Origin: Treponema sp. | Lineage (GTDB): Bacteria; Spirochaetota; Spirochaetia; Treponematales; Breznakiellaceae | Direction of reading: 5' to 3' | Length of the DNA stretch: 39,377 bases | NCBI GenBank assembly: GCA_009784935.1 | Contig: WQXI01000019.1 | Location: 1 to 39,377, forward strand | Part shown: positions 1 to 39,377 of the stretch, one piece after another | Layout of the letters: the number at the start of each line of letters is the position of its first letter | Numbering within the stretch: the first letter of the stretch is position 1 | Program-made: the position numbers and the translations under genes | The notes under the pieces: generated by a model | Told to the model about the DNA's origin: nothing | Seen by the model: only the letters and a program-made list of their open reading frames with translations | Database searches by the model: none

Positions 1-114
1 AATAGGGTTTGCTGTTTCACGATTATTTCTTTCGCCTTTGCAAGCTGTTAATCCGGCAATTATTCCGAATATAGCTAATGCAATTAAAAAATTATTCTTT
101 TTCCTTGTTTTCAT
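1..114 (-). CDS. Lipoprotein, N-terminal 38 residues only (cut by window edge)
   Basis: The reverse strand reads an ATG at 114 followed by an open frame to the window edge. The 38 visible residues form a lipoprotein signal: a basic start (MKTRKK), a hydrophobic stretch, and a lipobox LTAC with the modified cysteine at residue 25, followed by a polar charged tail. The product should be lipid-anchored in the cell envelope. Function cannot be judged because the mature part lies outside the window. The start lies 38 bp after the leucine dehydrogenase stop, so it may be read from the same transcript. No clear Shine-Dalgarno is visible before the ATG. Confidence 0.65.
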   Translation of the reverse strand, partial: MKTRKKNNFLIALAIFGIIAGLTACKGERNNRETANPI

Positions 115-152
115 ACATATACTTATATCATAAATATAGAAATTATTCAACT

Positions 153-1196
153 TTATTTTTTATGTGCGTTAACAATTCCTTCTGCAAACTCATCCGCTGC
201 TTTGCTGGTGCTGATTTGTTTTTCTTTTGCAAGAGAAATTATTTTTAACGTGGTATCGTAGATTTCATCTACTTTTTTATTTACAACATTTACGTCATAG
301 AAACCGTCTGTAATCTCCATTCCGCAATTTATTACACCGCCGGAATTAATAATATAATCTGGCAAATACAAGATTCCCATTTTATCTAGCGCATTTCCTG
401 TTGATGAATCTGTAAGAACATTATTTGCAGCGCCCGCTACGATTTGACACTTTAAACTCTTTATGTTATTTATGTTTAACACCGCTCCCATAGCACAAGG
501 CGCGAATATATCACATTCTGTTTTTAATACTTCCTGCGCGGTTATACCAGTTGCGCCTAATTCATTTATTGCTCTTTCCATTTTTGCAGGACTTGTATTA
601 TAAACTTTTAATTTAGCGTTCTCTTTATGTAAAAGCTCGCAAAGTTTGTAACCAACACTTCCAATTCCCTGCACTACGATTGTCTTTCCGTTAAGAGAAT
701 CGCTGCCAAATCTAACTTTGGCACCTGCTTTCATTGCCATATAAACACCGCGCGCAGTAAACGGAGACGGGTCACCGCTTACCTCTGGAGTTCCGGAAAC
801 ATATTTTGTAACTTCGTTAATCTGCGAAATATCCGAAGCGCCCATATTGACATCTTCTGCGGTGTAGTATTTTCCGCCAAGCGAATCTATAAACCTGCCG
901 TACGAATGAAAAAACTCTTTCGATTTTAATTTTTGCGGATCTCCGATAATTACAGCTTTTCCTCCGCCAAGTTTAAGACCAGCCGCCGCGCTTTTAAAAG
1001 TCATCCCTCTGGAAAGGCGCAAAACGTCAAATAACGCTTCATCATCTGTACTGTAATTCCAAAAACGGCTTCCTCCCAATGCAGGACCCAGATTTGTATT
1101 ATGGATAGCGATTATTGCATTAAGACCAACCTTTTCATCCCGCACAAAAACAATCTGCTCGTGGCCGTATTTATTCATTTCCTCAAACATTTCCAT
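153..1196 (-). CDS. ldh: Leucine (branched-chain amino acid) dehydrogenase
   Basis: NAD-dependent oxidative deamination of leucine/valine/isoleucine to 2-oxo acids (Glu/Leu/Phe/Val dehydrogenase superfamily), cytoplasmic. At 347 aa it is close to family length. The motif LGPALGGSR is at residues 36-44, the substrate-binding lysine K68 and catalytic K80 (in GGGKAVIIGDP) and catalytic D115 (in TAEDVN) sit at the numbers usual for the bacillar enzyme. A Rossmann GIGSVG motif follows in the NAD domain. The start is supported by a strong AAAGGAG 7 nt upstream. It follows the YCII gene by 51 bp in the same direction and is probably co-transcribed from the promoter at 1573-1601. In a fermenting gut bacterium it would serve branched-chain amino acid catabolism or the reverse amination. 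Phenylalanine or valine preference cannot be excluded. Confidence 0.92.
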   Translation of the reverse strand: MEMFEEMNKYGHEQIVFVRDEKVGLNAIIAIHNTNLGPALGGSRFWNYSTDDEALFDVLRLSRGMTFKSAAAGLKLGGGKAVIIGDPQKLKSKEFFHSYGRFIDSLGGKYYTAEDVNMGASDISQINEVTKYVSGTPEVSGDPSPFTARGVYMAMKAGAKVRFGSDSLNGKTIVVQGIGSVGYKLCELLHKENAKLKVYNTSPAKMERAINELGATGITAQEVLKTECDIFAPCAMGAVLNINNIKSLKCQIVAGAANNVLTDSSTGNALDKMGILYLPDYIINSGGVINCGMEITDGFYDVNVVNKKVDEIYDTTLKIISLAKEKQISTSKAADEFAEGIVNAHKK

Positions 1197-1247
1197 AAAT
1201 TTATCTCCTTTTTGAAATATATCTAAATTTTATTACAATATATTTCT

Positions 1248-1547
1248 CTACAATAAATAATTATTTTCTTTATTCCCTACTTGCAGTGTACTAAGTTTAT
1301 ATGTTGCATATCCTTCAGCGACAAATGGTTCTGATTTACAAATCTCTTTTGCTTCTTTATCGTTTTCTGCTTTAAAAATGATCATTCCTGCAACGCCAGG
1401 ATAACCTTTTAACGGACCGCAAAGCACCAGCTTTTTCTTTTTATCCAGATTTCTAATATGATCAACATGCTTTACGACCATTTCTTTGTTTATCTTGTTA
1501 TAATTTTTACCTCTTTCAATCATCATAACATACAATAAATTATCCAT
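1248..1547 (-). CDS. YCII-domain protein
   Basis: A 99-residue ferredoxin-like alpha/beta barrel protein of the YciI family; members are small cytoplasmic proteins with a conserved His, and most have no established reaction. Here the family-type H is in the VVKHVDHIRNL segment and the typical LVLCGPLKG and GMIIFKA strands follow. I chose the ATG at 1547 rather than the longer frame at 1571: it has GGGGAG 6 nt upstream, whereas the 1571 ATG falls on the -10 box of the promoter at 1573-1601. It is the first gene of a probable operon with leucine dehydrogenase, which suggests, without proof, a link to that catabolic step. Confidence 0.8.
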   Translation of the reverse strand: MDNLLYVMMIERGKNYNKINKEMVVKHVDHIRNLDKKKKLVLCGPLKGYPGVAGMIIFKAENDKEAKEICKSEPFVAEGYATYKLSTLQVGNKENNYLL

Positions 1548-1572
1548 TTTTTCTCCCCATACAATCTTCACA

Positions 1573-1601
1573 ACTATATTATTATGTAATTATATTGTCA
1601 A
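1573..1601 (-). promoter_or_regulatory. Sigma-70-type promoter for YCII-leucine dehydrogenase
   Basis: On the minus strand TTGACA (1601-1596), a 17-nt spacer and TATAGT (1578-1573). The predicted transcription start is near 1566, giving a leader of about 20 nt that contains the GGGGAG ribosome site of the YCII gene. Confidence 0.75.
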
Positions 1602-1629
1602 GACCTTTTCGGATATATTTAAAAAAGCG

Positions 1630-2493
1630 CTAGCAGGTACCCTTCAAAGTACACGTTATTGTCGCGCGGGCATTTGCGATAAAAGCTTCTTTCGGCTGAT
1701 AGGTAAGCAATGTTGGAGTGCCGTACTTTTTATAAAAAAGATCAAGCATTTCTTCTTCGTTATAATTTTTCTGCTTCATATCCAGAATAAAGTTATAGCA
1801 CTCTTTATTTGCAGCTAATGATCTGTCAAAGTAGCCGTCTGTATCTTCATTCTTTGCAATTCCCCTGTGAGGTAATGACAAATATTTATAAGGCTTATTA
1901 CGGCATTTTTCTATAGAACGTAATGTGTCGTCGTAACCTGTAAGATAACAAGGATACATAAATCCATCGGGCATTAAAACTCCGGGTGTCTCGTTTAGAA
2001 TAAGCAGTTCAAGCTCAGGTATAAAATAACAAAGAGAATCCCGTGTGTGTCCCGGGGTCTCGAGCGCTTCGATAGTTATATCTCCCAAGAAAATTGTATC
2101 TCCGTCTTTTACAATAATATCAGCTTTAAAAACATCATCACTGTATTCAAAATCAAATGCGCCTCCAAGCACTCCGGCTGCATTGATCGACAACTCGCGG
2201 ATAACTCTGCGGGGTGTGTCTTTTAAAAGTACGGCAGCCCCTGCCTCTGACGTTACTGTCTGTGCATTAGGCCATTCTTTTTTTATAAATGGAAGCGCCC
2301 CGATATGATCGTAATGAGTATGAGTAATGAGGATATAATCCAGGGATCTATTGCCCAGCGCGCTTTTAATATTATTGATTGTTTTATCTGAGCAAAAAGC
2401 CATGCCGCAGTCTACAAGAGCGGTTTTTTCATTACCAATCAAGAGCTGACCTTCGCTTGAATTGTGCGCTATGCAATTTACATATTTGTCCAT
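1630..2493 (-). CDS. MBL-fold metallo-hydrolase
   Basis: Metallo-beta-lactamase-fold hydrolase, 287 aa, soluble. The metal motif HTHYDH is at residues 58-63 (H58, H60, D62, H63), followed by the third-ligand region ETPGHTRDS and a late HRG segment, the pattern of the glyoxalase-II/RNase-Z-like superfamily with a binuclear metal site. The substrate cannot be named from sequence. The ATG at 2493 was chosen because AAGAGG lies 7 nt before it; the frame is open for 16 more codons upstream without a ribosome site. The gene is divergent from the GH9 gene and shares the 85-bp intergenic region with it; no clear promoter of its own could be fixed. It ends 28 bp before the promoter of the YCII operon. 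Confidence 0.85.
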   Translation of the reverse strand: MDKYVNCIAHNSSEGQLLIGNEKTALVDCGMAFCSDKTINNIKSALGNRSLDYILITHTHYDHIGALPFIKKEWPNAQTVTSEAGAAVLLKDTPRRVIRELSINAAGVLGGAFDFEYSDDVFKADIIVKDGDTIFLGDITIEALETPGHTRDSLCYFIPELELLILNETPGVLMPDGFMYPCYLTGYDDTLRSIEKCRNKPYKYLSLPHRGIAKNEDTDGYFDRSLAANKECYNFILDMKQKNYNEEEMLDLFYKKYGTPTLLTYQPKEAFIANARATITCTLKGTC

Positions 2494-2541
2494 CTTTTTT
2501 CCTCTTGTAATAATTAAATAATAAAATGAGATATTATTCAA

Positions 2542-2570
2542 TTAACAAATTAAATAATCTGTGCTATAAT
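2542..2570 (+). promoter_or_regulatory. Promoter of the GH9 gene, predicting a leaderless mRNA
   Basis: TTAACA (2542-2547), 17-nt spacer, perfect TATAAT (2565-2570). The initiation point would fall at about 2577, while the GH9 ATG is at 2579. No Shine-Dalgarno fits between them, so the mRNA is probably leaderless. Confidence 0.7.
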
Positions 2571-2578
2571 TTTAAGCA

Positions 2579-4885
2579 ATGAAGGCTGTTCATAACAATA
2601 AATATTTACTGGTTTTAGCTGTTGTGTTTATACTTCTTTTTGGGTTGAGCCAAAGCGGAGGCAGAAATAACCAGAGCGGGAGCAGAAGATTGAAAGATAT
2701 TTCTGTTTTTCATAAATACAGCGATTACCGTACACAAGGAAAAAACGCAGCGATTTTTTGCTCGGCATGGGGAAATCTAGAATTGGAAAACGGCGTTATC
2801 CCGTTAGAAAGAAGAGTCAGAAACGGAAGCAAAAGAGTATACAGAGTTAATGCGAGCGGTAATTGCGGAATAATGTTTCCGCTTCATGGGTGGGGAGCGT
2901 TTTCTCTGCAGCAGTACCATGAGAACGGATATATTGAGTTTGATGTACGGGGAGCTGCCGGAGGCGAAAACTTTACCGTTGGCCTTCGTTCTGATACAAG
3001 AAATGTTGTTGTAAACAGCAATGTTTCGCTTGCGTCGCAGAATATTCAATTAACTACAGCATGGCAGACTGTTAGAATTCCTTTAAAAGCGTTTACGGCA
3101 AATAACAGACCCGGATTTAATATAAATAATATTTTATTGATAGAAATTTTAATTTCATCCGCCTCGCAGTTTTATTTATCAGAAATGTATATTAAATCTC
3201 CCGATAACGAAAAACAGTATCCTGTTATAAAAGTTAATCAAACAGGTTATGAATTAAATCATGAAAAATTTGCTTTAGTAAGCAGTTTTCCCGGTATTTA
3301 TAATTTATCTGCAAACACAGAATTTAATGTAATCAATGCAAGCGGGCAGGTAAGGTTTACAGGAAGACTGCAGGCTGTTTCCAGAAACGTTGACGCTGTA
3401 TCAGGCGAAATAGTTTTTAAGGCAGACTTTTCCCAATTTAACGAACCCGGCACATACTCAATTAGAATAACAAATCCTCAAATGCCGGACTCGTTTAAAT
3501 TCATCATTGGCACTAGTGTTTACAATAATCTTTTTATTGATTCGATAAAATACTTTTATTTACAGCGTCAAGGTATAAATATCGAACAAAGGCATGCAGG
3601 AATATTTGCAAGAAGAAATCTTCATCCAAATGACAGCAGAGTAAAAAAATATTCTCAGCGGAATGATCCTAACGCCCCGGTATTTGATGTTTCCCGCGGC
3701 TGGTATGACGCAGGTGATTTTGGAAAATATTTTCCGCCTGCCGCTTCTGCCGTAACCGATCTTTTGCTTGCGTACGAGTTTTTTCCGCAGTTGTTTTTAA
3801 ATAATCAATTAAATATTCCAGAATCAAGAAACGGCTCTCCGGATATTTTAGACGAAGTTAAATGGGCGCTGGATATGATGTTAAAATTCGAAGACGGCTC
3901 AAGCGGCGGTTTTTACGAGGTCGCAAATTACGAAGGAGAAACAATCTACATTATTGACACAAACGGCGTCACAGGAGAAGGTAACACAAAATCAACTAAC
4001 GCAACATCTTGGGCGGCAGGTATCTTTGCTCATGCTTATATTGTGTATAAAGATATTCCTGTTCACAGAGATTTTGCTGCCAGGTGTTTGCAGGCTGCAG
4101 TACGAGCATGGAGCTATTTAGAAAGAAATCCAAACGAACACACATGGGTAAGCGGAGCGGGGAGATCATATTATTATGACACAGCCGATACAGCGAAAGT
4201 TAAATTCTTGGCAGCAGCAGCATTGTACAGAGCAACAGGCGAAGAAAAATATAATCGATTTGTCATAGATAACTATAGAAGACATAATTATCAAAGAGAA
4301 TTTAATGCTTTTCATGTAGTAACTATCGGAGATTTAGGAACAGGTTTTATTCATTATGCAATGAGTTCAAATCCAAATCCCGCCGTTATACGATATTTTG
4401 ATGAAAGGTTCAGAGGGTTCGAATCTGCAATACTTAATATATATAATTCCAACGTTTGGCCTTCAGGGCTGGTTAATTGGGCGTATTTTTGGGGTTCGAG
4501 CAAACCAATTGCGCGTATACCGGTTGAACTTTATATTTGCAATAAGCTATTAAACAGAGATACTTCAAAATCAATAGAGCTTTTGCGGAACAGCGTTCAC
4601 TATATTCTAGGAATTAACCCGCTTTCATTTTCGTTTATTTCCGGTTACGGTGAAAACAGCGTAAAAAATATTTATAGCGGTATTTTTTCCTATAACGGCA
4701 TAATTGAAATACCCAAGGGATACCTTGCGGGCGGAGCAAATCAGTACGAAGCCGGTTTTATGTCCAATTTTGTGTCAAAATGTTATATTGATATCGATCG
4801 CGAATGGACTACCAATGAACACGCTATTTATTGGAATGCAGCTATGGTTTTGTGTCTCGCTGCGGTAATAGGAACTGCAAATTGA
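2579..4885 (+). CDS. Glycoside hydrolase family 9 (endoglucanase-like), secreted or anchored
   Basis: A 768-residue GH9 enzyme expected to cleave beta-1,4-glucans by inversion. A hydrophobic N-terminal segment (about residues 8-25) is a signal peptide or anchor. Residues about 50-205 look like a beta-sandwich carbohydrate-binding module, about 215-310 like the Ig-like CelD N-terminal domain, and about 315-765 are the (alpha/alpha)6 catalytic domain. The catalytic base region WYDAGDFGKY has D377 and D380; the acid is E747 in TNEHAIYWNA. The usual substrate-binding motif ending in HPHHR near the C-terminus is absent: the equivalent stretch reads YGENSVKNIYSG (residues 690-701). So the fold and catalytic pair are present but specificity may differ (exo-acting, xyloglucan or glucosaminidase-like activity are alternatives). 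No Shine-Dalgarno; the promoter predicts a leaderless message. Confidence 0.9.
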   Translation: MKAVHNNKYLLVLAVVFILLFGLSQSGGRNNQSGSRRLKDISVFHKYSDYRTQGKNAAIFCSAWGNLELENGVIPLERRVRNGSKRVYRVNASGNCGIMFPLHGWGAFSLQQYHENGYIEFDVRGAAGGENFTVGLRSDTRNVVVNSNVSLASQNIQLTTAWQTVRIPLKAFTANNRPGFNINNILLIEILISSASQFYLSEMYIKSPDNEKQYPVIKVNQTGYELNHEKFALVSSFPGIYNLSANTEFNVINASGQVRFTGRLQAVSRNVDAVSGEIVFKADFSQFNEPGTYSIRITNPQMPDSFKFIIGTSVYNNLFIDSIKYFYLQRQGINIEQRHAGIFARRNLHPNDSRVKKYSQRNDPNAPVFDVSRGWYDAGDFGKYFPPAASAVTDLLLAYEFFPQLFLNNQLNIPESRNGSPDILDEVKWALDMMLKFEDGSSGGFYEVANYEGETIYIIDTNGVTGEGNTKSTNATSWAAGIFAHAYIVYKDIPVHRDFAARCLQAAVRAWSYLERNPNEHTWVSGAGRSYYYDTADTAKVKFLAAAALYRATGEEKYNRFVIDNYRRHNYQREFNAFHVVTIGDLGTGFIHYAMSSNPNPAVIRYFDERFRGFESAILNIYNSNVWPSGLVNWAYFWGSSKPIARIPVELYICNKLLNRDTSKSIELLRNSVHYILGINPLSFSFISGYGENSVKNIYSGIFSYNGIIEIPKGYLAGGANQYEAGFMSNFVSKCYIDIDREWTTNEHAIYWNAAMVLCLAAVIGTAN

Positions 4886-4899
4886 TAATATTATACCTG

Positions 4900-4929
4900 T
4901 TGACATGATCGCTTTTTTATTAATATAAT
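4900..4929 (+). promoter_or_regulatory. Strong promoter of the signalling operon
   Basis: TTGACA (4900-4905), 18-nt spacer, TATAAT (4924-4929), both consensus. It is followed by a purine-rich ribosome site, GGGGAGAGAGGGGA, immediately before the ATG at 4954. Confidence 0.8.
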
Positions 4930-4953
4930 CAATAATATTGGGGAGAGAGGGGA

Positions 4954-5310
4954 ATGAAGACAGTTTTCATAGTTGATGACAATGAAACTAACCGTTTAGC
5001 GGCGAAAACTGCACTGGGCGAAATTTACAATACATATGCAGTTCCGTCTGCAGAACAGATGTTTGTTCTGCTGGAAAAAATTAAACCCGATTTAATTCTG
5101 CTTGATGTCGAAATGCCCGAAATGGATGGTTTTGAAGCTATAAAAATATTAAAATCCAAGCCAGATACAAAAGATATTCCGGTTGTTTTTCTGACAGCTT
5201 CTACTGTTTCCGGAGACAGATTTGAAGGGCTCTCTCTTGGAGCAGTGGACTATATTTCCAAACCTTTTCTTCCAAACCTTCTTCTTCAGCGTATTAACAG
5301 AAACATCTAA
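4954..5310 (+). CDS. Stand-alone receiver domain (CheY-like response regulator)
   Basis: A 118-residue single receiver domain with no output domain. Acidic pocket D8-D9, phospho-acceptor D51 (LLDVEMPEMDG), T81 (FLTAS) and K103 (ISKPF) are all present, so it should accept phosphate. It is the first gene of an operon with the DAG-kinase-fold protein (18 bp downstream) and the hybrid kinase that ends in an HPt domain; it is a plausible terminal acceptor of that phosphorelay. With no DNA-binding or enzyme domain it must act by protein contact, either on a partner in this operon or at the flagellar motor like CheY. The start has a very strong ribosome site. Confidence 0.93.
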   Translation: MKTVFIVDDNETNRLAAKTALGEIYNTYAVPSAEQMFVLLEKIKPDLILLDVEMPEMDGFEAIKILKSKPDTKDIPVVFLTASTVSGDRFEGLSLGAVDYISKPFLPNLLLQRINRNI

Positions 5311-5328
5311 ATTATTGAGAGAAATATC

Positions 5329-6294
5329 GTGAGGCATTTATTCATAATTAACCCTGTAGCAAAACGAATTAAGGGTAAAACAAAAAAAATCAAAGATAAG
5401 ATTCATGCATTTTTTAAAGAGTATCCTGATTTGGACTATGATATATTTGAATCGAGGTGGTGCCGCGATTTTCTTACTTGTATCAGGCGTTATATCTCGG
5501 ACACAAGCGAAGCTGTCCGTATTCATGCTATCGGCGGTAACGGCACACTTTTTGAAGCTGTAAATAGTATAGTAGGACTTTCAAATGTAGAAGTAGCTGC
5601 GTACCCTTACGGCAGTGCAAATGCTTTTTTAAGATACTTTGGTTCTAAAAACGAAAAGCATTTTTTATCTTTAGAAAGCATGGTCTTTTCTAAAACAATT
5701 CCGCTTGACATTATCCGCTGCGGAAATAATTACGGCGTTGGTTTTGCGATAGCGGGAATGGAAGCTTTTGCAAATATGAAAGGCGATGAATGGATAGAAA
5801 AGGGCGTGCCGGAAGATATAGCTTATGTTTCGGCGGCGATAATTCAATTATTCAGAGGCAGGGCAAGCCAAAGATATTTTATAGAAATAGACGGCGTAAA
5901 AATAGAAGGTGATTTTATTTCTGTGTTAGTTGCAAACGCGCCCTGTTACGGCAAAGCTATGCATGCTGCCGTTGACGCTCACCCAGATGACGGTATGCTG
6001 CATGTATATGTTTTTAAAAACGCATCAGCGCTTAAGCTGCTTTCTACAATTCCAGTTTACACAAAGGGCGGTTATTTAAAATTGCCCGAAATGGTTATAC
6101 ATCGAAAAGCAAAAAAAATTAAGCTTTCTTCTGACAAGGTTATGTGCATGAGCATAGACGGGCAGACAATGTACGGCACATCAATCGAATACGAGTTAAT
6201 GCCTCACGCTATTAATTTTGTATGTCCCAGCAAAGTAGATATCTCCAAACTGCCGCGGATTTTTGGTAAACCTAAAGAGGGCTTTAGAATATGA
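5329..6294 (+). CDS. Diacylglycerol/sphingosine-kinase-fold protein with altered GGDGT motif
   Basis: A 321-residue protein of the YegS/DgkB/LCB5 lipid kinase superfamily: N-terminal IINPVAKRIKGK nucleotide loop, the GGxGT loop, and a C-terminal beta-sandwich with the family's SIDGQ-like element (MSIDGQTMYG). Family members transfer ATP phosphate to a lipid hydroxyl at the membrane. Here the normally invariant GGDGT reads GGNGT (N71), and the following PxGTxNDFAR-type motif reads PYGSANAFLRYFG, so two conserved sites deviate. It may be a weak kinase, use another substrate, or be a regulatory pseudo-kinase. The start is GTG with GAGAG upstream. It overlaps the hybrid kinase by 4 bp (ATGA), which implies translational coupling. 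Its place between a receiver and a histidine kinase suggests it is an output of the relay. Confidence 0.85.
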   Translation: MRHLFIINPVAKRIKGKTKKIKDKIHAFFKEYPDLDYDIFESRWCRDFLTCIRRYISDTSEAVRIHAIGGNGTLFEAVNSIVGLSNVEVAAYPYGSANAFLRYFGSKNEKHFLSLESMVFSKTIPLDIIRCGNNYGVGFAIAGMEAFANMKGDEWIEKGVPEDIAYVSAAIIQLFRGRASQRYFIEIDGVKIEGDFISVLVANAPCYGKAMHAAVDAHPDDGMLHVYVFKNASALKLLSTIPVYTKGGYLKLPEMVIHRKAKKIKLSSDKVMCMSIDGQTMYGTSIEYELMPHAINFVCPSKVDISKLPRIFGKPKEGFRI

Positions 6295-8972
6295 AAGACC
6301 TCATTAAAGCAACAAAAACTCCTGTAAGATTAATTGTAATTGCATATTCAATTATTCAAGCTTCTGTTTATGTAATTTTTTCTCTTGATAACGCGCCGCA
6401 GCGCATTATTATAAGCGCATTAATGATATTCCTTGTTTTATTTGTTACAAAGATTAAAGGGCTTACGAGGCTTCATTTATCAATTATTATGCCTCTATCT
6501 ATTGCGGCTGTAGAACTAATAGCCGCTTCTGTATTTACAGAAGGAAACCGTTTAATATATATCTTTTTAATCGGCGCTTCGCTGGTTAGTTTTTTATATG
6601 TAAATGTTAAAGGTCTATTTATTTCTAACTTAATAATCTGTACAGCGGTTGTTATCTTAATAACAGTTTTTGATATCAGGCTTCTTGGTCCAAGTTATTC
6701 GTCTAATGATGATTTATTTAGTTTTTTTGGTATGGCTTTTAATTTTGTTGTAATTCAAATGATAGGAAAATATTCTGTTGGAATGCTCAGCCGATCTCAA
6801 CAGACAGGCGTTACTTTTGATAAAGTATTGCAAGAAACATCGAGTCTAATTGTAATTGTAAATAACGAAGCGCGGGTAGAATATATAAGTAAATCATTTG
6901 CAAAGATTCTTGATATCGAAAAACAGGAATATGCAATTAACCTGCCGTTTGTCGATTTGTTTCCCAATATCGAATTAAAATATTTTTTCGGCGAATTATT
7001 GGAACGTTACGGCACTATAGAAACAACCTTTGATATTAAAACAAAAGTAGAAGCGAGTACTGCAAATGGGCAGCCTTCCGGTTTGCAGCCGGAAATCACC
7101 CGCAGTTTTTTACTGCATTCCATACCAATGGGAAAAATTGATCCAAACAGCGGAAACTTTGGTATTGCGCGCTTTTTTGACTGCGTAGAAATCACTCCAA
7201 TAATAGAATCGCAGCGTACGGCAGAAGCCGCTACAAGATCAAAGAGCGAGTTTCTTGCGATGATGTCGCACGAGATTCGCACGCCGCTTAATGCAATAAT
7301 CGGCATTTCTCAAATTCAATTAGAAGACAGCAGTCTGCCTGACAAATATGCGGCGGCGCAGGAAAAAATATTAACATCTGGCAGCAGCCTTCTTGGAATT
7401 ATTAATGACATTTTGGATATGTCAAAAATTGAAACAGGTAAATTGCAGTCTAACATCATGGAATACGATACGCCGAGCTTTATAAATGATACAATTCAGC
7501 TTAATATTGTGCGCATTGGTTCTAAACCGATTAAATTTATTCTTGATATAAACGAAAACCTTCCGTCAAAACTTTTTGGAGATGAACTTCGTCTTAAGCA
7601 GATATTAAACAACCTGCTTTCCAATGCGTTTAAGTACACAGAAGGAGGACATGTTAAACTGTCCGTAAAACATGCCGTGATAGATAACAGTGTTTACTTG
7701 AGCTTTGATATAGAAGATACCGGGCAAGGCTTGAAAGAAGAAGATAAAAAACGTTTATTTACAGAATATCTAAGATTTAATTCCGAAGCTAACCGCAATA
7801 CAGAAGGAACAGGGTTAGGTTTAAACATTACGCAAAAACTTGTAGAAATGATGGACGGAAAAATAACTGTAGAAAGCGAATACGGAAAAGGCAGTGTGTT
7901 TTCTGTTACGGTTAAGCAGGGAATGAATGAATATATTCCTATAGGAAAAGAACTTACAGATCGTTTATGCAGTTTTACATACAGCGGAGAGAAGCAGGCT
8001 GTTAAGCTTCAAATTTTACGCGAGATTATGCCTTACGGAAAAGTGCTCGTTGTTGATGATGTCGAAACAAATCTTTTTGTCGCAGAAGGATTATTAAAAC
8101 CCTATAAACTTAGTATAGAAACAGTTAACAGCGGTTTTTCTGCAATCGAAAAAATTAAAAACGGCAGAGTATATGACATTATTTTTATGGATCACATGAT
8201 GCCTGTAATGGACGGAATTGAAACAACAGATAAAATCCGCAGACTCGGATATGGGCATCCAATAGTTGCGCTTACAGCCAATGCTCTTTCTGGTAATGAT
8301 GAAATGTTTGCGCAAAAAGGCTTTGATGGATTTATCCCTAAACCGATAGATATAAGGATTTTAAATAATACGCTGATTAAATATATCAAGGATAAAAATC
8401 CGGAAGAAGCAAAAAAATATATCTCAGAGACTGTAATAGAAAATGAACAGCAGGAAATAACTCCAAAAATGATACAGGTATTCTGCCGTGATACAGAAAA
8501 AGCAATAAAGATATTAAAAGTAAAAGATGACATTAAATTATTTAATACAACTGTTCATGCAATGAAATCGGCTTTATGGAATATCGGAGAGAAGGATACG
8601 TCAGAAATTGCCTCTGCGCTGGAGGAAGCAGGGCGCAGAAATGATTTTGACTATATTTCTGCCAATACAGGTAAATTTATTAATCAATTGTCAAAATTAA
8701 TCAACCATTTTAATTCTATGCAGCTCAATAGCAAAAATAATGACGCTGCCGGCAATGATATAAAAGAAGACAAAGAATTTTTGAATACTCAATTATTGAC
8801 TATTAAAACTGCTTGCGCTGATTATGATATAGATACCGCAATAAATGCTCTTAAAATATTAAAAGAAAAACCATGGAAAAAGACAACATTAGTATTAATA
8901 GAAAATATTTTTGACTTGCTGTACCTAAACAGCGACTTTGAGAACGCAGCTCTTATGTGCGATAGATTCTGA
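6291..8972 (+). CDS. Membrane hybrid histidine kinase with receiver and HPt domains
   Basis: An 893-residue sensor kinase. About residues 1-165 contain some six hydrophobic segments, so sensing may be in or at the membrane. About 180-300 resembles a PAS domain. The HisKA box FLAMMSHEIRTPLN carries the phospho-accepting H327; the ATPase domain has DTGQGL and GTGLGLN. A receiver follows (VLVVDDVETN, acceptor D634 in FMDHMMPVMDG, KP in FIPKP). An HPt domain carries H756 in VHAMKSALWNIG. A helical tail of about 80 residues ends the protein. H327-D634-H756 is a full His-Asp-His relay whose next acceptor could be D51 of the receiver encoded first in the operon. The start overlaps the previous stop (ATGA). 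The signal is unknown. Confidence 0.93.
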   Translation: MKDLIKATKTPVRLIVIAYSIIQASVYVIFSLDNAPQRIIISALMIFLVLFVTKIKGLTRLHLSIIMPLSIAAVELIAASVFTEGNRLIYIFLIGASLVSFLYVNVKGLFISNLIICTAVVILITVFDIRLLGPSYSSNDDLFSFFGMAFNFVVIQMIGKYSVGMLSRSQQTGVTFDKVLQETSSLIVIVNNEARVEYISKSFAKILDIEKQEYAINLPFVDLFPNIELKYFFGELLERYGTIETTFDIKTKVEASTANGQPSGLQPEITRSFLLHSIPMGKIDPNSGNFGIARFFDCVEITPIIESQRTAEAATRSKSEFLAMMSHEIRTPLNAIIGISQIQLEDSSLPDKYAAAQEKILTSGSSLLGIINDILDMSKIETGKLQSNIMEYDTPSFINDTIQLNIVRIGSKPIKFILDINENLPSKLFGDELRLKQILNNLLSNAFKYTEGGHVKLSVKHAVIDNSVYLSFDIEDTGQGLKEEDKKRLFTEYLRFNSEANRNTEGTGLGLNITQKLVEMMDGKITVESEYGKGSVFSVTVKQGMNEYIPIGKELTDRLCSFTYSGEKQAVKLQILREIMPYGKVLVVDDVETNLFVAEGLLKPYKLSIETVNSGFSAIEKIKNGRVYDIIFMDHMMPVMDGIETTDKIRRLGYGHPIVALTANALSGNDEMFAQKGFDGFIPKPIDIRILNNTLIKYIKDKNPEEAKKYISETVIENEQQEITPKMIQVFCRDTEKAIKILKVKDDIKLFNTTVHAMKSALWNIGEKDTSEIASALEEAGRRNDFDYISANTGKFINQLSKLINHFNSMQLNSKNNDAAGNDIKEDKEFLNTQLLTIKTACADYDIDTAINALKILKEKPWKKTTLVLIENIFDLLYLNSDFENAALMCDRF

Positions 8973-8985
8973 CAGGAATAAAACC

Positions 8986-10152
8986 ATGGGCATTCTTGTA
9001 ATAAGTTTTGATGCGATCGGCGATAATGCCTTTGAAGCAATCTCGCAGGATAAGAAAAATTATCCCAATGTTGCAAAGTTTAAAGAAGAGGCTTTTTATT
9101 GCGGCGGAGTTAAAACTGTTTTTATGTCAAACACTTACCCCGTTCACACATCAATATCTACAGGTAAACTGCCTAAAGACCACGGCATTATTTCTAATAT
9201 GTTATCCTCAGATAAAAACGGCGCACAGCCGTGGGCTCAGATGGCAAAGTACATAAAAACAAAAACTATATGGGATGCGGCAAAAGAAAAAAATCTGACC
9301 ACAGCGGCTATTCATTGGCCTGTTACAAATGGCGCAAAAATTGATTATCATCTGCCGGAGACACATACAGAAAAATGGCAGAACCCTCTTTTAAGAAGAT
9401 TTGTTTACGGGAGCTTTTTTTTCCAGCTTGCCGCTCTCTTTAAATACGGCGGGATACTTGTTAAGGCAATTATCAAAAATAAATTCCGGGGCATTGGACA
9501 GCCTGCGGTTGATAATTTTATCACCGCTGTAACATGTGATTTGCTGCGGCGTAAAAAACTTGATCTTGTATTGGTTCATCTGCTTGCTTATGATCATACG
9601 TTTCATTACTCTGTGCCGAACGGAAAAAAAAGAGACATTGCAAAGAAAGCCATGGACACAAACCTCGGCAGGCTTTTAAAGAGCTGGGGTGATGATACTG
9701 TAATTGTATTTTCTGATCATTCTCAGTTTGATATAAAAGAAAATATAAACTTAAAAGTCTTATACGGAGATTCTGTTTTTGAACAATGCGGCGGCAGCGC
9801 TTTTTTGATTAAAAAAACAGAAGGTTTTGGAGTGCTCCCCCTAGAAGAGCAGCCATGGTTCGAACGCTGTCTTACAGAAGAGGAAATGACAGAAAGCGGT
9901 TATGCTCAAGCCGCTGCTTTGCGTCGTTTACAAATTATCGGTATAGCGGCAAAAGCCGGTTATTGCTTTTCTGAGTACGGTAAGTACAAGGGAAACCACG
10001 GTTACCCTGCAGACTATGACAATTATAATGTGTTTTATGCGGTAAGAAGCAAAAGTCTTTTACCGGAAATTGAAAAAATGCAGTTTAAAAATCATATAAC
10101 TGACATAACAAAAATAATCGTAAAAGAGTTAAACCTGGATATGGCAGTATAA
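8986..10152 (+). CDS. Alkaline-phosphatase-superfamily phosphodiesterase/nucleotide pyrophosphatase-like
   Basis: A 388-residue protein of the type I phosphodiesterase/nucleotide pyrophosphatase family (alkaline phosphatase fold, two metals). Metal and catalytic landmarks: D9 in ISFDAIG, the nucleophile T50 in SNTYP, STGKLPKDHGI, AYDHTFH, the metal pair in FSDHSQFD, and a late NHGY histidine. No signal peptide or membrane segment is seen, so it appears cytoplasmic, unlike many secreted relatives. The ATG at 8986 was chosen (AGGA 8 nt upstream); the frame extends upstream but that would run into the hybrid kinase gene. It lies 13 bp after the kinase and is probably the last gene of the operon. 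Its substrate, perhaps a nucleotide or a lipid-linked phosphodiester, cannot be inferred. Confidence 0.85.
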   Translation: MGILVISFDAIGDNAFEAISQDKKNYPNVAKFKEEAFYCGGVKTVFMSNTYPVHTSISTGKLPKDHGIISNMLSSDKNGAQPWAQMAKYIKTKTIWDAAKEKNLTTAAIHWPVTNGAKIDYHLPETHTEKWQNPLLRRFVYGSFFFQLAALFKYGGILVKAIIKNKFRGIGQPAVDNFITAVTCDLLRRKKLDLVLVHLLAYDHTFHYSVPNGKKRDIAKKAMDTNLGRLLKSWGDDTVIVFSDHSQFDIKENINLKVLYGDSVFEQCGGSAFLIKKTEGFGVLPLEEQPWFERCLTEEEMTESGYAQAAALRRLQIIGIAAKAGYCFSEYGKYKGNHGYPADYDNYNVFYAVRSKSLLPEIEKMQFKNHITDITKIIVKELNLDMAV

Positions 10153-10157
10153 AACTC

Positions 10158-10186
10158 TTGTTAAAATACAAATAAATATGTACTAT
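10158..10186 (+). promoter_or_regulatory. Promoter of the envelope operon
   Basis: TTGTTA (10158-10163), 17-nt spacer, TACTAT (10181-10186). A GGGAG ribosome site and the ATG at 10206 follow within 20 nt, so the leader would be short. Confidence 0.5.
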
Positions 10187-10205
10187 AGTATGAAGGGAGT
10201 ACAAA

Positions 10206-12383
10206 ATGAAATTTTTTAAGAATAACTTTATTTCAATATTATTAATCGGGTTATGTACAACGCTAAGTATAACAGGCTGTTCCCGCGAAGATACTGATAC
10301 CGGCACTAGGATTGGGACTTCGACATGGAATACAGAAAATTTTTCTAATAGTACTGATTTGTTTGTTGACTTTACTTCTTCTTATGATTCTGATGTTGTA
10401 AAGCATGGGGATTTTGTTATAAGAAACGGGGTTTTAGAGCTTTATACAGGAAGAGCAACCCATGTAGAGATACCTGCAGATTTGGAGATAACAGCGATTG
10501 GTTTTGCTTTTTCTCACAGCAATGTTGTTTCTATAGTTATACCTGAACAGGTAGAATCTTTTACAATAGCCGCCCGAGATGGTTTTAGCGTTTTTTACGA
10601 TTGTTTTTATCTGCAATCAATTACAGTAGCAGAGGGAAATAAAAATTTTGCTTCTGTGGATGGAGTGCTTTTTAATAAGAACATGACAGAGATTATTCAT
10701 TTTCCGCTGGCAAAAGCAGGCTCCTATACTGTACCTGATGGCATTACAACAATAGGAAATTTTAACGGTCGTTCGGAACTTACATCCATTACCATACCTG
10801 CAAGCGTTTCAAGAATAAATGAGTATGCCTTTGATTTTTGTAGAAAGCTTGAATCAATTAATATAGACCAGAATAACAGAAACTATGCTTCTGTAGATGG
10901 AGTATTATATAATAAAGCCATACAAACACTTCTTTGGGTTCCTCATGGATATAGAGGCTCCTATACTATGCCCAACACTGTTACCGGCATTTCCCGAGGA
11001 GCTATTAATTATCGTACTGGTCTTTCTGAAGTTACAATATCCAACCGCATTACGCGTATAGAGTCTAATACCTTTTATGGCTGTACTAATCTTGTCTCGG
11101 TTACAATACCTAATAGCGTTACACGCATAGATGTCAATGCTTTCTATAACTGTACTAATCTTATTTCGATTAATATACCGGCAAGTGTTAGAACTTTGGA
11201 TGAAAATATATTTGGTAATTGTACCAGCCTTGCATCAATTACTGTAGATCAAGATAATACAAGTTTTGCTTCGGTAGAAGGCGTGCTTTTTAACAAGGCA
11301 GTAACAGAACTAATTTATTTTCCTTTGGCAAAATCAGGCTCCTATAACATACCTAGCACTGTTATCGGTATTAGAGATTTTGCTTTTTCCAGCCGTACCG
11401 GACTTACTTCAATTAGAATATCTGCAAGTGTGCGCGTAATAGGGCAGAATGCGTTTTTTGATTGTACAAGACTTACTTCGATCACTGTAGACGAAAATAA
11501 CGCAAACTATTCATCTGCAGACGGTGTGCTTTTTAATAAGGCAAAGACAGAACTCATTCGTTATCCGCGCGCAAAAACCGGCAGATATATTATTCCAAAC
11601 ACTGTTCTTATTATTGCAGAAAACGCCTTTGCCGGCGCTTCATCTCTTACGGCAGTTACTATACCAAACAGCGTTACAATTATAGGAAGGACAGCTTTTG
11701 CCGAAACCGGTCTTAGATCTCTTAATATACCCAATAGTGTTACCGTTATTGAACGCGGCGCATTTGTAAATAATCCGGATTTAACTATCATTGGATTGCC
11801 TGACGGATATCGTATTGAGCAGCAAGGCGATGGGTATGCAAAAGGCGATGATTATTTTTATTATGGTTTTACGGGATTGCAGCGTTTTATTGTAAGCCGA
11901 AACAATCAGCATTATTCCACTGTGGATGGAGTGCTTTTTAACAAGGACAGAACAGAGCTTATTCGTTTTCCGCCGGGCAAAACAGGGTCCTACACTATAC
12001 CTAACACTGTTACCACTATTGCATACAAAGCTTTTTACGGCGCTTCATTGCTTACTTCCATTAATATTCCTGCAAGCGTTACAACTATAGGAGATTTTGC
12101 TTTTGACGGCTGTACAAGTCTTGCTTCGGTTAACATTCCAAACAGCGTTACTGATATAGGAAGATATGCGTTTGTCCGCTGTACAAATCTTAACTCAGTC
12201 AGCATACCTGCAAGTGTAGTTAGTATAGGTAATTTTGCTTTTTATGATACCAGACTGCGGCAGATTTCCATTGATTACAATAACCAGAACTATACTTTGG
12301 CGAATGGAATGCTTCTAAGAAAAGATTTAATTGAGCAAAACAGAGAGCATAGCAGGTATTGGATAGCGGCGCTCGTTGAATGA
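10206..12383 (+). CDS. BspA-type leucine-rich-repeat lipoprotein
   Basis: A 725-residue surface lipoprotein: signal peptide with lipobox SITGC (C25), then almost entirely LRR_5/BspA repeats of the form SVTIPNSVTxIGxxAFxxCTxL. Superimposed is a longer module, FASVDGVLFNKxxTELIxFP followed by xxGSYTIPNTV, which I count five times with a sixth degenerate copy at the C-terminus (TLANGMLLRK). BspA proteins of oral Treponema and Tannerella bind host proteins or mediate adhesion and coaggregation; here the ligand is unknown. The ribosome site GGGAG precedes the ATG. The stop overlaps the next ATG by 4 bp, so it leads an operon with the NAGPA, VanW and TIM-barrel genes. The repeated DNA makes it prone to length change by recombination. 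Confidence 0.92.
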   Translation: MKFFKNNFISILLIGLCTTLSITGCSREDTDTGTRIGTSTWNTENFSNSTDLFVDFTSSYDSDVVKHGDFVIRNGVLELYTGRATHVEIPADLEITAIGFAFSHSNVVSIVIPEQVESFTIAARDGFSVFYDCFYLQSITVAEGNKNFASVDGVLFNKNMTEIIHFPLAKAGSYTVPDGITTIGNFNGRSELTSITIPASVSRINEYAFDFCRKLESINIDQNNRNYASVDGVLYNKAIQTLLWVPHGYRGSYTMPNTVTGISRGAINYRTGLSEVTISNRITRIESNTFYGCTNLVSVTIPNSVTRIDVNAFYNCTNLISINIPASVRTLDENIFGNCTSLASITVDQDNTSFASVEGVLFNKAVTELIYFPLAKSGSYNIPSTVIGIRDFAFSSRTGLTSIRISASVRVIGQNAFFDCTRLTSITVDENNANYSSADGVLFNKAKTELIRYPRAKTGRYIIPNTVLIIAENAFAGASSLTAVTIPNSVTIIGRTAFAETGLRSLNIPNSVTVIERGAFVNNPDLTIIGLPDGYRIEQQGDGYAKGDDYFYYGFTGLQRFIVSRNNQHYSTVDGVLFNKDRTELIRFPPGKTGSYTIPNTVTTIAYKAFYGASLLTSINIPASVTTIGDFAFDGCTSLASVNIPNSVTDIGRYAFVRCTNLNSVSIPASVVSIGNFAFYDTRLRQISIDYNNQNYTLANGMLLRKDLIEQNREHSRYWIAALVE

Positions 12384-13285
12384 AACTTAAGCGCAGGTTT
12401 TTAATTCCGGCTGTTTTATTATTTATTTTTCTCTTTCTTTTTTACGGTCCTATAGAGAATTTTCGTCTTTTGTTTATAAATACCGCTATGCATACAAGCC
12501 GTTTTCAGATACTGGCAAAAATATTTTACACAGAAAATTATATAAACAAAGTTATAGGAAGAATTGAACCAGAAGAAAATCCAAGGTCTGATGATTCTGT
12601 TTTATTAAACGCCTGGGATGACGGAATAACATTTGCAGAAATAAAAGGAAATAACTACAACGGGTTTCTCTTAAAAATTAATGACCCAAGGCGCCTCATT
12701 TTTCCGCAGTCTGATACTCCTCAAGGATATCTTTTGGAGCAATTTACGGCTAAATACCATGCAATAGGCGGAATAAACGCTTCTGGTTATGCTGACGCTA
12801 ATAACCGCGGTATTGTGTGGGGTACTACATTTATAGACGGCGGGTTTACAGCCCGATGTTCTGACGGCGAACATCATGTCATTGGAGGTTTTAACAAAGA
12901 TTACAAATTAGTAATCGGCGGTTTTACAGAAGACGAAATAATTGAACAGCAATATTTGTGGGCATTCGAATTTTTCCCCATATTAATTATCAATGGCAAA
13001 AAAATTGAATTTCAGCCTTTTTCCGGAGGGCTTGCCCCGCGGACAGCTATAGGTCAGACAGCTCAGGGACATGTGCTCCTTCTCGTTGTTGACGGCAGGC
13101 AGAGAACAAGCCTCGGCGCAACATTCGAAGATTTACAAACTATTCTGTTTGCCAACGGAGCGATCAACGCCATAAATCTTGACGGCGGCGCTTCTTCTAC
13201 CATGGTGTATCACGGCAGAGTAGTAAACAGTCCCTCTGACGGTGACAGAGAACGTTTATTGCCTAACGGTATACTTTTTAGGTAG
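12380..13285 (+). CDS. NAGPA-type phosphodiester glycosidase domain protein (DUF2233)
   Basis: A 301-residue protein with one N-terminal membrane anchor (about residues 6-22, LIPAVLLFIFLFLFYG) and an extracytoplasmic domain of the phosphodiester glycosidase family, the relatives of which remove GlcNAc from phosphodiesters or act in exopolysaccharide metabolism. Landmarks are GGINASGY, PRTAIGQ (about 220-226), LLVVDGRQ, and the signature INLDGGASSTMVYHG with D268-G269-G270, then NSPSDGDRERLLPNG. It is translationally coupled to the LRR lipoprotein (ATGA overlap). The substrate is probably a phosphodiester-linked sugar in the envelope, but this is inference from the family only. Confidence 0.88.
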   Translation: MKLKRRFLIPAVLLFIFLFLFYGPIENFRLLFINTAMHTSRFQILAKIFYTENYINKVIGRIEPEENPRSDDSVLLNAWDDGITFAEIKGNNYNGFLLKINDPRRLIFPQSDTPQGYLLEQFTAKYHAIGGINASGYADANNRGIVWGTTFIDGGFTARCSDGEHHVIGGFNKDYKLVIGGFTEDEIIEQQYLWAFEFFPILIINGKKIEFQPFSGGLAPRTAIGQTAQGHVLLLVVDGRQRTSLGATFEDLQTILFANGAINAINLDGGASSTMVYHGRVVNSPSDGDRERLLPNGILFR

Positions 13286-13299
13286 ACTGTATATTGAAT

Positions 13300-14193
13300 A
13301 TGAATGATATATTGCAGAAAGAAATTATTAAACGTATCAATGATTATGAAAATCCCAAAAGAATCGCTTTATCAAGAAAATATCCGTTTTTAGAAAAGCC
13401 TGTTATTTTTTTACGCTGTTTAAAAAGATCGGTTCAGAATAACTTAGATCCAAGAATACAAATCCATAAAAAAAATGATTTTTTTGATTTTACTATAGCT
13501 GCACATCAATCAGAATTAAGAAAAAATACGGATTCCAAAGATTTAGATATCAGATTGCAGGAAAATAAAATATATAACATTAAAAAAGCTGCAGAAAAAC
13601 TAAACGGTATTATTATCGAACCGGGCAGAATATTTTCTTTCTGGTATATCGTCGGTAATCCGTCGTCAAGAAACGGATATATCGAAGGCAGGGTATATTC
13701 CAAAGGTAAAATAGTTACAGGTATCGGCGGCGGACTTTGTCAATTATCAACATTTCTTTATTGGCTTTTTTTAAACGCTCCGGTAAAAGTTATAGAACGC
13801 CATCCCCATTCTTTGGATGCTTTTCCAAGCTCTAAACAAAATATATCTTTAAGATGCGGAGCGGCTGTATTATACAATTTTTTTGATCTAAAAATAAGAA
13901 ACGATTTTGAACATCCAATTCAATTAAAGATATGGTTTACTGATGATCATATAAACGGACAGATAATGTCAAAAGCTAAAATGCCGAATGATATTTGTGT
14001 TCTGGAAAAAGACCAGTATTTTATTAAAGTAAAAGATAAAAAATATTTGTATAATGAAATATACAGAGAAATAAAAGACAATGGACAATTAATTAAAACA
14101 GAAAAAATAACGGTAAATTTTATGAAAGTATTGTATAATATAGACTCAGCTGCAGAAAACGGTTTTAATACTGTAGATTTTGACATTGTTTAA
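13300..14193 (+). CDS. VanW-family protein
   Basis: A 297-residue VanW-domain protein. The core reads EPGRIFSFWYIVGNPS, GRVYSKGKIVTGIGGGLCQLST and IERHPHSLDAFPS, which is the family signature. VanW is an accessory gene of some vanB-type glycopeptide clusters and is common in envelope operons; its biochemical role is not established. No signal peptide is seen. The start is uncertain: an ATG at 13300 or a TTG two codons earlier at 13294; neither has a good ribosome site. It follows the NAGPA gene by 14 bp. No vanA/B ligase or vanH is nearby, so there is no reason to call resistance. Confidence 0.87.
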   Translation: MNDILQKEIIKRINDYENPKRIALSRKYPFLEKPVIFLRCLKRSVQNNLDPRIQIHKKNDFFDFTIAAHQSELRKNTDSKDLDIRLQENKIYNIKKAAEKLNGIIIEPGRIFSFWYIVGNPSSRNGYIEGRVYSKGKIVTGIGGGLCQLSTFLYWLFLNAPVKVIERHPHSLDAFPSSKQNISLRCGAAVLYNFFDLKIRNDFEHPIQLKIWFTDDHINGQIMSKAKMPNDICVLEKDQYFIKVKDKKYLYNEIYREIKDNGQLIKTEKITVNFMKVLYNIDSAAENGFNTVDFDIV

Positions 14194-14214
14194 AACGTAA
14201 ATTATGGATAAAGA

Positions 14215-14898
14215 ATGAAAAGAAAGCCCGATATTATCGTAATGCTTACTCAAAATGATGTAACAGTAAAAGACGCTCTTGATATTTTTTTATCATCCTG
14301 CGATTTAGATGTTCATTGCTGGGGTTTTAAAAACACAGGAATTAATAAAGAAGACATGTACAAACTTGCCAAAATAATGAAAGAAAAAGGAAAAAAAACT
14401 TTTTTGGAAGTTCTCGCATATGACGAAGCGTCTTGTCTTGATATAGCAAAGACTGCTGCAGAATGCGGAATTGACGAAGTAATGGGAACTCTTTATTTTC
14501 CTTCTGTTCATAAGTTTCTGGATAATGCTCAAATATCGTACAAACCATTTGCAGGTAAAGTATCCGGAATTCCGTGTATTCTGGAAAGTGCCTATGATAA
14601 AATTCTTGATAACGCAAAAGATCTTATAAAAAAAGGAATCACCGGCTTTGATCTTCTTGCTTACCGCAGTAAAGAAAACGGAGAAGAGCTGGCTCGCCGA
14701 TTCTGCGAAGAGCTCCCCGCAAAAATATGCATTGCCGGAAGCGTTTCCAGCTTTAAACACATTGATGTAATGTTAGATATTGCGCCATGGGGATTCACAA
14801 TAGGAAGCGCGTTATTCGATAAAAAATTTGTAAGCCATGGCGATTTTAGAGAAAATCTTGAAGCGGTTTTGGAGTATATGGAGCGCTTTTTAAATTGA
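14215..14898 (+). CDS. Uncharacterised TIM-barrel-like protein
   Basis: A 227-residue soluble protein that I cannot assign. Alternating strands and helices (DIIVMLTQND, DLDVHCWGFK, KTFLEVLAY, GIDEVMGTLYF, GITGFDLLAYR, KICIAGSVSSF, PWGFTIGSALF) suggest a (beta/alpha)8 barrel. The last two strands, AGSVSS and TIGSALF, resemble the phosphate-binding loops of HisA/TrpF/NanE-type barrels, so a phosphorylated ligand is plausible. Similar small proteins are sometimes labelled 4-hydroxythreonine-4-phosphate dehydrogenase, but that label is not supported here. It lies 21 bp after the vanW-like gene and ends the operon. The GGATAAAG before the ATG is a weak ribosome site. Confidence 0.75.
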   Translation: MKRKPDIIVMLTQNDVTVKDALDIFLSSCDLDVHCWGFKNTGINKEDMYKLAKIMKEKGKKTFLEVLAYDEASCLDIAKTAAECGIDEVMGTLYFPSVHKFLDNAQISYKPFAGKVSGIPCILESAYDKILDNAKDLIKKGITGFDLLAYRSKENGEELARRFCEELPAKICIAGSVSSFKHIDVMLDIAPWGFTIGSALFDKKFVSHGDFRENLEAVLEYMERFLN

Positions 14899-14927
14899 TA
14901 GTCCCCAAAAAAATATTCAAAACTATA

Positions 14928-15209
14928 TTAATGATAATCTACAATTTCCACATCATACGCGTAGTTTTCTTCCCATTTAAAACATACCCGATATTTATCA
15001 TTAATTCGTATTGAATATTGACCCGTTCTGTTTCCTGACAGTTTTTCTAGATGATTCGAAGGCGGTATTCTTAAATCATCTAATTTACCAGACCGATTAA
15101 TCATTGCCAGACGAATAATTGCAGACCTCAATATACTACTAGGAAATTTGCGGGAAAAACCATTACTAAAAATTTTTGCGGTTTCTTTGCATTTAAAAGA
15201 TTGAATCAT
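14928..15209 (-). CDS. higB: HigB-family toxin (RelE/ParE fold mRNA interferase)
   Basis: A 93-residue plasmid-maintenance killer protein of the HigB type. It begins MIQSFKCKET, has a central basic helix region, and ends with the family pattern RTGQYSIRINDKYRVCFKWE and AYDVEIVDYH. HigB toxins cleave mRNA on the ribosome and are neutralised by HigA. The start overlaps the stop of the antitoxin gene by 1 nt (TAATG), so the pair is translationally coupled. The gene order is antitoxin first, toxin second, the reverse of the classical higBA order. No terminator is visible in the 29 bp between it and the convergent TIM-barrel gene. Confidence 0.9.
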   Translation of the reverse strand: MIQSFKCKETAKIFSNGFSRKFPSSILRSAIIRLAMINRSGKLDDLRIPPSNHLEKLSGNRTGQYSIRINDKYRVCFKWEENYAYDVEIVDYH

Positions 15210-15517
15210 TATACGTTGACCATTGCTACTTTAAGAGGCTTAATTTTATTTAGTTCTTTTTGCAATTTTTGTTTGGCAGCTATCCGTTCAAAATCCATTT
15301 GCATGCCTGCAAAATATCCATCCGTTAAACCAAAGTATCGGCAAAGACGCAAATCGGTATCAGCAGAAATACCCCTCTTGCCATTAATAATATCACTCAA
15401 GCGGTTCTGCGGTATTCCAAGCGCTCTTGCCAGACCGCTCTGGCTAATATTCATCGGTTCAAGAAATTCCGAAGATAATACTTCACCTATTTTTGGTATA
15501 CTACTTATTTTGGTCAT
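15209..15517 (-). CDS. higA: HigA-family antitoxin, XRE helix-turn-helix
   Basis: A 102-residue HigA addiction-module antidote. It has the family opening IPKIGEVLSSEFLEPMNIS, then the helix-turn-helix SQSGLARALGIPQNRLSDII with the NGKRGISADTDLRLCRYFG continuation. It should bind and inhibit HigB and repress its own promoter, which carries an inverted repeat over the -10 box. The start has GAGG 6 nt upstream; the predicted leader is only about 11 nt. It is the first gene of the pair. Confidence 0.92.
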   Translation of the reverse strand: MTKISSIPKIGEVLSSEFLEPMNISQSGLARALGIPQNRLSDIINGKRGISADTDLRLCRYFGLTDGYFAGMQMDFERIAAKQKLQKELNKIKPLKVAMVNV

Positions 15518-15526
15518 TTAAAACCT

Positions 15527-15549
15527 CTATCTATATTATATACAGATAG
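15527..15549. promoter_or_regulatory. Probable HigA operator (inverted repeat over the -10 box)
   Basis: Perfect inverted repeat CTATCT - 11 nt - AGATAG (15527-15532 and 15544-15549) spanning the -10 box and transcription start of the higA promoter. Position and symmetry fit autorepression by the XRE-type antitoxin. Confidence 0.65.
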
Positions 15550-15563
15550 CCTATATTTGTCAA
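15535..15563 (-). promoter_or_regulatory. Consensus promoter of the higA-higB pair
   Basis: On the minus strand a perfect TTGACA (15563-15558), exactly 17 nt, and a perfect TATAAT (15540-15535). Such a promoter needs tight repression, which the overlapping operator can provide. Confidence 0.85.
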
Positions 15564-15592
15564 GCATTTATTAAGTTCCAGACATTAAAATT

Positions 15593-15632
15593 TCCTCTGT
15601 TGTCTCTGTGCCTTAGCGCCTCTGTGTGGCTT
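15593..15632. repeat. CACAGAG-type intergenic repeat
   Basis: The stretch after the higA promoter contains a purine/pyrimidine-biased repeat built of CTCTGTG units around GCCTTAGCGCCTCTGTG. Such CACAGAG-rich repeats occur in intergenic DNA of unrelated bacteria. A related copy lies inside polA near 30350-30392. The rest of the 130-bp gap between higA and the XRE gene holds nothing else recognisable. Confidence 0.45.
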
Positions 15633-15648
15633 CCTTTAAAAAGTATTT

Positions 15649-15975
15649 TTACTTTTTACATATTGAATCTATAGTTTTTTCTACAGCTTCGTCAATTAAA
15701 TGTTTCATATCGGTAATTATTCTTTGATGTAAACGTTCAAGCGGTTCATTAGGATCAGATTCGACTCTAAATAATTTATATGCTTCAATTTTCAGGCTTT
15801 TAGCTATTTGTTCCAGCATATCTGGTTTAGGGTATTTTTTGCATGTCTCAATCATAGCAATATAGTGGGTCGAAACACCTGCTTTTTCAGCCAGTTCTTC
15901 CTGAGTCATTCCCTGTTTTCGGCGGTTTTCTTTAAGATTTGCCGCTAATATCTCTCTAATTCCAATATTTTCCAA
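15649..15975 (-). CDS. XRE-family transcriptional regulator
   Basis: A 108-residue DNA-binding protein with an N-terminal XRE helix-turn-helix (LKENRRKQGMTQEELAEKAG, then VSTHYIAMIE) and a C-terminal helical part without a recognised domain. I take the TTG at 15975 as start: AGAGG lies 7 nt upstream and the protein then begins ENIGIREILAANL. The longer frame from 16023 lacks a ribosome site and would overlap the divergent promoter. It is divergent from a small lipoprotein gene, with overlapping promoters (minus-strand TATAAT at 16042-16037), so it probably controls itself and that lipoprotein. Confidence 0.82.
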   Translation of the reverse strand: MENIGIREILAANLKENRRKQGMTQEELAEKAGVSTHYIAMIETCKKYPKPDMLEQIAKSLKIEAYKLFRVESDPNEPLERLHQRIITDMKHLIDEAVEKTIDSICKK

Positions 15976-16014
15976 AAAATTACCTCTTCGGCAATAATAA
16001 CTTGCTTTTCCTGC

Positions 16015-16044
16015 TTGACACATTTCCGATATGACAATTATACT
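16015..16044 (+). promoter_or_regulatory. Promoter of the small lipoprotein, overlapping the XRE-gene promoter
   Basis: Plus strand TTGACA (16015-16020), 18-nt spacer, TATACT (16039-16044). The minus strand has TATAAT at 16042-16037 for the divergent XRE gene, though its -35 is weak. An inverted repeat ATGAC (16031-16035) / GTCAT (16056-16060) flanks both -10 boxes and is a candidate operator. Confidence 0.6.
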
Positions 16045-16104
16045 TTGCCTATATGGTCATTATTTGTGAAAAATAGGGCTATATTAAAATTTAGGAGGTT
16101 TTTT

Positions 16105-16485
16105 ATGAGAAAAGAATTAGGACTATATGGAATTATTGTTCTTACCGTGATAATTGGATTTACAATGGTAGGTTGTGATGGTAATCCGCAGGCGCAGGCA
16201 AGTTTAAATGGTACGTGGTTACATGCCTGTGATACTTTAGTGATAATTGGCTCAAATTTTACGATATTATGTCATGAAATTAATATGATTAAAGGTACCC
16301 TTTCCTATACTGGAGTTACATCTGGGAATGTTACCGTCATTGTCGCTGATGTTTGGGATCTTCCTTCTACTTCTTGGATACCTTTTCCATCTTCAACTAA
16401 TGGAACATGGAGTTTATCAGGAAATACTCTCACATTGGGTGGATTAGGAGATCCATCATTTAATGGTAATTGGATAAAACAATAA
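16105..16485 (+). CDS. Small lipoprotein of unknown function
   Basis: A 126-residue lipoprotein: signal peptide with lipobox TMVGC (C24), then a short beta-rich domain with two related NGTW-starting segments (SLNGTWLHA near the start of the mature protein and TNGTWSLSGNTLTLGG near its end), a style common in treponemal lipoproteins of unknown role. The ATG at 16105 has a strong TAGGAGG 7 nt upstream. A hairpin after the stop (16494-16519) may end its transcript. The divergent XRE regulator and shared promoter region suggest regulated expression. Confidence 0.82.
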   Translation: MRKELGLYGIIVLTVIIGFTMVGCDGNPQAQASLNGTWLHACDTLVIIGSNFTILCHEINMIKGTLSYTGVTSGNVTVIVADVWDLPSTSWIPFPSSTNGTWSLSGNTLTLGGLGDPSFNGNWIKQ

Positions 16486-16493
16486 ACAAAAAT

Positions 16494-16519
16494 ATGGCAC
16501 ATGCAATGGTGTGTGCCAT
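16494..16519 (+). terminator. Hairpin after the small lipoprotein gene
   Basis: ATGGCACA (16494-16501) and TGTGCCAT (16512-16519) form an 8-bp stem with a 10-nt loop. The following T-run is poor (TCTTTG), so termination would be weak. Confidence 0.4.
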
Positions 16520-16555
16520 TCTTTGCGCCTGCTAGAAGCTTCGCTGTAAGACCTA

Positions 16556-16643
16556 CGCCGCTAAACCGCCCTCCTTGGCGGTTTACTCCTCAGACGCATT
16601 CGCGTCTTCAGAGCCGCAGCTTCGGTTCAATTCCCCTTAGCTC
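16556..16643 (+). repeat. GC-rich direct repeat, copy 1, ending in a tRNA-Ala 3' fragment
   Basis: An 88-bp block repeated identically at 16825-16912. It is GC-rich in an AT-rich surrounding and holds consecutive short hairpins (CCGCC/GGCGG around CTCCTT; AGACGC/GCGTCT around ATTC). Its last 20 bases, GGTTCAATTCCCCTTAGCTC, equal the 3' end of the tRNA-Ala gene at 16981-17054, in inverted orientation relative to the window (same sense as the tRNA when read on the plus strand). Confidence 0.85.
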
Positions 16644-16780
16644 CCATTGCATCTGACCACCTAAATATATAAAAAACTATGTTCTGTTTTTATAAACAAA
16701 AAATTTATATGAGAAGTAATCTGCTTTAAAATAAATCAAAAGTATATATTTAAGTGGTCAGATGGAGCTAAGGGGAATTG
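16626..16780. repeat. Imperfect inverted repeat (MITE-like) with tRNA-Ala 3' ends at both tips
   Basis: The left arm, about 16626-16670, runs from CAATTCCCCTTAGCTCC through ATCTGACCAC to TAAATATATA. The right arm, about 16743-16780, is its reverse complement, with one mismatch and a 6-nt deletion. The AT-rich centre of about 70 bp (16671-16742) shows no gene. Both outer tips are the tRNA-Ala 3'-end sequence. The right tip (16763-16780) matches the tRNA gene for 18 bp. Confidence 0.75.
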
Positions 16781-16824
16781 TCTTTCACCCCTCAGCTTCC
16801 TGCTTCGGGGTTCCAGACCGCCTG

Positions 16825-16912
16825 CGCCGCTAAACCGCCCTCCTTGGCGGTTTACTCCTCAGACGCATTCGCGTCTTCAGAGCCGCAGCTTCGGTTCAAT
16901 TCCCCTTAGCTC
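16825..16912 (+). repeat. GC-rich direct repeat, copy 2
   Basis: Identical over 88 bp to 16556-16643 at an offset of 269 bp, including the hairpins and the terminal tRNA-Ala 3' fragment. Similarity continues with mismatches a few bases to the left. 16913-16980, up to the tRNA, is AT-rich and shows no feature. Confidence 0.85.
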
Positions 16913-16980
16913 TTGTTGCATTATAGAGTTTGAAATAATTTATCGTGGTGATTTATTTAAACGCAAAGTAAAAAAATATT

Positions 16981-17054
<74 letters not shown>

Positions 17055-17066
17055 ATACGTTTCCTA

Positions 17067-17095
17067 ATGCTACAATATTGACAGGGTTGTGTCAA
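17067..17095 (-). promoter_or_regulatory. Promoter of tRNA-Ala
   Basis: Minus strand TTGACA (17095-17090), 17-nt spacer, TAGCAT (17072-17067), with initiation predicted about 6 nt before the tRNA 5' end. TTGACA is also the first half of a perfect inverted repeat TTGACA - 6 nt - TGTCAA. Confidence 0.7.
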
Positions 17096-17102
17096 CACGC
17101 AT

Positions 17103-18182
17103 TTATAGCTCAAAAATTGCGTATCTAATCGCTCCTGTTAAGCTCCTGATCGTCAATATTATTTTATCTTCATTGGGAACTTGCGTAAAACGCAGAATCT
17201 CTTCATTGGTATACTGCATATAATTGATATTCTTAGCGTCTATTTCAAAGTTTCTTCTATTGGCTCTAAAATACGATTCATCAATCTCTAGTATGCCCAA
17301 TCCGTTTATCCTGTCGGCAATATATATTTTGTCTTGGATTATTATAAAATCATTAATTCTTCGATTGCTGTATAAGTCGCTGATTCTTTCTATCCTAAAT
17401 GAAATTGCAAAACTGTGCCTTAATTCTAGATCGTTGTAAATCGTTATATGTTGAAATACCCCTGTATAGCCGCTTATTGTATATGAAGCTAACCCTAAAT
17501 ATTTTGGAGAAATCCTTGCTTGGTAGATATGCTCGTATGGTCCGTTATCTTTTAGTTCCCTGTAGTGTGAATATTCAAGTTTGCTTGTTGGATTTAAATG
17601 ATAAAATAATATATATTTTGGAATGACTATATTATCGACAGCAATTAAAAAGTTATCGTTAATAACCATGTCATCAATTGCTTTTCCCCAAATAGTTACT
17701 TCTTGCGGGATTTCCAATCGATGCCACTCTTCGTTTTTTAAATGATATTGGATAAGCAATTCTTCGCCCATTATTCCGCCGATAAATATATTTTCATTGT
17801 TTATTAAAATGCATTTTGGTTTTATGCTGAAAGGAATAGATAATTGCGTTTCTTTGGATGTATTAATGTCATAAATTAAAATAGTATTATTATTTGTATC
17901 AATAACCGCAATTACATCTTTTTGATTGGTTCCAACTATCGAATTTTCTGGTACATCAATAGTTCTTATTTCATTAATGCTGCCGTTTTCGTATGTATTT
18001 ATAGAAATTGTCCGCTCGTCTTTTACTAATAAAAAATAAGTTCCTTCTTTATGCTGGTTTAAAGACATATTAAACGAAGTAAATCCAGAAGGTGAAAGTC
18101 TGTCACTTGATTGTCTTGGATCTAATCCAAAACAGGACAAAAGTAAAAAAACCGGCAGAATAATTAATATATACTTTTTCAT
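17103..18182 (-). CDS. Lipoprotein, possible beta-propeller
   Basis: A 359-residue lipoprotein: signal peptide and lipobox LLLSC (C17), then repeated beta-strand segments (FLLVKDERTISINTYENG, DVIAVIDTNNNTILIYD, NIFIGGIMGEELLIQY, NFLIAVDNIVI, KIYIADRINGLGILEID) spaced as in a beta-propeller. I do not recognise the family and no enzyme motif is visible. It starts 3 bp after the rlmB stop with no clear ribosome site, so it is probably translated by coupling. It is the last gene of a minus-strand run before the tRNA. Confidence 0.78.
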   Translation of the reverse strand: MKKYILIILPVFLLLSCFGLDPRQSSDRLSPSGFTSFNMSLNQHKEGTYFLLVKDERTISINTYENGSINEIRTIDVPENSIVGTNQKDVIAVIDTNNNTILIYDINTSKETQLSIPFSIKPKCILINNENIFIGGIMGEELLIQYHLKNEEWHRLEIPQEVTIWGKAIDDMVINDNFLIAVDNIVIPKYILFYHLNPTSKLEYSHYRELKDNGPYEHIYQARISPKYLGLASYTISGYTGVFQHITIYNDLELRHSFAISFRIERISDLYSNRRINDFIIIQDKIYIADRINGLGILEIDESYFRANRRNFEIDAKNINYMQYTNEEILRFTQVPNEDKIILTIRSLTGAIRYAIFEL

Positions 18183-18185
18183 GTT

Positions 18186-18920
18186 TCACTTTGCCCGCTG
18201 ACGCTGTATCTCATACAGCAATACTCCTGCCGCAACCGAAACATTAAGAGAATCAATTCTGCCGCAAGATGGTATCCCGACAAAGCCGTCGCACTTTTCA
18301 TAAATGAGACGGGAAATACCGGAACCTTCGCCGCCTAAAATAATCGCTGTTCTTCCGCTTAAATCTTTTTTGTAAACAGGGTCGCCTTCCATATCGGCGC
18401 CGTATATCCAAAAACCCGCTTCTTTAAGATCTTCCATGGCGCGGACAAGATTAGGAGTTTCTGCCTGCGGAACCCATGATACGGCGCCTGCGGATGTCTG
18501 CGATATAATTGCCGCATGCTTTGCGTTTCTGCGGTTTCGGCTGACAACGAGATCTGCGCCAAACTGATCACAGCAGCGAAGTATTGCGCCGTAATTGTGC
18601 GGGTCAGTTATTTCGTCAAGTATTATAACCAGCGCGTTCTTTTTCTCTCCCAGTCCGTCTATAAAACTTTCTAGGCTTACGTCAGCCTTGTTATCTTGTT
18701 CTGCTGATCTATCCGAAACCGCAAGAGCAATACCGCGGTTGTCCGGCGCAATTCTATCTAGTTCAAAAACACCGGTGCGTTCCAGCCGTATTTTATTATT
18801 AACAGCGAGTGTGGTTATTTCTTTTGCGCGCGGACCCGCCTTTGCGACAAGCAATGGACCGCATGGAGAGCCCGATTTAATTCTTTCTTCTATCGCATGA
18901 AAACCAGTTAGATATATCAT
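18186..18920 (-). CDS. rlmB: 23S rRNA (guanosine-2'-O-)-methyltransferase RlmB, SpoU/TrmH family
   Basis: A 244-residue SPOUT methyltransferase, the length of E. coli RlmB, which methylates G2251 in the 23S P-loop with S-adenosylmethionine. The N-terminal substrate-binding domain opens with YLTGFHAIEERI. The three SPOUT motifs are present: EITDPHNYGAILR with the conserved Asn and Arg, ILGGEGSGISR, and IPSCGRIDSLNVSVAAGVLLYE forming the knot. The start has GGAGG about 6 nt upstream. It lies 33 bp after the DUF2156 gene and 3 bp before a lipoprotein gene. Confidence 0.93.
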   Translation of the reverse strand: MIYLTGFHAIEERIKSGSPCGPLLVAKAGPRAKEITTLAVNNKIRLERTGVFELDRIAPDNRGIALAVSDRSAEQDNKADVSLESFIDGLGEKKNALVIILDEITDPHNYGAILRCCDQFGADLVVSRNRRNAKHAAIISQTSAGAVSWVPQAETPNLVRAMEDLKEAGFWIYGADMEGDPVYKKDLSGRTAIILGGEGSGISRLIYEKCDGFVGIPSCGRIDSLNVSVAAGVLLYEIQRQRAK

Positions 18921-18953
18921 TTCCTACCTCCGACGGGACCCCATAAAACATTT

Positions 18954-19880
18954 TTAAGCATTCATTTTTACCGTATATTTTCGCACAAAATCGCATGGAC
19001 GATAAGTCATCTTTGATTGACGCATACCCTCGTTGCCCAGATCCTGCTCGCGGTTTATCAGCGTAAAAAACCCGGGGAGCGAAGCGGCAAACGCTTGATT
19101 TACAAATTGATAAATCCCCCTGTAGCTGCTTATCGCTTTTTCAAAATGAGTAACAAACATTTTCCCCCTTGCTATGCTTTCTCCAAGGCAAAAGGCGGCA
19201 GGCTTACCGTCTATAAAAAAAACAGAGCCCTTTAACGCAAGCAGGTTAAACAAATCCAGCGCTTCCTTTGCCGCCGCGTAATCGCCGTCTTCGTTGTCAT
19301 TTTTTATTAATGAATCCTGCCGCCATTGTTCCAGTACTTTAAAAGCTGCGGGAATTAAATTTTCGTTCATAGAACGCTGTTCATGGTTTGGATAAGTGCT
19401 TAAAAAATTATTTACGTGGTTTTTCTTTTTATGATATTTTTTTCCCGCTAGTTCTGCCAAATCTTTTCTGTAATACAAATAATCAAAGTTGTCTCTGTCT
19501 TCTGTTATAATAAACCCGCGCTCTTCAAGTTTTTCTTTTACTGGAGACAATACAGACTCCGGTATATTTTTCCAATAATCATTGCTGGAAAAAAGGGAAT
19601 CCAATGTTTTAAAATCCGGCGCACAGCAGGGAGTCATAAAAAAAGTTTTTTTCCCCTGCGCTGTATTTTGCTCTCCAGAAATAATAAACCCGCCTTCTTC
19701 GCCGCTGGGGAGCGGCGCTTGGCGCGAAATTTTATACTTATACTTGTTTCTAAAAAGATAAAGCCCGGAAAAAGTAAATTCCGAAACCCCGTCAGGCGTC
19801 AAAGAAAGTCTTGGATGCAGGCTTTCCTTGTGTTTAATATCAAGAACGCTAAAGTCCGGATAACAGGGTATTGTTGTCAT
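18954..19880 (-). CDS. DUF2156 (phosphatidylglycerol lysyltransferase C-terminal-like) protein
   Basis: A 308-residue GNAT-fold protein of the DUF2156/LPG-synthase C-terminal family. The signature YLYYRKDLAELAGKKYHKKK followed by NHVNNF is characteristic, and GSVFFIDGKPAAFCLGE plus INREQDLGNEGMRQSK near the end match the acyl/aminoacyl-transferase core. MprF-type relatives transfer aminoacyl groups to lipids, but this soluble stand-alone form lacks the membrane flippase domain and its acceptor is unknown. It overlaps the AI-2E-type permease by 4 bp (ATGA); the permease might supply the membrane part of a common process. Confidence 0.85.
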   Translation of the reverse strand: MTTIPCYPDFSVLDIKHKESLHPRLSLTPDGVSEFTFSGLYLFRNKYKYKISRQAPLPSGEEGGFIISGEQNTAQGKKTFFMTPCCAPDFKTLDSLFSSNDYWKNIPESVLSPVKEKLEERGFIITEDRDNFDYLYYRKDLAELAGKKYHKKKNHVNNFLSTYPNHEQRSMNENLIPAAFKVLEQWRQDSLIKNDNEDGDYAAAKEALDLFNLLALKGSVFFIDGKPAAFCLGESIARGKMFVTHFEKAISSYRGIYQFVNQAFAASLPGFFTLINREQDLGNEGMRQSKMTYRPCDFVRKYTVKMNA

Positions 19881-20989
19881 GACTGAGCTTCGTTTTTTTC
19901 ATACTCCGCTTTTTTTATTAGAACCGATTTCCGCGAACCTATCAATATCGATACGGGCTCCATAATAGGAATGTTTTCGCAGACGATTTTAATTATAACA
20001 GTCATGGGTACGGCAAGAACCATGCCTGCAAATCCCCACAAATAACCCCATATAGAAAGAGACACAAGAATTACCAGAGGAGAGATACCGACATTGTCGC
20101 CTACGATTTTTGGGTCAAGCAAATTACCGAGTATTATATTTACGCCCAGTACTATCGCAACAACGAGTATAACAGGACCCGGTTCCGGCCAAAATTGAAT
20201 CAGCGCAAAAAGCGAAATGCCAAACCCTGCCGCAATGCTTCCGAATGTAGGAATAAAATTCAAAAGGAACTGAATAACGCCCCACACAATAGCAAACTGA
20301 AGCCCTATAAAATGAAAAGCCACAACAAAAATTACGCCGTTTGCAAGCGAGATAAGAAACTTTGCAGCGAGATATCGAGTAACCTGCAGAATCAAATCGT
20401 TGCCCATGCGGTCTATTCTTGCTATGCGATTTTCGAAAGCCGCGATTAATTTTTCTCTAAAGAAACCTGCTTCTATAAGAAGGAATACAACGAAAAGAAG
20501 CACCAGTACTGCGCCGGAAATAAACCTAAATGAAAAGTTTGATAAAACAAATGTCAGATCCCGGACAAAACTGCGGATAGCCTCTTGATCCCAGAGAATC
20601 TGCCAAATACTGAGAGCTTCGTCATTGGGAAGATCGAATAATCTGGCAATCCAATCGTAAATTTCTTTAAAGCGGTTTTCGTAATGACTTTCGTTATATT
20701 GAAACTGTTCGACTACCATTTTACCTGATGTATAAAGCACAATTCCAAAAAGGCACATGCCGGTAACTATGATAAATATCACAAGTAATATAGATATAAA
20801 ACGGGGACAACGGATTTTGTCGAGCCCAAGTATCAGCGGATACATAACAAAGGCGAGTAATACTGCGATAGTAAAAGGTAAAATAACGGTAGCGGCGATC
20901 TTTAATACTGCTCCTGCAAAAATAACACAGATGAATACCATCAAAAAGAAAACTGAGCGCCCCGAATTAAATGCTTTATTTTTGTTCAT
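19877..20989 (-). CDS. AI-2E-family transporter (PerM/YdiK type)
   Basis: A 370-residue integral membrane protein. It has two to three N-terminal helices, an amphipathic middle part (about residues 95-145), and several C-terminal helices containing the family signatures WGVIQFLLNFIPTFGS and NLLDPKIVGDNVGISPLVI. Members include TqsA (AI-2 exporter) and Na+/H+-type permeases. The name says little about substrate and no LuxS gene is in the window. No Shine-Dalgarno is visible before the ATG. It is the first gene of a run permease-DUF2156-rlmB-lipoprotein. Confidence 0.88.
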   Translation of the reverse strand: MNKNKAFNSGRSVFFLMVFICVIFAGAVLKIAATVILPFTIAVLLAFVMYPLILGLDKIRCPRFISILLVIFIIVTGMCLFGIVLYTSGKMVVEQFQYNESHYENRFKEIYDWIARLFDLPNDEALSIWQILWDQEAIRSFVRDLTFVLSNFSFRFISGAVLVLLFVVFLLIEAGFFREKLIAAFENRIARIDRMGNDLILQVTRYLAAKFLISLANGVIFVVAFHFIGLQFAIVWGVIQFLLNFIPTFGSIAAGFGISLFALIQFWPEPGPVILVVAIVLGVNIILGNLLDPKIVGDNVGISPLVILVSLSIWGYLWGFAGMVLAVPMTVIIKIVCENIPIMEPVSILIGSRKSVLIKKAEYEKNEAQS

Positions 20990-21032
20990 ATATGAAGTAT
21001 GTCATAGAAAATTACAATATGCAAGAAAGTAC

Positions 21033-21061
21033 TTGACCTCATAAATGAATATTACTATTTT
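21033..21061 (+). promoter_or_regulatory. Candidate promoter of a small RNA
   Basis: TTGACC (21033-21038), 17-nt spacer, TATTTT (21056-21061). The -10 is only 4/6. It is proposed because an otherwise ownerless plus-strand terminator lies about 70 nt downstream. Confidence 0.4.
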
Positions 21062-21067
21062 AATATA

Positions 21068-21172
21068 AACTGATAATACGGTTTACAATGAGTTTACAGA
21101 TGCGATACTGCAGATATCGTATGTCAGCGGCCTCCCGGGTTTCCTCACCTCCTTTTCCCGGGAGGTTTTTTT
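21068..21172 (+). ncRNA. Candidate small RNA with an anti-Shine-Dalgarno loop
   Basis: The 280-bp gap between the minus-strand permease and barrel genes holds a plus-strand unit that no gene explains. It is a possible promoter, a first hairpin (ATGCGATA - 7-nt loop - TATCGTAT), then a GC-rich terminator hairpin with T7. The 17-nt loop of the terminator contains TCACCTCCTTT, equal to the anti-SD tail of 16S rRNA as known in bacteria. An exposed C-rich loop of this type could base-pair with ribosome binding sites, as C-rich loops of Gram-positive regulatory RNAs do. The 5' end is uncertain. Confidence 0.45.
21131..21172 (+). terminator. Rho-independent terminator on the plus strand
   Basis: Perfect 9-bp stem CCTCCCGGG (21131-21139) / CCCGGGAGG (21157-21165), a 17-nt loop, and seven T (21166-21172). 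The T-run is only on the plus strand, yet no plus-strand gene lies upstream. Confidence 0.85.
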
Positions 21173-21199
21173 ATATCTAAAGCACAACAAATAAAACAT

Positions 21200-21237
21200 A
21201 AAAAAAGCGTACAAAAGGAAAAAATCCTCTTATACGC
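21200..21237 (-). terminator. Terminator of the 333-residue barrel gene
   Basis: On the minus strand GCGTA and AGGA pair with TCCT and TACGC through small internal mismatches, followed by seven T (A-run 21200-21206 on the plus strand). A 16-bp perfect palindrome TGCGTTTTAAAACGCA at 21254-21269 lies between the stop codon and this terminator. Confidence 0.75.
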
Positions 21238-21277
21238 TTCTGATTAGTTACAATGCGTTTTAAAACGCAGTTTTATT

Positions 21278-22279
21278 TTAGAGCTGGAATCTTACTCCGA
21301 CTGTGCCGCCGTATGCTGAATCAAAAAGATTGTACATACCGGTAATATCAATTTTTATCACAGCAAGATTGAATGAAAGCCCGCCGTAAAGACGCATATT
21401 CCAGTCGCTCGAATTAATCATCGATTCAAAGCCGTTAGCGTTAACACCAGTAACACCAAGACTATGCAGTTGGTTTATATGAGTTTGACTGATTGGACCG
21501 CCGTTTACTGTTATATTCGACTTTACTTCGTATCCTGCTTTTGACATTGAATAGCTTACGCCTGCGCCTACATAAGGAGTAATAATAAATAACGGGAATG
21601 AAACCTGCGTTTTTAATTCAAAGGTTGTAGTTTCCCAACGAAGACCTACATTAGGACTTGTGGCATTGAGCGTATTTCCACCAAAAGAAAAGTTATAAGG
21701 TCCGGTAGGAAGAGTTGTAGAAACTCCGCCCTTTAGGTAGTTAACGCCAAAACCTACAGAAAGCTTAATTGGCAGTACTTTGCTGTCTAAAACAGCATAA
21801 CGTATATCCGCGCCGACAAGCAGATAATCAATGCTCATTCCGCCAAGCGCTGAGTTAATAAAATCAATTTTAGATGTATCTAAATATCCAAATTTTAAAC
21901 CAGCGTCAAACGGAAGTATAATACCCCCAAGTCTTACTTCTGCTGTATAAGCAGGCAGCGGGAGACCCATAGGAATATTTCCAAAACCGCTATAACCGAG
22001 CGAGCTCATAAGCGGTCTCATCGCGCCTGCATCTACAATAACAGCTCCGGCTGTTAAACCAAAACCAAAATGAGGCGGTGCGCTTATAAGCTGTCCGATA
22101 TATGCGTCAGACCAGTTTAATCCGATTGTCGAATAAAACGGCAGTGACTGTGCCATTTTTCCGGAGAAACTATTAACGCCTGCAGTTAAATCGCTAATGC
22201 TCGACTGCGAAAACACAGGGGCGGCAGCCATCAAAAAAATGACCGCAAGTACACATAGAATTTTGCTATATCTTCTCAT
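21278..22279 (-). CDS. Outer-membrane beta-barrel protein
   Basis: A 333-residue exported protein: signal peptide with cleavage after VFS (MRRYSKILCV...APVFSQ), then alternating hydrophobic strands rich in Gly and aromatic residues (IGLNWSDAYIG, AEVRLGGIILPFDAGLKFGYL, LLVGADIRYAV, ITPYVGAGVSYSM) and a C-terminal strand GGTVGVRFQL. This is the pattern of an outer-membrane barrel; the family is not one I can name. The start has AAGGAGG 7 nt upstream. It lies 173 bp downstream of the second barrel gene, separated by two terminator-like hairpins, so it is probably transcribed separately (minus-strand TATTAT at 22323-22318). A role in permeability or surface structure is likely. Confidence 0.8.
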   Translation of the reverse strand: MRRYSKILCVLAVIFLMAAAPVFSQSSISDLTAGVNSFSGKMAQSLPFYSTIGLNWSDAYIGQLISAPPHFGFGLTAGAVIVDAGAMRPLMSSLGYSGFGNIPMGLPLPAYTAEVRLGGIILPFDAGLKFGYLDTSKIDFINSALGGMSIDYLLVGADIRYAVLDSKVLPIKLSVGFGVNYLKGGVSTTLPTGPYNFSFGGNTLNATSPNVGLRWETTTFELKTQVSFPLFIITPYVGAGVSYSMSKAGYEVKSNITVNGGPISQTHINQLHSLGVTGVNANGFESMINSSDWNMRLYGGLSFNLAVIKIDITGMYNLFDSAYGGTVGVRFQL

Positions 22280-22348
22280 ATTATCCTCCTTACAGATAAT
22301 AAATCTTTCATACTAATATAATACCACCATTTTTAGCAAAAATCCAGT

Positions 22349-22377
22349 AAAAAGCCGAAAACCCTGTGTTTTTTCGG
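22349..22377 (-). terminator. Second hairpin terminator in tandem
   Basis: Minus strand CCGAAAA / TTTTCGG stem (7 bp, 9-nt loop) followed by C and five T. It lies downstream of the stronger hairpin at 22401-22430. Confidence 0.5.
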
Positions 22378-22400
22378 TCATAAAATACCCTAATTTTATA

Positions 22401-22430
22401 AAAAAAGGGGGTTATCTTGCGACAACCCCC
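22401..22430 (-). terminator. Terminator of the 387-residue barrel gene
   Basis: Stem GGGGGTT / AACCCCC (22407-22413 and 22424-22430) with a 10-nt loop; on the minus strand the stem is followed by a T-run. It lies about 20 bp after the stop. Confidence 0.85.
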
Positions 22431-22452
22431 TTATAATAAGCCCAACTCGATG

Positions 22453-23616
22453 TTAAAAACTCCATCTAAAATCAACATAGAATACATTTGTCATAATATT
22501 TGTCCCTGCATTGTTGTTAAAGTGGACAACATCGCCGATTTCCAGATGAGTTCTAGAATCCAGATTTATTCTGACCGAAGGTCTTACGCTGAATACAGAA
22601 ATTTCATTATTATTTGCTGTAGCTGCGTAACCTCTGCGATGATATTGCTGTGATGTATTACTTTGACCTTTAATAAAATAAACAAGATCTATTCTTGGTA
22701 TAACATCGCCAAAAGCATAGCTCCCCCATAGATTGAAAAGAAAACCCGGGTCTAAATCGGTTGGACGGTTATAGAAAAACTGCACGGCATTTAATCCTAC
22801 GTTAAATTCGTCGTTTACTTTAAACGCAAATGTTTCGGATATAACGATATTCCCTGCGTTTTCAAAATTCTGAAGATTATCAAGGCTGACTGCAACAATC
22901 GCGGTGAGACCTTCTACAGCAAGCAGACGGAAATCACCCATAAACTGGCTTGATGTTTGGCTTCCTGAAGTATTTTCTGTACGGAAAGAGCCGCCGATAT
23001 AAAATGTATCCTTCATAGTGTATGAGCCGCTTATTACGTATTTTATATCACTAAGCGCAGGGGTAAAGTTAATCGGCCGTGCAAGCTGATTGTTATCGCC
23101 GCCGCCTCTTTGACTTATCGTATAACCTCCAAATCCAAGGCTTAGACCGTCTATTATATTATTCAACTTAACTAACACACCAAGACCTTCGCCGACATCA
23201 TCATTTAACCACCAGTCTGCTGTCTGCCATGCGCTGTCATCAACAATACCTGCATTTAAATTTAATTTATTCTCAAAAAAATTCATAAAACCGTAAGCAA
23301 ACGGTATTGATAACGGTATTGGAAAAGTATATGTATCATCATAAAAATCTTGCACAGAACCGGTAACACTACGCTGAGATTGAAGCCTAAATCTAAACCC
23401 TGCAGTTCTTTCTTCGTTCTGATAACTACCATTAAACCTGAATCTGTAACCATTGCTTTCCGAATCAACGCCGAATGCCCTAACTGTCGGATCTTGATCT
23501 TCGATACTAATAACTCCCAGCCCGCTGTTAAAATAACCGCCAAAGCTGAGACCCTGCGCGTAGACAGCTCCGGCAAAAGCCGAAAGTATTACTGTCATTG
23601 CAATTAACTTTTTCAT
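22453..23616 (-). CDS. Porin-like outer-membrane beta-barrel protein
   Basis: A 387-residue exported protein: signal peptide MKKLIAMTVILSAFAGAVYA with cleavage before QGLSFGGYF, then amphipathic strands throughout (GYRFRFNGSYQN, AGFRFRLQSQRS, GLGVLVKLNNI, FYIGGSFRTENT) and a terminal YVDFRWSF, whose last aromatic residue is typical for barrel assembly by BamA. The ATG at 23616 has AGGAGG 5 nt upstream; an upstream extension of the frame has no ribosome site. A minus-strand TATAAT is at 23647-23642, with a weak -35. It resembles treponemal barrel/porin candidates by style; substrate unknown. Confidence 0.82.
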   Translation of the reverse strand: MKKLIAMTVILSAFAGAVYAQGLSFGGYFNSGLGVISIEDQDPTVRAFGVDSESNGYRFRFNGSYQNEERTAGFRFRLQSQRSVTGSVQDFYDDTYTFPIPLSIPFAYGFMNFFENKLNLNAGIVDDSAWQTADWWLNDDVGEGLGVLVKLNNIIDGLSLGFGGYTISQRGGGDNNQLARPINFTPALSDIKYVISGSYTMKDTFYIGGSFRTENTSGSQTSSQFMGDFRLLAVEGLTAIVAVSLDNLQNFENAGNIVISETFAFKVNDEFNVGLNAVQFFYNRPTDLDPGFLFNLWGSYAFGDVIPRIDLVYFIKGQSNTSQQYHRRGYAATANNNEISVFSVRPSVRINLDSRTHLEIGDVVHFNNNAGTNIMTNVFYVDFRWSF

Positions 23617-23758
23617 AAAATCCTCCTGTTGTGCTATAAACATTATATTTAAAACACTTGCAGAAATGATAGAAGTTTTATTTTTATTAATAAGCACGTT
23701 AACGAATTTCTAATGCAATAAATGAATTATTAACAAAAAACCCTGAGTTTTTCCGGTC

Positions 23759-23788
23759 TTGACCAGTTTATACGTAAAATAATAACAT
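23759..23788 (+). promoter_or_regulatory. Promoter of the SRP RNA
   Basis: TTGACC (23759-23764), 18-nt spacer, TAACAT (23783-23788). Initiation about 6 nt later matches the expected RNA 5' end near 23794. Confidence 0.6.
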
Positions 23789-23793
23789 TAGGA

Positions 23794-23902
23794 GTCCTGT
23801 GTCAGGAACCGTGCGGGCAGGCGCCGCCTAACCCCGCCAGGTCTGGAAGGAAGCAACGGTAAGCGGAAGCCTGCCGCGCCGCGGAGCTCCTGACGCAGGG
23901 CA
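23794..23902 (+). ncRNA. ffs: Signal recognition particle RNA (4.5S type)
   Basis: A small bacterial SRP RNA of about 109 nt. The conserved core AACCCCGCCAGGTCTGGAAG followed by GAAGCAACGGTAAG carries the tetraloop and the asymmetric loop bound by Ffh. The ends pair into one long rod (GTCCTGTGTCAGGA with TCCTGACGCAGGGC; GGCAGGCG with CGCCGCGC-side partners). A T-rich stretch follows. It lies directly before dnaX, a common arrangement. Confidence 0.95.
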
Positions 23903-23926
23903 CTTTATTTTTTCCTTTTCTTTCTA

Positions 23927-23932
23927 TATACT
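23927..23932 (+). promoter_or_regulatory. -10 box 6 nt before the dnaX ATG
   Basis: TATACT at 23927-23932; initiation would fall on the A of the ATG at 23939. The matching -35 (TTTATT at 23904-23909, 17-nt spacing) is poor. Read-through from the SRP RNA promoter is the alternative. Confidence 0.4.
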
Positions 23933-23938
23933 GTTCCA

Positions 23939-25432
23939 ATGGCAGCCCGATTCGAAGTTACCGCTTCAAAATACAGACCAAAAACCTTTGACGAACTGGC
24001 GGGACAGGAATTTGTAGTTTCTACCATAAAAAACTCTCTTAAAAACGGGCATATTGCCAATGCCTATCTCTTTTCGGGACCAAGAGGGTGCGGCAAAACC
24101 AGCGCGGCTCGTATTTTGGCGCGTTCTTTAAATTGCTTAAACAGCGGCGGCGGCAGTCCCTGCGGCGGCAATGACGCCGAAATATGCGACAATTGCCGTT
24201 CCATTACAAGCGGTTCTTCGATGGATGTGCTGGAAATTGACGGCGCTTCGAATAATTCTGTAAATGACGTACGGCAAATCAAAGACGAAGTTCTCTTTCC
24301 GCCTCATTCGGGGCGTTATAAAGTATATATAATTGACGAAGTTCATATGCTTTCTGCGAGCGCTTTTAACGCGCTTTTAAAAACTATAGAAGAGCCGCCG
24401 CCTTATATTGTTTTTATTTTTGCCACAACAGAGCTGCACAAGGTTCCTGCGACAATAAAGAGCCGCTGCCAACAGTTTAATTTTAGGCTGATACCTATCG
24501 AGACGATTCAGGAAATACTAAAAAAAATCTGCGCAGAAAATAACATTAAAGCAGAAGACGACGCGCTGTTCTGGATAGCAAGAGAATCAACAGGCAGTAT
24601 GCGCGATGCGTTTACCTTGTTTGATCAAGTTGTCTCTTTCAGCTTGGGCTCAGACGGCGTTTTTATCCAAAGCAGTTTAATCCGCGAAAAGCTCGGCATT
24701 ATCGGTCTTGAAAAACTAAACGCCTTTGCAGAGGCCTGCGCTTTGAATGACGCGCCTTTAGCTTTTTCGCTGACCGACGAAATTCTTTCCAGCGGCGTTG
24801 CGATAGAACAGTTTGTTATAGACCTTTCGGGATATTACCGGAGTTTATTACTTTTAAAAAACGGAATAACAAGAGAATCGCTTTTGGGTTACCGCTCCGC
24901 TTTATTTTCGCAAAAAGCACTCGGCACTTATGATTCTGTGCGTTTAGAGCAGGCATTGGATATTTTATTAGACTGTTACCGGGACATGCGTTACGGTGTA
25001 TCGCCTCGTTTTGAACTCGAAACCGCTGTTTCAAAATTGACATGGTTGACAAAATGGGTGTCGCACACAGAACTTAAAGAAGCGCTTGATAAAACGCGCG
25101 GTATCACAATACCTTCTGCGCAGCAAACGCAATCACAGCCGCAGTATCAGCAGCAAGCGCCGCAGCAACCGCAATCGCAGTCTCAGCAGCAGCGATCCGG
25201 CGACGGACGTTCACTGACCGACGAGTTTAACCGCATGCTTGCCGAAAAAGGAAAAAATGTGTCTAATAACAGCGGCGATAATGGTTATGACGAAGATGTT
25301 CCTATGTGGAGTAAAGACGCCGCGCCTAGAGACGCCGCGTCTAGAGACGCTGTGTCTAGAGACAATACATCTCAGAATGCACCGCAGGTAGAGCAAGTAT
25401 TAAATATTATCCCCGGAACAGTTGTGCAATAA
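23939..25432 (+). CDS. dnaX: DNA polymerase III subunit gamma/tau
   Basis: The clamp-loader ATPase, 497 aa. It has Walker A GPRGCGKTS (residues 47-55), a zinc-binding module (CLNSGGGSPCG and CDNCRS), Walker B IIDEVHML, and the sensor SRC motif (TIKSRCQQF). The collar domain follows to about residue 370. The tail is short: a Gln-rich linker (about 390-425) and an (R)DAAS-type repeat (SKDAAPRDAASRDAVSRDNT) from 15-bp DNA units at 25316-25362, then about 30 residues. Compared with E. coli tau (643 aa) the C-terminus is reduced. No Shine-Dalgarno precedes the ATG, where a -10 box suggests a leaderless message. It is followed by ybaB at 29 bp. Confidence 0.94.
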   Translation: MAARFEVTASKYRPKTFDELAGQEFVVSTIKNSLKNGHIANAYLFSGPRGCGKTSAARILARSLNCLNSGGGSPCGGNDAEICDNCRSITSGSSMDVLEIDGASNNSVNDVRQIKDEVLFPPHSGRYKVYIIDEVHMLSASAFNALLKTIEEPPPYIVFIFATTELHKVPATIKSRCQQFNFRLIPIETIQEILKKICAENNIKAEDDALFWIARESTGSMRDAFTLFDQVVSFSLGSDGVFIQSSLIREKLGIIGLEKLNAFAEACALNDAPLAFSLTDEILSSGVAIEQFVIDLSGYYRSLLLLKNGITRESLLGYRSALFSQKALGTYDSVRLEQALDILLDCYRDMRYGVSPRFELETAVSKLTWLTKWVSHTELKEALDKTRGITIPSAQQTQSQPQYQQQAPQQPQSQSQQQRSGDGRSLTDEFNRMLAEKGKNVSNNSGDNGYDEDVPMWSKDAAPRDAASRDAVSRDNTSQNAPQVEQVLNIIPGTVVQ

Positions 25433-25461
25433 CAGCGCAATAAATTATGGAGTAAACAAAA

Positions 25462-25737
25462 ATGAATATTAATCCATTCGATTTAATAAAACAGATGAGC
25501 GGTTTTCAGGAAAAACTTGGCGGTATTTCCGCTACAGGGTCCGCTGCCGCAGGTCTTGTAGAAATTGACGTTAACGGAAAATTAGAAGTGCTTGCCGTAC
25601 GCATTTCGCCGCAGGCAATGGATGATATAGAAATGCTTCAGGATTTAGTTATGGCTGCCTTTACCGACGGCATGACAAAAGTAAAAGAAGCGATCACAGG
25701 TCAGGTCGGCGCGATGGGCTTTCCCGGCGTCATGTAA
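25462..25737 (+). CDS. ybaB: YbaB/EbfC nucleoid-associated protein
   Basis: A 91-residue DNA-binding protein of the YbaB/EbfC family: N-terminal helix NPFDLIKQMSGFQEKL, the strand region AGLVEIDVNGKLEVLAVRIS, and a C-terminal helix. It forms a dimer on DNA. The start has GGAG 9 nt upstream. dnaX-ybaB is a conserved pair; recR, usually next in the same direction, here lies on the opposite strand with an 11-bp gap. Confidence 0.92.
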   Translation: MNINPFDLIKQMSGFQEKLGGISATGSAAAGLVEIDVNGKLEVLAVRISPQAMDDIEMLQDLVMAAFTDGMTKVKEAITGQVGAMGFPGVM

Positions 25738-25748
25738 TAAATAAAAAA

Positions 25749-26339
25749 TTAAATTTTTACTCTTCCCCTAAAACTTCGTGAGAGCGTTAGTTTGTCGATG
25801 TATTCAAGGTTTCCGCCGACAGGCATGCCGGAAGCTAAACGTGTTATTTCTATCGGATAATTTTTCATCGTTTTTTGCAGATACAGCGCAGTTGTATCGC
25901 CCTCGACAGTTGGATTTAACGCAAGGATAATTTCTTTTACGCCGTCAAGCCGGTTTAAAAGTTTATCGATAGAAAGATTTGCTGGGCTTACGCCTTCCAG
26001 CGGAGCGATTAAACCGCCGAGAACATGATACAAACCTAAAAACTCACGCCCTTCTTCTATTATGCGCATGTCCTGCGCAGATTCTATAACGCAGATAATT
26101 GATCTGTCGCGGTTTAAATCCGAGCAGACAAGACAAGGGTCAGTTTCTGTAAAACCGCCGCAGACGCTGCAGCGCCGTATCGCTTGATGTAAAACAGAAA
26201 GTTCTTTTGCAAGATTCTGCGCAAGAGAAGGGCTGTTGTCAAGAATGTAATACGCAATCCGCCCGGCGCTTTTCTTTCCAATCCCCGGGAGTTTAGAAAA
26301 TAAAGAAATCAACCTGTCTAAAGCGTTCACAGTGATCAT
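25749..26339 (-). CDS. recR: Recombination mediator RecR
   Basis: A 196-residue RecR, normal length: helix-hairpin-helix LPGIGKKSAGRIAYYI near the N-terminus, a zinc finger (C57, C60, C69, C72), a Toprim domain (ICVIESAQDMRIIEE, VLGGLIAPLEG, LALNPTVEGDTTALYL) and a C-terminal RLASGMPVGGNLEYIDKLTL. With RecO it loads RecA on gapped DNA. The ATG overlaps the stop of the hydrogenase-chemoreceptor gene by 4 bp, so recR is translationally coupled to it rather than to dnaX-ybaB, with which it converges. Confidence 0.95.
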   Translation of the reverse strand: MITVNALDRLISLFSKLPGIGKKSAGRIAYYILDNSPSLAQNLAKELSVLHQAIRRCSVCGGFTETDPCLVCSDLNRDRSIICVIESAQDMRIIEEGREFLGLYHVLGGLIAPLEGVSPANLSIDKLLNRLDGVKEIILALNPTVEGDTTALYLQKTMKNYPIEITRLASGMPVGGNLEYIDKLTLSRSFRGRVKI

Positions 26340-28426
26340 GAATGCAATGTTTCTTTTTTCTTTGCAATCTCTGTCAATTCATGCATTGAGACGCTTAACT
26401 GCTCAGTCATAGTCAGCATTTTTTTATAAACTACTTCGACTTCGTCGCTTTGCGTTTTTAAACTGTCCAGTGTAGCTGTAATCTCGCTGCTTTCGGCAGA
26501 CAGTTCGTTAAAGGTGGTTATTAAGCTTGTCATTGTTTCGGCAAAGTCATTTATTTCTTTTGACATTTCTGTAATGCGCGCATCTGTATCGCCTGACTGT
26601 TTTGATGTTACAGCTATTCCGTCTATAATGCTTTTTAATGTCTGAGAAATATTGCGTGAGTTTTCTCTTGTGCTTTCTGACAGGCGGCGTATTTCGTTTG
26701 CGACAACAGCAAAACCGGTTCCGGCGTCTCCGGCATGAGCAGCTTCGATAGCTGCATTCATAGACAGCAGGTTTGTGTTGGCTGCAATCGCGCTGATTAT
26801 CTTAATGGCAGAAGCAATGCCGTCTACTGATTGAGAAATACCCTGTACGGATTGTATTGTTTCCCTCATAGAAGCTTTGCCCATTTCGGCGTTGTCTTTA
26901 AGTTCTTCTATTGCTTCCTGCTTGCTTCTTGATAATGCAGAAGTTTCCTTAAGCGAATTAACCATTATTTCGGTCTTCTTGGATGATTCTTCTATAGAAC
27001 GTGATTGAGTTTCTATGCTTCCGCTTAAGTCGTGTACTATAGTATTGATTCCATCGATAAGTTCCGAAGCGCTGTTGATATGCTCTGTGAGAATGTTCAA
27101 TAGTTCTTCTACCTTCATTTCTTCCTGAAGCAGGGCAAGAATGTAGTGCGAACAATTGTTTGGTTTGTTAAGTTTGTTAAAAATAGCCGTCGCCATTGTT
27201 TTACAGCTTCCGTAGCCGCAGGCTGTACAATCGTATATGTCTTCTTTTCCGAACTTTCTTAAGGAGCGGTAAACTTCTTTAAGTTCGGCTTCGTTTGGAT
27301 GCCGGATAAAATTATTTTCTGAGAGATCAAGATAACTGCGGTCATATATTTTTTTCTTCCAGTATCTCTTTAATACCCTATGGAATTTTTTATATACCCA
27401 TTCGCCTCTTTGGTGCCCATGGTATTCTTCCAGTTTATGACGTCTCTTTCTAATCGGGCTTTCCAGTATTGCAGTCGGCACTTTGCTGTTTCCTGTTCCG
27501 GGGCCGCCGTTACATCCCTTTTCGCAGTTTAAGCAGTCAACCAAAAGCGATAATTCGATATTGGTATCCAGAAGCTCAACCATTTCTTCGAGATAAGGAT
27601 AAATAGCATGAACGCCTTCGGACTTATGTGTTTTTCTTCTGATTCCCGGAACAAAGCGTTCTGCTGTATCCAGCAATCCGCCCGGCGAAGAAAACCCGAC
27701 AGCGCGTTCTGCATGAGGTCCTATATAATCGACTTGCGGAAAAGTAGAAAGGGTAACGCTTCGTTCTTCTATATATTCTCTCAGAGAAAGCATTGTTACG
27801 TTGTAGTCCACCATTTTGGTTTCATCAAATTCTCTCTTTTTTGCAATACAGGGAGAAATCATCGCTATTTTATGATCCTTGAATTTTGGATAATACTGAC
27901 GGATCATTTTTACTGTATGAAGCATCGGACTGTCCGCCGGCGCAAGGTAAGGAATTAATTCCGGATGATAAATCTGAATAAAGCTGACAATCGCAGGACA
28001 TGGCTGGGCAATTACAGTTCGTGGTTTATTTAGCTTGATATGCTGAAGATACGAGATAACCGTTAACTCTGCGCCGAAACTTACGTCAAAGAAAGCGTCA
28101 ACACCCAGCGATTTTAACCAGCCGTTAAAATTGAAAAATTTATCAGGAAAGACCGAAGCTATGGCAGGAGCCACAACTGCAACCATTTTTTTACCTTGTC
28201 TTAAATCCTCAAAGAACTGCGGGGCGTCATCTATATGAGAGCGGGCATTATGGGTGCAGATTACTATACAATTTCCGCATCCAATACACAGGTCATGGTT
28301 TATAAGCAGTTTTTCGCCCGAACCGTCCATGCAAAACTTTACCGGACACGCAGTTATACAGGCGTAACAATTGATACACTTCTTTTCGTCTATTTTGATT
28401 ACTGGTGTTAATGCTGTTTTACTCAT
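26336..28426 (-). CDS. [FeFe]-hydrogenase-like sensor fused to a methyl-accepting chemotaxis signalling domain
   Basis: A 696-residue soluble protein with three parts. (1) Two [4Fe-4S] ferredoxin motifs (C17, C20, C23, C27; C47, C50, C53, C57). (2) An H-cluster domain: L1 QPCPAI with C143, L2 SPCIAKKRE with C193, K196 and E199, L3 NCEKGCNGG with C301 and C305. All four cluster-ligand cysteines are kept, but the proton-relay cysteine of TSCCP is proline (P142). A further Fe-S domain follows (C400, C403, C408, C425). (3) From about residue 440 a cytoplasmic MCP coiled coil with the tip NTNLLSMNAAIEAAHAGDAG and GFAVVANEIRRL. No membrane segment is seen. It likely senses H2 or redox state and signals to CheA/CheW. 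The start has GGTGAGG, and the gene is followed by recR. Confidence 0.92.
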   Translation of the reverse strand: MSKTALTPVIKIDEKKCINCYACITACPVKFCMDGSGEKLLINHDLCIGCGNCIVICTHNARSHIDDAPQFFEDLRQGKKMVAVVAPAIASVFPDKFFNFNGWLKSLGVDAFFDVSFGAELTVISYLQHIKLNKPRTVIAQPCPAIVSFIQIYHPELIPYLAPADSPMLHTVKMIRQYYPKFKDHKIAMISPCIAKKREFDETKMVDYNVTMLSLREYIEERSVTLSTFPQVDYIGPHAERAVGFSSPGGLLDTAERFVPGIRRKTHKSEGVHAIYPYLEEMVELLDTNIELSLLVDCLNCEKGCNGGPGTGNSKVPTAILESPIRKRRHKLEEYHGHQRGEWVYKKFHRVLKRYWKKKIYDRSYLDLSENNFIRHPNEAELKEVYRSLRKFGKEDIYDCTACGYGSCKTMATAIFNKLNKPNNCSHYILALLQEEMKVEELLNILTEHINSASELIDGINTIVHDLSGSIETQSRSIEESSKKTEIMVNSLKETSALSRSKQEAIEELKDNAEMGKASMRETIQSVQGISQSVDGIASAIKIISAIAANTNLLSMNAAIEAAHAGDAGTGFAVVANEIRRLSESTRENSRNISQTLKSIIDGIAVTSKQSGDTDARITEMSKEINDFAETMTSLITTFNELSAESSEITATLDSLKTQSDEVEVVYKKMLTMTEQLSVSMHELTEIAKKKETLHS

Positions 28427-28444
28427 ACCTCACCCCTATCTATA

Positions 28445-28473
28445 ATACTAGTCTAAAAAATACAAAAAATCAA
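28445..28473 (-). promoter_or_regulatory. Promoter of the hydrogenase-chemoreceptor gene
   Basis: Minus strand TTGATT (28473-28468), 17-nt spacer, TAGTAT (28450-28445). The leader would be about 11 nt and contains the GGTGAGG ribosome site. Confidence 0.5.
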
Positions 28474-28503
28474 ATATAATTACAGGTTTTTGGCGGTTAG
28501 CTA

Positions 28504-31350
28504 TTAATGGAAATCACCCCAGCTTTTGCCTGTCTCTACGGTTACGCGAAGAGGAATGCTCAATTCTGCGGCTTTTTCCATTTCGGCTCTGATTAGGGTC
28601 TCCGCCTCGCCGCATTCGTTCTCCGGACATTCAAAAATCAGTTCGTCATGAACCTGCAAAAGAAGCCTGACATTGCTCTTTAAAGAAGAGATTTTCTTAT
28701 CAAGGTTAAGCATTGCTGTTTTTACAATGTCCGCTGCCGACCCCTGAATTGGAGTATTTACAGCAATTCTTTCTGCCGCCGCTTTTTCGGTCTTGTTGCC
28801 CGAATTAATAGAAAGAACCCCTCTGCGCCTTCCAGAAATTGTAGCAATATAACCTTGCTGTTCTGTCTTTTTTATGGTGTCTTCAATAAACTGCCGTACT
28901 CCGGAATATGTATTAAAGTAAGCGCTTATAAACTTTTGCGCGTCTGTCCGGCTTATATCCAATTCGTTAGCAAGGCGGAAGGCGCTCATTCCGTATATTA
29001 CTCCAAAGTTGATAGTTTTTGCTATCCGCCGCTGTTCGTTTTTTACATCGTTTTCGTCAATGCCGAATATCAAAGAAGCGGTGCGGGCATGGACATCCTT
29101 TCCATCCAAAAAGGCAGAAACAAGATTCTTGTCTTGGGATAGATGAGCCAGTATAACAAGTTCTATCTGGCTGTAGTCTGCGGAGATTAATAAACATCCG
29201 GGTTTTGCGATAAAGGCTTGCCTTATGCGCCGTCCTTCTTCCGCGCGAACCGGTATATTTTGAAGGTTAGGCTCGCGGCTGGAAAGCCTTCCTGTTGCTG
29301 TCCCCGTCTGAATAAAATTTGTATGCAGTCTCCCTTCGCTGTCTGCCAAACTTGCCAGTGTATCGACATATGTGGATTTAAGTTTTGCCAAAGTGCGGTG
29401 GCGCAGAATTAATGCGGGGACAGGATCTTCGCGCGCAAGTTCTTCCAAAGCCGCGGCGTCAGTAGAGTAGCCTGTTTTAATTTTTTTGCCCGGATTTAGT
29501 TTTCGTTCTACAAAGAGAACTTCCTGAAGCTGTTTAGTAGAAGACAAGTTAAACTCATGTCCTACAAGCTTCCATGTTTCTGCCTGTATTTGATCGAGCT
29601 GAACAGCCAATTCCTTTCCGTAATCTATAAGGGCTTTTGGTTCTATTTTGATACCTTCGTTTTCCATCTCGGCAAGCACAGGCAGTAATGGCATTTCCAG
29701 ATTATTAAAAAGTTTGATAGAACCTGTTTTGTTTAATATAGGCTCGTAATGAAGTTTTAATCTTAGGCAATAATCTGCGTCTTCGCAGGAATAGTTGGCT
29801 GCTGTCTCCAAAGGAACATCGGCAAATGTTCCGCCTTTTGGCACTATGTCGTTGTACTTTACAGGCGAGCAGTTAAATGTATAACCGGCAATCGAATCCA
29901 GCGAATAGTTGTTTCGTTCCGGATCAGCCAGCCACGCCGCGACAATTGTATCCCATATTTTGCATTGCCAGCGTTCGATACCCCAGCCTCTGCTTGCCTT
30001 GTAATCAAATTTTGCGTTGTGCGCTGCGATTGTAAAGTCAGGGTCTGCAAAAAGCGGGGAGAGAAATTCAAATACTTTTTTTGCCTCTATAAATTCAGAG
30101 CCGCCGTCTTTGACTGCATGCGGAGCTGTCGGTATATAAAAAGCTTCTTTTGGTTTTACTGCCAGAGATATTCCTACAGGGCGTGAGTTAAATGCGTGAA
30201 GCGAATCTGTCTCAAAATCGAGCGCAAGCAGTTTTTGTTTTTTTGCCTGCTCTAAAACAGGAATTAGTTCTTCTATATTAAGTATTGTTTTGTAAACGCC
30301 TTCGCCGATAAGAGAGCTATCTGTTTTATTTCCTTCTATATCCTCTGTGTTCTTTATGCTCGTCGTGTCTCTGTGTGAGGTATTCGCGCTGCCTCCGCTC
30401 TTCACATTCGAGTCCAATTGCTTTGCGCTTTGCCGAATCCCTTCGCGCATTAATATCTCCGCACCTGCTGTTCTGTTTGCGTTTTCTATAGAAAGCTCTT
30501 CGATACAGGTAATCGGAAGTTCCATATCGGTTCGCAGGCGGATCAATGATTGAGAAAAATACGCGCTTTCTTTTCCTTCTGCAACTTTCTTTCCTGTAGA
30601 ACCTTCGATAGCCGCTATGTTGTTGTATATCTCATCCAAAGAGCCGTACCGTGTTATGAGCTTTACAGCAGTTTTTTCTCCGATACCTTTAACGCCGGGG
30701 ACATTATCAGAGCTGTCGCCTGTAAGTGATAACAAGTCTAATACCTTAGAAGGATCAATTCCCCATTCCTCTTTTACTTCGTCGGGCCCTGCAAGATCCC
30801 AAGAAGGTCCTGAGTTTCCCAAATTTGTTTCGCCTTTATTTGCTTTAGAAGGACGAAGCTCGAATGTTCCGTTTCCTACAAGCTGAAGCAAGTCTTTGTC
30901 AGAAGAAAGAATATAACACTGCCTGTTTTCTTTTTTGCAAAGTTCTGCAAGAGCCGCAATTATATCGTCAGCTTCGTAACCTTCGGCTTTAATGCATTTT
31001 ATTCCGAGAGCGTTTAAAAATTCTTCCACTAACGGAACCTGTTCGTGCAAGTCCTCGGGAGTTTTTTGTCTGTTTGCCTTGTATTCGCTGTACATCTTGT
31101 GCCTGAATGTCGGAGTCTTTGAATCAAAGATTGCGGCAAGACGCAGAGGTATTTCTCGCTTCTCTTTTAGTTTGCCGTTTTCGTCAGCTGCAGGAGCGCC
31201 GTCATTTAACAGTGAAACAATTGTACGCGCAAAGCCGAAAAGAGCAGAAACATTTTTTCCTGCATTATTTCGCAATGGGTGTGTTAAAAAAGCAAAATAT
31301 GAACGGTAAATAAGACCGTAAGCATCTATAAGGTAAAGAGGGCTTTTCAT
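28504..31350 (-). CDS. polA: DNA polymerase I
   Basis: A 948-residue PolA with all three activities. The 5' nuclease is at about residues 1-300 (YLIDAYGLIYRSYFAF; EADDIIAAL; helix-hairpin-helix VPGVKGIGEKTA). The 3'-5' exonuclease keeps its acidic residues (LALDFETDSL, AAHNAKFDY, YSCEDADYCL), so proofreading should work. The polymerase has motif A DYSQIELVILAH, motif B RRIAKTINFGVIYG and motif C VHDELIFE. The linker around residues 318-340 (TSHRDTTSIKNTEDIEG) is encoded by a CACAGAG-type repeat that resembles an intergenic copy at 15593-15632. No ribosome site precedes the ATG; the -10 box lies 7 nt before it. Confidence 0.96.
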   Translation of the reverse strand: MKSPLYLIDAYGLIYRSYFAFLTHPLRNNAGKNVSALFGFARTIVSLLNDGAPAADENGKLKEKREIPLRLAAIFDSKTPTFRHKMYSEYKANRQKTPEDLHEQVPLVEEFLNALGIKCIKAEGYEADDIIAALAELCKKENRQCYILSSDKDLLQLVGNGTFELRPSKANKGETNLGNSGPSWDLAGPDEVKEEWGIDPSKVLDLLSLTGDSSDNVPGVKGIGEKTAVKLITRYGSLDEIYNNIAAIEGSTGKKVAEGKESAYFSQSLIRLRTDMELPITCIEELSIENANRTAGAEILMREGIRQSAKQLDSNVKSGGSANTSHRDTTSIKNTEDIEGNKTDSSLIGEGVYKTILNIEELIPVLEQAKKQKLLALDFETDSLHAFNSRPVGISLAVKPKEAFYIPTAPHAVKDGGSEFIEAKKVFEFLSPLFADPDFTIAAHNAKFDYKASRGWGIERWQCKIWDTIVAAWLADPERNNYSLDSIAGYTFNCSPVKYNDIVPKGGTFADVPLETAANYSCEDADYCLRLKLHYEPILNKTGSIKLFNNLEMPLLPVLAEMENEGIKIEPKALIDYGKELAVQLDQIQAETWKLVGHEFNLSSTKQLQEVLFVERKLNPGKKIKTGYSTDAAALEELAREDPVPALILRHRTLAKLKSTYVDTLASLADSEGRLHTNFIQTGTATGRLSSREPNLQNIPVRAEEGRRIRQAFIAKPGCLLISADYSQIELVILAHLSQDKNLVSAFLDGKDVHARTASLIFGIDENDVKNEQRRIAKTINFGVIYGMSAFRLANELDISRTDAQKFISAYFNTYSGVRQFIEDTIKKTEQQGYIATISGRRRGVLSINSGNKTEKAAAERIAVNTPIQGSAADIVKTAMLNLDKKISSLKSNVRLLLQVHDELIFECPENECGEAETLIRAEMEKAAELSIPLRVTVETGKSWGDFH
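30345..30392 (-). repeat. CACAGAG-type repeat inside polA
   Basis: The minus strand contains CACACAGAGACACGACGAGC and then AACACAGAGGAT. With one gap this aligns with the intergenic copy at 15593-15632 (CACACAGAGGCGCTAAGGC, then ACAACAGAGGA). The reading frame of polA is kept. It falls in the linker between the 5' nuclease and exonuclease domains, where an insertion is tolerated. Confidence 0.45.
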
Positions 31351-31357
31351 GCGTTAT

Positions 31358-31386
31358 ATACTAACATGGTAAACCCAACCTTGCAA
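31358..31386 (-). promoter_or_regulatory. Promoter of polA, predicting a leaderless mRNA
   Basis: Minus strand TTGCAA (31386-31381), 17-nt spacer, TAGTAT (31363-31358), then 7 nt to the ATG at 31350. There is no room for a ribosome site. Confidence 0.5.
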
Positions 31387-31399
31387 CGACAGGCAATAT

Positions 31400-33346
31400 A
31401 TGCAATACTTAAATATGAGCGAAAACTCCGAAGACAAAAATGAGAATAAAGGCGGTCCCAATTTTCCGTTCGGCGGACCAAATCTGCCGGATTTTAAAGG
31501 ATTTGGGGGCTGGAAGTTTCTTCTTCTCTATCTTGCCATTCTTTTTGTCGGAATAAGTTTATTTAATTATGTTTTTTTAAATCGACTAAATCCTGCAATA
31601 GATTATTCTGAATTTAAAGAACTTGTTATCTCCGGAGAAATTAAAAGGGTTGTATTAACAGATTCTTACATCACAGGTTATTCCAATCCCGAAAAAAGAG
31701 AATCAACAAGAGGTAATATTTCCCGCTCTAACAATAGTTCTTCGCAGACGGACAAAGTATACCGCACTGTTTATATGTATGACGAAAACTTTATTGCTTT
31801 TTTAGATGAAAACAAAGTGGCTTACGGAGCAGTATCGCGCGAAGGCAACGCTGTTCTTGGTTTTATTTTAAGCTGGGTTGTTCCTATCGCTTTCTTTCTG
31901 CTTATCTGGCGGTTTATTGTTAAACGTATCGGTAACATGGGGAGCAATGTTCTTTCTGTCGGGCAGAACCGCGCGGTCATCGTTGCAGAAGGCGATATCA
32001 CAACGCGCTTTAACGATGTTGCCGGAGTAGACGAAGCCAAAGAAGAACTTGTCGAAGTCGTAGATTTTTTAAAGAGTCCCGATAAATACAAAGAGATCGG
32101 CGGCAAGATACCCAAGGGTGTGCTTCTTGTCGGACCGCCGGGAACAGGTAAAACACTTCTTGCGCGCGCAGTTGCAGGCGAAGCTGGAGTTTCGTTTTTC
32201 CGCATGAGCGGCGCAGACTTTGTCGAAATGTTTGTCGGTGTCGGCGCTGCCAGGGTTCGAGACTTGTTTAAGCAGGCAAGAAACAAAGCGCCATGTATTA
32301 TTTTTATTGACGAACTAGACGCCATAGGAAAAAGCAGAATCAACAGTATTGGCGGCGGCAACGACGAACGCGAACAAACGCTTAATCAGCTTCTTGTAGA
32401 AATGGACGGCTTTGACGGAACATCCGGTCTCATCATTCTTGCCGCCACAAACAGACCCGACGTTTTAGATCCTGCGCTCCTTCGCCCCGGCAGATTTGAT
32501 CGTCAGGTGCTTGTTGACAGACCCGACCTTAAAGGCAGGGAGGCTATCCTTAAGATACATTCCAAACCAGTAAGGCTTGATCCTGCCGTTGACTTGGAAA
32601 TTGTCGCGAGGATTACATCCGGTTTTTCCGGGGCGGATTTAGCGAACGTTGTAAACGAAGCCGCGCTCTTGGCAGTACGCGCAGGACGAAAAATTGTTAC
32701 ACAGGTAGATTTTGACGAAGCAATAGAAAAAATTATCGCAGGTTTACAGAAAAAGACTCGCGTTCAAAAACCGGAAGACAGAAAACTTACCGCGTATCAC
32801 GAAGCAGGTCATGCAATTATCGCCGCTTTTACTCCGAACGCAGATCCTGTAACAAAGATTTCTATTATTCCGCGCGGTCTTGCTCTTGGTTATATGCTTC
32901 AGCTCCCTGTCGAAGACCGTTACAAAGTTAAAAAGTCCGATCTTTTGGGACAGATAGACATACTGCTCGGCGGACGAATCGCAGAAGAAATGATCTCCGG
33001 CGAATATTCGACAGGAGCGTCAAACGACATTACAAGAGCGACGGACATTGCGCGTAAGATGATTACCGATTATGGTATGAGCGACAGATTTAAGAACGTT
33101 GCGCTTTCGTCACGGGGGATGAGTTCGACAGGGCAGGAACAGCGCGAGCCTTCTTTCCAGAGAGAATATGCAGAAAGCACACAGCAATATGTTGACGAAG
33201 AAATCGCCCGCATAATAGAAAGCGAATTTGCCAAGTCCAAAAAAATTCTAGAAGAAAAACGCAGTATTCTTGACAATGTTGCCGCAGTATTACTGGAAAA
33301 AGAAACTTTAGACGAAAAAGAATTTAAAGCGCTTCTTAATATATAG
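31400..33346 (+). CDS. ftsH: ATP-dependent zinc metalloprotease FtsH
   Basis: A 648-residue membrane AAA protease that degrades misfolded and regulatory proteins. Transmembrane segments are at about residues 37-57 and 149-172 with a periplasmic domain between. The AAA module has Walker A GPPGTGKT (245-252), the pore motif [10 protein letters not shown], Walker [12 protein letters not shown] and the second region of homology [20 protein letters not shown]. The zinc site is HEAGH (H467, E468, H471). The N-terminus has an acidic, Gly/Pro-rich stretch before the first helix. The start is at 31400 or, less likely, 31415; only CAGG is seen as ribosome site. It is divergent from polA and its stop is 1 bp from the convergent M15 peptidase gene. 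Confidence 0.95.
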
Positions 33347-33347
33347 G

Positions 33348-34289
33348 TTACGGTTTATACAATCCGTTTAAAATTAAAATCTCTGGTCTGTACTCAAAGT
33401 GCATAGTATCAAACAACGGCCACTTGCCGCCCCAGACAAAACCGTATGTTTCAAAAGCGCTTATTACTGCCGCAGGAGGATGGTATCTTTCGTTGTATGG
33501 AACATTCCACCAATCTGCTCTGTACTGAGAAGTCCACAGCCAATAGGTTTGCCTTCGTCCCAAGTTTCTCGGAAGAAGATCTACAGCCAGTCCGTAAGAA
33601 TGATATGATCGCGCCTGAGTGTCGGCAATGTTCCTCCAGCCCCATCCTTCGAGATTACCTAAATTGTTTATCCATGTTTGAACCGTGCTGTCCATTCTGG
33701 CGATAGCCCTAATCCGTTCTTCTACAAGCGCTAGGCTTTGCTGAATCCCGCCATGAACTCTTGTGCGTCTGCCGAGAAAAGTTATTCGAACAAGGCGGTT
33801 TTCTGTTTCTAAGCGCGTGGGCGCCTGCCAAAGCGCATCAAGAAAATAAGAAGAACGTCTGATTGTACTCTGCTGTCTTCTGCTTGCTGTCCAATTTCTA
33901 AACCTCGCTGCATCCTCTGCAGAAGGTACAGCCCACGGAGGCAGTTCGGCAGGATAGTGATAAAACCCAATCGGTCTGTAATTTTCAAAATGTTCTGCTC
34001 TGTGTTCCGGTAAAATTCTGCCGGAGGCATAATAGTACCAAATAGGAGAGCCTTTTATCCGAAGCGCCCAGTCATTATTACGGAACTCTACAGTTTCTAT
34101 TCTGTCAGGGTATGCCTGATGAAGGGCTCTCATGACCTGTTCTGCTCTTGTCGGCTCAACTGGCTGGGTATAAATAAATTCTTCTGTTTCATTATTTTCG
34201 CTGTCTAAAGAAACCGGCTGCTTGCTTCCGCAGGAGTATATCATAATAATTGCAGTAATAATCGCGATGAATACAAGCTTCTTATTCAT
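33348..34289 (-). CDS. Lipoprotein with peptidase M15 (D-Ala-D-Ala/L-Ala-D-Glu peptidase-like) domain
   Basis: A 313-residue lipoprotein (lipobox MIYSC, C20) expected to face the peptidoglycan. The C-terminal half has the zinc signature of M15 enzymes: SYHSYGLAVDL near residue 230 (His and Asp ligands) and GGKWPLFDTMHFEY near 294 (catalytic Asp/Glu region and third His ligand). Family members cut D-Ala-D-Ala or L-Ala-D-Glu bonds in cell-wall peptides. The N-terminal half (about 40-170) has no recognised domain. The start has AAGGG 5 nt upstream. It is convergent with ftsH with only 1 bp between the stops and no terminator. Confidence 0.88.
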   Translation of the reverse strand: MNKKLVFIAIITAIIMIYSCGSKQPVSLDSENNETEEFIYTQPVEPTRAEQVMRALHQAYPDRIETVEFRNNDWALRIKGSPIWYYYASGRILPEHRAEHFENYRPIGFYHYPAELPPWAVPSAEDAARFRNWTASRRQQSTIRRSSYFLDALWQAPTRLETENRLVRITFLGRRTRVHGGIQQSLALVEERIRAIARMDSTVQTWINNLGNLEGWGWRNIADTQARSYHSYGLAVDLLPRNLGRRQTYWLWTSQYRADWWNVPYNERYHPPAAVISAFETYGFVWGGKWPLFDTMHFEYRPEILILNGLYKP

Positions 34290-34323
34290 TTTTACCCTTT
34301 CTGTCTATTAATTACTCGCTAAG

Positions 34324-34329
34324 TATAAT
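34324..34329 (+). promoter_or_regulatory. -10 box upstream of the FliG gene
   Basis: TATAAT at 34324-34329, with a weak -35. Being within GTATAATAC it also gives TATTATAC on the minus strand for the divergent M15 gene. The leader to an ATG at 34343 would be about 7 nt. Confidence 0.4.
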
Positions 34330-34342
34330 ACAATATCGGCAT

Positions 34343-35533
34343 ATGGGGAACATAATACGACATGGAATCGACATGTATAAACAGACCATGAATCCGTCTC
34401 CCGTTCCTGCAGAAGCGCCTGTTTTTTACAAAGAAACCAAGAAGCAAAAACATTCTATATATAAAGAAAATAAAACACTTAAAGGTAACGAACCAAAGGT
34501 CGGTGAACCAAAGGTTAAAGAACCGAAGTTCAGCGAACCAAAGGTTCGCAGGGTAGCGAAGTTTTTAATCCTAATAGGAAGCGAACAGGCGGCTGGAGTC
34601 CTTGCAGAACTTGATCCGCAGCAGGTCGAAGAAATATCAAAAGAAATCGCTCATATAAGAACAATAAAACCAGAAGAAAAAGACGAAATACTTGCTGAGT
34701 TTCATTCGCTGCTTTTAAAGCCTTATTCTTTTTCCGGCTCTTCGCGCGGAGGAATAGAAGCTGCCCGCCGCATACTTTATGCGGCAAAGGGTCCCGATAA
34801 AGGCGAAGAATTATTAAATAAGGCGATTCCGGAATCCAGAGAAAATCTTTTTAGTTTTTTAGATGATTTTTCCAAAGAGCAGCTTGTTATGCTTTTAAAG
34901 GATGAAAGCGCCCAGACAACAGCGTTAATTTTAAACAGAATGCCGGCTAAACTCTGCGCAGGCGTTTTGAGCGCGATTCCTGCAGATCAAAAAGCCGATG
35001 TAATAAAACGCATGGCTTATCAAAAAGAAGTTGCGCCGCAGGTACTGGAGCAGGTATCGGCTGCATTAAAAGAAAAAGTCCGTCATATAGCGGGCGACTC
35101 CAAGGATATAAAAATTGACGGTATGCAAGCGCTCGCGGCTATTTTAAAAACGGGCGATTATTCATTCGGCGACAGGCTGATAAATGAGCTGGAAGAAGAA
35201 AACCCCGAAATCGGTATGAGTCTCAAAGAAAAATTGTACACATTAGATGATATTGTCGATGCCGCAGACCGGCCTATACAGGATAAATTAAAAACAATGA
35301 CTGAGACAGATATTGCAGTTCTTTTAAAAGGCAGAAAAACTGAGTTTAGCGAGAAAATTTTATCTAATGTTTCCGCAGGACGCAGACAGTTAATCCGCGA
35401 AGAAATGGAAATAAGCGGAGCAGTGCCAAAGCATCAATGCGATTCTGCAGCGAGGGATTTTATTTCGTGGTTTAGATACGCAAGGGAGAGAGGAGAGATT
35501 TTACTTAATTCTGATGAGGATGTGGTTGTATGA
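34343..35533 (+). CDS. FliG-like flagellar motor switch protein (FliG-1 type)
   Basis: A 396-residue FliG homologue, longer than usual. FliG_N begins at about residue 68 (KFLILIGSEQAAGVLAELDPQ). The middle domain replaces the EHPQ motif with DESAQTTALILNRMP. The C-terminal torque domain has LDDIVDAADRPIQDKLKTM, LLKGRKTEFSEKILSNVS and the charged helix. Spirochaetes carry two fliG genes, and these deviations fit the divergent FliG-1 rather than the main rotor FliG-2. A preceding insert holds four EPKV/EPKF-type repeats (residues 49-68) coded by 15-bp DNA units at 34487-34546. The start may be 34343 or 34373, the latter with GGAA upstream. It overlaps the M16C gene by 4 bp. Confidence 0.83.
   Translation: MGNIIRHGIDMYKQTMNPSPVPAEAPVFYKETKKQKHSIYKENKTLKGNEPKVGEPKVKEPKFSEPKVRRVAKFLILIGSEQAAGVLAELDPQQVEEISKEIAHIRTIKPEEKDEILAEFHSLLLKPYSFSGSSRGGIEAARRILYAAKGPDKGEELLNKAIPESRENLFSFLDDFSKEQLVMLLKDESAQTTALILNRMPAKLCAGVLSAIPADQKADVIKRMAYQKEVAPQVLEQVSAALKEKVRHIAGDSKDIKIDGMQALAAILKTGDYSFGDRLINELEEENPEIGMSLKEKLYTLDDIVDAADRPIQDKLKTMTETDIAVLLKGRKTEFSEKILSNVSAGRRQLIREEMEISGAVPKHQCDSAARDFISWFRYARERGEILLNSDEDVVV
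34487..34546 (+). repeat. Tandem 15-bp repeats in the FliG-like gene
   Basis: Four imperfect units around GAACCAAAGGT code for NEPKV, GEPKV, KEPKF and SEPKV. The unit is a multiple of three, so copy-number change keeps the frame. Confidence 0.8.
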
Positions 35534-38496
35534 GCGCAAACGGTTTTGTAATTCTGGAAGAAGTTGAACTTGAAGAACTTAAGGCAAAGGGCATTTGGGC
35601 AAAGCACGAAAAAACCGGCGCAGAAGTTTTTCATATTTTAAATGACGACTCAGAAAATCTCTTTGCGTTTTCTTTTGCAACTTTTCCGCAGGATAATACG
35701 GGAGCTGCGCACATTTTGGAACATTCTGTTTTATGCGGTTCTGAACGTTATCCGTTAAAAGACGCGTTTATTGTGCTTGCTCAGGGGAGTCTTCAGACTT
35801 TTTTAAACGCGATTACTTTTCCGGATAAAACAGTTTACCCTGCAAGTTCTACCAATGAACATGATTATTTTAATCCTATGTCAGTTTACGGCGACGCTGT
35901 TTTTAGGCCGTTGATTCCGGAATGGACATTTTTGCAGGAAGGGCACAGGCTTGAGTATCAAAATAATAAACTTGCCGTAACAGGCGTTGTGTACAACGAA
36001 ATGAAAGGGGCGTATTCATCGATAGATACATACGCAGGGCACTGGTCTGTTAAAGCAATAATGCCCGGCACTCCATACGACTTTGAATCAGGCGGCGACC
36101 CTCAGGAGATTCCGCAGTTAACATATGAAGGTTTAAAAGAATTTCATCGTACCCGGTATTCTCCGGCTAATTGCCGTGTCTTTTTGGCTGGCAATATTCC
36201 GACAGAAAAACAGCTTGCGTTTTTAGACAAAGAATTTTTTTCTCAGCTCCCGGGCGGAAGCGCATCCGATCCAATTAACAAAACTCAGCGGTGGAATGAA
36301 CCAAGAAATTATCATATTGAATGCCCTGCGGGAAACGAACGCAAGTCTACAATTTTTCTTTCTTGGCTTTGTTCTGATATTACCGATGTTAATGAAAATA
36401 TCGCATTGGCTGCTCTTACAGAGATTCTTTTAGGACACGACGGCTCTCCATTGACAAGAGCTCTGATAGAATCCGGTATCGGAGAAGATATCACTCCTGT
36501 AACAGGATTAGAAGGCGAGATACGCGAGATTTTATTTGTCGCAGGATTAAGAGGCGTAAGCGGCGATCCAAAAGAAACAAGCAAGGCTGCCGAAGAATTA
36601 ATAACAGGAGAACTGCGCAAACTTGTCAATGACGGAATACCGCCGCAGGAAATAGAAGCAGCTCTATTGGCGCTTGAGTTTTCTCAGCGGGAAATTCGCC
36701 GTTCCGGCGGACCGTTCTCTCTTGTCTGGATGCGCCGCTCTCTTCGCGCATGGCAGCATGGATGTAAACCATGGGAGAGTCTTTTAATTTCGCCTGCGCT
36801 TGCAAAAATAAAAGAGAGTTTAAAATCGGATAAAAGGTATTTTGAAAAACTTATTCAAAAATATTTACTTGATAATCCGCACCGCGCGCTTGTGATACTG
36901 GAGCCAAAAGAGGATTTTCTTAAAAAACAGGAAGAAAAACATGCGGCAGAACTTTTAGAAAAAGAAAAGAACATGAGCAAGGATGAAAGAAAAGAGATAA
37001 TAAAAAAATCGCTTGCTCTGGAATTAATACAAAGCGAACCTGACAGCCCGCAGGCGCTGGCGTCTATACCGCACCTTTCCCGCAAGGATCTTTCTGTACA
37101 GCACGATCGCATTCACCGCCGCCTAGAAGATTTAAAAGGAGTGCCGGCTCTCTGCCACGATCTTTATACAAACGGAATAACTTACATAGATCTTTCGTTT
37201 CCTGTCGATGTTTTTGCATTCGAAGACTATCCGTGGCTTCAGTTTTTTTCCAGAACTGTCGTGTCTGTCGGGCTTCCAAGCGCGGGTAATCTGCCTAAGA
37301 TGGACTACGGCGAAGTATCAAGTTTGCTCGCTCGTACTGCCGGCGGTTTTCTCGCTGTATTGCACACAGGATCGGCAGTAAAAAACTCTTCTGCGTATCT
37401 GGAAACAGCGTCAGGAAAATTTGATCTTACGGGGCGCGACTGGATTTTGTACCGAATTAAATGTCTCGATGAAAAAATTGAACCGTCACTGGATCTTGCT
37501 CTGCGTTTGATCTGCGAAGCGGATTTTACCGACAAACGGCGGATAAATGATCTTGTTTTAGAATTAAAAAACGAAGCAAATTCCAGTATTGCGCCTGCGG
37601 GGCATATTTATTCATCAGGCAGAGCAGGACGTTTTAATTCGCGTTCTAAAAGGGTAGAAGAAAAATGGAGCGGTTTATCCCAGATAGAGTTTGTTCATCA
37701 GCTTGCAAAAATGGACACAGACGAAATTATTAAAAAGCTTGAGTATATAAGAGAAAAAATAAACGCTGCAGGACTCATTGCAAATATTACAGGAGGCGCT
37801 CACGGTATTGGCGCCGCAGGCGCGCAGATAGCGCAAAAGTTTAACCGCTTTGGACCGCCGTCACCCCGTATTTTAACAGAGACCGGCGGGACTGTTCCCA
37901 AGGCAGAAGTTTTTTCTTCTTTAGCATTGCAGGTAGGTTTTGCCGCAATGACATTAAATTCTGCCGCTTTTGATTCGATGGAACAAATTGCAGAGATGGT
38001 TTTAACTCATCAGTTGAGTACAGGGGCGCTCTGGGAAGATATCCGCATGAAGGGCGGAGCATACGGTGCTTTTGTAAACAGCGACAGTCTGGAAAACTGC
38101 ATGTCGTTTGCAACTTACCGCGATCCAAACCCGCTGCGTTCTTTGGATGTTTTTTCGCAGATAATAAAAAACAAATCGCCCACATATAAAAAGCACAGCA
38201 AGTATGATAATTACCTTGAGAAGTCCATCATTGGATGTTATTCAAAAGAAACGCGTCCCCGCACCGGCGCAGAAGACGGACTCGTCGATTTCTACCGGTT
38301 TTTGTATGGCATAGAAGACGGCTACCGCAAAAACAAACTGGAAAGACTTGTTTCTGTATCATTTTCTGATATCGAAAACGCGTTTAAAGCGCTTGGTTCA
38401 AAAACAAAATCACCTCTCGTTATTATTGCCGGAATAAAAACTGCAGAAGAAGCCGCAAAAAAACTAGGCGTAGAAGTGCAAATGCTCCCGGGGTAA
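35530..38496 (+). CDS. Peptidase M16C family zinc metalloprotease (presequence protease/falcilysin-like)
   Basis: A 988-residue M16C peptidase with two M16 halves and the long helical hinge typical of the closed-chamber family, which degrades free peptides. The inverted zinc motif HILEH is at residues 61-65 and the distal ligand is E157 in VVYNEMKGAYSS. The hinge helices (about 470-500, EEKHAAELLEKEK) and the C-terminal LWEDIRMKGGAYGAF arginine/tyrosine motif that binds substrate are present. No signal peptide, so cytoplasmic. Its ATG overlaps the fliG-like stop (ATGA), with GAGG upstream, so the two are translationally coupled. No functional link between them is known. Confidence 0.94.
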   Translation: MSANGFVILEEVELEELKAKGIWAKHEKTGAEVFHILNDDSENLFAFSFATFPQDNTGAAHILEHSVLCGSERYPLKDAFIVLAQGSLQTFLNAITFPDKTVYPASSTNEHDYFNPMSVYGDAVFRPLIPEWTFLQEGHRLEYQNNKLAVTGVVYNEMKGAYSSIDTYAGHWSVKAIMPGTPYDFESGGDPQEIPQLTYEGLKEFHRTRYSPANCRVFLAGNIPTEKQLAFLDKEFFSQLPGGSASDPINKTQRWNEPRNYHIECPAGNERKSTIFLSWLCSDITDVNENIALAALTEILLGHDGSPLTRALIESGIGEDITPVTGLEGEIREILFVAGLRGVSGDPKETSKAAEELITGELRKLVNDGIPPQEIEAALLALEFSQREIRRSGGPFSLVWMRRSLRAWQHGCKPWESLLISPALAKIKESLKSDKRYFEKLIQKYLLDNPHRALVILEPKEDFLKKQEEKHAAELLEKEKNMSKDERKEIIKKSLALELIQSEPDSPQALASIPHLSRKDLSVQHDRIHRRLEDLKGVPALCHDLYTNGITYIDLSFPVDVFAFEDYPWLQFFSRTVVSVGLPSAGNLPKMDYGEVSSLLARTAGGFLAVLHTGSAVKNSSAYLETASGKFDLTGRDWILYRIKCLDEKIEPSLDLALRLICEADFTDKRRINDLVLELKNEANSSIAPAGHIYSSGRAGRFNSRSKRVEEKWSGLSQIEFVHQLAKMDTDEIIKKLEYIREKINAAGLIANITGGAHGIGAAGAQIAQKFNRFGPPSPRILTETGGTVPKAEVFSSLALQVGFAAMTLNSAAFDSMEQIAEMVLTHQLSTGALWEDIRMKGGAYGAFVNSDSLENCMSFATYRDPNPLRSLDVFSQIIKNKSPTYKKHSKYDNYLEKSIIGCYSKETRPRTGAEDGLVDFYRFLYGIEDGYRKNKLERLVSVSFSDIENAFKALGSKTKSPLVIIAGIKTAEEAAKKLGVEVQMLPG

Positions 38497-38500
38497 TTCA

Positions 38501-39082
38501 ATGAGAAAATATTTGTTCTTTTTATTAATAGGATTAATGTGTTTTTCTTGTAAAATGAATAAAGTTGTTTATTTATATCCGCTAGAACCTTTCGAAATCA
38601 ATAATAATGGAGTTAAATATACTATACCTCCGCAGCAGCAATTATGGATAGCTTTTCCGCCGCTTTCTTTTGAAGGTGAGTCCAAAACAATTTTTAAATC
38701 ATTTATTCGAACTAATCTGGAAATAGAAAAAGTATATTTAAAATCAATTTCTGTAAGTATAGAAGAAATTAATTTTATGTTTAAAAAAGAATTAATGCTC
38801 TATATACCTAATATATCAAGTGAAATATCGGCCCCTGAATATCTTTATCATGGTAATATTGGCGGATCGCTGTTTACAACAGAGGAAGTACTTAAAGAAT
38901 ATGATCCAAGTGTTTCGATGAGTAATTTTTATTCAATGTTCAAAAATGTAAATGAAATTGAATATAAGTTAAATATAGAATATTTTTTTAACAATGAATA
39001 TCATGAAACCGAACTAGTCTGGAAATATAAAAGTATACGAAAAACTTCTTTTGCTAGATGGGACGCAATCATGGGCATTTAA
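38501..39082 (+). CDS. Lipoprotein of unknown function
   Basis: A 193-residue lipoprotein: signal peptide with lipobox CFSC (C17), then mixed alpha/beta sequence with many aromatic residues and no motif I recognise. It begins 4 bp after the M16C stop with GGGG about 7 nt upstream, so it is probably the third gene of that operon. It lacks a plus-strand terminator; the hairpin beyond it points to the minus strand. Confidence 0.75.
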   Translation: MRKYLFFLLIGLMCFSCKMNKVVYLYPLEPFEINNNGVKYTIPPQQQLWIAFPPLSFEGESKTIFKSFIRTNLEIEKVYLKSISVSIEEINFMFKKELMLYIPNISSEISAPEYLYHGNIGGSLFTTEEVLKEYDPSVSMSNFYSMFKNVNEIEYKLNIEYFFNNEYHETELVWKYKSIRKTSFARWDAIMGI

Positions 39083-39125
39083 ATTTTCTCCGCTTTGTAG
39101 TTTTGTAGTACCGGAGAATAAAGCC

Positions 39126-39152
39126 AAAAAAACCGCTGTCAAAGACAGCGGT
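39126..39152 (-). terminator. Terminator of the gene at the right edge
   Basis: Perfect 9-bp stem ACCGCTGTC / GACAGCGGT (39132-39140 and 39144-39152) with a 3-nt loop. On the minus strand it is followed by a T-run (A-run 39126-39132), about 24 bp after the stop of the partial gene. Confidence 0.85.
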
Positions 39153-39175
39153 CTATAGTTGTTAGTTAACAAAGT

Positions 39176-39377
39176 TTACAATTTAAATATTTCTTCGAGG
39201 GAGAGACCAGTAGTTTCACTCACTAATTCAGGGGTCAAGCCTTTTGCTAGCATTTTACGAGCGATAGCCTTTTTATTGTCAGATACAGCATTCTTACCGT
39301 TTGCGATTTCTGCATCCTTGACAGCAAGTAAAGCGTCTTTTTCAGTTACTACTACCTGCCACTTTTCCCGCTCACGT
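39176..39377 (-). CDS. C-terminal part of an Rpn/PD-(D/E)XK nuclease-family-like protein (cut by window edge)
   Basis: The minus strand reads an open frame from the window edge to a TAA at 39178-39176, giving 66 residues: a charged helical stretch (TEKDALLAVKDAEIANGKN), then AIARKMLAKGLTPELVSETTGLSLEEIFKL. This AxxMLxKGxxxExIxxxTGLSxEEIxxL ending is typical of the Rpn recombination-promoting nuclease/putative transposase family (PD-(D/E)XK). The nuclease domain itself is outside the window, so activity cannot be judged. A strong terminator follows. Confidence 0.7.
   Translation of the reverse strand, partial: REREKWQVVVTEKDALLAVKDAEIANGKNAVSDNKKAIARKMLAKGLTPELVSETTGLSLEEIFKL

Follow-up and report, generated by a model that had tools for sequence, protein, structure and literature searches.

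hydS-mcp, a gene on the minus strand of the window (the whole stretch of Treponema sp. DNA analysed here, 39,377 nucleotides), is predicted to encode a cytoplasmic chemoreceptor in which a HydS-like H-cluster head would provide the input and a methyl-accepting chemotaxis protein (MCP) hairpin the output; judged from sequence, we give this reading a probability of about 0.62. The product is most likely a sensory [FeFe]-hydrogenase-type chemoreceptor, of HydDB group C2 by the description in the HydDB table, and it is a largely expected member of a class that has already been classified and little tested. Along the protein, two [4Fe-4S] ferredoxin motifs are followed by an [FeFe]-hydrogenase H-domain, a Cx2Cx4Cx16C Fe-S domain, and a coiled coil with the MCP tip. 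The features, with the evidence for each in brackets, are as follows.

26336..28426, minus strand: hydS-mcp, 696 amino acids, a whole reading frame with its stop codon (single open frame, Pfam, matches in relatives)
28244..28381, minus strand: two [4Fe-4S] ferredoxin motifs, residues 16-61, with C17/20/23/27 and C47/50/53/57 (Fer4_7, motif positions)
27500..28192, minus strand: H-cluster domain, residues 79-309 (Fe_hyd_lg_C, column counts)
27152..27229, minus strand: C-terminal Fe-S motif C400-x2-C403-x4-C408-x16-C425 (PF04060, pattern match)
26339..27142, minus strand: coiled coil and MCP signalling domain with the tip TNLLSMNAAIEAAHAG, residues 429-696 (MCPsignal, Tsr alignment, tips of own-genome receptors)
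25749..26339, minus strand: recR, downstream of hydS-mcp and sharing 4 bases with its end (coordinates, RecR families)

Domain architecture and gene neighbourhood

An earlier sequence-only reading had assigned the gene to exactly the span given above, and the gene proved to lie on the minus strand, which holds one open frame containing the Pfam matches; over these positions, plus-strand frame 1 is interrupted by many stops. The same reading proposed that a single frame joins two ferredoxin clusters, an H-domain, a four-cysteine Fe-S domain and an MCP tip, which was confirmed by the motif positions and by Pfam: Fer4_7 matched residues 16-61 with 41.7 bits (cut-off 27), Fe_hyd_lg_C (PF02906) matched residues 79-309 with an E value of 1.1e-31 and 110.8 bits (cut-off 22.1), the FeS family PF04060 matched residues 398-426 with 25.6 bits (cut-off 23), and MCPsignal matched residues 507-670 with an E value of 4e-28 and 98.9 bits (cut-off 34.6). 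As had also been claimed, no membrane segment was detected by hydropathy in the 696 residues; the maximum mean over 19 residues was 1.49 and fell within the ferredoxin part. The protein gave no HAMP match and, in Pfam, no PAS family at E <= 0.1. AlphaFold, given the hydS-mcp product together with two named relatives, yielded no reliable model (mean pLDDT 33.3).

Beyond recR lie ybaB and dnaX, and polA is found upstream of hydS-mcp. recR is inverted with respect to three other genomes (G033, G015 and G020), where dnaX, ybaB and recR run in one direction and recR and hydS-mcp are convergent; a search around recR found no long near-perfect inverted repeat. Elsewhere in the window, a small bacterial SRP RNA (23800-23898, plus strand) directly precedes dnaX, and positions 2579-4885 (plus strand) encode a family 9 glycoside hydrolase with CBM30, likely a cellulase, in a spirochaete.

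The H-cluster pocket and its maturation

The residues of the pocket were examined by alignment with the catalytic HydA of the receptor's own genome (a 591-codon frame) and by column counts over 75 of 85 gathered rows, namely those of MCP type; G042, the own-genome HydA and eight rows with histidine-kinase, GGDEF or no recognised output were set aside, the labels of G031HK and G042 having been assigned without a Pfam scan. C143, C193, C301 and C305 aligned with the four H-cluster ligands of HydA, so that the numbering of the sequence-only reading was correct, and all four cysteines are kept in 75/75 rows. P142, which adjoins C143 and is present in 74/75 rows, occupies the position of a cysteine in HydA, again as claimed. 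S191 (72/75) and L299 (75/75) replace two pocket methionines, K196 is retained (74/75), and an additional cysteine, C298, is found in 70/75; the exceptions at positions 142, 191, 196 and 298 are all confined to mcp2, a more distant branch of five rows. Tyr126 (74/75) stands where HydA has a Glu, which we take to be the relay residue E279 of CpI, and the K196 position presumably corresponds to K358 of CpI.

Sensory [FeFe] hydrogenases (groups C and D) are recognised by an H-domain with four ligands, by a relay cysteine (C299 of CpI) that is not conserved, and, as defined in PMC8163306, by two N-terminal [4Fe-4S] motifs together with a C-terminal Cx2Cx4Cx16C; the hydS-mcp protein has all of these, with its PF02906 match over cut-off and P142 at the relay position. 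In CpI numbering, the relay residue is C299 and the pocket methionines are M353 and M497 (PMC8163306, PMC10055695). Proline at the relay position is reported for about 10% of HydDB sensory sequences (PMC10055695). The earlier argument that this proline favours sensing over turnover is not supported by the proline alone, because TmHydS, which has Ala at the same position, is reported to turn over H2, and its A131C variant is less active (PMC10055695). Introduction of Leu at M497 in a prototypical enzyme reportedly leaves the [2Fe] subcluster not properly integrated (PMC10055695). TamHydS is described as naturally having Leu at this position (PMC8163306), and HydS enzymes with altered pockets are reported to hold an H-cluster with slow H2 turnover (PMC10055695, PMC8163306).

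Maturase genes occur in the same genome as the receptor. This genome (2.37 Mb, 94.6% complete) encodes four PF02906 proteins: HydA, the hydS-mcp product, a paralogue on contig C11 that is 61% identical and has the same domains, and a histidine-kinase cousin on C54, in which the H-domain is fused to HisKA, HATPase and receiver domains. HydF, HydG and HydE are encoded together on C17, all over cut-off, which is the gene set expected where an H-cluster protein is active. Across genomes, the association of receptor and HydG was weak: among the matches listed, HydG was over cut-off in 12 of the 19 genomes at least 90% complete that have a receptor match of at least 600 residues, compared with 8 of 25 other genomes of that completeness (Fisher p 0.066), and the 25 include three with receptor fragments or a split copy (G008, G036 and G065). 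Among those same matches, HydG was not over cut-off in seven receptor genomes (G028, G029, G049, G050, G055, G058 and G067). In four of them, G050, G055, G058 and G067 (family f5; 96-99% complete), HydF and HydE were likewise not over cut-off, and HydG of G061, a genome of the same family, gave nothing at E <= 0.001 as a query against these four. Catalytic-strength and sensory PF02906 matches are both present in the four, and one PF02906 protein of G067 has intact TSCCP, MPC and ACRGGC motifs; G049 has HydF over cut-off despite having no HydG over it. All seven genomes keep PF02906 matches of E < 1e-90, and the missing maturases are therefore not special to the receptor. In these lineages, either the maturases have been missed or lost, or another maturation route is used.

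These data bear on a rival reading, in which the head uses its Fe-S clusters to sense how reduced the cytosolic ferredoxin pool is, and the H-site has become a relic or contains only the [4Fe-4S] part. Near-complete receptor genomes without detectable HydG, the lost relay cysteine and Tyr126 in place of Glu are consistent with such a redox receptor, which we nevertheless regard as unlikely: a relic would not need invariant ligands, a retained K196 and a near-invariant pocket, strong PF02906 matches persist in all seven receptor genomes without HydG over cut-off, and the receptor's own genome encodes HydE, HydF and HydG. Distinctly less probable is a receptor for another diatomic H-cluster ligand, CO or O2, that would serve in oxygen avoidance, for example. 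H-clusters react with CO and O2, and the behaviour of HydS towards both is described as unusual (PMC8163306), but the analysis of hydS-mcp found no sequence feature in support, and TmHydS and TamHydS are reported to be more CO-resistant (PMC8163306).

Receptor output and proposed signalling

An MCP chemoreceptor is recognised by an MCPsignal domain and a conserved hairpin tip, both of which are present in the hydS-mcp protein. The tip region aligned ungapped to the hairpin of Tsr over 226 positions (structures PDB 8c5v and 6s1k), and the tip MNAAIEAAHAG is common to 11 of the 15 MCPs found in the own genome, the hydS-mcp protein and its paralogue included; two of the others have different tips, and in two no tip was found by the patterns used. 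The protein differs from Tsr in lacking a membrane segment and a HAMP match, and in having Ala and His at positions F373 and R388 (presumably Tsr numbering); His at the latter is usual among own-genome receptors. The chemotaxis genes of this genome include an operon for CheA, a CheW-CheR fusion and CheX (CheA and CheW on C31), in which CheA has Hpt, P2, dimerisation, ATPase and CheW domains (P1-P5 type). Eight CheW-domain matches were found in the genome. On the receptor helices, no match to a methylation-site consensus was found with one relaxed pattern based on the enteric consensus; a CheR domain, as noted, is present in the genome.

That the protein is a slow hydrogenase, whose MCP part would serve only for localisation or dimerisation, is very improbable. 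TmHydS and TamHydS are reported to keep some turnover (PMC10055695, PMC8163306), but no segment was better conserved than the MCP tip in any of four pairings of close relatives (95-97% identity), and the tip is the one used by most own-genome receptors.

The motif C400-C425 was an exact fit to Cx2Cx4Cx16C by pattern match, and each of its cysteines is present in 74/75 MCP-type rows, the single gap being the split copy in G065. The sequence-only reading had taken this Fe-S domain between sensor and MCP to be an extra one; it is not extra, because the motif is reported as common to the sensory groups C and D (PMC8163306, PMC13104023). This point and the proline argument are not supported in the form first proposed, and the coupling of H2 to swimming is an inference. 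The earlier proposal is upheld in that the protein is soluble and of MCP type, that its sensor is HydS-like, and that it belongs to a treponeme lineage, with maturase and chemotaxis genes present in the genome. In TamHydS, the C-terminal cluster reportedly stays oxidised under H2, yet H2 alters the secondary structure (PMC13104023). A redox relay via the C-terminal cluster is thus doubtful, since the TamHydS counterpart is not reduced by H2, and by the same comparison we favour a signal that would enter the coiled coil by conformational change rather than by electron relay.

For the H-cluster chemoreceptor, we propose that HydE, HydF and HydG would load the [2Fe] subcluster and that electrons would reach the H-cluster through the two ferredoxin clusters. 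Binding of H2, or a change in the redox poise of the H-cluster, would alter the conformation of the head; this change would pass via the C-terminal Fe-S domain directly into the coiled coil of the receptor, with no PAS relay in between, and the coiled coil would alter CheA activity through CheW, and hence swimming. H2 may in this way be coupled to swimming.

In loci L100-L129, the last Fe-S cysteine and the MCP tip lie 82, 112, 124-127 or 154 residues apart in the copies that the tip pattern could read; these values are mostly whole heptads apart, and receptor lengths vary within the family. A Pfam scan found the MCP domain in 30/30 receptors, including 10 in which the tip pattern gave no match (C-termini of 12 inspected).

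Relatives, class assignment and significance

Two close named relatives, 80% and 73% identical, come from the Treponema metagenome-assembled genomes Emb289P3bin139 and bin135, whose names we take to indicate an origin in the termite hindgut, and the termite gut is a high-H2 habitat. Hydrogen sensors of termite-gut treponemes were the subject of Ballor et al. 2012; they are reportedly H-domain proteins with a possible link to methylation or chemotaxis, and come from the same kind of host lineage as hydS-mcp. Among 78 genomes searched (the own genome and its kin), a match spanning 600 or more of the 696 residues was present in at least 31, and at least nine of these had two such matches each. 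Phylum-wide, the sensor part (residues 1-429) matched in 85 of 296 genomes at E <= 1e-30, with a best E < 1e-100 in 58.

The MCP-type copies also bear on the possibility, already allowed for by the sequence-only reading, that two genes were joined by a sequencing frameshift or an assembly error, which is ruled out because 74 of 75 copies, hydS-mcp included, carry Fe_hyd_lg_C and MCPsignal in one frame (Pfam), and the one copy with hydrogenase head and FeS-MCP part in separate frames (G065; L064, C56) has a close sister, G219, with a fused receptor. The 74 consist of 55 distinct copies (28/28 and 30/30, three in both), 14/14, the paralogue and four more, and the copies were chosen as best or longest matches, the count giving no rate of other tails on this head; ten other gathered rows are not of MCP type and stand outside it. 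Selection on hydS-mcp is purifying as judged from codon comparisons, with dN/dS below 0.2 in every computable segment; the computable values were 0.06-0.09 for the H-domain and 0.06-0.10 for the coil plus MCP part, synonymous sites being near saturation.

The sequence-only reading had named chemotaxis-linked hydrogenase-like sensors as a class of HydDB type, and HydDB indeed lists group C2 as 'Chemotactic (putative)', a group that may detect H2 and signal by way of methyl-accepting chemotaxis proteins (PMC5037454). The hydS-mcp product resembles this group in linking an H-domain sensor to methyl-accepting chemotaxis signalling, with MCPsignal in the same chain. It shares two N-terminal clusters, an H-domain without the relay cysteine and a C-terminal Fe-S domain with TmHydS (group C, Thermotoga maritima) as reported. 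TmHydS is described with a PAS domain and with Ala/Gly/Ser at the relay, M353 and M497 positions (PMC10055695, PMC8163306), whereas the hydS-mcp protein has no PAS match and Pro/Ser/Leu. M2f-type group C enzymes carry PAS after the C-terminal Fe-S domain; the protein is not filed with the TmHydS-type enzymes, because no PAS family matched at the threshold given above. TamHydS (group D) is likened to it by Cx2Cx4Cx16C, Ser for M353, Leu for M497 and the lack of PAS, and differs in that the portions available of PMC8163306 and PMC13104023 describe no MCP on it. Solved-structure searches returned catalytic hydrogenases, MCPs and some ferredoxin-domain enzymes, with no group C/D entry recognised among the matches listed.

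In the open-licence literature, we found no experimentally characterised H2 chemoreceptor and no biochemistry for the receptor clade, and for characterised H-domain chemoreceptors it gave only the putative class of HydDB. P. carbinolicus was considered as a precedent and rejected, the available part of PMC3543383 describing no H-domain chemoreceptor. A methanogen is reported to swim towards hydrogen (Brileya et al. 2013, cited in PMC4266047). The hydS-mcp family offers compact, soluble, one-chain candidate H2 receptors in treponemes, and would tie H-cluster chemistry to an assayable kinase. A bolder proposal, which we hold to be improbable, is that of a phylum-wide spirochaete family of H2 receptors with a near-invariant Pro/Ser/Leu pocket, C298 in the main clade and an Fe-S-driven MCP, some lineages of which have no recognisable HydEFG; if true, a receptor working without HydEFG would imply that maturation follows an unknown route or that the cofactor is a different one.

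A quick tree of 85 sequences, sampled from the window's phylum, omitted the fragments G065c and G006p, the row G041x and the repeat rows of G000 (the own genome), G020 and G050. The receptors formed a group that excludes the own-genome kinase sensor (support 91/100, SH-aLRT, not starred); three non-MCP rows fell inside this group, and long branches were flagged beside the kinase rows. By Pfam at E <= 1e-6, ten distant or odd proteins comprised four with MCP, two with GGDEF-EAL, two with a histidine-kinase ATPase and two without an output domain. The sensor head is fused to GGDEF-EAL at L133:1201-3771 (G092 C1) and L136:1268-3856 (G264 C1), both heads having the ferredoxin motifs, the H-domain ligands and the C-terminal Fe-S motif; the HydDB rows for [FeFe] group C give kinase-, MCP- and phosphatase-linked types and no GGDEF-EAL type (PMC5037454). 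At L139:587-3352 (G355 C4), a histidine-kinase ATPase takes the place of the MCP in a protein that has C298 and sits among the MCP rows, on a long branch whose place in the tree is unsure. From this protein, output domains seem to have been swapped on the sensor head, as far as its sequence suggests.
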